The notes under the pieces were generated by a model, which worked only from the letters and a program-made list of their open reading frames with translations, searched no databases and was not told where the DNA came from. Shown here in pieces: positions 1 to 64,000 of a stretch of 64,000 nucleotides of DNA. The translations under genes and the position numbers were made by a program. Position 1 is the stretch's first letter. Each line of letters opens with the position of its first letter. The DNA is taken from contig CACMNV010000003.1 of NCBI GenBank assembly GCA_902615025.1, positions 1 to 64,000 on the forward strand, in the 5' to 3' direction. Source of the stretch: an uncultured SAR116 cluster alpha proteobacterium. GTDB taxonomy: Bacteria > Pseudomonadota > Alphaproteobacteria > Puniceispirillales > Marisalimonadaceae.

Positions 1-367
1 TCTTATTGAGATTTATACTTCTAATAATTTTCGAAAATTCTGAAAATTTTATTTTACTTGAAGTTGCATCATATAAAACGCAAATATGTTCATAACTATT
101 TAATTCAGAAATAGTATTTTTAACAATATGTTTTTCCAAAGCTTTTTTTGGCTCAAACAATCCTGGTGTGTCTACAAAAATAATTTGACAATCTGGTTTA
201 TTATTTTCAGAATTTTCAATGTTAAGTATACCTTTTGTAGTAAATCTTGTTGTTTGAACTTTTCTTGAAACAATCGAAATTTTTTGTCCAAGCAAATAAT
301 TTAGCAATGTTGACTTTCCAACATTAGGAGGCCCAACTAAATATATAAATCCAGATTTAGTGTTAAT
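1..367 (-). CDS. era: GTPase Era, N-terminal part (cut by window edge)
   Basis: Era is a GTPase that binds 16S rRNA and helps mature the 30S subunit. It is absent from the ORF track because it has no standard start and runs off the window. Read on the minus strand after rnc, the frame gives the P-loop GPPNVGKSTLLN, the switch region RKVQTTRFTTKG and the G3 motif DTPGL, in Era order and spacing. The frame is closed by a stop inside the 3' end of rnc, and the only plausible initiator before the P-loop is an ATT codon at 365-367, directly over the rnc stop. The rnc-era pairing is the usual alphaproteobacterial arrangement and supports Era over other GTPases. The start is inferred; the family call is firm. 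Confidence 0.85.
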   Translation of the reverse strand, partial: MNTKSGFIYLVGPPNVGKSTLLNYLLGQKISIVSRKVQTTRFTTKGILNIENSENNKPDCQIIFVDTPGLFEPKKALEKHIVKNTISELNSYEHICVLYDATSSKIKFSEFSKIIRSINLNK

Positions 368-1058
368 TTTTAGACTCCATTATTTTTAAAAGGTTTTTTG
401 CTGCTTCTTCTTGAGCTTTCTGGGTACTTGAACCTTCACCAAAAGCATAATTATGAGAATTAATTGATACATTTACTTTAAATTGAGGATGATGGTCTGG
501 ACCAATTTTTTCTTCAACAGTATAAACTGGAATCTTTTTAAAATACCTTAAAGAATATTCTTGAAGTAAACTTTTTGGGTGTTTATCAATAACATTTTTA
601 ATATTTGAGTTATTTAAGATTTTATTTTCAATGAAAAACTTTGCATTATCTAAATTTGAGTCAATATAAATTGCAGCAATTATAGACTCAATAAGGTCAG
701 ACATGATTGAGTCTTTTTTTTCTAGAGCATCTCCTTTTTGTACAACTACAAATTTGTTTAAATTTAAACTTATTGCCACATTTGATAAAAATTTTGTATT
801 AGTATATTTTTGAAACAATATACTTAACTCGCCCTCTTGAAAATTAGGAAATTTTTTAAATATCAAATCGGATATTACAAAACCTAAAATTCTATCTCCA
901 AGGAATTCTAATCTTTCATAATTAAAAACTTTTTTTTGTTTATTATTTTTTTTTATACTTGAATGAGTTAGAGCTTCATCTAATAAATTAATGTCTTTAA
1001 ATTTATAATCTAAAATTTTTTCAATTTCAGAATATAATTTATTCAATTTTTTTTCCAA
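363..1058 (-). CDS. rnc: Ribonuclease III
   Basis: RNase III cleaves double-stranded RNA in rRNA precursors and some mRNAs. The 231-aa protein has the catalytic domain signature ERLEFLGDR at about residues 48-56, the second acidic motif ESIIAAIYID at about 123-132, and a C-terminal double-stranded RNA-binding domain (about 160-228) ending in the usual alanine-rich helix QKAQEEAAKNLL. Length is normal for the family. It overlaps the end of lepB by 20 bases and its stop overlaps the probable start of era, so lepB-rnc-era is probably one translationally coupled unit. Nothing is missing from the active site. Confidence 0.96.
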   Translation of the reverse strand: MEKKLNKLYSEIEKILDYKFKDINLLDEALTHSSIKKNNKQKKVFNYERLEFLGDRILGFVISDLIFKKFPNFQEGELSILFQKYTNTKFLSNVAISLNLNKFVVVQKGDALEKKDSIMSDLIESIIAAIYIDSNLDNAKFFIENKILNNSNIKNVIDKHPKSLLQEYSLRYFKKIPVYTVEEKIGPDHHPQFKVNVSINSHNYAFGEGSSTQKAQEEAAKNLLKIMESKN

Positions 1059-1782
1059 TTCTTGAAAATCTAATTAAATTATGCCATTTCCAAAATTCAT
1101 AAAATCTAGCAGATCCATTGTGTGAAAAAAATATAATCTGTGCTTTACCAATTAAATTAATTTTTGGCACAAAACCAACCTCAGAAGCTCTGCTATCTTT
1201 ACTGTTATCGCGGTTGTCTCCCATAAAGAAAAAATTATCCGTAGGTACTGTAAATTTGACTGTATTATCAAAAAAATCATTATCACTAGCTTCAATTATT
1301 TTGTATAATTTTGTATTAAAAATATTTTCTTCATATTCAATCAGATTTATCGTACTTCCATTATTTTTAGTGATTTGGCCAATATTAGTTTTTTTTCTAT
1401 TAACCAATTTGTCATTAACATATAACCGACCATCTATAAGCTGAACAGTATCACCAGGTAATCCAATTAATCTTTTTATATAATCAATTTGTTCATCGCC
1501 TGGTTTTCTAAAAACTATGATGTCCCCTCTTCGAGGAACATCGTATATTAATCTATCTTTAATTGGCAAAATACCAAATGGGAAACTATATCTTGAATAA
1601 CCATAAGAATATTTTGAAACAAACAAGTAATCGCCAACCAATAATGATGGTATCATTGATCCTGATGGTATGTTAAATGGCTCAAATAAAATCGATCTAA
1701 AAAGAACAGCTATAGTACCTGCGTAAAATAAGGTTTTAATTAATTCATAAAAACTATTATTTTTATCTTTGCTTTTTGTCAT
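1039..1782 (-). CDS. lepB: Signal peptidase I
   Basis: This membrane serine protease removes signal peptides from exported proteins. The 247-aa sequence has one N-terminal membrane segment (about 18-33), then the catalytic serine motif PSGSMIPSLL (Ser42), the catalytic lysine in YIKRLIGLPGD (Lys103) and the box-E motif MGDNRDNSKDSR. All S26 family boxes are present in order. It sits upstream of rnc in the standard lepB-rnc-era cluster and overlaps rnc by 20 bases. The start is supported by the short basic N-terminus before the membrane segment. Confidence 0.96.
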   Translation of the reverse strand: MTKSKDKNNSFYELIKTLFYAGTIAVLFRSILFEPFNIPSGSMIPSLLVGDYLFVSKYSYGYSRYSFPFGILPIKDRLIYDVPRRGDIIVFRKPGDEQIDYIKRLIGLPGDTVQLIDGRLYVNDKLVNRKKTNIGQITKNNGSTINLIEYEENIFNTKLYKIIEASDNDFFDNTVKFTVPTDNFFFMGDNRDNSKDSRASEVGFVPKINLIGKAQIIFFSHNGSARFYEFWKWHNLIRFSRIGKKIE

Positions 1783-1814
1783 TTCAAGTCTCTATTAGTT
1801 TCTTTATGCAATAG

Positions 1815-2219
1815 CTAATTTAGATGAGCAAGAAAAATAATAACAAATGCTAGTGCATTAGGTTTTTCATCTGATATTGATATGTAAAAATTAAATTTAC
1901 AATTCAATGATTTTTCTAAATCAGATACACTATTTTTTGTCCTGCCAATTAAATTAACATATGGCTTTCCATTTTCGTTGGATAAAATTTCAATCTCATT
2001 TAAGTGTAACGTATTTTCTTTATTAGGTGATACAGCTTTCCAAAATGCCTCTTTACCAGCAAATCTTTTTGAAAAATAAAGAGCTTTGTTGTAAGAGTTT
2101 TTTGAATTATCTATTTCTTTATCACTAAAAACTTTAGATAAAAATTTTTCTCCAAACTTATTTAATAATTTTTCAACTCTTTCAGAGTTAATTAAATCAG
2201 TGCCAATGCCGTAAATCAT
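1815..2219 (-). CDS. acpS: Holo-[acyl-carrier-protein] synthase
   Basis: AcpS transfers phosphopantetheine from CoA to acyl carrier protein, activating it for fatty acid synthesis. The 134-aa protein starts with GIGTDLINSERVEKLL, carrying the metal-binding Asp, and has the second family motif FAGKEAFWKA at about residues 53-62 with the conserved Glu. Length matches AcpS. The ATG overlaps the pdxJ stop by four bases, so translation is probably coupled to pdxJ upstream. The pdxJ-acpS-lepB order is classical in proteobacteria. Confidence 0.95.
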   Translation of the reverse strand: MIYGIGTDLINSERVEKLLNKFGEKFLSKVFSDKEIDNSKNSYNKALYFSKRFAGKEAFWKAVSPNKENTLHLNEIEILSNENGKPYVNLIGRTKNSVSDLEKSLNCKFNFYISISDEKPNALAFVIIFLAHLN

Positions 2220-2941
2220 TTTCTAGCTGTTTTTATAATCTCTTTCATTTTTAAAATGCTATTTTTTAAACCACTAAAAATGGATTCTCCGATTATAAAA
2301 TGTCCTATATTCAATTCTTTAATCTCTTTTATCATAGCGATGTTGTGAACATTATTATAGTTTAAGCCGTGTCCTGCATGACAATTAAAGCCTAATTCGT
2401 CTGCATATTGAGCAGCTTCTTTTATCAACGATAATTTTTCATTCAAAATTTTTTCTGTTCTTGAATCTGCGTATGAACCCGTATGAAATTCTAATGTTTT
2501 AACACCTAAAGTTTTGAGGCTGTCAATTTGATTAAAATTAGGTTCGATAAAACAAGCTACTTCAATTTTGGAATTTGAAAAATAATTTAATAATCTTTCT
2601 ATATTCTGCATATTTGACTTAACATCTAAACCACCTTCAGTCGTAATTTCCATTCTTTTCTCTGGAACAAAACAAACTGATCGAGGATTTAATCTTACGG
2701 CTATTTTAGTCATCTCTTCTGTAGGAGCAATTTCTAAATTAATTGGTAAATCAACTTTATCCTTAATTAAGAAAATATCATTATCTTTAATATGTCTTCG
2801 ATCTTCTCTTAAATGCATAGTAACAGAATCAACCTTGCATTCTTTTAAAATCATAGCCGCCCTAAGAGGATCTGGATGAAACTGGCCACGGGCATTTCTT
2901 AGTGTTGCAACATGATCTATATTTATTCCTAATTTGCACAT
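2216..2941 (-). CDS. pdxJ: Pyridoxine 5'-phosphate synthase
   Basis: PdxJ condenses 1-deoxy-D-xylulose 5-phosphate with 3-amino-2-oxopropyl phosphate to make pyridoxine 5'-phosphate, the last step of the DXP-dependent vitamin B6 route. The 241-aa TIM barrel begins with LGINIDHVATLRNARG and contains HLREDRRHI, the catalytic Glu in LEIAPTEEM, and the glycine-rich phosphate site around CHAGHGLNYNNV. All family motifs are seen and the length is typical. It lies four bases into acpS, and follows the DUF2062 gene by 13 bases. Confidence 0.96.
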   Translation of the reverse strand: MCKLGINIDHVATLRNARGQFHPDPLRAAMILKECKVDSVTMHLREDRRHIKDNDIFLIKDKVDLPINLEIAPTEEMTKIAVRLNPRSVCFVPEKRMEITTEGGLDVKSNMQNIERLLNYFSNSKIEVACFIEPNFNQIDSLKTLGVKTLEFHTGSYADSRTEKILNEKLSLIKEAAQYADELGFNCHAGHGLNYNNVHNIAMIKEIKELNIGHFIIGESIFSGLKNSILKMKEIIKTARK

Positions 2942-2954
2942 TTTAGTTATATAT

Positions 2955-3440
2955 TCATGCTTTTCTTTTTTTAAATGATGACATTAAAAATTTTACTGTG
3001 AAATAAGAGATTAACCATACAGGAATTGATACAATTAATGAACCAATTAACATTGGAATTAAAATGTCATAACCTTGATCAAATAAACTTTGAAAAGTAA
3101 ATTCAAGAGAAAAATTTTTATCATTTTTAAAAAAAATATTTCCTACTTTGTAAATAAATATCCAAATGAATGGAAAAGTAAATGGGTTTCCAATAAATGT
3201 TCCAATTAGTGAAGCTACTATATTGCCTCTAAGCAAATATGCAAAAAAAATAGCAAGTAAAAAATGAAACCCTATAAATGGTGTGAACGATACCATTGAA
3301 CCACATGCAAATCCAACAGCTAGTTTATCTTTTGAATCTTTTACTCTAATTAATTTTAAAAAATAAAATAAGCTTACTCTTTTTAAATTGATCGAAAATA
3401 AATTTTTAAAACTTTTTGATTGATTTTTAAAAAAGCTCAT
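2955..3440 (-). CDS. DUF2062 domain membrane protein
   Basis: This 161-aa protein has the DUF2062 pattern: a cytoplasmic start, then GFACGSMVSFTPFIGFHFLL, the second hydrophobic stretch with GTFIGNPFTFPFIWIFIYKVG, and a final C-terminal membrane helix ending in basic residues. Three membrane segments are predicted by eye. The biochemical role of DUF2062 is not established. Its ATG overlaps the rsh stop codon by one base (TAATG), so it is translated from the rsh message, and pdxJ follows after 13 bases. Position beside rsh and pdxJ is common in alphaproteobacteria but does not reveal a function. Confidence 0.85.
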   Translation of the reverse strand: MSFFKNQSKSFKNLFSINLKRVSLFYFLKLIRVKDSKDKLAVGFACGSMVSFTPFIGFHFLLAIFFAYLLRGNIVASLIGTFIGNPFTFPFIWIFIYKVGNIFFKNDKNFSLEFTFQSLFDQGYDILIPMLIGSLIVSIPVWLISYFTVKFLMSSFKKRKA

Positions 3441-5563
3441 TAACTTTTTTCTCTTTCTACACTTTCTACAAAATCTGATAATCTTAAAGCCGCTATAATT
3501 TCATTTAAATGAGATAGGTTTTCAACCTCAAGATCAATTGTAAATTTGTAAAAATTTATGTCTCTATTTACTACTTGTAGGTTGGAAATGTTCCCATTGA
3601 TGGAACTTATTATTCTTGTTACATCAGCTAAGCTCCCAGGTTCATTCATTAGAACAGCAATTAATTTACCTCTATACAAAATGTCTTTTTCTCTTTCCCA
3701 GGATATGTCTAGCCATCTTTCAGGTGTATCATGAAATTTTTCTAAAGAAAAACAATCTAAAGAATGTACTGTAATTCCTTTTCCAGAAGTAACAATTCCT
3801 ACGATGCGATCTCCTGGAAGTGGACTACAACAATGAGCATAATGAATTGCCATTCCTGGTATAGCACCATTAATATTTAGATCATTTTTTTTATTATTAA
3901 AAATTTTTTTAATAAATGGTTTTTTTCTAAAAACATTAAAATACTTATTTTCAGGGTATATAGATTTTATAACTTCACTAGAAAAAATATTACCTTTACC
4001 TATCTCAATCAATAGTTCATCTACATCCACTAATTCATATTTTTCAATGATATTTTTTAATTCTTTAAAATTTAATTTTTTATTTTTTTGCTTATACTCA
4101 TTTCTTAAAAGAGATGTTCCAAGCTGTTTATATTCTTCTACTTCTTTATTTCTAATAAACCTTCTAATACTAGACTTTGCTTTGCCTGTAATACAATTAT
4201 CCAACCAATTAGGGTCTGGATAACCGTTAGATGAAGTTAGTATTTTTACTTGATCACCATTTTTTAATTCTGAAGTTAAAAGTCTTACCTTATTATTAAT
4301 TTTTGCACCAACAGCTGAGTTTCCTAATTCAGAATGCACAGCATAAGCAAAATCAATTGCAGTAGCATGAACAGGTAAATTAATTATATTTCCTTTTGGG
4401 GTAAAGCAAAAAACTTGATCATTATACATCTCTAATTTAGTATGCTCTAAAAATTCATTAGGATGGTTAGATTCTTCAATTATTTGAAGTAATTCTCTAA
4501 CCCATTTGAATTTTATACCTTCTTTAAATTTTGTACCATTTTTATACATCCAATGAGCAGCGACACCATTTTCTGCAAACTCATCCATTTCATAAGTTCT
4601 AATTTGAATTTCAATTTTAGTTTTTTTTGGTCCAATCAAACCAGTATGTAAAGATTGATAACCATTTCTCTTTGGAGCTGATATATAATCTTTAAACCTT
4701 CCCATTATAGCAGTATAATTTTGATGCAATAGACTTAGTAATTTGTAACAATCTTCTTTTTTTTTGACAATAATTCGAAAAGCCATAATGTCCGAGAGAT
4801 TATCCATTCCAACTTTTTTTATTTGCATTTTTTTCCAAATAGAATAGCAAGTCTTTTTTCTTCCAGAAATTTCAACAAAAATTTTCTTATCGAATGCAAT
4901 TTTCTTAATTTCTTTAATAATTAAAGGAATATTGATTTTGTCCTCTGAATAAATTGAGTCTAATCTCTTTTGAATGGAGTTTCTTGTTTCATTATTTATT
5001 ATAGAAAAACATTTTTCTTCTAACTCTGATTGAATCCCAATTATTCCAAGTCTTTCTGCTAGTGGGACATATATTTCAAGTGTTTCTGTACAAATTTTAA
5101 TTTGTCTTCTCTTATCCTTAATGCCCTCAATTGTTCTAATATTGTGAAGTCTATCAGCTAACTTTACAAGTAGTACCCTAATGTCATCAGACGAAGAGAT
5201 TAAAAGCTTTCTAAAATTTTCTGCCTGAGCTAATCCAAATTTTAGCTCAATCTTAGTTAATTTTGTAACACCATCAACTAACTTACTAATCTCTAAACCA
5301 AACAATTTTTTTATATCTTGAATAGTAACAGCGCTATCTTCAACAACGTCGTGAAGTAAAGCTGTAACAATTGAAGGGCTATCTAAACCCATATTAGACA
5401 GAATTTCTGCAACTTCTATTGGATGAGTAAAGTAATCTTTACCATCGTCTCTGTATTGCCCAGCATGCTTAGCTTTACTAAATTCATAAGCTTTTTTAAT
5501 TAAATCTAGAGATTTAATGTAATTTTTATTTTTTAAATTTAGAAAAAATTTAGTGTCAAGCAT
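3440..5563 (-). CDS. rsh: Bifunctional (p)ppGpp synthetase/hydrolase, RelA/SpoT family
   Basis: This makes and degrades the stringent-response alarmone (p)ppGpp. The 707-aa protein shows the full long-RSH layout: HD hydrolase domain (about 25-200) with FTHPIEVAEIL and LLHDVVEDS; synthetase domain (about 235-345) with GRFKDYISAPKRNGYQSLHT; TGS domain (about 385-445) with VFCFTPKGNIINLP; a RIS/zinc-finger-like segment AHCCSPLPGD (about 575-585); and a C-terminal ACT domain. The HD motif is intact, so hydrolase activity is expected, as in the single Rsh of most alphaproteobacteria. rpoZ lies just upstream, the usual rpoZ-rsh pairing; omega is itself part of a ppGpp site on RNA polymerase in many proteobacteria. 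Confidence 0.96.
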   Translation of the reverse strand: MLDTKFFLNLKNKNYIKSLDLIKKAYEFSKAKHAGQYRDDGKDYFTHPIEVAEILSNMGLDSPSIVTALLHDVVEDSAVTIQDIKKLFGLEISKLVDGVTKLTKIELKFGLAQAENFRKLLISSSDDIRVLLVKLADRLHNIRTIEGIKDKRRQIKICTETLEIYVPLAERLGIIGIQSELEEKCFSIINNETRNSIQKRLDSIYSEDKINIPLIIKEIKKIAFDKKIFVEISGRKKTCYSIWKKMQIKKVGMDNLSDIMAFRIIVKKKEDCYKLLSLLHQNYTAIMGRFKDYISAPKRNGYQSLHTGLIGPKKTKIEIQIRTYEMDEFAENGVAAHWMYKNGTKFKEGIKFKWVRELLQIIEESNHPNEFLEHTKLEMYNDQVFCFTPKGNIINLPVHATAIDFAYAVHSELGNSAVGAKINNKVRLLTSELKNGDQVKILTSSNGYPDPNWLDNCITGKAKSSIRRFIRNKEVEEYKQLGTSLLRNEYKQKNKKLNFKELKNIIEKYELVDVDELLIEIGKGNIFSSEVIKSIYPENKYFNVFRKKPFIKKIFNNKKNDLNINGAIPGMAIHYAHCCSPLPGDRIVGIVTSGKGITVHSLDCFSLEKFHDTPERWLDISWEREKDILYRGKLIAVLMNEPGSLADVTRIISSINGNISNLQVVNRDINFYKFTIDLEVENLSHLNEIIAALRLSDFVESVEREKS

Positions 5564-5617
5564 GTCATTTCAGAAATAATTATCTTTCAGAAATTATAAC
5601 GATTATATTAAAATTTG

Positions 5618-6004
5618 CTATTCTTCTTTTCTAATTAATTCATCTGAAACATCTTCAAATGAATCTTCAGTGCTTTTAAAGAAACTATTTGGATTTAAGC
5701 TTTTATCATTATCTTCTTGGCTCAAGTAACTAGAAAATTCTTCTTCAATATCATTTTCTTCATCTTCATCATTATTTATTACAACCTTTTGAAGAGACTT
5801 GAGATATCTCTCTTTTAAATCATCATAAGTTATTGCACCATCACCAATTTCTCTTAATGATATTACTGTATTTTTGTCATTATCTTTATCAACTTCAATT
5901 TGAACTCCGTTAGAAATTTCTCTTGCTCTTTGCGATGCAGCGATAATTAGTTCAAATCTATTTTCAACTTTTTCTATACAATCTTCAACCGTTACTCTTG
6001 CCAT
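5618..6004 (-). CDS. rpoZ: DNA-directed RNA polymerase omega subunit
   Basis: Omega is the small assembly and stability subunit of RNA polymerase. The ORF track begins at an upstream GTG, but the conserved omega N-terminus [19 protein letters not shown] starts at the ATG two codons in, so 6004 is chosen. The core (about 1-75) has the family helix [14 protein letters not shown] and [10 protein letters not shown]-like segment. The C-terminal half (about 75-128) is an acidic, Asp/Glu-rich tail of low complexity, longer than in E. coli but common in alphaproteobacteria. It precedes rsh by about 55 bases and is probably co-transcribed with it. Confidence 0.94.
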
Positions 6005-6046
6005 AAACACCTCTGATAAATTGCATAATAGTTTTAATTAAAAAAA

Positions 6047-6550
6047 TCAATCAATTTTTAATTTTTTAATTTTTTGGGATTTCACTTTTTCTAAAAAAAA
6101 TTTAATGTTCTTTTTTAACAATGGATGTAGCCAATGTGCATCTATTTCAAAAAGTGGCAGTAAAACAAATTTCCTTAAATGCATTCTTGGATGAGGAATT
6201 TTTAATAACAATGAATTTTTTACATTTCCATTAAATGATATAATATCAAGATCAATACATCTTGGCATATTTTTATAGACTCTTACACGTCCAAATTTTT
6301 GTTCTACAATTTGAATAATTTTTAAAACTTTATAAACATTTTGATTTGAGTTGCATAAAAATACAGAATTATAATATTTTGGTTGATAACTTTTTGGGAT
6401 AGGTTCGCTTAAATACCAAGATGATTTTTGAATTATATTTATATTAAATTTAGAAAGTTCATTCATAGCTTTATTACAGTTTTCTATTGGGTCAAAACCT
6501 TCTGGACTATTTATATTTGACCCAACCGCTATGATAAATTTGTTTTTCAT
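6047..6550 (-). CDS. folK: 2-amino-4-hydroxy-6-hydroxymethyldihydropteridine pyrophosphokinase
   Basis: HPPK transfers pyrophosphate from ATP to hydroxymethyl-dihydropterin in folate synthesis. The 167-aa protein begins IIAVGSNINSPEG, has the metal-binding acidic motif RCIDLDIISFNG (about 113-124) and the signature PHPRMHLRKFVLLPL (about 135-149). Length is normal. It lies between rpoZ and the broken glycosylase gene; folP is not in the window. The two Asp residues that hold Mg-ATP in HPPK are present. Confidence 0.95.
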   Translation of the reverse strand: MKNKFIIAVGSNINSPEGFDPIENCNKAMNELSKFNINIIQKSSWYLSEPIPKSYQPKYYNSVFLCNSNQNVYKVLKIIQIVEQKFGRVRVYKNMPRCIDLDIISFNGNVKNSLLLKIPHPRMHLRKFVLLPLFEIDAHWLHPLLKKNIKFFLEKVKSQKIKKLKID

Positions 6551-6579
6551 TTTAGTTTTATAATTTAATATTTAAAGTT

Positions 6580-7239
6580 ATGGAACCAAAAAAAAATTAT
6601 AATATTTGTAATAGATTAGCCAATTATAGAACTCAAAATAAAATCTTATTTCCAGACTTTTACAATGATAGAGTTTTGGGGATAGGGTCACTTTCTAGTA
6701 AACTTTTAATTGTTGTTTGGCGCCTGGATTAAGAGAAGCAAATAGAACAGGTAAAATTTTTAATGAGGATTTTTCTGGGAATTTTCTTTTCAAGTTCTTA
6801 AACAAATATATTATTTCACAGAGTTATTCAGAATTTGAACAAATAAGCAATATAAATTGTAGAATTAAAAACGCAGTCAAATGTTTACCAGCTAATAATA
6901 AACCAAATTCATTAGAAATAAAAAAATGTAATATTTTTTAAGCTCAGAAATAAATAAAATGAAAAACCTAAGAATTATTTTAACATTAGGTCAAATTCTC
7001 ACAACAGTATGGTCATTTCATTAAATAAAAACCTATTTGATTATGAATTCACACATCTTAAAAAACATAAGATTAATGATCAAATCATTTTAATTAATTG
7101 CTATCACTGTTCAAAATATAATATTAAAACTAAGAGATTAAAAATTTCTGATTTGGATAATATTTTTAAATTAATAAAAAAAATTATTGTACTTTTAGGA
7201 GTCTTTGCTTTGACCTTTCCCAATCTCTCTTTTTTATAG
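6580..7239 (+). pseudogene. Uracil-DNA glycosylase superfamily (family 5-like) gene broken by three frameshifts
   Basis: Four consecutive reading-frame pieces join into one uracil-DNA-glycosylase-like protein. Piece 1 (ATG at 6580) reads NICNRLANYRTQNKILFPDF and reaches KLLIV; piece 2 (ORF 6717) continues with the glycosylase motif LAPGLREANRTGKIF and CRIKNAVKCLPANNKP; piece 3 (from about 6938) gives LSSEINKMKNLRIILTLGQI; piece 4 (ORF 7009) gives NLFDYEFTHLKKHK and the HPS-like motif INCYHCSKYN. Frames move 1, 0, 2, 1, each step equivalent to losing one base, near 6715, 6935 and 6995. The two ORF-track entries here are therefore fragments, not separate genes. The 3' end overlaps smpB convergently. 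Either genuine decay or base-call error; three shifts of the same sign could be either. Confidence 0.8.
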
Positions 7240-7636
7240 TTTCTCTTTTATCAACTTGTTTTTTACCTCTAGCAAAACCTAAGTTAACTTTAACAATCCC
7301 TTTTTTATTAAAGTAGCAACTCAACGGAATTATCGTATAACCATCTCTTTTTATCATTCCAAAAATTTTATTTTTTTCTTTTTTATGTAATAGTAATTTT
7401 CTAAACCTTTTTGGCTCATGATTTTGCCCCTTGGCTGCTAAATCATACTCTGGAATATTAAAATTGATTAAAACAAGTTCTCCATCTTCTTGACTTGCAT
7501 AAGCTTCTCTAATACTGGCTTTTCCAAGACGTAAGCTTTTAACCTCACTACCAAGTAAAACAATCCCAGCTTCTAAAGTTTCAGTAATATTGTAATCAAA
7601 TCTTGCTTTTTTGTTTTCAGCAATTGGCTTATTCAT
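7184..7636 (-). CDS. smpB: SsrA-binding protein SmpB
   Basis: SmpB binds tmRNA and delivers it to stalled ribosomes for trans-translation. The 150-aa protein has the N-terminal ENKKARFDYNI, the beta-barrel motif GIVLLGSEVKSLRLGKASI (about 25-43), NIPEY and the GLARGKK-like segment GFARGKKQVDKRETIKKRDW near the C-terminus, ending in the basic tail that lies in the mRNA channel. Length is typical. It follows dapA closely on the same strand, the conserved dapA-smpB pairing of alphaproteobacteria. No tmRNA gene was seen in the window. Confidence 0.96.
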   Translation of the reverse strand: MNKPIAENKKARFDYNITETLEAGIVLLGSEVKSLRLGKASIREAYASQEDGELVLINFNIPEYDLAAKGQNHEPKRFRKLLLHKKEKNKIFGMIKRDGYTIIPLSCYFNKKGIVKVNLGFARGKKQVDKRETIKKRDWERSKQRLLKVQ

Positions 7637-7641
7637 CGAAA

Positions 7642-8517
7642 CTATATTAGCTCAGCGGACTTAAGCCCTTCTTCAACTCTTTTTTTACTTTCAGATGCTA
7701 TCTCAACTATTGGTAATCTTGTATCGCTTTCACATATATTAAGCAATGATGCAGCATATTTTAATGGTCCCGGGCTTGTTTCACAGAACAAAGCATCATG
7801 AAGAGGCATAAGTTTTTGATTAATATCTTGTGCAGTTTGAATATCACCTTGTTGCCAAGCATTATGCATTCTTGATAGTAGGTTAGGTGCTACATTAGCA
7901 GTTACAGAAATACAGCCATGTCCTCCAGCAGCAAGATAAGGTAAGGCCGTACCGTCTTCACCAGACAATTGTATAAATTTATTATTAATAACATTTAAAA
8001 GACGCGTAGGACGACCTAAATCTGCAGTTGCATCTTTTAATCCAACTATTAAATCATGTTGGGACAACTGAGCCATTGTTTCATCTGTCATCCCAATTAC
8101 AGATCTACCAGGAATATCATAAATTATTATAGGTTTTGAACTTACATTTGCTAATTCAGTGTAGTGAGCCAATAGTCCCGCTTGAGTAGGCTTATTATAA
8201 TAAGGTGTGACAACAAGCAATCCATCTGCCCCTACATCACAAGCATGTTTTACAAATTCAATTGCTTCAGAAGTAGAATTTGAACCAGCTCCAGCTATTA
8301 TCGGTACTCTTCCATTAGCTTGATCTATACAAACTTCTATAACTTTTTTATGTTCATCATGAGATAAAGTTGGAGACTCTCCGGTTGTTCCAACAGGAAC
8401 TAAACCATGAGTTCCATTATCTATTTGAAAATCAATTAATTTTCTATATGCATCATAATCTACTTCACCATTTCTAAAGGGTGTTAAAAGTGCAGTATAT
8501 GAACCAGTGAACAACAT
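7642..8517 (-). CDS. dapA: 4-hydroxy-tetrahydrodipicolinate synthase
   Basis: DapA condenses pyruvate with aspartate semialdehyde in the lysine/diaminopimelate pathway. The 291-aa TIM barrel shows GTTGESPTLSHDEH (about 43-56), YYNKPTQAGLLAH with the catalytic Tyr region, YDIPGRSVIGM, the Schiff-base lysine in GLKDATADLGR (about 160-170) and GHGCISVTAN. Length and motifs are standard. It lies five bases upstream of smpB. Its codon and residue choice is less lysine-rich than neighbouring genes, which fits a highly expressed, conserved enzyme and is not evidence of transfer. Confidence 0.96.
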   Translation of the reverse strand: MLFTGSYTALLTPFRNGEVDYDAYRKLIDFQIDNGTHGLVPVGTTGESPTLSHDEHKKVIEVCIDQANGRVPIIAGAGSNSTSEAIEFVKHACDVGADGLLVVTPYYNKPTQAGLLAHYTELANVSSKPIIIYDIPGRSVIGMTDETMAQLSQHDLIVGLKDATADLGRPTRLLNVINNKFIQLSGEDGTALPYLAAGGHGCISVTANVAPNLLSRMHNAWQQGDIQTAQDINQKLMPLHDALFCETSPGPLKYAASLLNICESDTRLPIVEIASESKKRVEEGLKSAELI

Positions 8518-8591
8518 TTTTTACCTCAATTATTTAATATTTACAAAATTAAATCATTTATTTAATAATGGATTATTAAACATTTAGTTAT

Positions 8592-9569
8592 ATGAAAAGT
8601 CTAGTTAATTATCAAGAAATAGAAAAAGCATATAATAGAATATCTAACTATTCTATAAAGACACCGTTACTTTCATCTGACCTTTTAAATAAAGAATTTA
8701 GCTCAAACATTTTTATAAAAGCAGAAAATTTACAAAAAATTGGAGCTTTTAAATTTAGAGGAGCTATGAATTCAATTTTAAAGCTTGATGTTGCTAAAAA
8801 AAATATTCTTGCTTGGTCAAGTGGAAATCATGCCCAAGCTATTGCTTCTGCATGTTATTTGACTAATAAAAACGCTACTATAATTATGCCCGAGGACTCT
8901 CCAAATGCAAAATTAAATGGAACAAAATCTTGGGGCGCAAATATTATAACATTTAATAGATACTCAGAATCAAGAGAAGAAATTGGAACTAATTTAGCAA
9001 AAAAAATTAATGCAGAAATTATTCCTCCATTTGATCATCCAGATGTGATAAATGGTCAAGGAACAGTAGGCTATGAAATTGTAAGTAATTTAAAAAAAAA
9101 TAACATAAAACCTGATATAGTATTGTGTTGCTGTGGTGGTGGTGGCCTTATAGCAGGAGTTAGCACAGCTATAAAAGAACGATATCCAAATGTCCACATA
9201 TATGCTGTTGAACCTGAGGATTACAATGATACTTATTTATCATTAAGAAATAATAAAATTACTGAAGTTGATGTTTCAAAAAAATCAATTTGTGATTCAT
9301 TGTTAGCTAGCAAACCAGGCGAACTGACATTTTCAATTAACAAAGAAAATTTAAGTGGATCACTTTTGGTAAGTGATTTAGAAGCATTAAAAGCAATGAA
9401 ATATGCTTTTCAATATTTCAAAATGATTTTAGAACCTGGCGGAGCAGTTGCATTAGCTTCGGCATTGTTCAATAAAATTGACATTAAAAACAAAACTGTT
9501 GTGATCATTGCTTCTGGTGGAAATGTTGACCCAGAAATCTTTGAAAAATCATTAAAAACTTCAATTTAA
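8592..9569 (+). CDS. PLP-dependent threonine/serine dehydratase (or serine racemase)
   Basis: A fold-type II PLP enzyme of 325 aa that deaminates threonine or serine to the 2-oxo acid. The PLP lysine lies in GAFKFRGAMNS (about residue 53), the substrate loop is SSGNHAQAIA, and the phosphate-binding loop is CCGGGGLIAG. There is no C-terminal ACT regulatory domain, so it resembles the catabolic/racemase-like short form rather than biosynthetic IlvA. It is divergent from dapA across a 74-base gap and converges on the nitroreductase gene with a 9-base overlap at the stops. Racemase versus dehydratase cannot be settled from the motifs. Confidence 0.85.
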   Translation: MKSLVNYQEIEKAYNRISNYSIKTPLLSSDLLNKEFSSNIFIKAENLQKIGAFKFRGAMNSILKLDVAKKNILAWSSGNHAQAIASACYLTNKNATIIMPEDSPNAKLNGTKSWGANIITFNRYSESREEIGTNLAKKINAEIIPPFDHPDVINGQGTVGYEIVSNLKKNNIKPDIVLCCCGGGGLIAGVSTAIKERYPNVHIYAVEPEDYNDTYLSLRNNKITEVDVSKKSICDSLLASKPGELTFSINKENLSGSLLVSDLEALKAMKYAFQYFKMILEPGGAVALASALFNKIDIKNKTVVIIASGGNVDPEIFEKSLKTSI

Positions 9570-10133
9570 AAATTTTATAATTTTATCAAACTTAGGTCTA
9601 ATTCTTTCAACTGGATCTTCTTTTTTTTCACCTATATATATAAAACCTGCTAACTTGTCTTTAGAAATATCTCCTCCTAAATATTTTAACATTTTATCAT
9701 TATAGGAATACCATTCTGTAACCCATTGTACTGCATAATTTAAAGATTGAGCTGCTATCGTTATATTCTGACAAACCGCTCCAGTAGAAAGCATCATTTC
9801 CCAACTTGGTATTTTAATACTCTCTACTGGAGAATAAATAACTGCAATAATTTTATCAGCTCGCAAAAACCTATTTTTTTCGAATAGTAATTTATCTTCA
9901 TCTAAGTCAGTATTATTTTTTTTGAATTCTGGGATTAATATTTCTTCTCCAAGAGTTTTTCTCATATCGTTTTGTATAACAACTAATTTCCATGGTGATA
10001 ACGCACCATGGTCAGGCACACGCAAAGCACATTCTAGAATATCATTAAGGTCACTTTCTGTAACCTTACCTGGCAACATTTTTTTTGCAGATACGGATCT
10101 TCTTTTTTTTAAAAATTTTATAATTTCATTCAT
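9561..10133 (-). CDS. Nitroreductase family protein
   Basis: An FMN-dependent oxidoreductase of 190 aa resembling the YdjA-type nitroreductases. The N-terminal FMN-binding motif is KKRRSVSAKKMLPG, followed by ALRVPDHGALSPWKLVVI, and the second FMN-contacting region is MMLSTGAVCQNITIAAQSLNYAVQW, split here as seen at about residues 116-140. A compact single domain is typical of the YdjA subgroup. Physiological substrate is unknown. The gene is convergent with the dehydratase (9-base stop overlap) and divergent from the TauE gene. Confidence 0.85.
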   Translation of the reverse strand: MNEIIKFLKKRRSVSAKKMLPGKVTESDLNDILECALRVPDHGALSPWKLVVIQNDMRKTLGEEILIPEFKKNNTDLDEDKLLFEKNRFLRADKIIAVIYSPVESIKIPSWEMMLSTGAVCQNITIAAQSLNYAVQWVTEWYSYNDKMLKYLGGDISKDKLAGFIYIGEKKEDPVERIRPKFDKIIKFLN

Positions 10134-10198
10134 GAGTAAAACCTTTCACTAAATTTAGCTTTACATATTTCTATTGTAATCTAAACAGTTAAAAGCGC

Positions 10199-10951
10199 AT
10201 GTATTATTTTGATCCAAACTTAATTTTAATTATTATTCTATCAATAATAGCAGGTGGTCTAATGAAAGGTATTCTAGGGCTTGGAATGCCCATGGTTGCT
10301 GTTCCAATTATTGCATATTTTCTGCCTCCAACAACTGCAATGATGCTTCTTTGCTTTCCAATATTGAGTACTAACTTTCTTCAAATGCAAATACAAAAAG
10401 GGGTAGGAAGTTTAAGATTTTTTCCATTATTAGTCTTTTTAGTTATTGGACTAATTGTTGGTGGAAGATTGATTGTAGAAATTGAATTAAATACTGTTTC
10501 AATCATTATTGCTATTTCAATAATTTTTGCTGCATTAGTAAATTTTTTTGGTTTTAGAATAAATAAAATAGAAATTAAATATGAAAGACCTATCACATCA
10601 ATTTTGGGATTTTTTTCAGGTATACTAGGTGGTTTGTCCACATTTTACGGACCACCAATACTGACATATTTAATATCAGTTAATTTATCTAAAGAGTTTT
10701 TTATAAGAACAATTGCTACAATGTATTTCATTGGATCAATTCCTTTATATGGATCACTATTATATCACGGTCTTGGAACATTAAATGATTTATTTGTAAG
10801 TCTTTTCTTAATTGTTCCAGCTTTAATAGGACAATATTTTGGAACAAAAATTAGACATAAACTGTCAAATGAAATTTTCAGAAAAAGTATACTTATTACT
10901 CTGATGATATTAGGTTTAATTTTATTATTTAAAAATTTTAATCATGCATAA
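10199..10951 (+). CDS. Sulfite exporter TauE/SafE family membrane protein
   Basis: A 250-aa integral membrane protein of the TauE/SafE (DUF81) family, thought to move sulfite, sulfonates or other small organic anions across the inner membrane. It shows the duplicated family pattern: N-terminal GGLMKGILGLGMPMVAVPII and a second half with LGFFSGILGGLSTFYGPP, about eight hydrophobic segments in all. Length is normal. The last eight bases overlap the start of the DUF2256 gene, so the two are probably co-transcribed. No sulfonate catabolism genes other than a distant TauD-like oxygenase are nearby, so the substrate is open. Confidence 0.87.
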   Translation: MYYFDPNLILIIILSIIAGGLMKGILGLGMPMVAVPIIAYFLPPTTAMMLLCFPILSTNFLQMQIQKGVGSLRFFPLLVFLVIGLIVGGRLIVEIELNTVSIIIAISIIFAALVNFFGFRINKIEIKYERPITSILGFFSGILGGLSTFYGPPILTYLISVNLSKEFFIRTIATMYFIGSIPLYGSLLYHGLGTLNDLFVSLFLIVPALIGQYFGTKIRHKLSNEIFRKSILITLMILGLILLFKNFNHA

Positions 10952-11084
10952 GAAACTTAATCTTCCAAAAAAAATTTGTAAAACTTGTAAATTGGAATTT
11001 ACTTGGCGGAAAAAATGGAAAAAAGATTGGGATAATGTTTTGTATTGCTCTGAAAAGTGCAAAAGAAATTCAAAGAAAAATTAA
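10944..11084 (+). CDS. DUF2256 small zinc-ribbon-like protein
   Basis: A 46-aa protein below the ORF-track cut-off. It reads from the ATG overlapping the end of the TauE gene and carries the DUF2256 pattern: ICKTCKLEFTWRKKWKKDWD followed by VLYCSEKCKRN. The two pairs CxxC and CxxxC with the central WRKKW block are the family hallmark and suggest a tiny metal-binding domain. Family function is unknown. Translation is probably coupled to the upstream TauE gene (8-base overlap), and its stop overlaps the end of the convergent PQQ dehydrogenase gene by four bases. Confidence 0.85.
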   Translation: MHKKLNLPKKICKTCKLEFTWRKKWKKDWDNVLYCSEKCKRNSKKN

Positions 11085-12163
11085 TGTTTATCTAATTTAA
11101 ATAATCCTCCATCCCTTTCATCATTAATTAATAAAATATGACCTTGAGGATGAACTAATACATCCCTAATCCTTCCGATTTTATTTTTTAAAAATTTAAT
11201 TTCCTTACTAGGCCTTTTATTATTTAAGTTAACTATATATAAAGATTTAAATTTCAATGATCCAACTAAAATTTTATTTTTAAGAAATTTAAAATAATCA
11301 TTATTATAAAATGCCATTCCAGAAGGTGCGATTGAGGGTATCCATGTCCAAATTGGTTCTTCATAGCCTTTAACAGGTTTGCTAACACCTATTTTTCCTC
11401 CCCAATATTCTTTTCCATAGGTTACAATTGGCCAACCATAATTTTTACCCATTTCTACTATATTTATTTCATCTCCACCCTTTGGCCCATGCTCATGAGA
11501 CCAAATTTCATCAAATTCTTTAATGTAAATTAAACCTTGTGGATTTCTATGTCCCATTGAAAAAATTCCAGACAACCATCCTTCTCTGATAATTTTATGA
11601 TTTCCTTCATAATCTATTTTAATGATACTACCTGGGTAATTTTTTGGGTTTTGAGAGTTGTTTCTGTCACCTCTGTCACCTATAGAAAATAAAATATTAT
11701 TTTTGTAATTTATAAATCTACACCCAAAATGAACACCACTTCTTGATTGATACTTAGAGGAAAACATAATCTTCTTGTTTAAGAATTTGAAATTCTTTAA
11801 TTCATGTCTTGCTACAATAAGATCAGAATTTAGATTTTGATAGCATGAAAAAACGTATTTTTTTTCTTTGTCCTTTACAAAAATAATATCAAGTAATCCC
11901 CCTTGTCTTTTTGAGAGAACATCATTGTAAGTTTCTTTTCCTACAATTTTTTCATTTGAAAAATTATAAATGTATAATAGTCCTCTCTTTTCAGAAACTA
12001 ATATATTTTCATTATCAATTAAATCCATTCCCCATGCGTATTCAAAATCATGTAATTTTTTGATTTTTAGATCATTAATCCCTAATGCATATGATTTTGA
12101 GATAAACAAAAGATTGAATAGAATCGTAATAGTCGAATAAAGTAAAGTTTTGAATTGATACAT
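11081..12163 (-). CDS. PQQ-dependent sugar (aldose) dehydrogenase, exported
   Basis: A six-bladed beta-propeller dehydrogenase of the soluble GDH/YliI family, predicted periplasmic, oxidising aldose sugars with PQQ. The 360-aa protein starts with a signal peptide (hydrophobic 5-24, ending near SYA). Visible family motifs are SGVHFGCRFI, FSIGDRGDRNNSQ, the metal and PQQ region IWSHEHGPKGGDEIN, and KNYGWPIVTYG. C-terminal blade has RIRDVLVHPQGHILLIND. No PQQ biosynthesis genes are seen in the window, so cofactor supply is unknown. It is divergent from the TauD-like gene. Confidence 0.88.
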   Translation of the reverse strand: MYQFKTLLYSTITILFNLLFISKSYALGINDLKIKKLHDFEYAWGMDLIDNENILVSEKRGLLYIYNFSNEKIVGKETYNDVLSKRQGGLLDIIFVKDKEKKYVFSCYQNLNSDLIVARHELKNFKFLNKKIMFSSKYQSRSGVHFGCRFINYKNNILFSIGDRGDRNNSQNPKNYPGSIIKIDYEGNHKIIREGWLSGIFSMGHRNPQGLIYIKEFDEIWSHEHGPKGGDEINIVEMGKNYGWPIVTYGKEYWGGKIGVSKPVKGYEEPIWTWIPSIAPSGMAFYNNDYFKFLKNKILVGSLKFKSLYIVNLNNKRPSKEIKFLKNKIGRIRDVLVHPQGHILLINDERDGGLFKLDKH

Positions 12164-12217
12164 AGATATATTTCGAATTAATATATTAAATATAATAAAA
12201 ATTGAAATAAATTAAAG

Positions 12218-13114
12218 ATGTCTATTGATTTTGAAAATATTACTGATCACACCGGAGTTAGAATTTACAATTTTGATGCTTCCAAAAATGTAGATGAAGA
12301 TGACCTCAATGAAATAAAAGAACTAATGCAAAACAAGCATTTTATTTGTTTTAAAAATCAAAAGTTAGATGAAGATAGCTTGATAAATTTTTGTAAAAAT
12401 TTTGGAAATTTAGAGAGTTATCCAGAAAAAAACAAAACAAAGAAAAATATTCAAATTTTTAATGTAGCTAATATTTCTGCTGATGGAGAACATTTGAATG
12501 AAAATGACCCAAGGGTTGTTTTGCAAAAAAATAATTCTAGGTGGCATACAGATAGCTCATATAGATTTTATCCTGCACTTTATTCATTATTATTTGGTAA
12601 AGAAACACTTCCAAAAGAAGCAAGCGGCGGGCAAACTCAATTTTCAAATATGCTTTTAGCTTACAAAGCTTTACCAGAAGATATTAAAGAAAAACTAAAA
12701 CCTCTTCATCAAGTCCATTCATATAATGATATTAGGCGCCTTGAACCGTCACTACCTGAATTAACTATTGACGAAAAAAGAAATTTTCCACCTGTTACGC
12801 ATCCACTTATAAGAGTTCATCCAGATAGAGATATGGAGAAGTCACTTTTCTTCACGTCTAATACAAGTTTAGAAATAGGTGGAATGAGTTTCAAAGAAGG
12901 TAAAGAACTGCACAAATGGCTGGTAAATTTTATCAGTAATGAAAAATTTTATTTAACTCATGAATGGGAATTAAATGATCTAATAATGTGGGATAATAGG
13001 GTTTTGTTACATAGAGTTTTACCATACGATTACTCAAAGTACAGAAGGGCTATGATTAGAGGAACTATCGAAGGAACAAAACCTGTTTATGGTCCTTTCT
13101 CTCAAATTAACTAG
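12218..13114 (+). CDS. TauD/TfdA family 2-oxoglutarate-dependent dioxygenase
   Basis: A non-haem Fe(II) dioxygenase of 298 aa. The metal-binding HxD is in SRWHTDSSYR (about residues 108-117); the distal His and the 2-oxoglutarate-binding Arg are in LLHRVLPYDYSKYRRAMIRG near residue 270-285. These define the TauD/TfdA fold. Substrate is unknown: taurine, sulfonates, aryloxy acids and other compounds are all used in the family. It is convergent with the SDR gene, overlapping by eight bases at the stops. The downstream minus-strand SDR-VOC pair might act on a related compound, but only proximity supports that. Confidence 0.86.
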   Translation: MSIDFENITDHTGVRIYNFDASKNVDEDDLNEIKELMQNKHFICFKNQKLDEDSLINFCKNFGNLESYPEKNKTKKNIQIFNVANISADGEHLNENDPRVVLQKNNSRWHTDSSYRFYPALYSLLFGKETLPKEASGGQTQFSNMLLAYKALPEDIKEKLKPLHQVHSYNDIRRLEPSLPELTIDEKRNFPPVTHPLIRVHPDRDMEKSLFFTSNTSLEIGGMSFKEGKELHKWLVNFISNEKFYLTHEWELNDLIMWDNRVLLHRVLPYDYSKYRRAMIRGTIEGTKPVYGPFSQIN

Positions 13115-13889
13115 GAATTAAACCGCCATCTACATTAAATGATTGGCCTGTTATATTTCTTGCACCTGAAGATGATAAAAATATAACCATTGATGCAATA
13201 TCATCAGGATCATTAAAGCGCCCTAAAGGTACATCTCGCATATAATAATCCATAATCTCTTTTTCAGTTTTTTTTTGCTCTTTAGCTCGTTTTGCAACCA
13301 ATTTTTTAACAATATCTGTATAAGTTGGAGAAGGACAAATTGAATTCACATTAATATTATATTTACCAAGTTCTTGTGAAGCAGTTTTTGTCATGCTTAA
13401 TATTGAACCTTTAGTTGCAGCGTAAATAGTATTTGAAACATCAACAAATCCTTTTGCTCCAACAGATGACATATTAATGATTCTACCACCATTACCTTGA
13501 GCAATCATTTGTTTGGCAGCTTTTTGTAGACAAAAGAAAGTACCCTTAGCATTAACATCATTCATCCATTTCCAATGTGTTTCGTCTAATTCAAACAAGC
13601 CTAAACTTTGTGTAACTCCTGCATTGTTAACCATAATGTCAAGAGTTCCAAAATGTTTAACAGTCTTCTCGATCATTTTATCTATATCTTTTACTTTAGA
13701 GACATCCATTTTAATTTTTATCTTTTTTGGTTTTTCTTTAGGCATTAAATCCAATGTTTCATCTAAAGATTTTGAATCTTTATCTGCACAAGCAACATTG
13801 TAACCCTCATTATTTAATGCGATAGCAATTGATCTTCCAATTCCGTTTCCAGCACCTGTTACACAAACATTACTATATATATCTTTCAT
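13107..13889 (-). CDS. SDR family NAD(P)-dependent oxidoreductase
   Basis: A classical short-chain dehydrogenase of 260 aa. The nucleotide site is VTGAGNGIGRSIA (about 9-21), followed by MVNNAGVTQSLG, the catalytic serine in IINMSSVGAKG, and the YxxxK pair in YAATKGSILSMT. The C-terminal ITGQSFNVDGGLIPS is also standard. An ADKD segment after beta-2 suggests NAD(H) preference. It follows the VOC gene by six bases, so the two are one operon. Substrate is unknown. Confidence 0.88.
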   Translation of the reverse strand: MKDIYSNVCVTGAGNGIGRSIAIALNNEGYNVACADKDSKSLDETLDLMPKEKPKKIKIKMDVSKVKDIDKMIEKTVKHFGTLDIMVNNAGVTQSLGLFELDETHWKWMNDVNAKGTFFCLQKAAKQMIAQGNGGRIINMSSVGAKGFVDVSNTIYAATKGSILSMTKTASQELGKYNINVNSICPSPTYTDIVKKLVAKRAKEQKKTEKEIMDYYMRDVPLGRFNDPDDIASMVIFLSSSGARNITGQSFNVDGGLIPS

Positions 13890-13895
13890 TTTTAC

Positions 13896-14747
13896 CTAAA
13901 CTTCTTGATTAATTTCTAACATGTTAGCATTTAGATCATATAAATAAATTTGATGAAATTTTGGCATTGCATAGATTTTAGCATTCGAGAATAAAATCTT
14001 TGATTGATCTAATATATCCATTACTTTTTTAACATCCTTTACCGTAAAAGCAGGATGACCTGCAATTGATGGATTATGTGCAAAATTATTTCTAAATCCA
14101 AAACCATCATCAGGTTTTATAATGTGAAGTCCTTTATTTAGTGAAGACATAGGAAATATTGATAACTCTCTAGGATCTATACTAAAGTCACCTTTATTTT
14201 TAGGAGCAGTCCATTTACCTTCTTTTAAGTTTAAAAATTCAGAAATAAAAGATACACTTTCTCTAACATCAAGTGATTCCAAATTCATATGATGGATATA
14301 CCAGTTAGATTTATCGATAAATTTTTTATAATTTTCATCAAGAACTTTATTAGATTTAATTAATTGTATTAGGTTCAAAGATGGTTCTTGAACCATGATT
14401 TTTTCAAAATCATTATTTTTTTTATGAATAAATTTAATATTTTTTTCGTTAAGTTTACGTAAAACTAAATCAAAATTTTCAATGATTAAAGTAATGAAAG
14501 TTCTTCTGCTTTGAATTGTGCCATTAAATTCTAAATCTTGTTTTGGAATATATAATCTAATACCAAAACCACCCTCACCTAAGAAAATATCATCATTATG
14601 ATTTTCAAAAAAATTTTTATAAAAAAGTTTATCCTCTAATTTATTATTCAATAATCTATTATAAAAATCTTTTGATACTTCTAAATTTTTAACTGGTATT
14701 GATACGTTTAATATTTTCCAATTCATAAATATATTTCGACTTTCCAA
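13896..14747 (-). CDS. VOC (glyoxalase/dioxygenase superfamily) protein
   Basis: A 283-aa protein with two vicinal-oxygen-chelate-like repeats. The N-terminal half begins ILNVSIPVKNLEVSKDFYNRLL, a typical VOC module start, and the second half has WYIHHMNLESLDVRESVSFI and ends HQIYLYDLNANMLEINQEV, another module end with a likely metal-binding Glu. Histidines at the expected start of the second module (HHMNLES) support metal binding there. Function (isomerase, dioxygenase or resistance protein) is undetermined. It is the first gene of a two-gene unit with the SDR. Confidence 0.7.
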   Translation of the reverse strand: MESRNIFMNWKILNVSIPVKNLEVSKDFYNRLLNNKLEDKLFYKNFFENHNDDIFLGEGGFGIRLYIPKQDLEFNGTIQSRRTFITLIIENFDLVLRKLNEKNIKFIHKKNNDFEKIMVQEPSLNLIQLIKSNKVLDENYKKFIDKSNWYIHHMNLESLDVRESVSFISEFLNLKEGKWTAPKNKGDFSIDPRELSIFPMSSLNKGLHIIKPDDGFGFRNNFAHNPSIAGHPAFTVKDVKKVMDILDQSKILFSNAKIYAMPKFHQIYLYDLNANMLEINQEV

Positions 14748-14803
14748 AAAAATAGACTACTCTAATTCATTAAATAATTAAATAATTTTAATTTAGGTCA
14801 AAA

Positions 14804-15988
14804 TTGGATTTAGCAAAAAAGAATGTCTTAGTTTTAGCAATTGCTCAAGGTTTGTCCGTTACAACAACTAACATAGGCATTATAAATACTGGTTTAGTTG
14901 GATTTGTTCTATCACCAAAACAAGAATATGCTACGCTACCTCTTTCACTACAATTCTTAACGCTAGCATTATTATTAATACCAGTTTCACTATTAATGGG
15001 TAAATTTGGAAGAAAAAAAATATTTATTTTAGGAGTTCTTTCATCTTTATTAGGGACATTAATTGTTGCTTTTTCAATATTTGATAAAAATTTTATGTAT
15101 TTTATTGTTGGTTCAATTTTTATTGGCGTCTCTCAAGCTACTCAACAATTTTATAGATATGCTGCAGCAGATAATGTTCCTGACAATTTTAAAAGTAAAG
15201 CACTTTCATACGTATTAGCAGGAGGATTAATAGCTGCCATATTAGGACCAGAATTATCCAAAATATCTTATACTTTTCTTACTGAACATATATATCTTGC
15301 AACTTATTTGATTGCTGGAACAGTTCAGATTTTAAATTTATTTGTATTAGCATTTTTAAATATTCCGAAACCTAAAAAAAATATAAATGTAAAAAGACCT
15401 TTATCTGAAATTTTATTTAAAAAAGAACTTATACTAGCAATATTATCTGCAGCTTTGGGATTTTCATTGATGAGTTTTATTATGACTGCCACCCCTATTC
15501 AAATAGTAAATATTTGTAAATTAGGTAATGATGTGAACGCAAATATAATTCAATGGCACGTCATTGCAATGTTTGCTCCATCTCTTTTTACGGGGCAATT
15601 AATAAATAAACTAGGAAATCTTAAACTGATGGCTCTTGGAGTAATATGTTATTTAGTATCAATTTATTTTGGAACAATAGGTCAAACTGAATATCATTTT
15701 TGGTTATCATTATTTTTATGTGGACTGGGGTGGAATTTTTTATTTGTTGGTGGAAGTGATATTATTGCAAAGAGTACAAATCCTAAAGAAAAGTCAATAG
15801 TTCAAGGTGTCACTGACTTTATAATTTTTGGTAGTGTTGCATTTGCATCTTTTATGGGAGGTAATCTTTTAGTTTCTATTGGATGGCATATGATGCTTTA
15901 TATGGCTTTAATACCAATTTTTGTTTTAGCCTTTTACATTATTTTTCTTTGGATAACTAAAGTTAATGATTCAACAATCAAAATTTAA
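14804..15988 (+). CDS. MFS transporter
   Basis: A 394-aa major facilitator protein with about twelve hydrophobic segments. The family loop motif between helices 2 and 3 appears as LLMGKFGRKKIFILGVLSS, and a second-half equivalent around GQLINKLGNLKLMALGVI. The start is a TTG at 14804, since no ATG precedes the first hydrophobic segment. It is divergent from the VOC gene and its stop overlaps the DUF2842 gene by four bases. The substrate is not evident; drug/metabolite exporters and nutrient importers share this layout. Confidence 0.8.
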   Translation: MDLAKKNVLVLAIAQGLSVTTTNIGIINTGLVGFVLSPKQEYATLPLSLQFLTLALLLIPVSLLMGKFGRKKIFILGVLSSLLGTLIVAFSIFDKNFMYFIVGSIFIGVSQATQQFYRYAAADNVPDNFKSKALSYVLAGGLIAAILGPELSKISYTFLTEHIYLATYLIAGTVQILNLFVLAFLNIPKPKKNINVKRPLSEILFKKELILAILSAALGFSLMSFIMTATPIQIVNICKLGNDVNANIIQWHVIAMFAPSLFTGQLINKLGNLKLMALGVICYLVSIYFGTIGQTEYHFWLSLFLCGLGWNFLFVGGSDIIAKSTNPKEKSIVQGVTDFIIFGSVAFASFMGGNLLVSIGWHMMLYMALIPIFVLAFYIIFLWITKVNDSTIKI

Positions 15989-16188
15989 AATGACTCATGT
16001 TTTGCTAACCAATTAATTACTTTTATTGCTGGATATATCCAAGCTAAACCTATTACTATATAAAGAAACCAATCTAAGTATTGATTGTGACCAGTAAAAT
16101 AATCAATTAGATTTGTTGAGAGCCACAAGTATAAAAGAAAAAAGGGTATTAATAAGATTATAACAATAAAATGACGCCATCTTTTCAT
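15985..16188 (-). CDS. DUF2842 small membrane protein
   Basis: A 67-aa membrane protein with a basic N-terminus (MKRWRH), one hydrophobic segment at about 8-27, and a second at about 40-60 with GLAWIYPAIKVINWL. That two-helix pattern with a tryptophan/proline-containing end matches DUF2842, a family found mainly in alphaproteobacteria. No function is known. It follows the DadA-like gene by ten bases on the same strand order and converges on the MFS gene with a four-base overlap. Confidence 0.7.
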   Translation of the reverse strand: MKRWRHFIVIILLIPFFLLYLWLSTNLIDYFTGHNQYLDWFLYIVIGLAWIYPAIKVINWLAKHESF

Positions 16189-16198
16189 ATATAACTAT

Positions 16199-17437
16199 TT
16201 AATTATTGAATCTACTTTGTAAATAAGGATCTAAATTAATATTTGTTTTTTTATTTAAAATCAAATCTGAAACTAATTTTCCTAACTTTGGTCCAATTGT
16301 AAGACCTACGTGCTGACCACCAAATGCAAAATAAACATTTTTCATCGAATTAGATTTTCCTAAAACTGGTAGACTATCTGACGTTGAAGGTCTTTGACCC
16401 ATCCAAAGATCTTCTTCTTTCCAATATAAAGAGGGAATAATATTTTTAATTAAGCTACGAATATAGTCATATCTAGATTCATTTGCAGGTGCATCAACAC
16501 CAGAAAAATCTACAATGCCTGCAAATCTTAAAGTGTCATCCATTGGAGTTATTGCAATTTTTTTATTAACAATCATTAAGGGATTAGGAGGTAAAAAATT
16601 AACTTTTTTTAAAACTATATGAAAACCTCTTTCAGCTTCTATATTAACTTTGTGATTAATAGTTTTTAAAAGCCTTTTGGACCAAATTCCTGAACAAACT
16701 ATAATTTTATTTGCAGAGATTATTTTACCATCTTTAAAAGTAACAGCCTGATCAGAAATTGAAGCGACCTCATCTTTTTTAAAAATACCACCTAATTTTA
16801 CAAATTCTTTTTTTAACGCCCGAAGATATTTTTGAGGAGAAGAAATCCAACCATGATCATAAAATTCAATACCTGATTTATAATGATTTGATAAATAACT
16901 ATACTTTCTTTTGAACTCTTGGCTGTTTATTTTTTTAAAATTAAATTTATATTTTTTTCTAATTTCTAAATCAGATTTACTTTTAAAAATTTCATCTTGA
17001 TCCCTAAAAATCATTGAGATTTTACCTTTATTTATAAATTTTGATGCTTCAGTGCTTTTTGATAAAGCAAGATGTTGTTCAACTGTATCATAGGTAAGTT
17101 GATGAAGGTTTTTTATAATATTGTCAAAATTAGATTTACTGGAATTTCTCAAAAAGGGAATGGCCCACGGCAATAATTTGGGTAAATAAGAATATTTTAA
17201 AAATAAAGGAGACGATTTTGACAACAAGTAAAATGGTAAATTTCTTAATAATCCTGGTGATGATAGAGGTATAATTGATGATGCTGCTAACAAACCTGCG
17301 TTACCATAAGAGGTTTGGTTTTCGTTCCCTACATCAACTCTATCTATTAATGTTACATTTAAACCATTTCTAATTAAATTTAGTCCAGCAGATAACCCGG
17401 TAATTCCCGCTCCAACAATTAAAATATTTTTTTTCAA
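16199..17437 (-). CDS. FAD-dependent oxidoreductase, D-amino-acid dehydrogenase (DadA) family
   Basis: A 412-aa flavoenzyme of the DAO/DadA family that oxidises amino acids at the membrane and passes electrons to the respiratory chain. The FAD dinucleotide site is ILIVGAGITGLSAGLNLIR at the extreme N-terminus with DR at the end of beta-2. C-terminal family motifs are MGQRPSTSDSLPVLG and FAFGGQHVGLTIGP, which close the FAD pocket. D-amino acid or N-substituted glycine substrates are both possible. It lies just after phoU (8-base gap), probably by read-through from the pst operon, with no evident functional link. Confidence 0.8.
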   Translation of the reverse strand: MKKNILIVGAGITGLSAGLNLIRNGLNVTLIDRVDVGNENQTSYGNAGLLAASSIIPLSSPGLLRNLPFYLLSKSSPLFLKYSYLPKLLPWAIPFLRNSSKSNFDNIIKNLHQLTYDTVEQHLALSKSTEASKFINKGKISMIFRDQDEIFKSKSDLEIRKKYKFNFKKINSQEFKRKYSYLSNHYKSGIEFYDHGWISSPQKYLRALKKEFVKLGGIFKKDEVASISDQAVTFKDGKIISANKIIVCSGIWSKRLLKTINHKVNIEAERGFHIVLKKVNFLPPNPLMIVNKKIAITPMDDTLRFAGIVDFSGVDAPANESRYDYIRSLIKNIIPSLYWKEEDLWMGQRPSTSDSLPVLGKSNSMKNVYFAFGGQHVGLTIGPKLGKLVSDLILNKKTNINLDPYLQSRFNN

Positions 17438-17445
17438 TATTTATT

Positions 17446-18153
17446 CTAATCTATGCCATAAAGACTTGTTTTATCAGCTTTAGGTCTTTCCTCACTTAAT
17501 GGCTTTCCATTAATTAAAAAATAATTCTGTTCTGCTATGTCAGTTACATAATCCCCTACTCTTTCAATACTTTTTGCTATAAAGAGAATATGTGTACCAC
17601 TTACAATATTTTTTTTATTTCTGCTCATAGATGCCAGTACTTCTTGGTAAAGTTTTGTATTCATCTTATCTATAACAACATCAGTATCTCTAACCTTTAT
17701 ACTTAAATCACTATCTTTATCTTTATAAGCAATAATAACATCTTCTAACATTTCCTGTGTAACTAATCCCATTTTACCAATATTTACACCAGGTATATCA
17801 TCAGAGCTTAATTCACATAATGCTTTTGTTCTATTTGAAATATTTCTAGAATAATCACCAATTCTTTCTAAAACTGTTGATATCTTTAAAGCAGATATAA
17901 CTCTTCTCAAATCTTCAGCTTGAGGAGATCTTAAGGCAATTATTTCAAAACCTAATTGTTGAATTTTTTCATCTAAATCGTCTAAATTTTTATCTCTTAA
18001 TATTAACTTATCAATTTCTTCAATATTTTGAGTTGAAAAATTGTCAATTGAACTAACAAACTGTTCCGTTGCGAGTTTAGCCAGCTTTAATAAATCTTTA
18101 TTTAATTTATTAAGATCATCGTCAAAAGATGATAAAATATGCTCATTACCCAT
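17446..18153 (-). CDS. phoU: Phosphate signalling protein PhoU
   Basis: PhoU links the Pst transporter to the PhoR/PhoB two-component system and represses the Pho regulon under phosphate excess. The 235-aa protein consists of two three-helix PhoU repeats, with metal-binding motifs ERIGDYSRNISNR (first repeat, about 95-107) and SIERVGDYVTDIAEQ (second, about 190-204). Length is typical. It is the last gene of pstSCAB-phoU. PhoB and PhoR are not in the window. Confidence 0.95.
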   Translation of the reverse strand: MGNEHILSSFDDDLNKLNKDLLKLAKLATEQFVSSIDNFSTQNIEEIDKLILRDKNLDDLDEKIQQLGFEIIALRSPQAEDLRRVISALKISTVLERIGDYSRNISNRTKALCELSSDDIPGVNIGKMGLVTQEMLEDVIIAYKDKDSDLSIKVRDTDVVIDKMNTKLYQEVLASMSRNKKNIVSGTHILFIAKSIERVGDYVTDIAEQNYFLINGKPLSEERPKADKTSLYGID

Positions 18154-18170
18154 TTTTTTCTCTCCTTTGC

Positions 18171-18989
18171 TTACCCAATCCTACCCGATATATATGCTTC
18201 TGTCTGTTTATCTTTAGGCATTGTGAATATTTTTTTTGTTTCTCCAACTTCAATCAATTCACCAAGATGAAAATAGGCCGTCCTCTGAGATATTCTGGCA
18301 GCTTGTTGCATTGAATGTGTAACAATTACTATAGAATAATTTTTGCCTAGTTGATTTATTAGCTCTTCAATTTTTGCAGTTGCTATAGGGTCTAAAGCAG
18401 AACAAGGTTCATCCATTAGAATTATTTCTGGGCTAACAGCAATTGCTCTTGCAATACATAATCTTTGTTGTTGCCCTCCTGACAAACCTGTTCCAGGAGA
18501 CTGTAATCTATCTTTAACTTCCTCCCATAACCCAGAATCTTTTAAAGAATTTTCAACAATAAAATCTAATTCTTCTTTCGATGATGAAAGCCCATGTATT
18601 TTAGGACCATATGCTACATTTTCATATATTGATTTTGGAAAAGGATTGGGTTTTTGAAAAACCATCCCTATTTTTGCTCTTAAGGTTACAACATCAATTT
18701 TTTCATCATATATATCTTCTTTATCAAGTGAAATACTCCCTTTTACTTTACAAGTATCTATTGTGTCATTCATTCTATTTAGACACCTTAAGAAAGTTGA
18801 CTTGCCGCACCCTGATGGTCCAATGAATGAGATAATTTCTCTTGATGCTATATCTATTGAAACATCTTTAATAGCTTGTTTCTCACCATAAAAAACATCC
18901 ACATTTCTACAAATAATTTTTGGGTCTTTTGAAAAAATTTCTCCAATAGTTTTTGTTTTCACATTATTTATATTTGAATTACTAACCAT
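18171..18989 (-). CDS. pstB: Phosphate ABC transporter ATP-binding protein
   Basis: PstB is the ATPase of the high-affinity phosphate importer. The 272-aa protein has Walker [20 protein letters not shown], the ABC signature [16 protein letters not shown], Walker [15 protein letters not shown] and the switch His in [12 protein letters not shown]. The CLNRMND and [12 protein letters not shown] segments are specific to PstB. It sits between pstA and phoU with 6- and 17-base gaps. An approximately 27-residue N-terminal extension precedes the ABC domain, common in alphaproteobacteria. Confidence 0.97.
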
Positions 18990-18995
18990 TACTTC

Positions 18996-20300
18996 CTACC
19001 ACCTTCTTTCTAGTTTTTTTCTAAGAATTACAGCAGCTGCATTCATAAAAATTAGAAAAACTAATAAAACAATAATAGCTGAACTAGTTTTTTGAATAAA
19101 CATTCTCTCTGCAAAATCAGCCCACATAAAAATTTGTACAGGAAGAACTGTACCTGGATCTGTAACACCTCCTGGTATATCAACAATAAATGCAACCATT
19201 CCAATCATTAACAATGGAGCTGTTTCACCTAATGCTTGTGCCATACCAATTATCGTTCCTGTAAGCATTCCTGGCATAGCTAAGGGTAAAACATGATGAA
19301 AAATAGTTTGTAGCTTAGATGCTCCTATTCCATAAGCAGCATCTTTTATACTAGGAGGAACTGCCCTAATTGCAGCTCTGGATGATATGATTATAGTTGG
19401 TAATGTCATCAAAGCTAGAACCATACCACCTAACAACGGAATAGATCTAGGCATTCCAAATACACCTATAAATATAGCCAAACCTAAAATACCAAAGACA
19501 ACTGAAGGGACTGCAGCTAAATTGTTAATATTAACTTCAATAATTTCGGTTATCCTGTTTTTTGGAGCAAATTCCTCTAAATAAACAGCAGTTGCAACAC
19601 CTAAAGGAAATGCGATGATAAAGCAAACTGCTAGAGTTAACATTGAACCAATAAAAGCACCTTTAATTCCAGCTATTTCTGGAGATCTTGATGCGCTTCC
19701 TGTCAAAATATAATCACTAAACTTATAGGAAATCCTGTTTTCAGCAGATAACTTATCGACAAATTTTATTACTGTGTCATTAATCCTTCTCTCTGAAGAT
19801 GGTGTTTCTCTTTTAATATATCCTCTTAAAAAACTATCTATATCATCATCAACAGCAAAAGTGATTGAAATGGTTTTACCTAGAATTTTTGAATTATCTA
19901 AGACCATTTTAGATATTCTTACATCAGCGTTAGAGGATATGATTTTTTTTGCAGCTTTTTTTTCTTTTCTTCCTTTAGGGTTTATAACCTTATATAGCGA
20001 TTCAAGAACTATTGACCGAGCATCACCATTATAAAGGGATTCTGGTGAAAGATCTCCTTTTGGATCAAGTCTATCTCTATCTAAGTACACATCCAAAGTA
20101 ACATAGTATTGAAAGAAACCAGGTATACCTTTAGAAAATATTGAAACAAATAAAAAAATTAAAAAACTTACTGCTAATCCTATCGCAATTCTACCATATG
20201 TTTTCAATCTAGCATCTTTTTTTCTTCGTCTTATAACTGATGATGCGACGATCTTGCTAGCTTCATCTGCTGTTAGCATTTTTGAGTTATTTTTATTCAT
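18996..20300 (-). CDS. pstA: Phosphate ABC transporter permease PstA
   Basis: Inner-membrane permease half of the Pst importer. The 434-aa protein is longer than E. coli PstA because a soluble region (about 60-215) follows the first membrane segment; this matches the DUF3333 N-terminal extension of alphaproteobacterial PstA. The permease core (about 215-430) has AVYLEEFAPKNRITEIIEVNINNLAAVPS (quoted in part: NINNLAAVPSVVFGILG) and the coupling-loop motif KDAAYGIGASKLQTIFHHVLP. It overlaps pstC by eight bases. Confidence 0.95.
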   Translation of the reverse strand: MNKNNSKMLTADEASKIVASSVIRRRKKDARLKTYGRIAIGLAVSFLIFLFVSIFSKGIPGFFQYYVTLDVYLDRDRLDPKGDLSPESLYNGDARSIVLESLYKVINPKGRKEKKAAKKIISSNADVRISKMVLDNSKILGKTISITFAVDDDIDSFLRGYIKRETPSSERRINDTVIKFVDKLSAENRISYKFSDYILTGSASRSPEIAGIKGAFIGSMLTLAVCFIIAFPLGVATAVYLEEFAPKNRITEIIEVNINNLAAVPSVVFGILGLAIFIGVFGMPRSIPLLGGMVLALMTLPTIIISSRAAIRAVPPSIKDAAYGIGASKLQTIFHHVLPLAMPGMLTGTIIGMAQALGETAPLLMIGMVAFIVDIPGGVTDPGTVLPVQIFMWADFAERMFIQKTSSAIIVLLVFLIFMNAAAVILRKKLERRW

Positions 20301-21678
20301 ACTGTTCTCGATATTTTTTAACTACGTGTAACGCATAAAAATTTAAAATCAGTGTTATTACAATCAAAGTTAATGCTAGTGCAAATGCTGATAAAGTCTT
20401 TGCAGATTCAAACTCTTGGTCACCAACTAAAATTGTAACAATTTGAGCTGTAACTGTAGTCACTGCATCAAGAGGGTTAAATGATAAATTAGCTGCAAGG
20501 CCAGCTGCCATTACAACAATCATGGTTTCTCCAATTGCTCTTGAGACTGCTAAGATAATACTTGCAATAATTCCCGGAAGTGCTGCAGGAATAATAACAT
20601 TTGTAATAACTTCATTCTTTGTAGAACCTAAACCATATCCAGCATCCCTAAGAGACTGGGGCACAGCGTTAATTACATCATCAGACAACGAGGATATAAA
20701 GGGAATAATCATTATTCCCATAACAAATCCTGCAGCTAAAGCTGATTCTGAAGCTACATCTAAACCTATAAGAGAGCCACCATTTCTCATCAATGGAGCA
20801 ACAGTTAATGCAGCAAAAAAACCGTAAACTACAGTCGGTATACCAGCTAAAATTTCAAGTAAAGGTTTGAAAATTGATCGCTCTTTTTTATTTGCATATT
20901 CAGACAAATAAACAGCGCTAAATAATCCAATTGGAACTGAAACACATAGAGCTATTAGAGATATTAAAAAAGTCCCTACAAACAGTGGAACTGAACCATA
21001 TGAAGCCAAGCCTTCTTGTCCAGAACCTGCTCGTTCAGCTCCTTCAAATTGTGGATTCCATGTTAATCCAAATAGAAATTCTGACGCAGGTATAATTGCA
21101 AAAAAACGTAAAGACTCAAAAATTACAGAAAATACAATTCCTATTGTTGTTAAAATTGCTATGATTGAACTAAGTCCTAAAAGAGAAATAATAATTTTTT
21201 CAACAGAATTTCTTGACCTAAATTCTTGGTGTATGTTTTTAAAACCCAAATATCCAATTCCTAAAGCTAAAGAAATTGAACAGAAAAAATTTAAAATTAA
21301 AGATTGATTATTCCATTCAATCATTTGATTTGAAGCTATAGTAACCCAATCAGGTTGTTCTCCAAAGTAAATACCTCTAACTGCATTATCAATCTGCGCA
21401 AGTACAATTATTTTATTAAAATCAGGAGAATTCAAAATTTCTTTTGGAACGAATTCCATAATTAAATTAGAAAATAAGATCCCATCAAATACCAATATTA
21501 GTAGATATGAAAAAAGTGATGGTATAATTGAATATAGAGCTACATATATACCATAATAATGAGGTAAAGAATTTAGTTTTAATTGTTTGTTTTTTAGAGA
21601 CAAAGCGGTTTTATTTCCAAAATAAAACCATAGTAATGATATAAGAAGAAGTAGTATAAGCAATGTATATTCGTTCAC
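20293..21678 (-). CDS. pstC: Phosphate ABC transporter permease PstC
   Basis: Second permease half of the Pst importer, 461 aa. It has additional N-terminal membrane segments (about 4-20, 45-70, 130-150) before the permease core. The core shows VPIGLFSAVYLSEYANKKER, LLEILAGIPTVVYGFFA and the ATPase-coupling motif SLRDAGYGLGSTKNEVITNV (about 340-358). Order pstS-pstC-pstA-pstB-phoU is canonical. A strong intercistronic hairpin separates it from pstS. Confidence 0.95.
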   Translation of the reverse strand: MNEYTLLILLLLISLLWFYFGNKTALSLKNKQLKLNSLPHYYGIYVALYSIIPSLFSYLLILVFDGILFSNLIMEFVPKEILNSPDFNKIIVLAQIDNAVRGIYFGEQPDWVTIASNQMIEWNNQSLILNFFCSISLALGIGYLGFKNIHQEFRSRNSVEKIIISLLGLSSIIAILTTIGIVFSVIFESLRFFAIIPASEFLFGLTWNPQFEGAERAGSGQEGLASYGSVPLFVGTFLISLIALCVSVPIGLFSAVYLSEYANKKERSIFKPLLEILAGIPTVVYGFFAALTVAPLMRNGGSLIGLDVASESALAAGFVMGIMIIPFISSLSDDVINAVPQSLRDAGYGLGSTKNEVITNVIIPAALPGIIASIILAVSRAIGETMIVVMAAGLAANLSFNPLDAVTTVTAQIVTILVGDQEFESAKTLSAFALALTLIVITLILNFYALHVVKKYREQYE

Positions 21679-21701
21679 TTATTTACCCCTTTTAAATGAG
21701 A

Positions 21702-21729
21702 TGAGACTACCATAGACATAGTAGTCTCA
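21702..21729 (-). promoter_or_regulatory. Intercistronic stem-loop between pstS and pstC
   Basis: A perfect 9-bp stem, TGAGACTAC paired with GTAGTCTCA, with a 10-base loop, lies in the 64-base gap between the pstS stop and the pstC start. No run of U follows on either strand, so it is not a standard intrinsic terminator. Such hairpins after binding-protein genes usually protect the upstream mRNA segment from 3' exonucleases, keeping the binding protein in excess over the permease. That role is inferred here. Confidence 0.75.
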
Positions 21730-21742
21730 CAAGTTTATAAGC

Positions 21743-22777
21743 TTATTTTTTTAACATATCTGCAGTTAAAACAGGAAGTTCTTTCATTGCCTTTGCATAC
21801 TTTGCTCTTTCTGCAGCAGGCATTGGTATCATGCCAGCATCAGCCAACATGCCATCATTACCCCAATTAGCTACCCATTTATCCATATATTTATCAATAC
21901 CCTTAATAACTCCTATGTGTTGATGTTTAACATAAAAGTAAAGAGCTCTTGATACAGAGTAGTTATTACCTGCGATATTTTCGAAAGTTGGAGCTGTCTT
22001 ACTAATTATTGCACCTTGGAGTGTGTCAGAATTTTGATCTAGATATGAAAAACCAAAGATACCATAAGCGTTTGGATCTTCTTGAAGTTTTTGTACAATT
22101 AAATTATCTTGCTCACCAGCTTCAATAAAAGCACCGTCAGTTCTCATAGCCCTACACTTTTTTCCTTTTTTATCGCCTCTGGCTTTTGATGCAGCTTTTG
22201 CTTCTTTGTCTTTTGCACAATAACCTTTTTGGTTTACCATTTCTGCATAAGAAGCTCTTGTACCAGAAGTTGTTGGTGGACCATAAACTCTTATTTCAAT
22301 GTCTGGTAATGAAGGATTAATATCACTCCATTTTTTATATGGATTATCAACCCATTTACCGTTCATTGGAATTTTAGCTGTTAACGCTTTTCCAAGGTCA
22401 GCTTTAGATATTTCTAACAACTTCCCTTTTTTAGAATTAGCAACAACAATTCCATCATATCCAACTTTAATTTCAGTTAGCTTAACTTTATTTTTATCGC
22501 AAAAAGCTAATTCTTTTGCCTTCATTCTGGATGATGCATTTCCAATATCGATAAATTTAGTACCAATTCCTTCACAAACACCTTTCTTACCAACTGAAGA
22601 ACCACCTGATTCTACAACTGGTGTTTTGATTGTTGGATCTTTTCCAAAAGTTTCAGCAATAATGGTCGCAAAAGGCAGCACTGTAGATGAACCAGCAATG
22701 CTAATATGCTCTCTTGCATTCGAAGCTGTCGCACTCAAAGCAAATGCAAAAACAGCAATGATTAATTTTTTTAACAT
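21743..22777 (-). CDS. pstS: Phosphate ABC transporter periplasmic phosphate-binding protein
   Basis: PstS captures phosphate in the periplasm. The 344-aa protein has a signal peptide (MLKKLIIAVFAFALSATASNA, cleavage near residue 21), then HISIAGSSTVLPFA with the phosphate-contacting Ser/Thr, VESGGSSVGKKGVCEG, DIGNASSRMK, and a second-domain loop PPTTSGTRASYAE, all in positions of PstS phosphate ligands. C-terminal part is lysine-rich, unlike the acidic proteins around it, typical of marine alphaproteobacterial PstS. It is the first gene of the pst operon, behind a Pho box. Confidence 0.95.
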   Translation of the reverse strand: MLKKLIIAVFAFALSATASNAREHISIAGSSTVLPFATIIAETFGKDPTIKTPVVESGGSSVGKKGVCEGIGTKFIDIGNASSRMKAKELAFCDKNKVKLTEIKVGYDGIVVANSKKGKLLEISKADLGKALTAKIPMNGKWVDNPYKKWSDINPSLPDIEIRVYGPPTTSGTRASYAEMVNQKGYCAKDKEAKAASKARGDKKGKKCRAMRTDGAFIEAGEQDNLIVQKLQEDPNAYGIFGFSYLDQNSDTLQGAIISKTAPTFENIAGNNYSVSRALYFYVKHQHIGVIKGIDKYMDKWVANWGNDGMLADAGMIPMPAAERAKYAKAMKELPVLTADMLKK

Positions 22778-22823
22778 AAATACTCCATAAAAATTTTATT
22801 CTTGATGACTGATTCGCATTGCA

Positions 22824-22857
22824 AATATATTAAAATAATATTACATTTTTGTTACAA
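22824..22857 (-). promoter_or_regulatory. Pho box and promoter of the pst operon
   Basis: On the minus strand TTGTAAC-AAAA-ATGTAAT (22857-22840) is a pair of 7-base direct repeats with the 4-base spacer of a PhoB box (consensus CTGTCAT-N4-CTGTCAT). Exactly ten bases further lies TATATT (22829-22824), the spacing normally seen between a Pho box and the -10 element. Predicted transcription start is near 22817, giving a leader of about 40 bases before the pstS ATG. PhoB itself is not encoded in the window. The sequence match is direct; regulation by PhoB is inferred. Confidence 0.8.
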
Positions 22858-22918
22858 AATTGTATAAAACCCTTTTTTTAAATTATAGTAAATAGTTAAA
22901 AATAATCTGGATATTAAA

Positions 22919-23695
22919 TTGCAAGAATTTAAATTTTTAAACTATCAAATTAACTCTCAAATTGCAGAAATAATTATAAATCGACCACCATTAAATGCAT
23001 TTAATATTCAACTTCTCGATGAAATATTAAGCTCTTTAGAATTAGCAAAAAATGATAGGACTGTAAGAGCAGTCTTAATTAAAAGTAATCTTGAGAAAAT
23101 ATTCTGCGCTGGTTTAGATCTTGATATTCTAATTGATAAACCAATTTTAAAAGTAAGAGAATTTCTTGAAAGACTCTACGTCAAACTTTGGGATATACAA
23201 TATAATATGGGAAAGCCGACAATAGCTGTCGTAAACGGTTCTGCTAGAGGAGGTAGAATGACATTAGCGATTTCTTGTGATGTTATTTTAGCCTCAGAGG
23301 ATGCATCTTTTGGCTACCCAGAGATAAATTTAGGGCTTCCACCTGCTATACATTTTATTCATTTGCCTAAAATTATAGGTAGGTATAAAGCTTTTGAATT
23401 ACTTTTTAGTGGCCAAACATTCGGAACTAAAGAAGCATTTTCAATGGGGCTAATTAATAATATTTTTGTTAAATCAAAATTAAATGAAGAAGCAGAAAAA
23501 TTGGCATTAACATTTTCTCAAAAATCAGCTAATTCTATGAGATTAAGTAGAGCTGCTTTTATGAGAGCAAATGATTTTGATTATAGAAGAAGTGTTGCTA
23601 ATGCTGTTGAAGACTTTTGTAATGCAACTGTTACTCCAGATGCTCAAGAAGGGTTAAAAGCATTTTTAGAAAAAAGAACTCCTAATTGGGATTAA
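22919..23695 (+). CDS. Enoyl-CoA hydratase/isomerase family protein
   Basis: A 258-aa crotonase-fold enzyme acting on acyl-CoA esters. It has ALKS-like VLIKSNLEKIFCAGLDLDIL with the first oxyanion-hole backbone, then VNGSARGGRMTLAISCDVILAS with the second oxyanion-hole Gly-Gly region, and FGYPEINLGLPP. The usual catalytic Glu position in the second region is occupied differently from E. coli FadB, so the reaction is uncertain. The start is TTG at 22919. It is divergent from pstS across a 141-base region and 47 bases ahead of the arsenate GAPDH gene, so it may share a transcript with it. Confidence 0.8.
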   Translation: MQEFKFLNYQINSQIAEIIINRPPLNAFNIQLLDEILSSLELAKNDRTVRAVLIKSNLEKIFCAGLDLDILIDKPILKVREFLERLYVKLWDIQYNMGKPTIAVVNGSARGGRMTLAISCDVILASEDASFGYPEINLGLPPAIHFIHLPKIIGRYKAFELLFSGQTFGTKEAFSMGLINNIFVKSKLNEEAEKLALTFSQKSANSMRLSRAAFMRANDFDYRRSVANAVEDFCNATVTPDAQEGLKAFLEKRTPNWD

Positions 23696-23742
23696 ATTTA
23701 AGAAATTAATAAATATGTAATATTTGTCTGATAGTAAAACTT

Positions 23743-24750
23743 ATGAAAAATGTTAACTTTGCAATAAATGGCTTAGGTAGAATAGGTAAATTACTTTTTC
23801 GTGCTTTATTTGATAAAGGCCTATCTATTAAATTGGTTAATGAGATAAATGGTAATTTAGAGATTAATTCTGAATTATTAATTCATGATTCTATTCATGG
23901 TAAATGGGATAAAGATATATTCCTCAATAAAAATGATTTAAAGATAAATAATAGTATTATTAAATTTTCAAACTATGAAAATTTAAATGATATTCAACTA
24001 TCGGATATTGATATTTTAATTGATTGTACCGGAAAAAATAAAAATTTCGAATACTTAAGTAATTACATAAAAAATGGCGTTAAAAAGGTGATTGTTTCTG
24101 CTCCAATAGATGATCCAAAAATATTAAATTTAGTGTATGGCATTAATCACTATTTATATAATGAAAATGAACATAACATCATTACAGGAGCAAGTTGCAC
24201 AACAAATTGCATAGCTCCTATTGTAAAAGTTATTCATGATAATCTCAAAATTAATCATGGATCAATAACAACAATTCATAACATCACAAATAGTCAAACT
24301 ATCATTGATAAGCCTTCTTCAAATCTTAGAAGATCAAGAGCATCAATGACAAATCTTATTCCAACAACTACAGGTTCTGCTAAGGCCATTAATCTGATCT
24401 ACCCTGACTTAAAAGGTAAATTAAATGGGCATGCTATCAGAGTACCTGTAATTAATGCCTCTTTAACAGACTGTGTTTTTGAAGTTAAACAAAACACTTC
24501 TAAAGAAGAAGTTAATAAACTTTTAAAAGAAGCATCAAAAAATAAATTAAAAAACATACTTGGGTATGAAGAAAAATTATTAGTTTCATCTGATTATTTA
24601 AATGATCCAAGAAGTACAATAATTGATGCAGATTCAACAATGGTAGTTAATGAAACTCATGTTAAAGTTTATGCTTGGTATGATAATGAATGGGGCTACG
24701 TAAATAGATTAGCTGATATCGCAAGTATGGTTGGGAAATCAATTTGTTAA
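23743..24750 (+). CDS. ArsJ-associated glyceraldehyde-3-phosphate dehydrogenase
   Basis: A 335-aa type I GAPDH. NAD site INGLGRIGKLLFRALF, catalytic Cys in ASCTTNCIAP (about 153), and LRRSRASMTNLIPTTTGSAK are intact, and the C-terminus has YAWYDNEWGYVNRLAD. In GAPDHs encoded beside arsJ the enzyme uses arsenate in place of phosphate to make 1-arseno-3-phosphoglycerate, which ArsJ exports (Rosen laboratory work on ArsJ). The segment TTIHNITNSQTIIDKP and the tightly coupled arsJ (7-base overlap) fit that specialised branch rather than the glycolytic housekeeping enzyme, whose usual HAYTNDQ motif is replaced. Arsenate role is inferred from the pairing. Confidence 0.88.
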   Translation: MKNVNFAINGLGRIGKLLFRALFDKGLSIKLVNEINGNLEINSELLIHDSIHGKWDKDIFLNKNDLKINNSIIKFSNYENLNDIQLSDIDILIDCTGKNKNFEYLSNYIKNGVKKVIVSAPIDDPKILNLVYGINHYLYNENEHNIITGASCTTNCIAPIVKVIHDNLKINHGSITTIHNITNSQTIIDKPSSNLRRSRASMTNLIPTTTGSAKAINLIYPDLKGKLNGHAIRVPVINASLTDCVFEVKQNTSKEEVNKLLKEASKNKLKNILGYEEKLLVSSDYLNDPRSTIIDADSTMVVNETHVKVYAWYDNEWGYVNRLADIASMVGKSIC

Positions 24751-26000
24751 GCTCAATTAACTTCAAAGACAAAAATATTTTTTCATATTTACTAGTAACT
24801 ATATCCTATTGGTCTTTTATGTTGACTGATGGGGCATTAAGAATGCTGGTATTATTACATTTTCATGTTTTAGGTTTTAACCCAATACAACTAGCTTATC
24901 TTTTCTTATTATATGAATTCGCTGGTATTGTAACCAATCTTTCAGCAGGATGGCTTGCATCAAAATTTGGTTTAAATATTACACTTTTTTCAGGATTAAT
25001 TTTACAAATAATTTCTTTATTATTGTTAACTCAGGTAAATGAAAATTGGACTATTTTAGCTTCCGTTGTTTTTGTTATGTTTGTCCAGGGTTTATCTGGT
25101 GTCTCAAAAGACTTAACAAAAATGAGTTCTAAAAGTGCTGTGAAATTACTAGCACCAGAAAAAAATACCAAACTATTTAAATGGGTTAGCTTTTTAACTG
25201 GTTCAAAAAATACAGTTAAAGGGTTAGGTTTTTTTATTGGTGGACTTTTACTATACCTATTTGATTTTCAAACTTCCCTTGTAATCATGAGTATTATTTT
25301 ATTTGTAGTACTTATTATATCTTATATTACAATACCAAAAAATTTGGGGACCATAGATAAAAAAGTAAAGTTTTCAGAGGTATTTTCTAAAAATAAAAAT
25401 ATCAATTTCTTAAGTTTGAGTAGAGTGTTTTTATTTGGTGCTCGTGATGTATGGTTTGTAGTGGGACTGCCATTATTTTTTTATTCAATTTTATCTGATG
25501 GCTCGGTAAATAATAATAAAAATGCTTTTTTTATAATCGGATCATTTTTAGCGTTTTGGATAATAATCTATGGTATTATTCAAACTCTAACACCTAAATT
25601 GACAAAAAATCAAATTTCAAAAACTTCTTCAGTACAAGTCGCTAAAAACTGGAGTTTATATTTGTTTCCAATTCCAATAATTTTATTCTTTTTACTTAAA
25701 TTGCATCCATCTAATGAAAATTTTAATTTAGTTATTACAATTATAATTTTATTGGTTTTTTGTATTTTCTTTGCAATAAATTCATCTCTTCATTCCTTTT
25801 TAATTTTAAAATTTACTGATAAAAAAAGAGTTGCTTTAGATGTAGGCTTTTATTATATGTCCAATGCTGCAGGAAGATTAGTTGGAACTTTATTTTCTGG
25901 ATTATCATATACATTTGGTGGTATGGAATTTTGTTTATTCATAAGTTCAGTTTTTCTTTTAATTAACAGACTTAGTATGAGTAATATTAAAGAACAATAA
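24744..26000 (+). CDS. arsJ: Organoarsenical efflux MFS transporter ArsJ
   Basis: ArsJ is a major-facilitator exporter of 1-arseno-3-phosphoglycerate, which then breaks down outside the cell, giving arsenate resistance without reduction. The 418-aa protein has the family-specific SYWSFMLTDGALRMLVLLHF at the N-terminus, FLLYEFAGIVTNLSAGWLA, LSGVSKDLTKMSSKSAVKLL and LTGSKNTVKGLGFFIGGLL, and ends with a GFYYMSNAAGRLVGTLFSGL segment. Start is TTG overlapping the GAPDH stop by seven bases. No ArsR repressor is visible. A decayed copy of its 3' third lies at 33.1-33.4 kb. Confidence 0.9.
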   Translation: MLSSINFKDKNIFSYLLVTISYWSFMLTDGALRMLVLLHFHVLGFNPIQLAYLFLLYEFAGIVTNLSAGWLASKFGLNITLFSGLILQIISLLLLTQVNENWTILASVVFVMFVQGLSGVSKDLTKMSSKSAVKLLAPEKNTKLFKWVSFLTGSKNTVKGLGFFIGGLLLYLFDFQTSLVIMSIILFVVLIISYITIPKNLGTIDKKVKFSEVFSKNKNINFLSLSRVFLFGARDVWFVVGLPLFFYSILSDGSVNNNKNAFFIIGSFLAFWIIIYGIIQTLTPKLTKNQISKTSSVQVAKNWSLYLFPIPIILFFLLKLHPSNENFNLVITIIILLVFCIFFAINSSLHSFLILKFTDKKRVALDVGFYYMSNAAGRLVGTLFSGLSYTFGGMEFCLFISSVFLLINRLSMSNIKEQ

Positions 26001-26089
26001 AACCACATTTCTTTTATTCATAATTTAAGTATTAAAAAACATAGTATATAATTATTATAATTTATTAAAACTATTCTGAGGAACTGAGC

Positions 26090-26920
26090 ATGAACGAAAT
26101 AGTAAAAGTTTACTGGCAACCAGGTTGTTCAAGTTGTTTAAAAACAAAAGAGTTTCTTGAAATAAATAATATTAAATTTGAATCAATAAATATATTAGAA
26201 GATCCAAGAGGATTTAAAGATTTAGAAAAGTTTGGCTTAAGGATGGTTCCTATTGTTATTAAAGGAGAAAACTGGGCAAATGGTGCTGTTTTTAGAGATG
26301 TAGCAAAAGTTGCAAAATTCACTTATAACGAGCATAGAATGCTTGAGCCTAACATCATTTTTTCAAAAATTATTCAAATCAACGAAATTACATGTTCTTT
26401 TTTAAAACAAATACCAGTATCAAAATTAGATGTTATATTACCAGGACGACCAAGGTCATATAGACAGTTAATTTATCATATTTTTAATATTCCAGAGGTC
26501 TTTTTAAATTACTTTCAAAATGATACCCCTTACACTTATGAAGCTTTACTATCAATACTACCTGATCAAATTAAAGATGAAAACGATCTCTATAATTATG
26601 CTGAAGATATTAAGTCAAGATTTGAAAGTTGGTGGTTTAATGAAGGAAAGAATTTTGGTTTTTCGAAACCAGCTAATGTGTATTATGGAGAGGTTTCATT
26701 TCATGAAGTACTTGAAAGAACAGCCTGGCATTCAGGTCAACATTGCCGGCAAGTTGAATTACTTCTTAAGGAGAAGCTTAATATAATTCCAAAAATTGCA
26801 TTAAATGAAACTTTGTTTGCAGGACTTCCTATGCCATCTAATATTTGGGATAACGAAAGATCTTTCTCTGAAAGTTCTTATGATGGTCAAGTTAAAGAAG
26901 ATTTAAGTATAAAAGAATAA
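26090..26920 (+). CDS. Glutaredoxin domain fused to a DinB-like domain
   Basis: A 276-aa two-domain protein. Residues 1-80 form a glutaredoxin: VYWQPGCSSCLKTKEFLE with the redox CxxC pair, and the cis-Pro loop RMVPIVIKGENWANG. Residues about 95-250 look like a DinB/YfiT four-helix bundle, with a His in YRQLIYHIFNIPEVF and the HxxxH metal motif in AWHSGQHCRQVELL, giving the expected three His ligands. The fusion suggests a thiol-dependent (glutathione, mycothiol-like or other) transferase or redox enzyme, but no activity is known. It lies 89 bases after arsJ on the same strand; membership of the arsenate operon is possible but not shown. Confidence 0.78.
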   Translation: MNEIVKVYWQPGCSSCLKTKEFLEINNIKFESINILEDPRGFKDLEKFGLRMVPIVIKGENWANGAVFRDVAKVAKFTYNEHRMLEPNIIFSKIIQINEITCSFLKQIPVSKLDVILPGRPRSYRQLIYHIFNIPEVFLNYFQNDTPYTYEALLSILPDQIKDENDLYNYAEDIKSRFESWWFNEGKNFGFSKPANVYYGEVSFHEVLERTAWHSGQHCRQVELLLKEKLNIIPKIALNETLFAGLPMPSNIWDNERSFSESSYDGQVKEDLSIKE

Positions 26921-26938
26921 TTTGTTATTCTTATTTAA

Positions 26939-28264
26939 TTAAAGTTTAAGACCTGAGAAGTATTCTGACTTATTATAAATATCCAAACAAAAATTTGATA
27001 AAAACCTATCTTTGAAAGGATGACCACACAAAAGAATTCCAACTGGCATTTTATTATCATCTAAACCAGTCGAACAACTAACAATAGGTCCTGACAAAGC
27101 TGTCCATGGGGCAATATATTTTGGTTCTCCTGTACTTTCTAGACCAACAGGAGCTGAATTTGGAATAGCAGGAAAAATAAAAATCGTATTTTTATTAAAA
27201 GAAGAAAAGAATTTATTTATAGATTTATTAAGTTTTGATTTGGTTTCTGTATATTTTTCAATGTCTATCTGTAATCCATCTTTTATAATTTGAAGAAGTC
27301 TAGGCCCAATTAATTCTTCAGGATGATTAAGTAAAAATTGTAAATTTTTTCCTGTTTCATAAATTAACATTTCCCAATGCAAATCTAATAAATCGTTAAA
27401 CTTCACTGGAGACACTTTTTCTTCAACATTAAAACCTAGTCCTTGTAACATAGACTTAGTCTCTTCAATTTGTTTTGATACATTAGGATTAATATCTGAC
27501 GTTAATTCATCTGTTATGCTAATTATATTCACATCATTCTTATCCAAAGATTTCAAAGGTAACTTGTCATTTAATGACACAGAGTTATAGCCATAACATG
27601 CGTCTGCTATTGACCATCCATAAAATCCAGGTGTGTCAAAAGACGGAGCTAATGGAGATATACCATAAGTAGTTATTGTACCGTTTGTGGGCTTAAAGGC
27701 TGAGATGCCACAATAAATTGCAGGTCTATTTACAGATGCCATGGTTTGGGTTCCAACTGACATTGGGACTGTTCCACTTGCAACAGATGAACCAGATCCA
27801 CTACTCGATCCACCTGGTGTATGATTTGGGTTATGTGGATTTCTTGCTGGAGATGGATCATAAAATGCAAATTCAGTTGTATGGGTTTTACCCAAAATAA
27901 TTGCTCCAGCAGACCTTAAAGCTAAAACAACACCAGAATCTAATTTTGAAACTTCTGTATCTCTAAAAGCCTTACAATTAAATTCAGTTTTAAATCCTTC
28001 AACATAAATGATATCCTTAATCCCTACAGGAATGCCGTGAAGAGGGCCTAAAATATTATTATCTATTACTTGTTGCTCTCTTAATTTTGCTGTTTCAATA
28101 GCTTTTTCAAAATCATAGCTCTTCCATTGTTCAATATCTTTTTGTGTATCGTTAATTCTATTTATGTAGCTATTGATTAGATCAACAGGAGAGAGTTTTT
28201 TATCTTTGATGTCATTAAATAAATCTTGAAGATTGCCAGGATTTTTTACAAAATTTGAAGACAT
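26939..28264 (-). CDS. Amidase, amidase-signature family
   Basis: A 441-aa Ser-cisSer-Lys amidase. The catalytic Lys is in GIPVGIKDIIYVEG (about 86), the cis-Ser in GGSSSGSGSSVASGTVPM (about 155-160), and the nucleophile Ser in the GTQTMASVNRPA segment (about 180). Several positions differ from GatA (canonical GTDTGGSIRxPA), and no gatB/gatC is nearby, so it is a free amidase rather than the tRNA amidotransferase subunit. It follows the ABC importer genes by 14 bases and is probably their last gene, suggesting that the imported solute is an amide or that the enzyme acts on its product. Confidence 0.85.
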   Translation of the reverse strand: MSSNFVKNPGNLQDLFNDIKDKKLSPVDLINSYINRINDTQKDIEQWKSYDFEKAIETAKLREQQVIDNNILGPLHGIPVGIKDIIYVEGFKTEFNCKAFRDTEVSKLDSGVVLALRSAGAIILGKTHTTEFAFYDPSPARNPHNPNHTPGGSSSGSGSSVASGTVPMSVGTQTMASVNRPAIYCGISAFKPTNGTITTYGISPLAPSFDTPGFYGWSIADACYGYNSVSLNDKLPLKSLDKNDVNIISITDELTSDINPNVSKQIEETKSMLQGLGFNVEEKVSPVKFNDLLDLHWEMLIYETGKNLQFLLNHPEELIGPRLLQIIKDGLQIDIEKYTETKSKLNKSINKFFSSFNKNTIFIFPAIPNSAPVGLESTGEPKYIAPWTALSGPIVSCSTGLDDNKMPVGILLCGHPFKDRFLSNFCLDIYNKSEYFSGLKL

Positions 28265-28278
28265 TTTTTTTCCTATAA

Positions 28279-28977
28279 TTAAGTGGATACACCAAGAAAT
28301 TTTAAAGTGAGTTTTTTATTTTTAGATAGTTCTTCAGACTTTCCTTCAAATACTATTTCTCCTTGATCTAAAATATAAACTCTATCAGCTACATCCAAAG
28401 CAGTTTGAAGATTTTGTTCAACAAGAATAATACTCATACCCTCTTTTTTTAATTTAATAAGCATTTCTTTTACGTCTTCAACAATCATTGGAGCCAGTCC
28501 TTGAGAAGGTTCATCTAACATTATAACAGATGGATTAATTACCAAAGATCTTCCAATCGCGAGCATTTGTTGTTCACCACCAGATAGTGAATTACCATTT
28601 CTAAATTTCAATTTTTCAAGTTTTGGAAAAAGTTGAAAAACATCATCAATATTCCATTTAGAATGTTTTAAATGAAATATTTTTAAATTCTCATATGCTG
28701 TTAATGTTGAAAATATACCTCTGCTTGCTGGGACAAAAGAAATTCCTTTTTTAGCAACTTCATGAGGCTCGAAATTTGTGATTTCTTCACCTTTTAAAAC
28801 TACACTTCCATCACTTGAATGAGCAAGACCCATAATACTTTTAATTGTCGTTGTTTTTCCAGCACCGTTTCTTCCTAAAATACTAATGATCTCACCTTCA
28901 TTCACATTTAAGCTAACACCTTTTAACATGTGTACGAGACCGTAGTATGTATGTAAATTTTTTATTTCTAAATGCAT
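28279..28977 (-). CDS. livF: Branched-chain-type ABC transporter ATP-binding protein LivF-like
   Basis: Second ATPase of a HAAT-family importer, 232 aa. Walker A GRNGAGKTTTIKSIMGL, signature LSGGEQQMLAIGRSL, Walker B VIMLDEPSQGLAP and LVEQNLQTALDVADRVY are typical of LivF. It abuts the LivG gene with a one-base overlap. The substrate is set by the binding protein and is not known; LivF-like is a family statement, not evidence for leucine. Confidence 0.92.
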   Translation of the reverse strand: MHLEIKNLHTYYGLVHMLKGVSLNVNEGEIISILGRNGAGKTTTIKSIMGLAHSSDGSVVLKGEEITNFEPHEVAKKGISFVPASRGIFSTLTAYENLKIFHLKHSKWNIDDVFQLFPKLEKLKFRNGNSLSGGEQQMLAIGRSLVINPSVIMLDEPSQGLAPMIVEDVKEMLIKLKKEGMSIILVEQNLQTALDVADRVYILDQGEIVFEGKSEELSKNKKLTLKFLGVST

Positions 28978-29723
28978 TATTTTCTTCCTAAGTAAGCATC
29001 TTGAACTTTTTTACTATTTTTAATTTTATTAGGAGAACCTTCTTCTATTTTTTCCCCAAAATTTAAAACAGTAATTATTTTAGAAATTTCCATAACAATA
29101 TGCATTTTATGTTCTATTAATAATATTGTATATTTTTTGGAAAGTTGCCTGATAAGCTCAGTCATTTCAACAGTAGCTTCTGGCGCAAGACCTTGTGTTG
29201 GTTCGTCTAATAATAATAAATCAGGTTTAGCTCCAAGTGTAATAGCCATCTCTAACATACGTTGTTGTCCATGTGATAGTTCTTCGGCTTTATCGTCAAT
29301 TTTATGGGATAGTCCAACGTCACTTACAATTTTTTTTGTTTCTTTATCAATAGCTTCAAAGTCATTCATTGATTTGAAAAGATCGATTTTACTTTTATGA
29401 CTACATGAAAAGATCGATGCCCATACATTTTCTTTTACCGTTAATTTTGGAAAAACATTTGTTATTTGGAAACATTTGGCAATACCCATATGAGGTAATT
29501 TATAACTTTCAAAGCCAGTAATATCTTTATCTTTATAATATACGTAACCATCAGATGGAGGAATTACACCAGAAATCATATTAAAAAATGTTGATTTACC
29601 TGCTCCATTAGGGCCAATGATAGAATGTATTGTTCCTTCTTCTACTTCAATACTTATATTAGAAACAGCAGAGACATTTCCAAAATTTTTAGTTAAGTTT
29701 TGTATTTTTAATATCTTGTTCAT
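28977..29723 (-). CDS. livG: Branched-chain-type ABC transporter ATP-binding protein LivG-like
   Basis: First ATPase of the importer. The ORF track starts at 29780, but the first 19 residues there (MNYLKTFSKSIKQF) are only the livM 3' end read in another frame; the ATG giving MNKILKIQNLTKNFG at 29723 fits LivG and leaves a 35-base overlap with livM. Walker A GPNGAGKSTFFNMISG, signature LSHGQQRMLEMAITL and Walker B LLLLDEPTQGLAP are complete. The YRK-like C-terminal VQDAYLGRK is the usual LivG end. Confidence 0.92.
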   Translation of the reverse strand: MNKILKIQNLTKNFGNVSAVSNISIEVEEGTIHSIIGPNGAGKSTFFNMISGVIPPSDGYVYYKDKDITGFESYKLPHMGIAKCFQITNVFPKLTVKENVWASIFSCSHKSKIDLFKSMNDFEAIDKETKKIVSDVGLSHKIDDKAEELSHGQQRMLEMAITLGAKPDLLLLDEPTQGLAPEATVEMTELIRQLSKKYTILLIEHKMHIVMEISKIITVLNFGEKIEEGSPNKIKNSKKVQDAYLGRK

Positions 29724-30648
29724 GTTCCGTTTTTCTTGAAATTGCTTTATACTTTTTGAAAAGGTTTTCAAGTAATTCACTCATACCCCCTCTAAAGTAT
29801 AAAACTACAATTGCAAATATCACTCCCATAATTAACGGCCATCTCGCCCAAATAATTGAGAAAGTATCAGACAACCAAATATATCCAACCACACCAATAA
29901 GAGGTCCAAGGAAACTACCAACTCCTCCAAAAAGTGTCATAAAAATTATATCTCCAGATTTAAGCCAATGAATTTGATCAATGGGTACCATACTATGAAT
30001 TAATACATAGAGAGATCCTGCTAATCCTGTAAATGTGCTCGCTATAGAAAATGATATTAACTTATAATATCTTACGTTATAACCTATCGCTTCTGCTCTA
30101 CTTGCATTTTCTCTAATAAGTTTAAAAATCAAACCCAATGGTGATGTAACGATTTTGTACAATGCTAAGACAGCTAGTAAAAACATTATCGCGGTAAAAA
30201 TATAAAATGTTAGTTGAGAGTCTATATAAGTAGGTCTTTCAACACCCACAAGGCCATCTTCACCTCCGGTAACTTCAGTCCAAACATATGCTATAAAATA
30301 AAACATTTGATTAAAAGCAAATGTTAGACAAATAAAATATAGGCCCTCTCGTTTAACACAAAAATAACCAACAAATAAAGAAATTATAAAAGAACCTAAA
30401 GTTGCTACAGGTATGGCTAAAAATAGAGGGAACCCACCCAGTAGCATTAATCCAGATATGTAAGCTGATGTCCCAAAAAACAATGCTTGTCCAAAAGATA
30501 GCATACCAGTGTAACCCAACATAATATTTGTAGAAATTGCTACAATGCCAAAAATTAACATCTCTGTAATAGTTGCATTAGGAAATAGAAAAGGACCTAC
30601 AAACAAAAATATTATTAATGCTATAAAACTATATTTATTTTGTATCAT
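29689..30648 (-). CDS. livM: Branched-chain-type ABC transporter permease LivM-like
   Basis: A 319-aa permease with about eight membrane segments. It has the family segments NIMLGYTGMLSFGQALFFG near the N-terminus, FIRENASRAEAIGYN-like LIRENASRAEAIGYNVRYYK (EAA-type loop), and FGGVGSFLGPLIGVVGY. Its gene overlaps livG by 35 bases and livH by four bases, all in one operon. The C-terminal tail is basic and charged (ISRKTEHEQD), typical of the cytoplasmic end. Confidence 0.92.
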   Translation of the reverse strand: MIQNKYSFIALIIFLFVGPFLFPNATITEMLIFGIVAISTNIMLGYTGMLSFGQALFFGTSAYISGLMLLGGFPLFLAIPVATLGSFIISLFVGYFCVKREGLYFICLTFAFNQMFYFIAYVWTEVTGGEDGLVGVERPTYIDSQLTFYIFTAIMFLLAVLALYKIVTSPLGLIFKLIRENASRAEAIGYNVRYYKLISFSIASTFTGLAGSLYVLIHSMVPIDQIHWLKSGDIIFMTLFGGVGSFLGPLIGVVGYIWLSDTFSIIWARWPLIMGVIFAIVVLYFRGGMSELLENLFKKYKAISRKTEHEQDIKNTKLN

Positions 30649-31505
30649 CTCACACCAAAAAGACCTTGAGGTCTAAAAATTATTGTTAAGCCCATCATCA
30701 CATATATCACAACATTTGTTGCTTCTGGAAACCATATGGTAGCCGCTCCTTGTGATAGTCCAATTAAAATTCCTGCAATTATAGCTCCCGGTATACTTCC
30801 CAAGCCTGCAACTACAACAACCACAAAACATATTGGTAAGATATCTAAACCCATCGATGGAGTAAGTCCCATAATTGGAGCAGAGAGGGCGCCAGCTAAG
30901 CCAGCTAGATAAGCACCTAAACCAAATGTATATAAGAAAACCATATTTACGTTAATTCCTAGAACTTTGACCATATCTCTATTCTCAATTCCTGCTCTCA
31001 GAATTGCTCCTAAATTAGTTTTGGTTAAAAATAAATAAAGACAAATTATCATAAAAAACGCAAAACATATCAAAACTAACCTATATTTTGGATATATTAA
31101 AAATCCAAGATCTATAGCACCACTTAAACTTGGAGGTGCTAAAAGAGAAAAACCAATTGGACCCCAAAATATTATAATAATTTCTTGTATTATAAGAGCA
31201 CATGCGAATAAGAATAAGAGCTGGTAATCGTGATGCGCATGATACAACCTTCGGACTCCTTGACTTTCTAAAATAAACCCAACCAAAACAACTAAAAGAG
31301 GCGATAAAAACATTGCAAAATAAAAAGAACCTGTAATTTTGGCAATAGTATAGGCAAAATATGCACCTAAAGCATACAGAACACCATGAGCAAAATTAGG
31401 TATGTTTAGTACTCCTAATATTAATGTCAAGCCGACACCAACCAGAGCGTATAACATGCCAAGTCCTAAGCCGTTTAAAATTTGAGATATAATCAAAAAG
31501 GTCAT
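30645..31505 (-). CDS. livH: Branched-chain-type ABC transporter permease LivH-like
   Basis: A 286-aa permease with about eight membrane segments. Family motifs are LNGLGLGMLYALVGVGLTLI, LGVLNIPNFAHGVLYALGAY and the coupling loop RAGIENRDMVKVLGIN, followed by VVVAGLGSIPGAIIAGILIG. It starts 61 bases after the binding-protein gene, with a stem-loop in the gap, and overlaps livM by four bases. Confidence 0.92.
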   Translation of the reverse strand: MTFLIISQILNGLGLGMLYALVGVGLTLILGVLNIPNFAHGVLYALGAYFAYTIAKITGSFYFAMFLSPLLVVLVGFILESQGVRRLYHAHHDYQLLFLFACALIIQEIIIIFWGPIGFSLLAPPSLSGAIDLGFLIYPKYRLVLICFAFFMIICLYLFLTKTNLGAILRAGIENRDMVKVLGINVNMVFLYTFGLGAYLAGLAGALSAPIMGLTPSMGLDILPICFVVVVVAGLGSIPGAIIAGILIGLSQGAATIWFPEATNVVIYVMMGLTIIFRPQGLFGVR

Positions 31506-31525
31506 AATATTCTTTTAAAAGTTTA

Positions 31526-31547
31526 AGACGGCATGAAAATGCCGTCT
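31526..31547 (-). promoter_or_regulatory. Intercistronic stem-loop between the binding-protein gene and livH
   Basis: A perfect 9-bp stem AGACGGCAT / ATGCCGTCT with a 4-base loop lies in the 61-base gap. On the minus strand, the transcribed one, it is followed only by TAAACTTTT, so it would terminate weakly if at all; on the plus strand a short T run follows. As in the pst operon, the likely role is to stabilise the binding-protein segment of the message or to reduce read-through into the permease genes. G+C-rich content stands out sharply from the surrounding AT-rich DNA. Confidence 0.78.
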
Positions 31548-31566
31548 CTTTTTATAGTATTAATGC

Positions 31567-32790
31567 TTAAAATGATCCAATATCTTCGCACATATTAATA
31601 TTCTTTGGCTGTTCAGTAGAACTTACATCTACAACTTCAGCCATGTCATATTCATTTTTCATATCATTTTTCTTCTTAGTCTGAAGTACAAAAAATGGAC
31701 GAACAGTCTGATGATTTCTACCTCTAATTTCAAAATCACCCACAAAGTTCTTTCCTTTATGTTCTTCTAGAGCAGTTATGACCTTTTGAGGTTCTGTACT
31801 ACCAGATTTTTGCATACCTAATAAAGTCATTTTCATAAGACCATATCCTGCTGCACCTGCATATCCAGGAGGAACACCTTTGAATTTCTTTTTGTAAGCC
31901 TCAACAAACTTTTTATTATCAGGATTATCTATAGTGTAATAATAGTTAGAGCCAACAATAAGATTTTCCCTAGCTGCAGGGTCAAGTTGGATCAGCTCTT
32001 CAAAGCCAGAAGACCAAGACATTATGACCGGTTTCTTTGGCGTAAAACCAAAGTTATTTAATTGTCTAACTGCTGAAATGGCATCTAAACCAAAGTTAAT
32101 CATATAGACCGCATCTGGATTTTTTGACATAGCCTTAGTGATAAATGTTGAATATTCTCTGTGACCTAATGGATGTCTATCTACACCTACAACTTCTAAG
32201 CCATATTTTGGTGCTAAACTTTCAACATATTTTTGTAATGTCCATCCAAAAGCATAGTCAACTACAAATAAATATATTTTTTTTGCATTAGGATTAGCTT
32301 TTTTAAAGATTTTTAGATCTGCATCCATAGCGGTCCATGCATTTGCCGCCCACATAAAAGCATATTTGTGACATTTTTTTCCTGAAATGTCCTCTGTACC
32401 ACCAGAAAAATAATACATAACTTTATTTTTCTTTGCTACTTCAGTTACTGCTAATGCTACGCCTGAAGACCATGGTCCAATAATAAATTTTACACCTTCC
32501 GTATCTATAGCTTCTTGCGCTCTTCTGGCAGCAGGACCAGCTTTGGTTTCACTATCTCTAGTAACATATTTTATTTTTTTTCCGTTGATTGTATAATTTA
32601 CTTCTTCAAGAGCTATTCTTGCTCCTTGATCTGTTAATTTCCCAGAATCTGCATAAGGACCACTAAATGGAAATAATCCTAAAATATTAACAGTATCTGA
32701 CAATGATAGACTTGACGAAATTGAAAATAAAATACTAAAAAATATAGTCGTCATTTTCAATCTTAAGCCATAAAGGAATGATACCTTCAT
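31567..32790 (-). CDS. ABC transporter substrate-binding protein, type 1 periplasmic (branched-chain/amide class)
   Basis: The periplasmic receptor of the importer, 407 aa. A basic start and hydrophobic stretch TTIFFSILFSISSSLSL form a signal peptide; the exact ATG (residue 1 or residue 13) is uncertain. The mature part begins VNILGLFPFSGPYADSGKL and has FIIGPWSSGVALAVTEVAKK, the usual type 1 fold segments, and MNFGLDAISAVRQLNNFG. The class binds branched-chain amino acids, urea, amides or aromatic acids; the ligand cannot be read from sequence. It heads the operon, separated from livH by a stem-loop. Confidence 0.88.
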   Translation of the reverse strand: MKVSFLYGLRLKMTTIFFSILFSISSSLSLSDTVNILGLFPFSGPYADSGKLTDQGARIALEEVNYTINGKKIKYVTRDSETKAGPAARRAQEAIDTEGVKFIIGPWSSGVALAVTEVAKKNKVMYYFSGGTEDISGKKCHKYAFMWAANAWTAMDADLKIFKKANPNAKKIYLFVVDYAFGWTLQKYVESLAPKYGLEVVGVDRHPLGHREYSTFITKAMSKNPDAVYMINFGLDAISAVRQLNNFGFTPKKPVIMSWSSGFEELIQLDPAARENLIVGSNYYYTIDNPDNKKFVEAYKKKFKGVPPGYAGAAGYGLMKMTLLGMQKSGSTEPQKVITALEEHKGKNFVGDFEIRGRNHQTVRPFFVLQTKKKNDMKNEYDMAEVVDVSSTEQPKNINMCEDIGSF

Positions 32791-33079
32791 AAATTTCTCC
32801 TTCTTAATTAATTAACTTATTACTTAAAGAGTTTAAGTAATTTACGTTAGTAGTAATAGTCTGACGTGATATCACATACTCTGCAAATAAGAATCTTAAA
32901 ATTTTAATTTTTGGCTAAATAATAGACAATTTCAGGATTTTATTCTAATAAATCTTTTTTTAAAGATTACAAAGAACAGAATATATATCTATTTACTGTA
33001 CTTAACACGTTTAGAGTAATTAATATTTTAACCATTTACCTTTAGCTTATGAACATGTAAAAATTCGTCATATCTACTA
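32791..33079. other. Non-coding stretch upstream of the ABC binding-protein gene
   Basis: About 290 very AT-rich bases with no ORF of note. The first part must hold the promoter of the ABC operon on the minus strand, and TTAATTAATTAA-type runs near 32805-32820 are present, but no operator could be recognised. The stretch grades into the arsJ remnant at about 33075. No tRNA, riboswitch or repeat was seen in it. Confidence 0.5.
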
Positions 33080-33409
33080 TACCAGTACCATCTTTATTCT
33101 TTTTGACTTAAATTACATCCATACAATGTAAATTTTAATTTAATTATTACGATTATAATTTTATTAGTTTTTTGTTTATTCTTTGCAATAAATTCGTCTC
33201 TTCATTCCTTTTTAATTTTAAAATTCACAAATAAAAAAAGAATCACTTTAGATGTTGGCTTCTATTAAATGGCGAATGCTGCAGGAAGATTAATTGGTAC
33301 TTTATTTTCTGGATAATCATATACATTCGGTGGAATAGAGTTTTGTTTGTTTGTTAGTTCTGTTTTTCTATTAATTAATAGATTAAGCATAAATAAATTA
33401 GAAAATTAA
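33075..33409 (+). pseudogene. arsJ: Decayed C-terminal fragment of arsJ
   Basis: This stretch matches the 3' end of the intact arsJ gene (about 25670-26000) base for base over long runs, by eye above 80 percent identity. Shared segments include TTTGCAATAAATTC, TCTTCATTCCTTTTTAAT and AATGCTGCAGGAAGATTA. The copy is dead: the codon for Tyr in the GFYYMSNAAG region is TAA, the Leu in FSGLSYTFGG is TAA, and there is at least one small indel near 33106. Its own stop is TAA at 33407-33409. The 5' two thirds of the gene and any GAPDH gene are gone. Confidence 0.88.
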
Positions 33410-33460
33410 ATAATATCATAATGATTTTGCTTAAGTAGGATTTATTTGATAAATTTTATT

Positions 33461-34009
33461 ATGTCTAAATATTGTCCAACATGGATCATTGATTGCATTA
33501 TTGCAGAAGCCTCAATCGACTTTATTGAACTTGAAGTTGGGTTAGAATTTATATCTAAAAAATATACTGAGGGCATTAGAAATATTTATGATGATGTAGA
33601 AAATGTAAATATTTATGAAGGCGTAAAAAGGATGGTAGAATTTTGCGTCAGCGAAGAACTAAATGAAAATTCTAATATAATATTATCTCAATTTTCATAT
33701 TATAAGTTTTATTTTGTTAATAAAAATACTCAAAGAAATTTTTCGACTCTATTTAGCAATCCCTTTTTTTCTAAAGTACCTCGTTTCATTACTGAAGAGG
33801 ATACACTTAAAAATTTTTATTCATTTTTAAAAATTTACAAAAAATTTAAGTTTGTTCATTATAAAGAAGGTTGGTGTCTAAAAACACAAGATGAAAATGA
33901 AGATTTAAAAAATCTAGCATCTCAGCCTCTATCAGAAGATATTTTACAAACGTTAGTTGATGTAAAGAAAGATCAAGAATTTCAATCTGATTGGTTTAAA
34001 AAAAAATAG
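33461..34009 (+). CDS. Hypothetical protein
   Basis: A 182-aa protein if started at the ATG giving MSKYCPTWIIDC; the ORF track uses a TTG five codons earlier. It is not recognised. It is soluble, rich in Phe/Tyr/Lys/Glu, with no signal peptide, membrane segment or metal motif. Helical stretches around IEASIDFIELEVGLEFIS and a Phe-rich middle (RNFSTLFSNPFFSKVPRF) are the main visible features. Composition matches the AT-rich genome. It lies between the arsJ remnant and an exported protein gene, in the accessory part of the window. Confidence 0.6.
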   Translation: MSKYCPTWIIDCIIAEASIDFIELEVGLEFISKKYTEGIRNIYDDVENVNIYEGVKRMVEFCVSEELNENSNIILSQFSYYKFYFVNKNTQRNFSTLFSNPFFSKVPRFITEEDTLKNFYSFLKIYKKFKFVHYKEGWCLKTQDENEDLKNLASQPLSEDILQTLVDVKKDQEFQSDWFKKK

Positions 34010-34059
34010 ATATATAAAAGATTAATTAATATAATTATGACTTAATTTACCCACATTAA

Positions 34060-34578
34060 TTACATCTTGTTATTTTCATAGTTAGTTTTATAGATATCCG
34101 TCAAACCCTTAATTAATTCAGAGTATTTTTTTTTAAAATTTTGTAAACTTGATAGTTCACATTTGTGAACAAATTGGGTTTTACCTTTATAATTTGAAAT
34201 TAAATCTAATGAAACTCTATTTAATTCCTTTTTATTACTTCTTTCTCTAAACTTTAAATCATCAATAAGCAAAATCTTTTTTTCTTCAAACAAATATTTT
34301 CCATTGTTAGTTACATCTATAAATATTTTGAAATCAGCTTCATCGAAGGTAATTTTGACTGCAGTTTCAATAAACTTTCCATTGTTTAAGAAATAAAATG
34401 AAAAATTTTTATGTAAATTTTCTTTTAGTTTTTTATTGTCAAAATTTTGTAAATTTTGCTTTTGATTTTCATTTTCCTTTTTGCATATCAAATATGTCTC
34501 ATTTTTAAAAGCAAAACTTTGATTAGAAAAAATTATAAAAATCAAACTTAATAAAAAGGGTTTAATAATTTTTTTCAT
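34060..34578 (-). CDS. Hypothetical exported protein
   Basis: A 172-aa protein with a signal peptide (basic MKKIIK, hydrophobic PFLLSLIFIIFSN, cleavage near SFA at about residue 24). The mature part has two cysteines far apart (YLICKK and HKCELS) that could form a disulfide, and alternating beta-like stretches such as FYFLNNGKFIETAVKITF. No family is recognised. It may be a small periplasmic or lipocalin-like protein, but nothing in the sequence settles that. Confidence 0.6.
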   Translation of the reverse strand: MKKIIKPFLLSLIFIIFSNQSFAFKNETYLICKKENENQKQNLQNFDNKKLKENLHKNFSFYFLNNGKFIETAVKITFDEADFKIFIDVTNNGKYLFEEKKILLIDDLKFRERSNKKELNRVSLDLISNYKGKTQFVHKCELSSLQNFKKKYSELIKGLTDIYKTNYENNKM

Positions 34579-34681
34579 GTAATATTAACGATTAATCAAA
34601 ACTAAAGTTTAATAATTATATCAAAGATTATCAATATTTTTAGGTAAAATAGTATTTGCTCATTTATCTAATAGAAATTAA

Positions 34682-34693
34682 AAATTTGGTCGG
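34682..34693 (+). repeat. 12-bp direct repeat, left copy (candidate attachment site)
   Basis: AAATTTGGTCGG, spanning the 3' CCA end of the decayed tRNA-Pro and four bases beyond it. The identical 12-mer recurs at 38451-38462 at the 3' end of the intact tRNA-Pro. The pair brackets 3.76 kb that contains only the DUF1538 operon. That layout is what site-specific integration into a tRNA 3' end leaves behind, but no integrase remains, so attachment-site status is inferred. Confidence 0.55.
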
Positions 34694-34760
34694 AGCTAAG
34701 ACTTGAACTCCCAAATTTCTTACTCCAAGTCAGGTACACTATCATTGCACGCTATGGAAC
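34687..34760 (-). pseudogene. Decayed tRNA-Pro(UGG)
   Basis: Read on the minus strand this aligns along its whole length with the intact tRNA-Pro at 38456-38532. It keeps the 3' end CTCCGACCA including CCA, the T-arm GGGAGTTCAA and an anticodon loop CTTGGAG whose middle is UGG. The acceptor stem no longer pairs (5' side is TTCCATA-like against GCTCCGA), the anticodon stem 3' side has decayed to TAAGA, and the D-arm has lost GG. It cannot fold into a working tRNA. It marks the low-coordinate edge of the compositionally foreign operon. Confidence 0.75.
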
Positions 34761-34963
34761 TTAAAGCAAAATATTAGTATAATCCCCTACTCTAATCCAT
34801 TATAAATAATTGATATATAATGATAACATTGAAAATTTCTTTGATAACAATTTTTAAGTTTAATAATTTACGTTTATACATATCAAAATAAAATTTATTG
34901 ATTTCATTAATGAATACAGTTATTTATTAGTATTGATTTTATAATTTGTTGTAAGGATCAATT

Positions 34964-36754
34964 ATGTCTCGACGCAAAACCATTCGATTTGGTGACTATA
35001 TCCAAGCAATGTCAATCGACAGTCAAAAAATTCCTTACCAAGAATTAATGCCAGAGCCATTATTTGATCGTCATGGCAATGAACATCCACAACCAGTTCC
35101 AAAAATGAAATTGGGTGGTGGTGATATTATTAAAATTTTACAACCCTATCTGTCTACACGATTTATAGATCAAGCACGTGCAGTTGTTCCACTGGCAATT
35201 TATCTAGCTCTTTTCCAATATTTGGTTCTACAAACACCTGTTATGGATGCAAGTATAATTGCGGGCGGATTATTTGCAGTTATGATTGGCTTAATGATGT
35301 TTATGGAAGGCTTAAAGCTCGGTCTGATGCCTTTTGGTGAGATAATCGGAAATACTTTGCCACGTAAACTACCATTGGCTGGCGTACTGTTTATCGCATT
35401 CTTATTAGGAATTGGAGTGACATTTGCCGAGCCAGCAATTGGCGCATTACAGGTAGCTGGATCAATTGTTGATCCAAAACAGGCACCTTATTTATTTACA
35501 CTACTAAATGATCGTTCTGGCGCAACTGTTTTACTTGTTGGACTTGGAGTTGGTTTGGCGGCAGTTCTTGGTACAGTGAGATTTTTAAGAGGTTGGAGTT
35601 TAAAACCGATGATTTTTTTAAGTGTTGTACCTACTTTGATTTTAAGTGTTATCGCTTTTATGGACCCTGAACTAACAAAAATTGTCGGTTTGGCATGGGA
35701 TTGTGGAGCAGTTACAACTGGACCAGTGACAGTGCCATTAGTCCTTGCACTAGGTATCGGTGTTGCAGCAGCAGCCGGTAAAGGTGCTGATTCTTCATTG
35801 TCTGGCTTTGGAATTGTAACATTGGCATCAGTGTTCCCAATTCTTGGCGTTTTAATACTAAGTTTTTACACAGCCTACACCGTGCCGCCAGAACTGATTA
35901 TTGAAAAAGCGGCTGAAATTAAATTGGCAGTTCAGACTGCAACCACACAGCCACAATGGTATGAAGTAACTCCTTGGACAGAAGTAATCTTAGGCGTAAG
36001 AGCCATTGTACCATTGGTGATTTTCTTGGCAGTGGTGCTATTAGTCATTTTACGTGAAAAGTTAAAAAATGCCTTCATTACTTACTATGGTATTATACTA
36101 GCTGTTGTTGGAATGTGTATCTTTAACGTTGGTTTAACCTACGGTTTAGCAAAACTGGGAGATCAATCTGGTGGATTGATTGCAGGTGCTTTTACATCAA
36201 TTGATGCAATCACGGCAAGTCCGCTATATAGCGTGGCTGTTGGTGTTGGGATTGCAGCTTTATTTGCTTGGGTTCTTGGTCTTTCAGCTACTCTTGCAGA
36301 ACCTGCTTTAAACGCTCTTGGAATGACTGTACAGAATTTAACTAATGGTGCATTCAAAAAATCTATGTTAATGATAGCAGTTGCATTTGGTGTGGGTACT
36401 GGAATAATGCTAGGTGTTTTGAAGCTTATCTATGGATTTCATATAATGTACATTTTAATACCTGGTTATACTCTTGGATTGATACTAACTTTTTTATCGA
36501 CTGAAGAATTTGTCAATGTTGGTTGGGACTCAGCTGGTGTAACTACAGGGCCTGTAACTGTTCCTTTAGTCCTGGCGATGGGTCTAGGATTTGGAAATGC
36601 GCTCGGTTCAACAGATGGATTTGGTATTTTGGCTGCAGCTTCAATTTGTCCTATTGTCGCCGTTTTAACGCTTGGTATTTATGTTCAATTTAAAATAAAA
36701 CGTGAGGAGCGCCGCGTTGCCCGTGAGCTTGCCCTAGAAGGAGAGACAAAATGA
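34964..36754 (+). CDS. DUF1538 double-repeat membrane protein (putative transporter)
   Basis: A 596-aa polytopic membrane protein with two DUF1538 repeats. In the first (about 70-290): GVTFAEPAIGALQVAG and WDCGAVTTGPVTVPLVLALG; in the second (about 340-580): SATLAEPALNALGMTV and WDSAGVTTGPVTVPLVLAMG. Each repeat has about seven hydrophobic segments, and the paired, Gly/Pro/Thr-rich TTGPVTVP segments look like substrate- or ion-binding half-helices. The soluble N-terminus (1-70) has LMPEPLFDRHGNEHPQPVP. Function is unknown. Arg codons are mostly CGN and G+C is visibly higher than in flanking genes, which use AGA, so it was probably acquired. Four-base overlap with the next gene indicates coupling. 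Confidence 0.85.
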   Translation: MSRRKTIRFGDYIQAMSIDSQKIPYQELMPEPLFDRHGNEHPQPVPKMKLGGGDIIKILQPYLSTRFIDQARAVVPLAIYLALFQYLVLQTPVMDASIIAGGLFAVMIGLMMFMEGLKLGLMPFGEIIGNTLPRKLPLAGVLFIAFLLGIGVTFAEPAIGALQVAGSIVDPKQAPYLFTLLNDRSGATVLLVGLGVGLAAVLGTVRFLRGWSLKPMIFLSVVPTLILSVIAFMDPELTKIVGLAWDCGAVTTGPVTVPLVLALGIGVAAAAGKGADSSLSGFGIVTLASVFPILGVLILSFYTAYTVPPELIIEKAAEIKLAVQTATTQPQWYEVTPWTEVILGVRAIVPLVIFLAVVLLVILREKLKNAFITYYGIILAVVGMCIFNVGLTYGLAKLGDQSGGLIAGAFTSIDAITASPLYSVAVGVGIAALFAWVLGLSATLAEPALNALGMTVQNLTNGAFKKSMLMIAVAFGVGTGIMLGVLKLIYGFHIMYILIPGYTLGLILTFLSTEEFVNVGWDSAGVTTGPVTVPLVLAMGLGFGNALGSTDGFGILAAASICPIVAVLTLGIYVQFKIKREERRVARELALEGETK

Positions 36755-37110
36755 AACGTTCATTTACAACATTGACAGACGCAACATTAATCACAGCAGT
36801 TGTACAACAAGGTTATGGTGAGATCATTACTGATGCTTTACTAGAAGTAGGAATTCAAGGATCGACTGTGCATGGGGCAATGGGCGTAGGAATTCGTGAA
36901 AGATTAGGTGCTTTGGGTGTAGCTGTAGATGCCGAACGAGATGTCGTCAATGTGATGGTTTCAAGTGACGAAGTAGATAGAGTTTTTGAGCGAATGTTTT
37001 TAGCTGGAAAGTTAGATACGCCTGGTATGGGTTTTATGTACGCCACCCCACTAATGCAGGCTGCCACCTACGTTCCACCTTCCATTTTAACTAAATATGT
37101 AGGTTCATGA
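36751..37110 (+). CDS. PII-like regulatory protein 1
   Basis: A 119-aa protein with the PII ferredoxin-like pattern: beta1 LITAVVQQGYGEIITDALLEVG, beta2 QGSTVHGAMGVGIRE, a short flexible stretch at the T-loop position, beta3 RDVVNVMVSSDEVDRVFERMF and the C-terminal GKLDTPGMGFMYATPL. The G-[KR]-x-[DG]-x-GxG-like motif fits PII nucleotide loops. The T-loop region has no Tyr equivalent to GlnB Tyr51, so uridylylation is not expected. Its ATG overlaps the DUF1538 stop, and GlnB/GlnK proteins commonly gate the membrane protein encoded beside them, so control of the DUF1538 protein is a fair inference. Confidence 0.78.
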   Translation: MKRSFTTLTDATLITAVVQQGYGEIITDALLEVGIQGSTVHGAMGVGIRERLGALGVAVDAERDVVNVMVSSDEVDRVFERMFLAGKLDTPGMGFMYATPLMQAATYVPPSILTKYVGS

Positions 37111-37111
37111 G

Positions 37112-37498
37112 ATGGTTTTTCCTGAAGTAAAAAGTGATCCTCGGGTGCGCTATCTTGATTACACTTGGTTAATTTCGGGTATATTGTATGAAGGTGGTAC
37201 CGACAAGTTAATTCCTGAACTTATGAAACGTGGTATCAATGAGGTTTACTTTTACAACGTGGCTGGCACGATAATTGGGCAGAAAGCCATTGCAGGTGTT
37301 TCGGGTTCATTTGATGTGGAACAATTTCATGTTGTAGTGACTGCCGATCAAGCAGAGAATATATTTGATTTTATTTATCGCTTCTGTGACTTATCCGAGC
37401 CCAACAAAGGAATAATTTATATGAATAAACTAAATAGATCCACCAAACATTCACTCCAGGGTGACGAAAACACACAATTAGAAGAAATTACAGAATAA
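37112..37498 (+). CDS. PII-like regulatory protein 2
   Basis: A 128-aa protein starting one base after the stop of PII-like protein 1. It shows the same alternating fold: TWLISGILYEGGTDKLIPELMK (beta1-alpha1), INEVYFYNVAGTIIGQK (beta2 and T-loop position), FHVVVTADQAENIFDFIYRF (beta3-alpha2) and GIIYMNKL (beta4). Similarity to the first copy is structural rather than close, so this is a diverged paralogue, possibly forming hetero-trimers with it or sensing another ligand. The last 25 residues are a polar tail. Start and reading frame are supported by the tight operon spacing. Confidence 0.68.
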   Translation: MVFPEVKSDPRVRYLDYTWLISGILYEGGTDKLIPELMKRGINEVYFYNVAGTIIGQKAIAGVSGSFDVEQFHVVVTADQAENIFDFIYRFCDLSEPNKGIIYMNKLNRSTKHSLQGDENTQLEEITE

Positions 37499-37509
37499 TA
37501 GGTGAAACC

Positions 37510-38262
37510 ATGGTAAAAAAGACTGATATAATATCTGAAAATAAAACTAATATTCGTAAGAACAGACGTAAGATTTTTGAGCTGGATGCAGAAGTATCTA
37601 CGACATACGCTGAACTCATGCTTTTACTAGCTGACATTGAAGAAAATCGTTCGTTGCTACAAAGAAATTTTACCTCTGCATTTATGGGCAACCGATCAAT
37701 AGCAATTGACAATGTAAATGATCTGTATGGTTGTCGAATGGCAATGCTTGAAGCGCTAGAACCATCATCTGACGTACAAACTAATTTCAAGGTACGGATG
37801 TTAAATCAAGTAAGGATTGAGCAACTTGAAAACCGCACTGATCTTAATGATACTTTACGGGATATTGCCACTAAAATGATCGAAGTAAATGAGATGTTGC
37901 AGTCAGTTAACAGTTCGATTACTGAAGCTAACGAAGCAGTAGTTGAACAAGGAGATGACATGATTTCTGAGAATGCTAAGTGGGCTGATGGATCGATCCG
38001 CAAGCAAATGACAAAAGCAACTCCAAATACAAATGCACAATCAGTCAAGTCTAATACCGAGCGATTACAAAAACTTTTAGATAGAGCTCATGTTGCAGAG
38101 AAAGAAGCTACTAATTTAGTGTATCGTGTTGAGGATGATACAAAGGGTATCTTGGAACTTGGTGATCAAATTGCTAAACGACGTGAACGCATACAAGCAG
38201 ACCGCGAACGTGTTGTGGCAAACCAGAGAAGAACTGCAGATCACATCATTAAACTAAAATAA
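37510..38262 (+). CDS. Coiled-coil protein of the DUF1538 operon
   Basis: A 250-aa soluble protein, almost wholly predicted helix with heptad-like spacing, e.g. IRKNRRKIFELDAEVSTTYA near the start, IEQLENRTDLNDTLRDIATK mid-protein and GDQIAKRRERIQADRERVVA near the C-terminus. No membrane segment, signal peptide, cysteine motif or enzyme motif is seen. It starts 11 bases after PII-like protein 2 with an AGGTGA ribosome site, so it is the fourth gene of the operon, and shares its higher G+C and CGN arginine codons. No family is recognised. A scaffold or partner for the PII-like proteins or the membrane protein is conceivable but unsupported. Confidence 0.7.
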   Translation: MVKKTDIISENKTNIRKNRRKIFELDAEVSTTYAELMLLLADIEENRSLLQRNFTSAFMGNRSIAIDNVNDLYGCRMAMLEALEPSSDVQTNFKVRMLNQVRIEQLENRTDLNDTLRDIATKMIEVNEMLQSVNSSITEANEAVVEQGDDMISENAKWADGSIRKQMTKATPNTNAQSVKSNTERLQKLLDRAHVAEKEATNLVYRVEDDTKGILELGDQIAKRRERIQADRERVVANQRRTADHIIKLK

Positions 38263-38455
38263 GATCCAACATCTTATAAAGTGATAAATGTGTCATGATG
38301 AAATGGCAATTCATTTTTTAAGACCTAAAACAGTCATTTCTAATTTCTTGGTCTAAACAAATCTTTAAAAAATCTATATCAACATTGGATTATAAATCTT
38401 ATAAAAAACAGACCAATAAGAATATTTATTATCAATTACTATTAATAAATAAATT
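38263..38455. other. Non-coding stretch after the DUF1538 operon
   Basis: About 190 AT-rich bases between the coiled-coil gene and the tRNA-Pro. A weak hairpin ATGAA-N7-TTCAT followed by TTTTTT at about 38298-38322 could be a plus-strand terminator but the stem is only five pairs. No ORF, integrase remnant or transposon end is visible. Confidence 0.4.
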
Positions 38456-38532
<77 letters not shown>

Positions 38533-38577
38533 ATATGGTTCTTTTAATTTAAATTTAAGTTTTTTAAAACAATTTTT

Positions 38578-39063
38578 TCATTTTTTTTTAAATATAATTC
38601 TATCGCCTACGTCAAAACCGAGCTCTTTAAATACACCAACATTTAATTCTAGAACAAATTTAGCTTTTTTTTTACTTCTAATTAATTTTTCACTAAATGG
38701 TTTTGCATCAAAATAAACCTCTATAACTTCTAAGCTTGAGTTAATGAAAATTAAATCTAAAGGTATTACTGTATTCTTCATCCAAAAACTTCTGTAATCC
38801 TCATCAGACCATATGAATAACATACCTTCATGTTTCTTAAGTTTTTTTTTACACTGTAATCCTTTTTGTCTTTCATCGTTGTTTTTTGCTAATTCAACTA
38901 AAAATAATTCTTTATTTTTTGACAATTTATTTTCTACTAGTAATTTTTCTTTTTTTAGATGCTGGGCTTCACATGATATTGATTTTTGAGATATTATAGA
39001 GAAACTAAATAATAAAAATAAGAAATATTTATAGCTTTTTAATTTTCTGAATATAAAGAACAA
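38578..39063 (-). CDS. DUF192 domain protein, exported
   Basis: A 161-aa protein with an N-terminal signal or anchor segment (YKYFLFLLFSFSIISQ) followed by a DUF192 domain. Family motifs are ERQKGLQCKKKLKKHEGMLF, SFWMKNTVIPLDLIFI and the C-terminal VLELNVGVFKELGFDVGD. DUF192 is a small beta-barrel family of unknown activity, usually periplasmic. The gene starts inside the histone-deacetylase-like gene, overlapping it by 35 bases, so translation is likely coupled. Confidence 0.85.
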   Translation of the reverse strand: MFFIFRKLKSYKYFLFLLFSFSIISQKSISCEAQHLKKEKLLVENKLSKNKELFLVELAKNNDERQKGLQCKKKLKKHEGMLFIWSDEDYRSFWMKNTVIPLDLIFINSSLEVIEVYFDAKPFSEKLIRSKKKAKFVLELNVGVFKELGFDVGDRIIFKKK

Positions 39064-40153
39064 TTCCTTTCACCTCATCTCTTATAGGCATATCTTCCAC
39101 ATCATCAATCCATTTATCTAACCACTTATTTGGTATTCCATTTTTAACTCTTGAATTTTTCCATTTTAATGATCTAAGTATTTCTTTGCATTCATCATTC
39201 AATTTAGATTGAAGAAGTTTTTCTTTCGAATTTAATACTAGCCAATTCCCAGCCCAAGCTTTTGCAGTTATATAAGGATTATAACCACCTCCACCTAAAA
39301 TAAGAGTTTTTGTGGATATATCTTTTAAAATAGAAATTGCATGCCAATATGTAGAGTTTGAAATTATCATTTTTGATTGTGGATCATCTTTTAAACTATC
39401 TGTTCCTGCTTGAATAATTGTTATGTCTGGGTTTAGTGCTTTACAATAAGGCATTATTAATTCATCAAGAATAAAAAGCATTTCATTATCATTAAAATTT
39501 TCTGGAACTGGAATATTCATTAAATTATTAATTTTTGATTCTTCTATTTTCCCAGTTCTTGGCCATTTGTTTTTTTCATGTATTGATATTAATTTTACGT
39601 TATCATTATTTAAGAAGTAGTCCTGAACTGCATCACAATGGTGAGCATCTAAATCAATATATAAAATTTTGTTAAAGCCAAATTCTTTAGCTTTTAAAAT
39701 TGCTAGTATGCAATCATTTAAAAAACAAAAGCCTGAAGCAAAATTCTTTCTTCCATGATGTGTGCCACCAGAAAAATTTAAAATTTTTTCTGCTTTATTA
39801 CTTGCTAAAAATTCTATTGCTCTCATAGAAGATTTTGCTGCTGAAGCTGGCCTTGAGTAAACTTCTTTAAATATTGGATTTACACCAACACCTAAATTAT
39901 ATTTTTTCTTCTCGTTTAATTCTAAATCTTGAAACTTTTCAGCTTTTTGCAAAATTTTTAAATAGTCAATATCGTGAAATATTGTTAACTCATCAATCCT
40001 AGCAGGTTCATTGAAAATTAATTCCTCATTAGAAACCCAATTCATAATTTTTAATAGATCTAAACTTGGCCAAACTCTATCAATATTTAAAGGGTGTCCT
40101 TCACCATATCGTGATCCTTTAAAAATTTTGCTAGAAAAAAGAAAATTTTTCAT
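39029..40153 (-). CDS. Histone deacetylase superfamily (acetoin-utilisation/acetylpolyamine amidohydrolase-like) protein
   Basis: A 374-aa zinc hydrolase that removes acetyl groups from lysines, polyamines or related amides. Active-site motifs are GGTHHGRKNFASGFCFLND (charge-relay His pair), YIDLDAHHCDAVQDYF (zinc Asp and His) and QAGTDSLKDDPQ (second zinc Asp), with LILGGGGYNP near the C-terminus. The usual DVHHGDG has Cys in place of the first Gly. All zinc ligands remain, so the enzyme should be active. It is divergent from the ABC permease gene with only six bases between the two start codons. Confidence 0.88.
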   Translation of the reverse strand: MKNFLFSSKIFKGSRYGEGHPLNIDRVWPSLDLLKIMNWVSNEELIFNEPARIDELTIFHDIDYLKILQKAEKFQDLELNEKKKYNLGVGVNPIFKEVYSRPASAAKSSMRAIEFLASNKAEKILNFSGGTHHGRKNFASGFCFLNDCILAILKAKEFGFNKILYIDLDAHHCDAVQDYFLNNDNVKLISIHEKNKWPRTGKIEESKINNLMNIPVPENFNDNEMLFILDELIMPYCKALNPDITIIQAGTDSLKDDPQSKMIISNSTYWHAISILKDISTKTLILGGGGYNPYITAKAWAGNWLVLNSKEKLLQSKLNDECKEILRSLKWKNSRVKNGIPNKWLDKWIDDVEDMPIRDEVKGIVLYIQKIKKL

Positions 40154-40159
40154 CTTAGT

Positions 40160-40900
40160 ATGCTATTTATAAGTATGTTAAGAATATTAGTTACATTTTT
40201 AGTCATTATAATTTTTTGGTATATTATTTGTTTATTATTTGAACTACCATCTTTCATTTTACCTTCACCTGATTTAGTAGCAATTGCTTTATTTAATAAT
40301 TTTTTTGAAATTTTAAATCATTCATCAATTACTTTATTAGAAATTTTATTATCTTTATTTTTTGGAATAGTTTTAGGAAGCTTTTTTGCAGTTTTAATTT
40401 CATTATCTGAAAGACTTAAAAGATGGATTATGCCTTTATTGCTAGCAAGTCAATCAATACCAGTATTTGCCTTAGCTCCAATTTTGGTTTTATGGTTTGG
40501 TTATGGAATATCAAGTAAGGTAATAATAGGAACTATAATTGTTTTCTTTCCTATCGCGTCAAACTTTTCAGATGCACTAAATAAAATCCCCAAAGAATAT
40601 ATTCATGCTGGACAAACATTAGGGTTTTCAAAGTTACAAATTTTTAACCTAATTAAACTCCCAAATGCATTACCTGGACTTTTTTCTGGCATAAGAGTTG
40701 GGGCTTGTTTTGCACCTATTGGGGCAGTTGTTGGCGAATGGATTGGGGGAAGTCAAGGATTAGGATCCTATATGATCTATAGTAACGCAAGATTACAAAT
40801 TGATAATATGTTCGCTGCATTAATAATTTTAATTCTTATCACTATCTCACTTTATCATCTGATTGACTTGATACTCAAAAAGTTGATTTGGTGGAAATAA
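40160..40900 (+). CDS. ABC transporter permease, thiamin-precursor (ThiX-like) class
   Basis: A 246-aa inner-membrane permease with about six hydrophobic segments and the EAA-type coupling loop HAGQTLGFSKLQIFNLIKLP (about 153-172). The family also serves sulfonates and nitrate, but the next gene is a THI5/NMT1-like binding protein behind a TPP riboswitch, which assigns it to uptake of a thiamin pyrimidine precursor. The start may be 40160 or the in-frame ATG at 40175 (MLRILVTFLV). No ATPase gene is adjacent, so that subunit must be encoded elsewhere. Confidence 0.83.
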   Translation: MLFISMLRILVTFLVIIIFWYIICLLFELPSFILPSPDLVAIALFNNFFEILNHSSITLLEILLSLFFGIVLGSFFAVLISLSERLKRWIMPLLLASQSIPVFALAPILVLWFGYGISSKVIIGTIIVFFPIASNFSDALNKIPKEYIHAGQTLGFSKLQIFNLIKLPNALPGLFSGIRVGACFAPIGAVVGEWIGGSQGLGSYMIYSNARLQIDNMFAALIILILITISLYHLIDLILKKLIWWK

Positions 40901-40936
40901 TTAGTTTACATCAATTAAAGTTAATGCGATATTAAC

Positions 40937-41009
40937 ACCAACAGGGGTGCTTTTTAAAGCTGAGATATACCCTAAAAACCTGATCTAGATAATGCTAGCG
41001 GAGGGAGTT
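40937..41009 (+). promoter_or_regulatory. TPP riboswitch (thi-box)
   Basis: The conserved TPP aptamer cores are present in order: GGGGTGC, GCTGAGATATACCC, ACCTGATCTAGATAATGCTAGCG and GGAGGGAG. It lies in the 113-base gap between the permease and the binding-protein gene, so it controls only the latter. The terminal GGAGGGAG at 41000-41007 is both the 3' strand of the aptamer closing region and the Shine-Dalgarno sequence for the ATG at 41014. TPP binding would therefore hide the ribosome site directly. Aptamer identity is directly visible; the mechanism is inferred. Confidence 0.93.
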
Positions 41010-41013
41010 CATT

Positions 41014-41949
41014 ATGCGATTATTATCATTAATTTTATTTCTTAATTTCATTTTTTACTCTTCATTTTCTTTATCAAATGAAAATAATATAAAGCTTGGA
41101 TTGGATTGGTTTATTAATCCAGATCACGCACCAATTATTATAGCTGAACAATATGGTTATTTTAAAGAAAATGGATTAAAGGTTGAAATCATTGAGCCTG
41201 CTGACCCAAATGATCCACCTAAACAAGTCGCTGCTGGAAAAATTGATATAGCGATATCTTATCAACCACAATTTCATTTACAAATTGATCAATCTCTTCC
41301 AATTGTGAGACTAGGATCTTTAGTTAGCACACCACTAAATAGTCTTGTAGTTTTAAAAGATGGACCAATAAAATCTATTAAAGATCTTAAAAATAAAAAA
41401 ATAGGTTTTTCTGTTGGTGGTTTTGAAGACGCACTTTTGTCAGGAATGTTTGAAAAATATGGATTAAAATTATCAGATGTTGAATTAATAAACATTAATT
41501 TTTCACTATCACCTTCATTAATTTCTAAAAAAGTAGACGCCGTAATTGGAGCATTTAGAAACTTTGAACTTAACCAAATGGATATTGTAAACCGACCTGG
41601 AAAAGCTTTCTATCCAGAGGAACATGGAGTTCCTCATTATGAAGAATTAATCTATATTGTTAATAAAAATGATAGAAAAAAACAAAAGTTTACAAGTTTT
41701 CTTAAAGCAATTCAAAAAGCTACAATTAAGATTGTTAATAGCCCTGAAGAAACATGGAAAGATTTTTCGAGTTATAAAAAAGGCCTTAATGACGAATTAA
41801 ATAAAAGAGCTTATCGAGATACTATTAGAAGATTTACCTTACGTCCTAGCGCATATGATTTAAAGGCTTATAAAGTTTTTCAAAACTTTCTATACAATAA
41901 AAAAATAATCAAAAATATACATAATATTGAATTATTTATTAAACCGTGA
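41014..41949 (+). CDS. thiY: ABC transporter substrate-binding protein, HMP/thiamin-precursor (ThiY-like)
   Basis: A 311-aa exported binding protein of the NMT1/THI5 family. The signal peptide is MRLLSLILFLNFIFYSSFS. The mature start GLDWFINPDHAPIIIAEQYG and EPADPNDPPKQVAAGKIDIA are the ThiY/THI5 hallmark, and LKNKKIGFSVGGFEDALL follows. It lies directly behind a TPP riboswitch, so the ligand is a thiamin pyrimidine precursor such as HMP or formyl-aminopyrimidine. SAR11 cells are known to need HMP from outside, which fits. The permease lies upstream. Confidence 0.9.
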   Translation: MRLLSLILFLNFIFYSSFSLSNENNIKLGLDWFINPDHAPIIIAEQYGYFKENGLKVEIIEPADPNDPPKQVAAGKIDIAISYQPQFHLQIDQSLPIVRLGSLVSTPLNSLVVLKDGPIKSIKDLKNKKIGFSVGGFEDALLSGMFEKYGLKLSDVELININFSLSPSLISKKVDAVIGAFRNFELNQMDIVNRPGKAFYPEEHGVPHYEELIYIVNKNDRKKQKFTSFLKAIQKATIKIVNSPEETWKDFSSYKKGLNDELNKRAYRDTIRRFTLRPSAYDLKAYKVFQNFLYNKKIIKNIHNIELFIKP

Positions 41950-41964
41950 TTATATTCATTAATC

Positions 41965-42441
41965 ATGATTAATAGTAAAAGTATTTCATTATTCTTTTCG
42001 TTATTTGGTTTTTGGCTATTAATGTCTGGCCATTATACAGTTTTAATTACATCACTTGGTGTAGTTTCTTGTTTGTTATGTGTTTACTTGACAATTAAAG
42101 GAAATTTTTTGGATAACGAAACTATACCTATTTATTTTTTTCCTCGATTAATTCAATATACAATTTGGTTAATCAAAGAAATCTTCATGTCAAATATAAC
42201 AACAGCTAAAGTTATTTTATCTAAATCAGAAGAACCAGAATTATTCTCTGTTAAAGCTACCCAAAAAACAAACGAAGGAAAAGTAACTTATGCAAATTCT
42301 ATCACGCTTACACCTGGTACTGTAACCACACAAATAAAGGATAATGTATTTGAAGTTCATGCATTAACTAAAGAGTTTGGTGATGACGTTAGAAGTTCTG
42401 AGATGGATAGAATGGTAACTTGGTTAGAAAAAGGAAAATAA
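41965..42441 (+). CDS. mrpE: Na+/H+ antiporter subunit MrpE-like
   Basis: A 158-aa membrane protein with two or three N-terminal hydrophobic segments and a cytoplasmic C-terminal part. ANSITLTPGTVTTQIKDNVFEVHALT is the conserved MrpE/MnhE signature region (quoted by its core NSITLTPGTVT). First gene of the Mrp operon E-F-G-B'-B-C-D-D-x-D. It begins 15 bases after thiY without an obvious terminator, so read-through is possible. Confidence 0.9.
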   Translation: MINSKSISLFFSLFGFWLLMSGHYTVLITSLGVVSCLLCVYLTIKGNFLDNETIPIYFFPRLIQYTIWLIKEIFMSNITTAKVILSKSEEPELFSVKATQKTNEGKVTYANSITLTPGTVTTQIKDNVFEVHALTKEFGDDVRSSEMDRMVTWLEKGK

Positions 42442-42701
42442 TGTTTTTAGCTGTTTTGATTGCCCTTGCGATATCTTTTTTGTTAATTTTAGTTCGTTTA
42501 GTTATGGGGAGAACTACATTTGACAGAATTTTAGCTGCAAATAGTATTGGCACTTTAATAGTTTTAGGAATTTCTGTTCATGGTTTTTATATGGGTAGAC
42601 CTGAATTTATAGATATTTCTATTGTCTACGCACTCATAAATTTTATTGGAACAGTAGCGGTTCTGAAACTTTTTGATAAAGGAACACTTGGGGATAAATA
42701 A
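42441..42701 (+). CDS. mrpF: Na+/H+ antiporter subunit MrpF-like
   Basis: An 86-aa protein with three hydrophobic segments. The ORF track begins at 42420, but that start lies inside mrpE; the ATG at 42441 overlaps the mrpE stop (TAATG) and begins directly with the first membrane helix (MFLAVLIALAISFL). The segment GRTTFDRILAANSIGTL is the MrpF family motif. It feeds into mrpG with no gap. Confidence 0.9.
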   Translation: MFLAVLIALAISFLLILVRLVMGRTTFDRILAANSIGTLIVLGISVHGFYMGRPEFIDISIVYALINFIGTVAVLKLFDKGTLGDK

Positions 42702-43025
42702 ATGTTAGATATCTCTATTGAAATAATATCTATAATATCTTTTGTAGTTGGAGTTTTTTTTATATTAACTGGATCTATAGGGCTAATAAGATTACCAGAT
42801 GTTTTTTCTCGAATACATGCAGCTGGCATGATTGATACAGCTGGAGCGTCATTTGTAATATTAGGAATGATTTTACAAAGTGGCTTTTCATTAATTACTG
42901 CAAAACTAGTATTTATTGGAATATTTATATTTTTCACAAGTCCTATTACAGGTCATGTAACTGCAAACCTTGCTAGAAAAAAAGGTGTTAATCCTGTAGG
43001 AAAGACAAAAGGTAAAACTCTATGA
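42702..43025 (+). CDS. mrpG: Na+/H+ antiporter subunit MrpG-like
   Basis: A 107-aa three-helix protein with the MrpG signature IGLIRLPDVFSRIHAAGMIDT and LVFIGIFIFFTSPITGHVTA. The cytoplasmic C-terminus is basic. It starts immediately after mrpF and its stop overlaps the next gene by four bases. Confidence 0.92.
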   Translation: MLDISIEIISIISFVVGVFFILTGSIGLIRLPDVFSRIHAAGMIDTAGASFVILGMILQSGFSLITAKLVFIGIFIFFTSPITGHVTANLARKKGVNPVGKTKGKTL

Positions 43026-43591
43026 TAGGCGAAATAATTATAAATGCATTTCTCGTAACTCTAATGTTAACAATAGCAATATTTATTATTAATACACGGA
43101 AGGTGATATCAACTATATTATTAACTGGGACATATTCTTTAGTTGCAGCTCTTATGTTTGTAAGTCTAGATGCAGTAGATGTTGCATTTACAGAAGCATC
43201 TGTTGGCGCGGGAATTTCAACAATATTATTCTTAGCAGCTTTAAGCTATCTTCCAAAAGAAGAAAAAAAAGAGAAATTTAACGTTAAACATATTTATGCA
43301 ATCTGCACATGTACAATAGTTGCAGGATTATTAATTTGGGCAAGCTATGATTTGCCGCTTGTTGGTCAATTAGAAAACCCTGTTCATCAAAACCTCGCAC
43401 AGGATTTCATTGAGGGGTCACGAAACCATATAGGGATACCAAATGTAGTTACTTCTATTCTTGCAAGCTATAGGGGATATGACACTTTTGGGGAGACAGT
43501 TGTAATATATACTGCTGGTATTGCTGTATTAGTTTTATTATATGATGGAGTTTCAAAAACATCAAAAAATAATAAAGGTAAAAATAAGTAA
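43022..43591 (+). CDS. MrpA C-terminal/MbhD-type subunit (DUF4040)
   Basis: A 189-aa membrane protein corresponding to the C-terminal region of canonical MrpA, here a separate gene. The motif LDAVDVAFTEASVGAGISTILFLAAL contains the DUF4040/MbhD core DVAFTEASVGAG. The remaining half has two more hydrophobic segments and ends in a basic tail. This split organisation is seen in group-2-like Mrp and in membrane-bound hydrogenase relatives. It precedes mrpB with no gap. Confidence 0.82.
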   Translation: MIGEIIINAFLVTLMLTIAIFIINTRKVISTILLTGTYSLVAALMFVSLDAVDVAFTEASVGAGISTILFLAALSYLPKEEKKEKFNVKHIYAICTCTIVAGLLIWASYDLPLVGQLENPVHQNLAQDFIEGSRNHIGIPNVVTSILASYRGYDTFGETVVIYTAGIAVLVLLYDGVSKTSKNNKGKNK

Positions 43592-44023
43592 ATGGATAAT
43601 ATAATTTTAAAGGTATGTACAAAAGTTTTATTTACTCCAATAATTTTGTTTGGTTTATACGTTCAATTTCATGGTGATTTTGGTCCAGGAGGAGGATTTC
43701 AAGCTGGGGTTATTGTTGCTGCAGCTTTTATATTGTATGCAATTGTTTTTAGTGTTGAAGATTGTAAATTGATTATGCCACCAAAATTAAATTTCTTTTT
43801 ACTTGCATTGGGGGCATTTCTTTACGGATTTGTTGGAATAGTTGGATTAATACTAGGTGATCCATATCTTAGTTATGATGTTTTAGGTTCCACCAAAGAA
43901 TCTGGTCAACATATAGGTATTTTACTTGTTGAATTTGGAGTTGGTCTAACAGTATGTAATGTAATGATTTCGTTATTTTACTCATTCGCAAATTTTAATT
44001 TTAGGAGGAAAAATAATGATTGA
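43592..44023 (+). CDS. mrpB: Na+/H+ antiporter subunit MrpB-like
   Basis: A 143-aa four-helix protein of the MnhB family. The family motif is GLYVQFHGDFGPGGGFQAGVIVAAAFIL, quoted by its core HGDFGPGGGFQAG. LLVEFGVGLTVCNVMISLFYS is the last helix. It overlaps mrpC by eight bases. Confidence 0.93.
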   Translation: MDNIILKVCTKVLFTPIILFGLYVQFHGDFGPGGGFQAGVIVAAAFILYAIVFSVEDCKLIMPPKLNFFLLALGAFLYGFVGIVGLILGDPYLSYDVLGSTKESGQHIGILLVEFGVGLTVCNVMISLFYSFANFNFRRKNND

Positions 44024-44408
44024 TCAGATTTTTGGTGTTTGGAATTACTGGATAGTATTCATTTTAATGATGATAGGACTTTACATTGTTATATCCAAAA
44101 AAAGCCTTTTAAAAAAAATAGTTGGTCTAGCTATCTTCCAAACCTCCGTTTTTCTTTTGTATATAACATTCGGAAAAATTGCTGGAGGCACTGCTCCAAT
44201 CTTAACTGATAATGTAAACGAAATATATTCGAATCCTCTGCCACATGTACTAATTCTTACAGCAATTGTTGTTGGTGTTGCAACAACTGCTCTGGGTCTT
44301 GCATTGACGATTAGAATTAACAAAGCATATGGAACTATTAATGAAGACGAAATTTCTGCATCAGATTTAGTCGAATATCATAAAAAATATCTCGAAGATA
44401 AAAAATAA
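44016..44408 (+). CDS. mrpC: Na+/H+ antiporter subunit MrpC-like
   Basis: A 130-aa NuoK-like protein with three hydrophobic segments and an acidic C-terminus. GLAIFQTSVFLLYI carries the second-helix position, and LPHVLILTAIVVGVATTALGLAL is the conserved third helix of MrpC/NuoK. A good ribosome site AGGAGGAAAAATA precedes it within mrpB. Confidence 0.93.
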   Translation: MIDQIFGVWNYWIVFILMMIGLYIVISKKSLLKKIVGLAIFQTSVFLLYITFGKIAGGTAPILTDNVNEIYSNPLPHVLILTAIVVGVATTALGLALTIRINKAYGTINEDEISASDLVEYHKKYLEDKK

Positions 44409-44410
44409 AA

Positions 44411-45910
44411 ATGATGCCATTTATAGTTAAAAATTTACCTATACTTATCGTCATCACACCTTTGATGTTCTCACTGATAGTTGCAGTTCTAAATAACTAT
44501 AGATTAGCCTGGACACTTTCTACTTTTGCATCCTTTCTAACAATGATATTCACAATTCTTCTTTGCTTTGAAGTTTCTTATAAAAGTAATATCTCATACT
44601 ATCTAGGTAATTGGCCACCACCACTCGGCATAGAATATGTAATTGATCGAATAAGCATAATTCCAATTATGATAGTTTCAGTAATTGGCTTGATAGCAAC
44701 ATTATTTGCACATAATTTTTTTACTTTAGAAATTGATGAAAAACTTGTTTCTAAAACTTATAGTTTATGGTTGCTAACAATTGCAGGTTTGATTGGCTTA
44801 ATCACAACAGCTGATGCTTTTAACCTTTTTGTTTTTCTAGAAATTTCGTCTTTATCTGCAGTGGCACTTGTTGCGTTAGGATCAAAAGTAGATAGGAAAG
44901 CTCTAGTTGCAGGCTATAATTATTTAATTTTAGGTGCAGTTGGTGCAACCTTTTATGTAATTGGAGTTGGACTATTATATGGTGTGACTGGGACATTAAA
45001 TATGGGTGATCTAGCTCAAAAAATTCCAGCTCTCGGACTAAATAAATCAGTTATAGTTGCATTCACATTTATGATGTTAGGTATAATGGTTAAAGCAGCG
45101 GTTTTTCCTTTACATATTTGGTTGCCAAATGCTTATGCTTATGCTCCATCACCAGTTTCTGTTTTGTTAGCTGCAACAGCGACAAAAGTTTCTATATATA
45201 TAATAGTTAGAATTTCATACACCATTTTTGGATCTTCATATGAAATTTATTCATTTGAAAGTCTTAGATATATATTGTTATATCTTGCAATTTTAGCGAT
45301 GTTTGCAGGAACCATTATGGCAATATTCGAAAAAGATGTAAAAAAATTATTGGCGCATTCTTCAGTTGCACAAATTGGATATATCGTTCTTGGCATTTCT
45401 TTGGCAACAAGTCCAGGAATTGCTTCAAGTTTTATTCATCTAATAAATCACGCTCTTATTAAAGCTGGCTTATTTATGTCAATAGCAGCTATGGGATACT
45501 ATACTTCAAAAAGAATAGATGTGAAAACGATAGCTGGGCTGGGAAGGCAATTGCCAATTACTTTTTTTTCTTTTATAATTTGTGCTCTTAGTTTAGCAGG
45601 ACTACCATTAACGGTAGGATTTATTTCAAAACTTTATCTAATTAAAGCAGCTTACATAAGCGAAGGAATATGGCTTCCTTTTTTAATCTTAGTTAGTTCA
45701 GCTTTGTCATTAATCTATATCTGGAAGTTAATAGAAGGTCTCTGGTATAATGAAAAGAGTTTAAAAATTGAAAAAATTAAAGAATTGCCTGAAATTTATT
45801 TACCACTTTTAGTTATTACTTTTTTAAATGTTTATTTTGGTATAGACGCAGGTTTAATAATTGATAATAGCTTTATTGCCTCTGATGCATTAATGAGTGG
45901 AATAAAATAA
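44411..45910 (+). CDS. mrpD: Mrp antiporter-like subunit 1 (MrpD family)
   Basis: A 499-aa antiporter-type subunit with about 14 membrane helices, homologous to NuoL/M/N. The helix-5 Glu is in NLFVFLEISSLSAVAL and the helix-7 Lys in MVKAAVFPLHIWLPNA, both needed for proton movement in the family. KDVKKLLAHSSVAQIGY is the amphipathic/second-half motif. It directly follows mrpC and overlaps the next antiporter-like gene by one base. Confidence 0.92.
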   Translation: MMPFIVKNLPILIVITPLMFSLIVAVLNNYRLAWTLSTFASFLTMIFTILLCFEVSYKSNISYYLGNWPPPLGIEYVIDRISIIPIMIVSVIGLIATLFAHNFFTLEIDEKLVSKTYSLWLLTIAGLIGLITTADAFNLFVFLEISSLSAVALVALGSKVDRKALVAGYNYLILGAVGATFYVIGVGLLYGVTGTLNMGDLAQKIPALGLNKSVIVAFTFMMLGIMVKAAVFPLHIWLPNAYAYAPSPVSVLLAATATKVSIYIIVRISYTIFGSSYEIYSFESLRYILLYLAILAMFAGTIMAIFEKDVKKLLAHSSVAQIGYIVLGISLATSPGIASSFIHLINHALIKAGLFMSIAAMGYYTSKRIDVKTIAGLGRQLPITFFSFIICALSLAGLPLTVGFISKLYLIKAAYISEGIWLPFLILVSSALSLIYIWKLIEGLWYNEKSLKIEKIKELPEIYLPLLVITFLNVYFGIDAGLIIDNSFIASDALMSGIK

Positions 45911-47361
45911 TGACCAATGAATTTTATATATATTTATCAATTTTAACGCCCCTTATTTCCTTTTTTATAACTCCTTTATTATCGTCAAATCCGAATTTAA
46001 GAGATAGTTTGGGACCAATTGGTGGAATTATTACGTTTTACAGTTCTCTCAATGTCGCATCACTTTTCTTAGATGGAGAAATTCTTAGTTTCACATTTTT
46101 TCAAATAAGCGAAACATTATCTATTTCATTCAAGATAACAGGTTTAGGTGTAATATTTGGGCTAGTAGCATCAGGCTTATGGATATTAGCTTCAATTTAC
46201 ACAATTGGTTATATGAGAGGTAATAAAGAAAAAAATCAAACAAGATTTTTTACATTTTATTCAATAGCTATCTTTGCAGCAATTTGTATTGCCTATTCAG
46301 GTAATCTTTTAACATTATTTATCTTTTATGAAGTTTTAACATTTTCCACTTATCCTCTAGTAGCTCATAAACAAAATGAAGAGGCTAAAAAAGCTGGAAG
46401 ACTTTACATGGGTATATTGGTAGGAACCTCAATAGTTTTTTTACTTCCAGCAATAATTATTGTTTGGGTGTTGACAGGTAGTTTAGATTTTTCAACAAAT
46501 GGTATCTTAAAAGGTAATATCTCAAATGAATACGTCCCATTTTTATTGGCATTATTTGCGTTTGGAATTGGTAAAGCCGCATTAATGCCATTTCATAAAT
46601 GGCTTCCAGCCGCTATGGTAGCACCAACTCCTGTGTCAGCACTATTACACGCTGTTGCTGTTGTTAAAGCTGGTGTGTTTTCCATGTTAGTTGTAATTAC
46701 ATATGTCTTTGGAATAGATTTTTTAAGTGAAACCAATGGTGCAGTTTGGTTAATATGGATTTCAAGTATTACCTTATTGCTGTCAAGTTGTATTGCAATT
46801 ACTAAAGATGATTTAAAGGCTCGATTAGCTTATTCTACTATAAGTCAGCTGTCATATATAGTACTTGGAGGTGCCATTGCAACAAATATAGCAGTACAAG
46901 GTGCAGCAATTCATATTGTTATGCATGCTGTGGGTAAAATTACATTATTTTTTGCAGCAGGTGCAATATATGTTGCAACACATTTGTCAAAAATCTCAGA
47001 TTTAAATGGAATGGGTAAATCAATGCCTTTAACATTTATAGCTTTTTTCATCGGCTCTTTGTCAATTATTGGCGTACCACCAATGGGTGGATCGTGGAGC
47101 AAATTTTACTTAATGTTAGGTTCTGTTGAAAAAGACTATTTATTAGTTATTTACATTCTCGCAATTTCAACTCTACTGAATGTTTATTATTTATTAGAAA
47201 TACCTGCTAAGGCCTTTTTTCAACAAAAAAGAACCAACATACAAGTAACGAAGCATCCTTTGACAGTTTATCCAACTTTTTTTGCTGCTTTACTTACGAT
47301 TATCTTATTTATTTACATAGAACCGCTAAAGGATATAACTAACTTAATATTTGGAAATTGA
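45910..47361 (+). CDS. Mrp antiporter-like subunit 2
   Basis: A 483-aa antiporter-type subunit. It retains the helix-5 Glu (LTLFIFYEVLTFSTYPL) and helix-7 Lys (GKAALMPFHKWLPAA), and has DDLKARLAYSTISQLSY and IGVPPMGGSWSKFYLM. It begins at the last base of subunit 1. Canonical Mrp complexes have two such subunits (MrpA and MrpD); here this is the second of three, so its exact place in the complex is unclear. Confidence 0.88.
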   Translation: MTNEFYIYLSILTPLISFFITPLLSSNPNLRDSLGPIGGIITFYSSLNVASLFLDGEILSFTFFQISETLSISFKITGLGVIFGLVASGLWILASIYTIGYMRGNKEKNQTRFFTFYSIAIFAAICIAYSGNLLTLFIFYEVLTFSTYPLVAHKQNEEAKKAGRLYMGILVGTSIVFLLPAIIIVWVLTGSLDFSTNGILKGNISNEYVPFLLALFAFGIGKAALMPFHKWLPAAMVAPTPVSALLHAVAVVKAGVFSMLVVITYVFGIDFLSETNGAVWLIWISSITLLLSSCIAITKDDLKARLAYSTISQLSYIVLGGAIATNIAVQGAAIHIVMHAVGKITLFFAAGAIYVATHLSKISDLNGMGKSMPLTFIAFFIGSLSIIGVPPMGGSWSKFYLMLGSVEKDYLLVIYILAISTLLNVYYLLEIPAKAFFQQKRTNIQVTKHPLTVYPTFFAALLTIILFIYIEPLKDITNLIFGN

Positions 47362-47594
47362 TAATGATATTATTAAAATTAATAAAAAAATTTGGGAAAA
47401 TAAATTCGATAGTTTTATTTATTTGCATATTATTATTACTTCTTGAATTTGCAGGTCACAGACATGGTGAATTTCAAATTGAGGAGTTTTTATTTTTCCC
47501 TGCACTTTTTGGCTACATTTCATGCATTGTAATTTTCAAAGTGGGTGTAGCTTTAAGATCAATATTTATGAGAGATGAGGATTATTATGATTAA
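47358..47594 (+). CDS. Small membrane protein of the Mrp operon
   Basis: A 78-aa protein with two hydrophobic segments (about 16-30 and 47-64) separated by a short polar loop GHRHGEFQIEEF. It overlaps subunit 2 by four bases and subunit 3 by eight bases, so it is firmly embedded in the operon. No family is recognised. An accessory subunit of this expanded antiporter is the simplest guess. Confidence 0.7.
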   Translation: MIMILLKLIKKFGKINSIVLFICILLLLLEFAGHRHGEFQIEEFLFFPALFGYISCIVIFKVGVALRSIFMRDEDYYD

Positions 47595-49281
47595 TTCCTT
47601 ACCTCCAGGATTTATCATGTTTATTGGGGCATTTTTAATCCCCTTCCTTCCTAAGCTTGGTAGACAAGTTTACATGGTTTTTTTAGTCCTTTTATCTTCA
47701 TTTTCATTATTTAATGGGTTTGGAACTCATTTAACAATTAATGTTCTAGACTATAATTTTATAATAAACCACTCTGACAATCTTTCACTTCCTTTTGCAA
47801 TTGTATTCCATATAGCTGCATTTATCACAATAATCTATGGAAGTCACAAAGATGATTGGAAAGAAAATATAGCTGTTATAAGTTATGCAGGAGCAGCTAT
47901 TGCTGCATTGCATGCTGGAGATTTGTTTACATTATTCTTTTGGTGGGAAGCTACTGCATTTACCTCAGTATTTTTAATTTTGGGTGGTAATACTACGAGG
48001 GCATATAGAGCTGCTTTTAGGTATATAGTAATTCAAGTCGGTTCAGGAATGTTTTTACTAGCTGGAGCTGTTTTATTTTTATACTCAAATGGAAATGCTC
48101 TATTAGGTCAAATGTCAATAGATGATACATCAGGACTTTTAATTTTCTTAGCATTTGGCATCAAAGCTGCGTTTCCATTTCTTAACGGTTGGCTTCAAGA
48201 TACATACCCTGAAGCGAGTGAAGTTGGAACTGTGGCATTGTCATCATTTACTACGAAACTAGCAATTTATGCTTTAGCAAGGTCATTTTCAGGCACAGAC
48301 ATACTTATATACATTGGCGCTTTAATGACATTTTTTCCTATATTTTTTGCTGTAATTGAAAATGATCTGAGGAGAGTATTAGCATATAGCTTAAACAACC
48401 AACTTGGTTTTATGGTTGTTGCAGTTGGGATTGGTACAGAGTTAGCTATTAACGGGGCTGTAGCACATGCATTTGCACATATAATTTATAAAGGCCTTCT
48501 ATTTATGAGTATGGGTGCTGTTTTGTATAGGGTTGGAACTTGTAAGGCCTCTGAATTAGGAGGATTATTTAAGTATATGCCTATAACTGCTGTGTGTTCA
48601 ATAATTGGAGCAATTTCAATTTCTGCATTCCCACTTTTTAGTGGTTTTGTTGCAAAATCACTAATTATGTCATCATTAGGTTACGAAGGTTTATCATTAA
48701 TTTATTTTATGCTTTTATTTGCATCAGCAGGTGTATTACACCATTCTGGAATAAAAATACCATTCTTTGCTTTCTTTGCACATGAATCTGGTCATAAACC
48801 AAAAGAAGCACCTTTAAATATGATCATTGCAATGGTAATTGGGTCAGTATTATGTATATTGATCGGCATTTTCCCATCTGTTTTTTATCAAATACTTCCT
48901 TATTCAGTTGAATATCAACCTTATGACTTCAGTCATGTGTTATCTCAATTACAACTTTTAACATTCGCGGCATTTGCTTTTATATGTCTATGGCATTTTA
49001 AGATCTATCCACCTGAACTTAATTCAACAGTATTAAATAGTGATTGGTTTTATAGAAGAATGTTCCCGGCAGTAATATCAAATATTGTTGATGGGTTAAA
49101 AATACTTAATGAAAAATTTTCATTAAATTGTTTTAGGAATTATAACATTATTAAAAACTTTTTTCATGATATTATGTTTGAGAACAAAGTGATTGATAGA
49201 GAAGCTGGTTTTGATACACAGATTGTATTACAAATATTTGGAATAATTGTTTTTATACTGATTTTTATACATCTAAAATAA
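47587..49281 (+). CDS. Mrp antiporter-like subunit 3
   Basis: A 564-aa antiporter-type subunit. The ORF track starts four codons earlier at 47575 inside the previous gene; the ATG at 47587 (MINSLPPGFIM) is preferred. Helix-5 Glu (LFFWWEATAFTSVFLI) and helix-7 Lys-region (GIKAAFPFLNGWLQDT) are present, with NDLRRVLAYSLNNQLGF. A C-terminal extension beyond the standard 14 helices (about 480-564) ends in one more hydrophobic segment. It resembles the MrpA N-terminal module but lacks the A C-terminus, which is on the separate DUF4040 gene. Confidence 0.87.
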   Translation: MINSLPPGFIMFIGAFLIPFLPKLGRQVYMVFLVLLSSFSLFNGFGTHLTINVLDYNFIINHSDNLSLPFAIVFHIAAFITIIYGSHKDDWKENIAVISYAGAAIAALHAGDLFTLFFWWEATAFTSVFLILGGNTTRAYRAAFRYIVIQVGSGMFLLAGAVLFLYSNGNALLGQMSIDDTSGLLIFLAFGIKAAFPFLNGWLQDTYPEASEVGTVALSSFTTKLAIYALARSFSGTDILIYIGALMTFFPIFFAVIENDLRRVLAYSLNNQLGFMVVAVGIGTELAINGAVAHAFAHIIYKGLLFMSMGAVLYRVGTCKASELGGLFKYMPITAVCSIIGAISISAFPLFSGFVAKSLIMSSLGYEGLSLIYFMLLFASAGVLHHSGIKIPFFAFFAHESGHKPKEAPLNMIIAMVIGSVLCILIGIFPSVFYQILPYSVEYQPYDFSHVLSQLQLLTFAAFAFICLWHFKIYPPELNSTVLNSDWFYRRMFPAVISNIVDGLKILNEKFSLNCFRNYNIIKNFFHDIMFENKVIDREAGFDTQIVLQIFGIIVFILIFIHLK

Positions 49282-49300
49282 TTCTTAATGGGGATAGAAA

Positions 49301-49768
49301 ATGAAGATGGATGGTGAATATACACTACCAACAAATGTTGAGAATGTGTGGAATAATCTAAATGACCCTTTAGTTCTTAAAAACTCTATTCCAGGTTGTA
49401 CAGAATTAATAAAACAAAATGATAATGAATTTAAAGCTACAGTCACACTTAAAATTGGTCCTGTTTCAGCAAAATTTAATGGAGAGGTGAAACTATCAAA
49501 TATAAAAATTCATGAAGGTTATACAATTTCAGGAAATGGAAAAGGTGGGGCTGCAGGATTTGCTAAAGGAAGTGCAAATATTCAATTAGAAGAAAAAGAT
49601 GATTCAACTATTTTAAAATATTCCGTTGAAGCTCAGATTGGCGGAAAATTAGCACAATTAGGCTCAAGATTAATTGATTCAACCTCAAAAAAATTAGCTG
49701 GAAAATTTTTTGATAATTTTGTAAAAATTGTAGATGGAACAACTAAAGTTAAAGAGGAGAGTAAATGA
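49301..49768 (+). CDS. coxG: CoxG-like SRPBCC family protein
   Basis: A 155-aa protein of the carbon-monoxide-dehydrogenase subunit G family. Motifs: GEYTLPTNVENVWNNLNDP, IPGCTELIKQND and LKIGPVSAKFNGEV, ending with KLAGKFFDNFV. CoxG anchors molybdenum hydroxylases to the membrane or takes part in their assembly. No CO-dehydrogenase-type structural genes are in the window, but coxE- and coxD-like genes lie at 53.5-55.6 kb. GGGGATAG in front of the ATG is a likely ribosome site. The stop overlaps the next small gene (ATGA). Confidence 0.85.
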   Translation: MKMDGEYTLPTNVENVWNNLNDPLVLKNSIPGCTELIKQNDNEFKATVTLKIGPVSAKFNGEVKLSNIKIHEGYTISGNGKGGAAGFAKGSANIQLEEKDDSTILKYSVEAQIGGKLAQLGSRLIDSTSKKLAGKFFDNFVKIVDGTTKVKEESK

Positions 49769-49893
49769 ATAAGAAAAAAATACCAAAAGGTGTTCCTGAA
49801 GAAAATATTTATAATAAAGCCCACTTACTAATATATCTTTTTTATGCTATTTCTATAGGATCAGTAGTATGGCTACTGCTTAATCAAAATTGA
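49765..49893 (+). CDS. Small single-helix membrane protein
   Basis: A 42-aa protein below the ORF-track cut-off. The N-terminal half is charged (MNKKKIPKGVPEEN) and the C-terminal half is one hydrophobic helix (LLIYLFYAISIGSVVWLLL). Its ATG overlaps the coxG stop (ATGA), a GAGGAGAG ribosome site lies just upstream inside coxG, and its stop overlaps the TTG start of the IscU-like gene. This spacing supports translation. Function unknown. Confidence 0.65.
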   Translation: MNKKKIPKGVPEENIYNKAHLLIYLFYAISIGSVVWLLLNQN

Positions 49894-50309
49894 ACGATTT
49901 AACTATTTATCATAACAAAATTCTAGAATTAGCCTCTGCTAATAGAAAAAGTCTAGAAATAAAAGATTTTAATTTTTCTAAAGAAGTAAAAAATCCACTT
50001 TGTGGTGATCTAGTTGAAGTTAGAGTTAATATTATAAATAATAGTGTAAAAAACCTATCTGCTAAAGTAAAAGGTTGTGCTTTGTGTGAAGCTTCTGCCG
50101 GAGTTGTTGTAAATTATTTTTTAAATAAAAATTTACCAACAAATAATTTTATGGAACATTTTAATAAGTGGCTTACTAAAAACTATGATAAATATCCAAG
50201 TGAACTTCCTGAAGAATTAAAAATATTCTTACCAATCCAAGATATTAAAAATAGGCATACGTGTATAAAAATGCCATTTGAAGCATTTTTTAAATCAATA
50301 AAAAATTAA
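49890..50309 (+). CDS. IscU/SufU-like Fe-S scaffold protein
   Basis: A 139-aa protein of the NifU-N/IscU/SufU family. The three scaffold cysteines are in NPLCGDLVEV (about 38), KGCALCEASAG (about 63) and NRHTCIKMPF (about 130); the conserved Asp follows the first Cys. The central motif has an extra Cys (CALC) compared with usual GCAIS. SufU-type spacing between second and third Cys is seen. The start is TTG at 49890, overlapping the previous stop. No isc or suf operon is nearby, so it may serve a particular Fe-S or thiol target rather than general assembly. Confidence 0.78.
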   Translation: MNDLTIYHNKILELASANRKSLEIKDFNFSKEVKNPLCGDLVEVRVNIINNSVKNLSAKVKGCALCEASAGVVVNYFLNKNLPTNNFMEHFNKWLTKNYDKYPSELPEELKIFLPIQDIKNRHTCIKMPFEAFFKSIKN

Positions 50310-50313
50310 TATC

Positions 50314-50412
50314 CTACTCTGGATCTTTTGAATATTTTCCAAATAAGATTAAAGCGCCTACCAAAACAATAGGATATACGGCTAGTATTATAACACCTGT
50401 CAATGGATCCAT
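50314..50412 (-). CDS. Candidate 32-aa membrane peptide
   Basis: A short frame on the minus strand in the 200-base gap before the ETF-QO gene. It encodes one hydrophobic helix (GVIILAVYPIVLVGALILF) flanked by MDPLT and KYSKDPE, with GAGAG at a good distance before the ATG. It is too short for the ORF track. The balanced amphipathic ends and clean helix look like a real single-pass microprotein, but there is no family support. Confidence 0.35.
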   Translation of the reverse strand: MDPLTGVIILAVYPIVLVGALILFGKYSKDPE

Positions 50413-50511
50413 AAAACTCTCTACAATTTTTAATAACTATCATTGAATTTTAGATAATATATATTATTAATAATTAATAATATATAAATTTCAACAACTT
50501 TAGGAAAACTG

Positions 50512-52137
50512 ATGAGTAATCGAGAAAAAATGGAGTATGACGTTGTAATAGTTGGTGGAGGACCATCAGGATTAGCAACTGCTATAAAGTTAAAACAACT
50601 TAGCAAAGAAAAAAATAAAGATATTTCTGTTTGTATTCTTGAAAAAGGCTCAGAGATAGGGTCACATATTTTATCAGGAGCAGTAATAGAAACCAAAAGT
50701 TTGTCTGAATTGATACCTAGTTGGGAAGAGACAGATATTCCCCTCAAAACAAAAGCGAAAAAGGATAGCTTTCTATATTTGACTAAAGAAAAATCCTATA
50801 AATTACCTACCCCACCTCAAATGAATAATCATGGAAACTATATTATAAGTCTCGGCAAGCTATGTTCTTGGTTAGGTCAGTATGCAGAAAATTTAGGAGT
50901 TGAAATTTATCCAGGTTTTGCTGCGAGTGAAATACTTTTTAATTCTGATGGAAGCGTTTCAGGTGTTGCAACAAATGATATGGGTATATTGAAGGATGGA
51001 AATAAAGGACCAAACTATGAACCAGGCATAGAATTATTAGCAAAACAAACAATTTTTTCAGAAGGTTGTAGAGGTCATTTAGGAAAAATTTTAATGAATA
51101 AATTTGATTTAAACAAAAACAACCAAAATCAAACATATGCAATTGGAATTAAAGAACTTTGGGAAATTGACCCTAAAAATCATAATGCTGGTGAAATAGT
51201 TCATACAACTGGCTGGCCTCTAAGTAGTGATACCTATGGCGGTTCATTTTTGTATCATTTTGATAAAAACTTAGTTTCAATAGGTTTTGTTATTGGATTA
51301 GATTATAAAAACCCTTACTTATCGCCCTACGAGGAATTTCAACAATTTAAACATCATCCTGAAATCATTAAACATTTAAAAGGTGGTAGAAGAATTAGTT
51401 ATGGTGCAAGAGCTTTAAATGAAGGAGGAACACAATCATTACCAAAATTAACTTTCCCAGGAGGATTACTTATTGGTTGTGAAGCTGGCTTTTTAAATGT
51501 GCCAAAAATTAAGGGTACTCACTTAGCAATTAAGTCTGGGATAATTGCTGCTGAAACTATTTTTGAAGACATTGATAACGAAAATGAACTTATAAAGTTT
51601 TCTAAAAATATTAAAAATAGCTGGCTTTATAAAGAATTATATTCTGTAAGAAATATTAGACCATCTTTTAAGTGGGGTTTTTGGAAAGCATTAGCTTATA
51701 GTGCTGTTGATACTTACTTTTTTAGAGGTCGGGCTCCATGGACTTTGAAACATAAACATAGTGATCATGAGGCATTAGAAAATAAAGAGAAATATGACCC
51801 CATAAAATATCCTAAACCAGATGGAATTATTAGTTTTGACAGATTAACTAACGTCTCTTTTTCAGGAACAAACCATGAAGAAAATCAACCTTGTCATCTT
51901 CAACTTAAAGATGTTTCTGTTCCTATTAAAATAAATTTTAATAGATATGATAATCCTGAAACAAGATATTGTCCTGCAGGTGTTTATGAGATTGTTGAGA
52001 AAGATAATGAAAAGCAATTACAAATTAATGCACAGAATTGTGTACATTGTAAAACATGCGATATTAAAGATCCTACTCAAAATATAAATTGGGTTTCACC
52101 TCAAGGTGGTGGTGGCCCAAATTATCAAGGTATGTAG
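50512..52137 (+). CDS. Electron transfer flavoprotein-ubiquinone oxidoreductase
   Basis: ETF-QO passes electrons from ETF (fatty acid, amino acid and choline-derivative dehydrogenases) to ubiquinone at the membrane. The 541-aa protein has FAD site [32 protein letters not shown], the quinone-region motif [18 protein letters not shown], and the C-terminal [4Fe-4S] motif [19 protein letters not shown] with upstream RYCPAGVY supplying the fourth Cys. It is complete. No etfAB genes are nearby. Confidence 0.96.
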
Positions 52138-52173
52138 AATAAGATATAGTAATTAATATTAAGTTAATTTAAC

Positions 52174-53046
52174 ATGTTAATAATGTTAAATAAGCTTAGA
52201 GAAAAATCCTCTATAATTGGTATTTTTTGGATGATTGTTACAACAATTTTTTTTGTTGGTGTAACAATATTTGTAAAAATTCTTGGAGAAAAAATTCCAT
52301 CATCTCAGACTGCATTTTTAAGATATTTATTTGGAACATTTTTTTTATTACCGATAATAGTAAATAGCTTTAGAGATATTCAAATTAAACTAATGAACAA
52401 ATTTGTTCTAAGAAGTTTTTTTCATGCTATTGGAGTAAGTCTTTGGTTTTATTCAATGACAGTTATAACTATAGCTGAAGTAACAGCAATAGGATATTTA
52501 ACTCCCATATTTGTATGTATTGGTGCAATTATAATCTTTAAGGAAAGTATAAAAGGCTTTCGTGCTTTTGCCATCACGTTATCTTTTATTGGAGCAATGA
52601 TAATTTTAAGGCCTGGTTTTCATGAAATTAAATTAGGACAATATTCAATGCTCCTAGCAGCATTTGTTTTTTCTTTTTCTTATTTAATGGTGAAGTATTT
52701 AGCAAAAACAAAAAGTTCATTAGAGATAGTTGGGTTTTTGTCATTATTTACAACAATCTTTCTTACACCTTTAGCTCTAATTAATTGGGTTGAATTAAAT
52801 TCAGATCAAATTTCAATTATTATCTTGATTTCTATAATCGCTACACTTGGTCACATAACTATGACGATGGCCATTAAGGCCACAACTATGACTATAATTC
52901 AACCGTTTACTTTCCTTCAACTAGTATGGTCTGTAATAGCTGGCATAATGTTATTTGACGAAAAATTAGATATCTTTGTAATTATTGGAGGAGTAATTAT
53001 CTTAATTTCAACAACCTATTTATCAATAAAAGATGCTAAAGAATAG
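52174..53046 (+). CDS. EamA/DMT family transporter
   Basis: A 290-aa drug/metabolite transporter with ten hydrophobic segments in two EamA repeats. First repeat has SSQTAFLRYLFGTFFLLP and AEVTAIGYLTPIFVCIGAI; second has the matching YSMLLAAFVFSFSYLMVKYL and QPFTFLQLVWSVIAGIMLF. The substrate is unknown (metabolites or amino acids in most relatives). Its 3' end overlaps the convergent thioesterase gene by 11 bases. Confidence 0.88.
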   Translation: MLIMLNKLREKSSIIGIFWMIVTTIFFVGVTIFVKILGEKIPSSQTAFLRYLFGTFFLLPIIVNSFRDIQIKLMNKFVLRSFFHAIGVSLWFYSMTVITIAEVTAIGYLTPIFVCIGAIIIFKESIKGFRAFAITLSFIGAMIILRPGFHEIKLGQYSMLLAAFVFSFSYLMVKYLAKTKSSLEIVGFLSLFTTIFLTPLALINWVELNSDQISIIILISIIATLGHITMTMAIKATTMTIIQPFTFLQLVWSVIAGIMLFDEKLDIFVIIGGVIILISTTYLSIKDAKE

Positions 53047-53557
53047 GATCTTTAATTTTTATTGATAGACCTACATTTTCTGGAAACTGAATGTCTTTAT
53101 GATCATTTTTTAATTGTTTTAATCTTTTTAAAACCCATTTCGAATAATTTTCTGTTTTCCTTTTTTGTAAATTAACATTTAACAATAATTGTTCAGAATA
53201 CGCCATAATTTGGTTATCATTTTTTGAGATTAATTCTAAAAACAAATGCATTTTTTTTATATCAAAATTAATAAGTGAGCATTGAACAAAGAATTTTTGT
53301 TTATGTACCATTTCGTTCAAATAACTAAAATTTGCCTGAACAACAAATGGTCCTTGTTTATTGGTTTTAGCATGTGTTTCACCAATACCTAATATTTCTT
53401 CTAAGAAATAATCAATTGAATTATCAATTGCCATTGTGTAGTAAGCAACGTTCATATGACCATTGTAATCAATCCAAGATTTTAAAACTTTTCTTGAAGG
53501 AAGTTTCAAAGGAGCTTCGTATGGACCATCAAGACCTTTAACTTTATTTAAAACCAT
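53036..53557 (-). CDS. Acyl-CoA thioesterase, 4HBT hotdog family
   Basis: A 173-aa hotdog-fold thioesterase. WIDYNGHMNVAYYTMAIDNSI carries the conserved Asp/His-Asn region of 4-hydroxybenzoyl-CoA thioesterase-type enzymes, and FVVQANFSYLNEMVHKQKFFV is the second core strand pair. Carnitinyl-CoA and betainyl-CoA thioesterases have similar ends, so the acyl group cannot be named. It is the last gene of the marR-headed operon, four bases after the VWA gene. Confidence 0.82.
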   Translation of the reverse strand: MVLNKVKGLDGPYEAPLKLPSRKVLKSWIDYNGHMNVAYYTMAIDNSIDYFLEEILGIGETHAKTNKQGPFVVQANFSYLNEMVHKQKFFVQCSLINFDIKKMHLFLELISKNDNQIMAYSEQLLLNVNLQKRKTENYSKWVLKRLKQLKNDHKDIQFPENVGLSIKIKDPIL

Positions 53558-53560
53558 ATA

Positions 53561-54751
53561 TTAAAATTTTCTAGATAAAATTTTTGTTCCTTCAACAAGT
53601 CCTTCTATTGTAAGTGGAACCATTTTATTATCAAAAATCTGCTTTATAATTTGTGTTGTATGAGAATAACCCCAATATTTTTTAGGTGTTGGGTTAATCC
53701 ACAAATGAGAACTCCATTTATTTGTAACTCTTTCTAGCCAAACATGACCAGCTTCTTCATTAAAATGTTCATTTCCACCTCCAGGTATCATAATTTCATA
53801 AGGGCTCATAGATGCGTCACCAACAAATATACATTTATAATCCTCACCATATGTCCTTAAAATTTCAAAAGTTTCAAATTTTTCAGACCATCTTCTGGCG
53901 TTATTTTTCCAAACGCCCTCATATATACAATTGTGAAAATAAAAATGTTTTAAATGCTTAAATGAACTTTTTGCAGCTGAAAACAAACTTTCAACTTTGT
54001 AAACATGCTCATCCATAGAGCCACCAACATCTAAAAACAAAAGGATTTTAATTGAGTTTTCTTTTTCAGGTCTAGTTTTTACATCTAAAAATCCATTTTT
54101 TGCAGTGTATGATATTGTATCATTTATGTCTAATTCTTCACTAAAACCAGTCCTAGACCATTGCCTAAGTTTTTTTAAAGCTACTTGCATTCCTCTTGTG
54201 TCAATTTCTTTTTTGTCATCAAAGTCTCTAAACTCTCTTTTATCCCAAACTTTTACAGCTTTACCTTGACCTCTTTCATTTTGACCAATTCTAAATCCTT
54301 CTGGATTATATCCATATGCACCGAATGGAGATGTTCCAGAAGTTCCAATCCATTTACTTCCACCTTGGTGTCTTTTCTTTTGCTCTTCAATTCTTTTTTT
54401 AAGTTCTTCCATTAACTTATCTAGACCACCTAATGATTTAATTTTATTGATTTCATCTTTGGTAAAATTTCTCTCAATTAATTTATCAATCCATTGTTTA
54501 GGTACTTTTAAATGTTTTAAAATATCATCAAGTTGAATATCATCCAGACCGTTAAAATACTTTGAAAAAACTAAATCAAAACTATCAATTAATTTTTCAT
54601 CTTTTATAAGACTAGAACGAGCTAAATAGTAAAAAGAATTTATATCAAAAAGAGATAAGCCTTTTTTTAATGCTTCCAAAAAATTAAAATATTCATTTAA
54701 AGAAACTGGTATTTTGACCTTTTTTAAATCTAAAAAAAAATCTAAAAACAT
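53561..54751 (-). CDS. coxE: VWA domain protein, CoxE-like
   Basis: A 396-aa protein with an N-terminal helical region (1-200) and a C-terminal von Willebrand A domain. The MIDAS motif is LLFLDVGGSMDEHV (about 225-238) and a second metal residue lies in IFVGDASMSPYEI. The internal WIGTSGTSPFGAYGYNPEG, rich in Gly, matches the CoxE-like family. CoxE works with a MoxR ATPase to insert or mature metal cofactors in CO dehydrogenase and other enzymes. It follows the MoxR gene by one base. Confidence 0.88.
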   Translation of the reverse strand: MFLDFFLDLKKVKIPVSLNEYFNFLEALKKGLSLFDINSFYYLARSSLIKDEKLIDSFDLVFSKYFNGLDDIQLDDILKHLKVPKQWIDKLIERNFTKDEINKIKSLGGLDKLMEELKKRIEEQKKRHQGGSKWIGTSGTSPFGAYGYNPEGFRIGQNERGQGKAVKVWDKREFRDFDDKKEIDTRGMQVALKKLRQWSRTGFSEELDINDTISYTAKNGFLDVKTRPEKENSIKILLFLDVGGSMDEHVYKVESLFSAAKSSFKHLKHFYFHNCIYEGVWKNNARRWSEKFETFEILRTYGEDYKCIFVGDASMSPYEIMIPGGGNEHFNEEAGHVWLERVTNKWSSHLWINPTPKKYWGYSHTTQIIKQIFDNKMVPLTIEGLVEGTKILSRKF

Positions 54752-54752
54752 T

Positions 54753-55592
54753 CTAATTCTGTCCTCGTGACATAAAAACTAGTTTTTCAAAAAGATGAAT
54801 ATCTTGTTCGTTTTTTATAAGTGCACCATGTAATTTTGGCAATAAATCTTTAGAATCTTTCTTTAATTCTAACGGATTTATATCTTCAATTAACAATAAT
54901 TTTATCCAATCAAGTGCTTCTGAAGTTGAAGGTTTTTTTTTCAATCCTTTTACTTCTCTTATTTCAAAAAATATTTTCAAAGCATTATCTAACAAATTTT
55001 TTTTAATGTCAGGGTAATGAACATGAACTATTTTTTTTAAAGTTTGAATAGTGGGAAAGTTTATGTAGTGAAAAAAACATCTTCTTAAAAAAGCCTCTGG
55101 TAAATCTTTTTCATTATTAGAAGTGATTATAACTATTGGTCTTTTATTTGCTTTTATAGTTTCTCCTGTTTCATAAACGTGAAATTCCATTTTATCTAAT
55201 TCTTGAAGAAGATCATTTGGAAATTCAATATCTGCCTTATCTATTTCATCAATTAACAAAACAGCTCGTTCTTTACTTTCAAATGATTGCCAAATTTTTC
55301 CTTTTTTGATGTATCTCGAAATATCATCAATTTTATCTTTATACAATTGACTGTCTCTTAACCTGGTTACAGCGTCATATTCATATAATCCTTGTTGAGC
55401 TTTTGTAGTTGATTTAATATTCCACTCAATTATTTCTAAATTTAAACTTTTAGATATTTGTCTTGCCAACTCAGTTTTTCCAGTCCCTGGTTCTCCTTTA
55501 ACTAATAATGGTTTTTCAAGATTTATTGCAGCATTAACTGCTATAGATAAATCATCAGTTGAGACATACTCGTTTGATCCTTTAAATTCCAT
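54753..55592 (-). CDS. coxD: MoxR family AAA ATPase, CoxD-like
   Basis: A 279-aa AAA+ ATPase. Walker A is KGEPGTGKTELARQI, Walker B VLLIDEIDKADIEFP, sensor-1 PIVIITSNNEKDLPEAFLRR with the arginine finger, and ALDWIKLLLIED in the lid. The MoxR/CoxD branch with its partner VWA protein chaperones cofactor assembly. It follows the homocysteine methyltransferase gene by eight bases and precedes coxE by one. Confidence 0.9.
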   Translation of the reverse strand: MEFKGSNEYVSTDDLSIAVNAAINLEKPLLVKGEPGTGKTELARQISKSLNLEIIEWNIKSTTKAQQGLYEYDAVTRLRDSQLYKDKIDDISRYIKKGKIWQSFESKERAVLLIDEIDKADIEFPNDLLQELDKMEFHVYETGETIKANKRPIVIITSNNEKDLPEAFLRRCFFHYINFPTIQTLKKIVHVHYPDIKKNLLDNALKIFFEIREVKGLKKKPSTSEALDWIKLLLIEDINPLELKKDSKDLLPKLHGALIKNEQDIHLFEKLVFMSRGQN

Positions 55593-55600
55593 GTGATTCC

Positions 55601-56512
55601 CTAATTAAAAAAATTTACTTTATTATATTTATTTTTCATTAAAAATTGATTAAGTCCATTTATGTAGTCTGGTGTAATTTCACAACATCCACCTAAAATT
55701 GTACATCCTTTTTTTAACCAGATATTTGAGTAATTTACAAAGTCTTCAATTAAAATATCATTTCTTTTTTTTATATTGTCAACAGACATTCCAAGTTTAA
55801 GAGGTTTTACTGATTGAAAATTGTTTGGTAAAGCTCCATAAGGTAAATCATATTTTTTTAAAATATCTAAACCTTTTGAAATGTCTTCAAATTGAGAGCA
55901 ATTTAGACAAAGTCCGCTTATTTTATCAATTTGAATTATTTCGCAAGCTTTACTCAAGTCCTCACCAGAAAATAATTTTGTACCATCACCCTCTAATAAA
56001 CAGAAAGATAATAAAATTTTCTTATTAAAATTAGATAGTGCTTCTACTGCATTTACAGCTTCATCAATTGAAGACATTGTTTCAATGATAAAAAAATCAA
56101 CATCATCTTTTTGAAGTTCTGCTATTGATAAATATGTTTCAATCATTTCTTTTTTACTAATTGATTTATCTTTAAAATAACTTCCTGGAAGCGGGGAAAA
56201 ACATCCAGCTATTTTGACATTATTATTTAATCCAGTTTCTATTATAGCTTCTTTTGCAGCTCTTAAGGCTAATTTTTGTAAATTCTTAAATTCATTTTCA
56301 AGATTAAACCTTTTTAATCTTTGAGGTGTACAGGAATATGAATTAGTTGTGATTATTGTACTACCTGAATTAAGAAACTCGATATGTAAATTTTTAACTA
56401 ATTCAAAATTATCTAGAAGAACTCTAGCCGACCATAAAGGATCTTTGGTTGATAAATTTCGCTTGACTAGTTCTTGACCAATTCCACCATCAAAAAGCAT
56501 TATGTCTTTCAT
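55601..56512 (-). CDS. Homocysteine S-methyltransferase family protein
   Basis: A 303-aa methyltransferase of the MmuM/betaine-homocysteine type. Motifs: LFDGGIGQELVKR, TTNSYSCTPQRL, and zinc cysteines in ISGLCLNCSQFE (about 203-206) and ILGGCCEITPDYI (about 280-281). The methyl donor may be S-methylmethionine, betaine or another small donor; SAR11-type genomes use such enzymes to make methionine from reduced precursors. One-base overlap with emrB. Confidence 0.87.
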   Translation of the reverse strand: MKDIMLFDGGIGQELVKRNLSTKDPLWSARVLLDNFELVKNLHIEFLNSGSTIITTNSYSCTPQRLKRFNLENEFKNLQKLALRAAKEAIIETGLNNNVKIAGCFSPLPGSYFKDKSISKKEMIETYLSIAELQKDDVDFFIIETMSSIDEAVNAVEALSNFNKKILLSFCLLEGDGTKLFSGEDLSKACEIIQIDKISGLCLNCSQFEDISKGLDILKKYDLPYGALPNNFQSVKPLKLGMSVDNIKKRNDILIEDFVNYSNIWLKKGCTILGGCCEITPDYINGLNQFLMKNKYNKVNFFN

Positions 56513-58005
56513 TATTTTTTTTCCTTAATTAAAAATAAAAAAGGTATAGTTAAAAAACTTACAATTGAAAATAACATAAATGAATTGATATACCCAATCA
56601 TTAAACTTTGTCTATTAACTTCTGCAGTCAAATTCTTAATTGTAACTTTATCAAAGTTTTCTATAAATTGATCTATAAAATTTAAAGCTAAACCCATATT
56701 CCAATCTGTAACTAAAGAACTTAAATTACCAAAACTTATTTGACCAGTATGTAAAACAACTGCAACTGTAATCGAAATAAAAAAACTAGAAGCTACATTT
56801 CTAATCAAATGATACATTGCCGTACCTTCACCGAAATAACGTTTATCTAGAGTAGAGAATGTTAAAACACTTATTGGAACCCACGCCATGCCTACCCCTA
56901 TTCCCTGAATTATTCCTGCCCATGCAACTTGTGAAAAAGTCATGTCTATATTGAACGAGGCCATATACAAACCTGAAAGTCCTTGCAAAGAAAATGCTAT
57001 TGTTAGAGAAACTCTAGGATCAAGTCTTGATGCAAGCGCCATTAGACCAAATCCAAAAAAAGCCCCTATTCCTCTAACACCAATCAAAAGTCCTATGATT
57101 GATTGTGGATAACCTCTTAATTCTTGTAAGAGTGGTGGAAAAATTATCATTGGAACAAAATTTAACATTCCAAAGAAAAAAATTAAAATTAATCCAAGAG
57201 AATAATTCCAATCTTTGAAAATTTTTAAATTTATGAAAGGACCTTTTGAAGTAATACTATGAACAATAAAAATATAAAATGTAATAAGAGCTAAAGCTAA
57301 TTGAAATAAAGTTTCATTACTTTCAAACCATCCATTTCTCTCCCCCCTATCAAACATTATTTGAAGAGATCCCACACATATTGAAATAGATAAAAAACCT
57401 AACCAATCTAGAGAAGTTGAGTATTTATTTTGATGAAAAGGGACTATAAAATATACCAATATAAACGCAATAATTCCAAAAGGAATTAGAGAATAAAAAA
57501 TCCATCTCCATTCGAGAATTTCTCCTAAAAACCCACCTATCATTGGAGCAATGACTAATCCTAATATATTTGCCATTCCCCAAACTGCCATAGCTAGACT
57601 TCTTTGATTAATTGGAAATACACCTAATATTAATGTTTGTGACAAAGGCGGAAGTGGAGCAGCAAAGGCACCTTGTAAAAATCTAGCAATAACAATTTCT
57701 TCAAGGGAAGACGAATATCCACAATAAACAGATGAAAGAGTAAAGCCAATTACACTTATAATTAATATATACCTAATCTCAAATCTATTTGATAACCAAC
57801 CAGCAAATGGTGTAAATATTGCTGTTGCAACTATATTTCCTGTCACTGACCATGTAATTTGATCTTGGGTGGCAGATAGAGCACCCATCATATCGGGGAG
57901 TGCTATAGTTGCTATAAAAACAGCCATACCATAGAGCATTGTAACAAATGAACCTGTCAAAAGTATCAACCATTTAAAATAATTTTCAGATGCAGAAAAA
58001 TACAT
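56512..58005 (-). CDS. emrB: DHA2-family MFS multidrug exporter, EmrB-like
   Basis: A 497-aa exporter with 14 membrane helices. The DHA2 motifs are ALPDMMGALSATQDQITWSVT, RFLQGAFAAPLPPLSQTLIL and APMIGGFLGEILEWRWIFYSLIP. It abuts emrA on one side and the methyltransferase gene on the other (one-base overlap). With emrA and marR it forms a classical EmrRAB-like drug-efflux unit; no TolC-type outer-membrane gene is present here. Confidence 0.9.
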   Translation of the reverse strand: MYFSASENYFKWLILLTGSFVTMLYGMAVFIATIALPDMMGALSATQDQITWSVTGNIVATAIFTPFAGWLSNRFEIRYILIISVIGFTLSSVYCGYSSSLEEIVIARFLQGAFAAPLPPLSQTLILGVFPINQRSLAMAVWGMANILGLVIAPMIGGFLGEILEWRWIFYSLIPFGIIAFILVYFIVPFHQNKYSTSLDWLGFLSISICVGSLQIMFDRGERNGWFESNETLFQLALALITFYIFIVHSITSKGPFINLKIFKDWNYSLGLILIFFFGMLNFVPMIIFPPLLQELRGYPQSIIGLLIGVRGIGAFFGFGLMALASRLDPRVSLTIAFSLQGLSGLYMASFNIDMTFSQVAWAGIIQGIGVGMAWVPISVLTFSTLDKRYFGEGTAMYHLIRNVASSFFISITVAVVLHTGQISFGNLSSLVTDWNMGLALNFIDQFIENFDKVTIKNLTAEVNRQSLMIGYINSFMLFSIVSFLTIPFLFLIKEKK

Positions 58006-59235
58006 TTATTCTAGTGTATGAAATTTATAAAATAAATTTGCAATGGGACTTATAATAAATGGAATATCTTTTTTAAATTCAGTATTTACAACAACAGACA
58101 CTGTCATGCCAACTTTTAACATTGAATAAGGATTATTTAAACTTGAAGATTTTTTAATTTTTAAAATTATAGGGACTCTTTGAACAACTTTTACCCAGTT
58201 CCCAGAAGCATTTTGAGCAGGCAAAATTGCAAATTCTGAACCTGTTGCAGGACTTAAACTTTCTATCTCGGTTTTAAATTTTAAGTTTGGAAAAGAGTCT
58301 GGAATGAATTCCCCTTTTTGTCCAATTTTTAAATTAGTTATTTGAGTTTCTTTAAAGTTTGCCTCTACATAAATTTTGTCTTGTTGAACAACTACAAAAA
58401 GTTTTTGACCTAGCCTAACGACTTCTCCTTTTTCAAGATTCATATTAGCAACAAATCCGTCTTTTTCAGCTCTAATAATCGATTTTCTAATATTTAACTT
58501 GATTCCATTTATTACAGCTTTTTGTTTCAAGTATAGAGGATGATTTTTTACGACAACATTTCTTTTTCCACCCAATGTTGTTAATATTGTTTCTTTTTTC
58601 TTATCAAGTAAACTCAATTGCTTTATAGCAATTTTTTTGTAAAATTTTGCTTCATCAACTTCTTTATTTAAATTTAATGAAATAAGATTTGTTTTTGCTT
58701 TGTCAAATTTAAATTTTGCATCCTCAAGGTTTTTTTTGATACCAAAACCTTTTTTAGTTAACATTAATTGCCGATTAAATTCTAATTTAAAAAAATTAAC
58801 TTCACTTTCAGCAATTTTAATTTTGTTATTAATTAAATTTTTTATTCTATTTTCTTCATTATTCCTATATTTAATATCTTCACGAGCTATTAAAATTTCT
58901 TGCTCAATTTCATTTAACTTTGATTTTTTGGATTTAATTTCTTCTTCAATTGATTTAAGGGTTTGTTCATTTTCAATTAATTTGATAGATAAATCTTCAT
59001 TATCTATAGTTAATAAAATTTGATCTTTTTTAACAAATTGATTATTTTTGATAAAGACTTCTTTTATTTTACCAGAAACTTCACTTTGTATCGAAATTAT
59101 AGGTGCCTTTACATAAGCATTATCAGTTTTAATTAATTTGCCAAGCGAATAATAATAACCTAACATTATCCATATCAAAAAAATTGGGATAATAACTAAT
59201 AAGAATATTCTCGATTTTATCATTTGTGAGATCAT
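58006..59235 (-). CDS. emrA: HlyD-family periplasmic adaptor, EmrA-like
   Basis: A 409-aa membrane-fusion protein. One N-terminal membrane segment (about 10-30), then the biotinyl-like strand TDNAYVKAPIISIQSEVSGKIKEVFI (core VKAPIISIQSEVSGK), a long helical hairpin (about 75-200), and the second lipoyl half with IRAEKDGFVANMNLEKGEVV and EANFKETQITNLKIGQ. The C-terminal beta-barrel ends VGMTVSVVVNT. It begins five bases after marR. Confidence 0.92.
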   Translation of the reverse strand: MISQMIKSRIFLLVIIPIFLIWIMLGYYYSLGKLIKTDNAYVKAPIISIQSEVSGKIKEVFIKNNQFVKKDQILLTIDNEDLSIKLIENEQTLKSIEEEIKSKKSKLNEIEQEILIAREDIKYRNNEENRIKNLINNKIKIAESEVNFFKLEFNRQLMLTKKGFGIKKNLEDAKFKFDKAKTNLISLNLNKEVDEAKFYKKIAIKQLSLLDKKKETILTTLGGKRNVVVKNHPLYLKQKAVINGIKLNIRKSIIRAEKDGFVANMNLEKGEVVRLGQKLFVVVQQDKIYVEANFKETQITNLKIGQKGEFIPDSFPNLKFKTEIESLSPATGSEFAILPAQNASGNWVKVVQRVPIILKIKKSSSLNNPYSMLKVGMTVSVVVNTEFKKDIPFIISPIANLFYKFHTLE

Positions 59236-59239
59236 TTGA

Positions 59240-59674
59240 TTAACTTTTATTTACTAAGGTCTCTTTTATTCTTTTGAGATAATGTCTTAGATTTTGATCT
59301 TCAATATAACTTAAATTTGAGAGAGCCTCTTGTCTAGTTTGTTGAGCTTTATCTCTCATTTTAATAATAATAGGTTTAATTTTTTTCGATAAAAAAACAG
59401 TTTTAATTCTTTTATCAACTTTATCACTTTTTCTTATTATCCATCCTTTTTTTTCCATTCTATCTAATAACCTACTTAATGGCGCTTTTTCTAAATCTAG
59501 TAATTTTGCAAATTCAGATTGATTGATCCCTTCATTAAAATACAGATAATTAAGTATCCACCATTGTGACCTAGTTAGACCAAGCTCCGACATTCTTTTA
59601 TCAAAAAGGTTTCTCATTAGACGAGCAACATCATGAATTAAAAAACCAATATTATTTTTATAATCTTCTTCCAT
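59240..59674 (-). CDS. MarR family transcriptional regulator
   Basis: A 144-aa winged-helix repressor if started at the ATG giving MEEDYKNNIGFLIHD; the track start at 59707 would translate the palindromic operator (MPSILLPRKLL) and is rejected. The DNA-binding motif is LTRSQWWILNYLYFNEGINQ, with the wing GLDRMEKKGWIIRKSDKVDKR-like LLDRMEKKGWIIRKSDKVDKR as a clear MarR core (quoted in part: MEKKGWIIRKSDKVDKR). It is the head gene of the marR-emrA-emrB operon and probably represses it until an effector binds. Confidence 0.92.
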   Translation of the reverse strand: MEEDYKNNIGFLIHDVARLMRNLFDKRMSELGLTRSQWWILNYLYFNEGINQSEFAKLLDLEKAPLSRLLDRMEKKGWIIRKSDKVDKRIKTVFLSKKIKPIIIKMRDKAQQTRQEALSNLSYIEDQNLRHYLKRIKETLVNKS

Positions 59675-59677
59675 TAA

Positions 59678-59710
59678 TAGTTTCCTAGGTAATAGTATAC
59701 TAGGCAACTA
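59678..59710. promoter_or_regulatory. MarR operator palindrome over the operon promoter
   Basis: TAGTTTCCTAG and CTAGGCAACTA form an 11-base inverted repeat (10 of 11 positions match) around an 11-base centre. On the minus strand the centre contains TATACT, a near-perfect -10 element, with TTGATG about 15 bases upstream. The right-hand arm begins four bases before the MarR ATG. A dimeric MarR protein bound here would cover the promoter, giving autoregulation of the seven-gene operon. Confidence 0.7.
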
Positions 59711-59751
59711 TTAACATCAAAAAAAAAACAATGCAAGAAATTTAATTTTTT

Positions 59752-60090
59752 TTATTCATAAAAAGTAGCATTATTTTTTAATACATTAACGAAATTTTGT
59801 TTCACAGCTGTTGACCCTACAATTGGACCATCTTCTAATTGAATTTTTAACTCTTGTTTTTTTAAAGACTCTATAATTGGTCCTGCTAAATTATCATGGT
59901 CTTTTTTAAATGTATGAAAGTCAGGAAACAATAAAACTAATGTTGCTGATGTATCGGAATTTTCAAATATAAACTTTAGTAATGTGCCGTTTTTTATGCC
60001 TTGTGCGTCAGCTTTATTATCTGTAAAATTTACAAACATGTCTTTTGACATTTTATCTTTAAAATTTATTTTGATTGTTCTTGCGTACAT
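59752..60090 (-). CDS. Hypothetical protein
   Basis: A 112-aa protein that is not recognised. It has a possible ferredoxin-like/antibiotic-monooxygenase-like alternation of strands and helices: YARTIKINFK, a helix SKDMFVNFTDNK, the strand SATLVLLFPDF and a second helix GPIIESLKKQELKIQ. No metal, redox or membrane motif is visible. It follows the keto-deoxy-sugar aldolase gene by eight bases, so it may be the last gene of that operon, in which case it could be a small enzyme of sugar-acid use. Confidence 0.55.
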   Translation of the reverse strand: MYARTIKINFKDKMSKDMFVNFTDNKADAQGIKNGTLLKFIFENSDTSATLVLLFPDFHTFKKDHDNLAGPIIESLKKQELKIQLEDGPIVGSTAVKQNFVNVLKNNATFYE

Positions 60091-60098
60091 TATTTAAT

Positions 60099-60731
60099 TT
60101 AAAAAGAAATTTTAATTAATTTTTTATTGCTTATAGCTTGATACATTTTCGTAAAATCTTCAACTCTATTTTTAATTTCGAATAAACTCATTTTAGGATT
60201 GTAAATGTTAGTTCCAATTCCAAAGCCTGAAATATTAAAATCAATCCAATCTTTCATATTAGTAGAATTAATTCCTCCTACAGCAAAGCATTTAGTATTT
60301 TTGGGAAGTATTTGACTAATAGCATTGAATGTTTTTGGGCCTATACTTGAAGCAGGAAAAAACTTCAAAGCATCAGCTCCTAAATTAAGTGCCAACAATG
60401 CCTCTGAAGCTGTAAAACAACCAGGAATACTTACCATTTTGAATTTCTTTGTTTCTTTAATAACATCATCATTAGTGTTTGGAGAAACTATTAACTTTGC
60501 TCCGATGTCAAATACATCTTTTACCTCTTTAGCATTTAAAACAGTACCTGCTCCTATGAGTGCTTTATCAGAGTATTTGTTAACCAATAATTGAATGCTT
60601 TTCAGGGGGTTTGGCGAATTTAAAGGTACTTCAATTATATTAAAACCGTTGTCAATCAATATATCAGCTATGTCTAAAACTTTATCAGTTGTTATACCTC
60701 TTAATATTGCAATTAATGGTAAATACTTCAT
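60099..60731 (-). CDS. dgoA: 2-dehydro-3-deoxy-6-phosphogalactonate/gluconate aldolase
   Basis: A 210-aa class I aldolase of the KDPG/KDPGal family that splits the phosphorylated 2-keto-3-deoxy sugar acid into pyruvate and glyceraldehyde 3-phosphate. Motifs: LIAILRGITTDKVLDIADIL with the conserved Glu/Arg region, the Schiff-base Lys in DALKFFPASSIGPKTF (about 128), and GTVLNAKEV. It overlaps the kinase gene by four bases. Pairing with a galactonokinase-type kinase favours the galactonate branch, but the gluconate branch is possible. Confidence 0.88.
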   Translation of the reverse strand: MKYLPLIAILRGITTDKVLDIADILIDNGFNIIEVPLNSPNPLKSIQLLVNKYSDKALIGAGTVLNAKEVKDVFDIGAKLIVSPNTNDDVIKETKKFKMVSIPGCFTASEALLALNLGADALKFFPASSIGPKTFNAISQILPKNTKCFAVGGINSTNMKDWIDFNISGFGIGTNIYNPKMSLFEIKNRVEDFTKMYQAISNKKLIKISF

Positions 60732-61615
60732 AGGTTTAAACTTTTCTTAAAAAAGGATAGACCATTCAAAACCATATCATTTGAATTGAATAATTGAATA
60801 GATTTTGATCTTCCATTTAATATTAATTCATAGTACTTATTCAAATTTGAAGATCCTATTATTACTAAGTCTTTATCTTCCCAATAGGTCCTACTTCCAG
60901 ACAATTCTATACCTAATAAATAACCTACTAATTTTGAATTGTTGGATATTTTATTTGAGTTTTTTAATAAATTTTCAGCACGTATTTCAAATAACTTATT
61001 AGAAATAAAAGATGGATTTTCTATAATTAAATTAGCAGCCGATTTAACAATTTCATTTTCAAGTCTAGTAGTATTTAAACTATGTTTTAAAATAGAATAT
61101 TTTTTTACTATTTCATATAACTCACCAGTTAAATATGTTGTAAATTCACAAATATTATAACTTTTCAAATTGACCCATTTACTATGTGTTCCTGGTAAAC
61201 ATATAGAACCATTAAAACCAATATTATTTAAAAGAAAACCAGCTATTTGAGTTTCTTCACCTCTCATTACATCCGATGGATTAAATTGAGATACACCTGA
61301 TAGTATATGGACATTGATATCATCAAGAATATTTAAAGTTTTAAAATTAAGGTTTCTGACATTACAGGGAGATTTTATATAAGGCACCTCAATCCAACCT
61401 TGTTTTGCCCCTACCATTCCACTAGCGATAACAATATTGATATTAAATTTTTTTTTCCAAGGAGTTATATTTTTTACAAATGTATTTTCAAATTCTTTTT
61501 TATCAACAAATTTCATGCCTTCTTGGGTAGAAACCTGATCGATAACATTATTATTCTCCATTAGGTAAGCTCTAAAATTAGATGTCCCCCAATCTAGAGC
61601 TACCCAGTGATTCAT
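60728..61615 (-). CDS. dgoK: 2-dehydro-3-deoxygalactonokinase
   Basis: A 295-aa sugar-acid kinase of the DgoK family, phosphorylating 2-keto-3-deoxygalactonate before aldol cleavage. N-terminal phosphate loop ALDWGTSNFRAYLMEN, the DgoK motif ASGMVGAKQGWIEVPYI, SDVMRGEETQIAGFLL, and the glycine-rich GSICLPGTHSKWVNL are all seen. It overlaps dgoA by four bases and follows the aldehyde dehydrogenase gene by 18. Confidence 0.9.
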   Translation of the reverse strand: MNHWVALDWGTSNFRAYLMENNNVIDQVSTQEGMKFVDKKEFENTFVKNITPWKKKFNINIVIASGMVGAKQGWIEVPYIKSPCNVRNLNFKTLNILDDINVHILSGVSQFNPSDVMRGEETQIAGFLLNNIGFNGSICLPGTHSKWVNLKSYNICEFTTYLTGELYEIVKKYSILKHSLNTTRLENEIVKSAANLIIENPSFISNKLFEIRAENLLKNSNKISNNSKLVGYLLGIELSGSRTYWEDKDLVIIGSSNLNKYYELILNGRSKSIQLFNSNDMVLNGLSFFKKSLNL

Positions 61616-61633
61616 AAAGCTAATAACAAAAAA

Positions 61634-63076
61634 TTATAAACCTGTTTGAGAAACTAATTTAGTAGTCATATAAGCTTCCAAACCTTCAGGACCACCTTCG
61701 GAACCATAACCTGAATCTTTAACACCACCAAATGGAGTGTCTACTAAGCCTAATCCGTGATGGTTGATTGAAACTTGCCCACTTTCAATACCAGCTCCTA
61801 ATTCTTGAGCTTTTTTATTTGAATTAGTGTAAGCATATGCAGCTAACCCATAATCAAGTCTATTAGCTTCTTGTATGACTTCTTCCATTTTTGAAAATGA
61901 TGAAATTGGCGCCAATGGTCCAAATGGTTCTTCATTCATAATTCTTGCGTCCTGGCTAACATTGGTCATTACAGTTGGTTCAAAAAAGTAACCTTTATTG
62001 CCTTTTCTTTTTCCACCAGTAAGAATTTTTGCACCTTTTTCAACTGCATCTGAAACGAAGCCCTCAATAGCTGTCAGTCTTCTATCATGAGCTAAAGGAC
62101 CCATTTTGACGCCATCTTCAAGACCATTACCAACATTAAGTTCCTCTGCTTTTTTTACAAAACCGTCAACAAATTTATTGTAAACTGAGTCATGGACTAA
62201 AAAACGTGTTGGTGAGATACAAACTTGACCTGCATTTCTAAATTTATTAGCACTTAATATTTTTACCGCTACATCTACATCAGCATCTTCACACACTATA
62301 GCAGGAGAATGTCCTCCTAATTCCATAGTAACTCTTTTCATATGTGCACCAGCTAGAGCAGCAAGCTGTTTACCTACGGCTGTAGAACCAGTAAATGTTA
62401 CTTTTCGAATAATTGGATGCGGTATTAAATATTCAGATATTTCAGCAGGTATTCCAAAAACAAGATTAAGAGACCCTTTTGGCATTCCAGCTTCATCAAA
62501 AGCTTTTACCAATTCAGCAACACTTGCTGGAGTTTCTTCAGGGCCTTTCACAATAGCTGTGCAACCTGCAGCAAAAGCAGCAGCTATTTTTTTAACAACT
62601 TGATTTATTGGGAAATTCCATGGAGTAAATGCTGCTATTACACCAACTGGTTCTTTAAAAACAAATTGATAAATACCTTTTGCCCTTGGAGGTATTATTC
62701 TACCATAAGCGCGTCTACCTTCTTCAGCGTACCATTCAATTGAATCGGCTGCACCTAGAGTTTCTATCATTGCTTCCGCTAAAGGCTTGCCTTGTTCCAT
62801 AGTCAAAAGTTTTGCAATATAATCTGCTCTTGATCTAAAAATATCAGCAGCTTTTCTCATAATTTTTGATCTTTCATAGGCAGAAACATCCTTCCAATCT
62901 TTAAAAGCTTTATCTGCGGCAGATAGAGCAATATCTAGATCTTCTTTTCTAGCATGTGATAATTTTCCAATAACTTCTTCCGTGGCTGGATTAATAATTT
63001 CTAGGGTTTCTTTAGAAACGGAATCTCTCCATTCTCCATCTAAAAATAATTGTGTATTTGGATAGTTTTGTAACAT
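61634..63076 (-). CDS. NAD(P)-dependent aldehyde dehydrogenase (succinate-semialdehyde/2-oxoglutarate-semialdehyde type)
   Basis: A 480-aa ALDH. Catalytic Cys lies in [14 protein letters not shown] (about 286), catalytic Glu in [12 protein letters not shown] (about 252), with NAD site [12 protein letters not shown] and the Asn of the substrate pocket in [11 protein letters not shown]. The set is typical of semialdehyde dehydrogenases. In an operon with dgoA/dgoK the substrate may be 2-oxoglutarate semialdehyde or a sugar-derived aldehyde, but succinate semialdehyde fits equally by sequence. Confidence 0.9.
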
Positions 63077-63087
63077 TTTATTCTCCG

Positions 63088-64000
63088 TTATTTTAAATTT
63101 AATTTTTTCTTCGCATAAGATAGCGCTAATGGAAATTTTTCTTCAAATAATTTTAAATCTTTATCAGTTCCTGCTGATACTCTTATACAACGATTTTCTG
63201 GACTAGTAAAAGGCATTCTTACAAAAATGCCATTTGATATTAAAAAATCTAAAACATTTTTTGCAAAAATACCATCATAGCCACAATCAATAGCAAGAAA
63301 ATTGGTATAACTTTTTATAAATTTGCAATTATTTGAAATTACAATTTGTTCTAATTTTTTTAAAGATTTTTTTACTTTTAAAATTACATCTTCTAAGTGC
63401 CTATTATCTTTTAATGATGCTATGGCAGCAAATTGAGAGACCCTATTTATGCCGAAATGATTTCTAATTTTATCAAAATTATTTATTAATTTTTTATGAC
63501 CTATGCCATAACCTATACGTGCACCTGCCAACCCATAAGCTTTTGAAAAAGTTCTCATTCTAATTAAATTTTCCTGATTGATATCTATGTCAATCAATTC
63601 GTCTACAGAAACAAAATCGGCGTATGCTTCATCTAGACAAATTAGTGTTTCTCTAGGTACTTCGGTGGTAAATTTTTTCATTTCAGCTTTTTTATTAAAT
63701 GTTCCCATCGGATTATTTGGATTTGAAACATACACAATTTTTGGAAACTCAATTTTGCAAATTTTCAATAAACTATCAAGATTTTCAAAGTCATTTTTAA
63801 AAGGAATTTTTTTTAATTTTCCACCATATCCATTTACATGATAATTAAATGTTGGATAAGATCCGTCAGTTGTTACAACATTATCCCTGGGCTCTACAAA
63901 CATCCTAACAAGATAACCTAAAAGTCCATCAATACCCTCACCAATAATAATATTTTCTGGTTTTACATTATGCTTTTTGGCTATTTCAATTTTAAGGTCA
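63088..64000 (-). CDS. Aminotransferase class I/II, histidinol-phosphate aminotransferase-like (5' end outside window)
   Basis: The ORF track starts at an internal ATG (63903), but the frame stays open to the window edge and reads [18 protein letters not shown] upstream, a normal HisC-type N-domain segment, so the gene continues beyond 64000. Visible motifs: the PLP-phosphate region [23 protein letters not shown] (PLP Asp), the Schiff-base Lys in [17 protein letters not shown] and the C-terminal Arg in [10 protein letters not shown]. Substrate could be histidinol phosphate or another amino acid. It lies 11 bases ahead of the aldehyde dehydrogenase gene. Confidence 0.85.

Follow-up and report, generated by a model that had tools for sequence, protein, structure and literature searches.

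In DinB proteins, for example BstA and mycothiol S-transferase, a metal activates a low-molecular-weight thiol. Both of these proteins and mycothiol-dependent maleylpyruvate isomerase share a four-helix bundle with a three-histidine site containing HxxxH and perform thiol-dependent chemistry; none of them has an N-terminal glutaredoxin or selenocysteine (Sec). For BstA, H67, H160 and H164 were proposed to hold the metal, and EDTA abolishes activity (PMC5815605). DinB is also joined to a second catalytic domain in EgtB and SenA, where DinB is N-terminal and its partner is of the sulfoxide-synthase type.

In redoxins, Sec placed in the CxxC motif is the attacking nucleophile. Glutaredoxin-like Sec/Cys redoxins lacking a DinB domain are represented by UXX-star and HUGP/GUXX-star (NF041212, NF041211, NF045501). 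A review of prokaryotic selenoproteins from May 2026 counts 119 families and subfamilies, and single-domain Sec-glutaredoxins (Grx, PF00462, UxxC), in which the first active-site residue is Sec or Cys, are already among them (PMC13188914).

Here we describe a protein family in which a glutaredoxin of this kind is joined to a DinB metal domain. The stretch of DNA analysed (hereafter the window) comprises 64,000 nucleotides of a SAR116 contig and encodes a Cys form of the family, with the following features:

26090..26920, + strand: glutaredoxin-DinB fusion, Cys form of the family; open reading frame of 276 aa with ATG start
26102..26266, + strand: glutaredoxin domain, residues 5-59, NrdH-like; PF00462 match and fold match to 7c10 and 3zit
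26126..26137, + strand: active-site codons C13-S14-S15-C16 as read from the sequence, the C13 codon being TGT
26396..26755, + strand: DinB_2 domain, residues 103-222, four-helix bundle; PF12867 match and fold match to 6iz2, 2f22 and 1rxq
26477..26479, + strand: H130, first likely metal ligand, conserved in 47/47 homologues; counterpart in type of BstA H67
26729..26743, + strand: H214-x3-H218, second and third likely metal ligands, conserved in 47/47 homologues; HxxxH spacing as in BstA H160/H164
26822..26851, + strand: C-terminal motif G-L-P-x-P-x3-W-D, residues 245-254 (L246 in 47/47, P247 in 44/47 and W253 in 41/47 homologues)

The preliminary description of this gene had proposed a CSSC glutaredoxin domain joined to a DinB-like bundle with three likely metal histidines, and each of these elements was recovered. 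Residues 5-59 match Pfam Glutaredoxin (PF00462) above cut-off (E 7e-9, 36.2 bits, cut-off 22.9), with C13 and C16 in place. This domain is closest to NrdH and YruB models and to NrdH structures; the nearest NCBIfam models, TIGR02194 and TIGR02196, both stay under cut-off. The match of residues 103-222 to DinB_2 (PF12867) is weak when the protein is searched alone (E 2e-4, 22.3 bits, cut-off 24.8) and barely above the cut-off of 24.8 in the genome-level scan (24.9). Among eleven family members tested, ten matched DinB_2, the best with an E-value of 1.4e-10. Since the fusion is present in many lineages, the joining of both domains is not due to chance.

An AlphaFold2 model, built from an alignment of nine close relatives, has a mean pLDDT of 82 and a pTM of 0.78. 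Foldseek matched the model to the DinB/YfiT structure 6iz2 (E 9e-5, TM 0.83 by target length), to further DinB-type structures (2f22, 1rxq and the maleylpyruvate isomerase 2nsf), and to the glutaredoxins 7c10 and 3zit (TM about 0.85). Thus, the DinB fold is present in the model as is the glutaredoxin fold. Model confidence is low at the C-terminal G-L-P-x-P-x3-W-D motif, which is specific to the fusion family.

The order of domains, a thioredoxin fold followed by an all-helical domain, is also that of glutathione S-transferases (GSTs). The thioredoxin-fold domain might then bind glutathione and the helical domain a hydrophobic substrate, with a structural metal, in glutathione conjugation or reductive deglutathionylation. 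Weak fold matches to GST, DHAR and maleylacetoacetate isomerase structures were indeed obtained, and glutathione-using DinB members have been reported. However, most GST matches have TM-scores of 0.3 or below and rmsd above 10 A, which identifies the helical domain as DinB rather than GST, and we consider such a GST-like mode of action quite improbable.

An alignment of 47 homologues reveals that C13 (as Cys or Sec), S15, C16, K20 and P54 are invariant, so that the glutaredoxin hallmarks, CxxC and the cis-proline loop, are present in 47/47. In the DinB part the same is true for H130, H214, Q217, H218, R220 and Q221. H130 and the H214-x3-H218 pair constitute the DinB hallmark, a histidine followed by HxxxH, and form the predicted metal site; they fit the three-histidine pattern of BstA (PMC5815605). 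Judging from the alignment and the model, these three histidines are expected to hold one divalent metal.

The sole other DinB match in the window's genome (G000) is an EgtB joined to EgtD, located at G000:C9:39851-40243 (L001) in a frame of 749 aa; the part of the frame that was read scores 4.6e-168 for EgtB and 2.3e-77 for EgtD. Given this frame, the SAR116 lineage of the window probably makes ergothioneine.

In 18 of the 32 alphaproteobacterial carrier genomes found first, the first CxxC codon of the fusion is an in-frame TGA, giving U-T/S-S-C; the remaining 14 are Cys-only, and one genome (G363) holds one gene of each form. Altogether, 18 TGA genes were compared with 29 Cys genes. In the class-wide scan, many of the 32 carriers show exactly one TGA inside the fusion. 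The TGA always occupies the same codon, is usually the sole one in frame, and the reading frame is kept on both sides of it. Within the order around G123, a copy with in-frame TGA was found in 68/68 carriers. Loci at which the TGA is accompanied by a SECIS-like hairpin include L026, L030, L034, L036, L041, L042 and L045, besides others.

This hairpin is shared by the 18 TGA genes and consists of seven pairs (columns 33-39/45-51 after the TGA), with 96% of cells paired. Three of the pairs are altered on both sides, i.e. by compensatory changes, and the covariation score was equalled in 0/500 shuffles and lies far above slid controls. Because the hairpin lies within coding sequence, codon constraint could give part of the signal; against synonymous-codon shuffles, intended as control for this, it is better in every TGA gene (z -1.9 to -4.2). 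Nine further TGA genes outside the discovery set fold likewise (z -1.2 to -3.1). With a 7 bp stem, a CGUGN loop, 36 nt spacing and regional MFE of -12 to -22 kcal/mol, the hairpin conforms to bacterial SECIS rules, which demand a stem of 4-16 bp, a loop of 3-9 nt with G in the first two places, a distance of 16-37 nt from UGA and MFE of at most -7.5 (PMC13188914). No shared hairpin is present in the Cys genes, that of the window included.

Machinery for Sec insertion is distributed in the same way. SelB was detected above the curated cut-off in 17/18 TGA genomes versus 3/14 Cys-only genomes (Fisher p 3e-5), tRNA-Sec matches of 66-78 bits were found in 16/18 TGA genomes, and 71/76 genomes of the order around G123 possess SelB. 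In one genome (G110) SelB lies 7 kb from the fusion, a single case that we take as coincidence. As SelB, tRNA-Sec and the hairpin are three independent checks, Sec insertion in the TGA forms is supported.

We considered whether the TGA forms could instead be pseudogenes, products of sequencing errors or genes with a reassigned TGA codon. One observation pointing this way is the sole TGA genome without SelB (G068), in which tRNA-Sec was not found either; this genome is 77% complete. On the contrary, the codon position is fixed over 18 genomes and then over all carriers of one order, the frame is conserved on either side, the hairpin exceeds synonymous-codon expectation, and SelB and tRNA-Sec are present. 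Further, several of the TGA-containing fusion genes use TGA as their terminal stop as well, so the codon is not reassigned. The likelihood of these explanations is negligible, and we rejected them on the grounds of codon position, hairpin and SelB/tRNA-Sec. Across much of Alphaproteobacteria the fusion family is, as judged from sequence, a UxSC selenoprotein. In the window it is represented by a Cys homologue that lacks SECIS and SelB: its codon 13 is TGT, it contains no in-frame UGA, and neither SelB nor tRNA-Sec was found over cut-off in its genome, which is 74% complete.

Concerning distribution, the fusion was detected in 32/385 genomes of Alphaproteobacteria and in 1/321 of Gammaproteobacteria, and a phylum-wide scan returned mostly genomes without it. 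In the order around G123 it occurs in 68/76 genomes. Within the SAR116 family it is confined to one genus (6/13 genomes, versus 0/45 in other genera), and near copies (92-94%) are found in SAR116 single cells and MAGs. Cys copies are also carried by plasmids of Burkholderiales, Rhizobium and Roseomonas. In the phylogenetic tree, the window copy falls into a well-supported clade of 13 rows, all of them Cys (100/99), which includes Hyphomicrobiales MAGs, a Roseomonas plasmid copy and G114. At least five Sec-Cys changes are required on this tree, the backbone of which is unresolved. Of the two copies of G363 (L054, L060), one is a Cys form related closely to the clade of the window and the other a Sec form; G1163 and G1168 possess a second fusion copy without TGA.

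The fusion is absent from the 119 families of the review, whose text never mentions DinB (PMC13188914), and in open papers we found none that pairs DinB with a selenoprotein in such a sense. No NCBIfam model reaches its cut-off on the window protein or on four Sec forms. With models of the UXX-star type the window protein scores far under cut-offs (33.9 vs 66, 26.9 vs 100 and 22.7 vs 325), and the four Sec forms are likewise under them; these are weak matches of the glutaredoxin domain to redoxins that, unlike the fusion, have no DinB part. The fusion resembles the single-domain selenoprotein Grx in its fold and in the Sec or Cys exchange at the first active-site position, and differs from it in the attached DinB metal domain, in its occurrence in Alphaproteobacteria and in the Cys of the window copy. 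From BstA and the mycothiol enzymes it is distinguished by the N-terminal glutaredoxin and by Sec, their thiol-dependent chemistry being only predicted for the fusion; from EgtB and SenA, by a redoxin as second domain. The fusion family is apparently an unlisted one among selenoproteins and is represented in the window by a Cys member.

The broader notion of an attached redoxin serving a thiol-dependent enzyme, likewise put forward in the preliminary description, agrees with the domains, CxxC motif, predicted fold and three histidines, and with what is known of both domain types. Sec at the first CxxC position marks this residue as the redox nucleophile. In the mechanism that we propose, the DinB metal would hold and activate a low-molecular-weight thiol, presumably glutathione in these bacteria. 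The activated thiol would add to, or isomerise, an electrophilic small molecule, in the manner of BstA, mycothiol S-transferase and mycothiol-dependent maleylpyruvate isomerase. In the glutaredoxin, the first Cys or Sec could then resolve the mixed disulfide or S-adduct so formed, C16 being the putative resolving thiol, and the glutaredoxin might be recharged by glutathione or thioredoxin reductase, in keeping with a gene for the latter just downstream of the fusion in Caballeronia NK8. For the broader proposal, the chances seem to us evenly balanced: a Sec-glutaredoxin joined to a DinB metalloenzyme would form a widespread, unlisted selenoprotein family, core in one or more alphaproteobacterial orders, and would act on a small molecule by a new, metal-dependent thiol chemistry assisted by a selenol; Cys versions like that of the window would have been taken up by lineages without Sec machinery.

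Further, we examined the surroundings of the fusion. The neighbouring features in the window are as follows:

23743..26000, + strand: ArsJ-associated GAPDH and ArsJ pair, adjacent, judged to be outside the system of the fusion; profile matches
26939..28264, - strand: amidase (amidase signature family), convergent neighbour of the fusion; PF01425 E 2e-56
28279..32790, - strand: Liv (branched-chain-type) ABC transporter with two ATPases, two permeases and a substrate-binding protein; names read from the sequences without a domain search

A phosphate-type ABC transporter set, comprising a substrate-binding protein and two permeases (18996-22777, read from the sequences), sits just upstream of an enoyl-CoA hydratase and the ars pair.

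The position beside arsJ, noted earlier as a hint at thiol-arsenic chemistry, is real: the upstream pair is confirmed by its profile matches (ArsJ 9e-156, ArsJ-associated GAPDH 8e-150), and the fusion adjoins it directly downstream in the window and in L006. Some known selenoproteins are moreover tied to arsenic or mercury resistance (PMC13188914), so that one might picture the fusion acting on thiol-arsenic species alongside ArsJ and the arsenate GAPDH. The comparison of loci argues against it. ArsJ near the fusion is limited to SAR116 (L004, L005, L006 and the window), and tblastn of the window's ArsJ against 46 loci gave matches only in L004, L005 and L006; at loci outside SAR116 it was found in 0/41. 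Even within SAR116 the ars pair is missing from L003, where the fusion occupies the corresponding position, and a dehydrogenase gene separates the two in L004 and L005. Across the SAR116 family ArsJ occurs in 34/58 genomes and is not significantly commoner in fusion carriers (5/6 versus 29/52; Fisher p 0.38). Homologues of the same architecture are thus widespread without arsenic genes, an outcome named beforehand as speaking against the link. We rejected the arsenic partnership, which is very improbable.

The gene directly upstream of the fusion in L003 (4983-5873), L004 (4983-5873) and L005 (4986-5876) is 3-hydroxyisobutyrate-dehydrogenase-like, and L059 has a gene of its sequence cluster near the fusion.

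Closer association is observed with the amidase. Among 13 genomes of the window's genus, amidase and fusion co-occur exactly, with the amidase in 6/6 carriers and 0/7 non-carriers; such a match would arise by chance in 1 of 1716 cases, although it could also stem from inheritance of both genes as a single block. The Liv-type importer adjoins the amidase in all SAR116 relatives. In Roseomonas, a peptide-type importer lies upstream and the gene order is isochorismatase-family hydrolase, fusion, AtzG-like protein and AtzE-like amidase; an isochorismatase-family gene of G114 stops 43 bases ahead of the modelled start of the fusion match. This suggests a part for the fusion in amide catabolism in the window's clade. 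In SAR116 it most likely works with the amidase beside it and the Liv-type importer as a small catabolic unit, rather than in arsenic metabolism. Because neighbours vary beyond the clade of the window, this link to amides may be a local one. Other lineages show diverse, mostly catabolic or redox neighbours (SDR, TctC, FMN oxidoreductase, FAD oxidase, chromate transporter), and no operon partner conserved across all lineages was found, neighbour clusters being mostly lineage-specific, as far as the gene caller, imperfect in GC-rich DNA, allows. In L067, L072 and L077, an FMN oxidoreductase of the old yellow enzyme type, examined with Pfam in L067, ends 20 bases or fewer from the start of the Sec-form match and is a possible operon partner in that lineage.

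The lack of a single conserved pathway neighbour would also suit a housekeeping function, in which a glutaredoxin/NrdH-like reductant repairs glutathionylated or oxidised targets and DinB serves as a non-catalytic thiol- or metal-binding adaptor. The affinity of the redoxin domain to NrdH and YruB accords with this, as does the thioredoxin reductase gene (L016 10824-11831; TIGR01292 374.7 bits, cut-off 343.45) that immediately follows the Cys-form fusion on a plasmid of Caballeronia NK8. However, the invariance of the three DinB histidines along with Q217, R220 and Q221 suits catalysis better than a passive adaptor, and the fusion travels with an amidase in the window's genus; we regard the housekeeping function as rather unlikely. 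We tentatively favour a thiol-dependent metalloenzyme with its own redoxin, which in SAR116 may act together with the amidase and the Liv importer.

Genes of this family with in-frame TGA are likely annotated as truncated or too short, and misannotation of the family may extend to entire alphaproteobacterial orders. Selenocysteine comes at a high cost and is as a rule retained where a redox nucleophile has to be fast; its retention here thus indicates which residue is catalytic in this unstudied enzyme. The exchange of Sec and Cys makes the function of the fusion directly testable, by comparing Sec with Cys, with or without metal. The fusion would also add a reason, beside formate dehydrogenase, for the retention of SelB in these bacteria.
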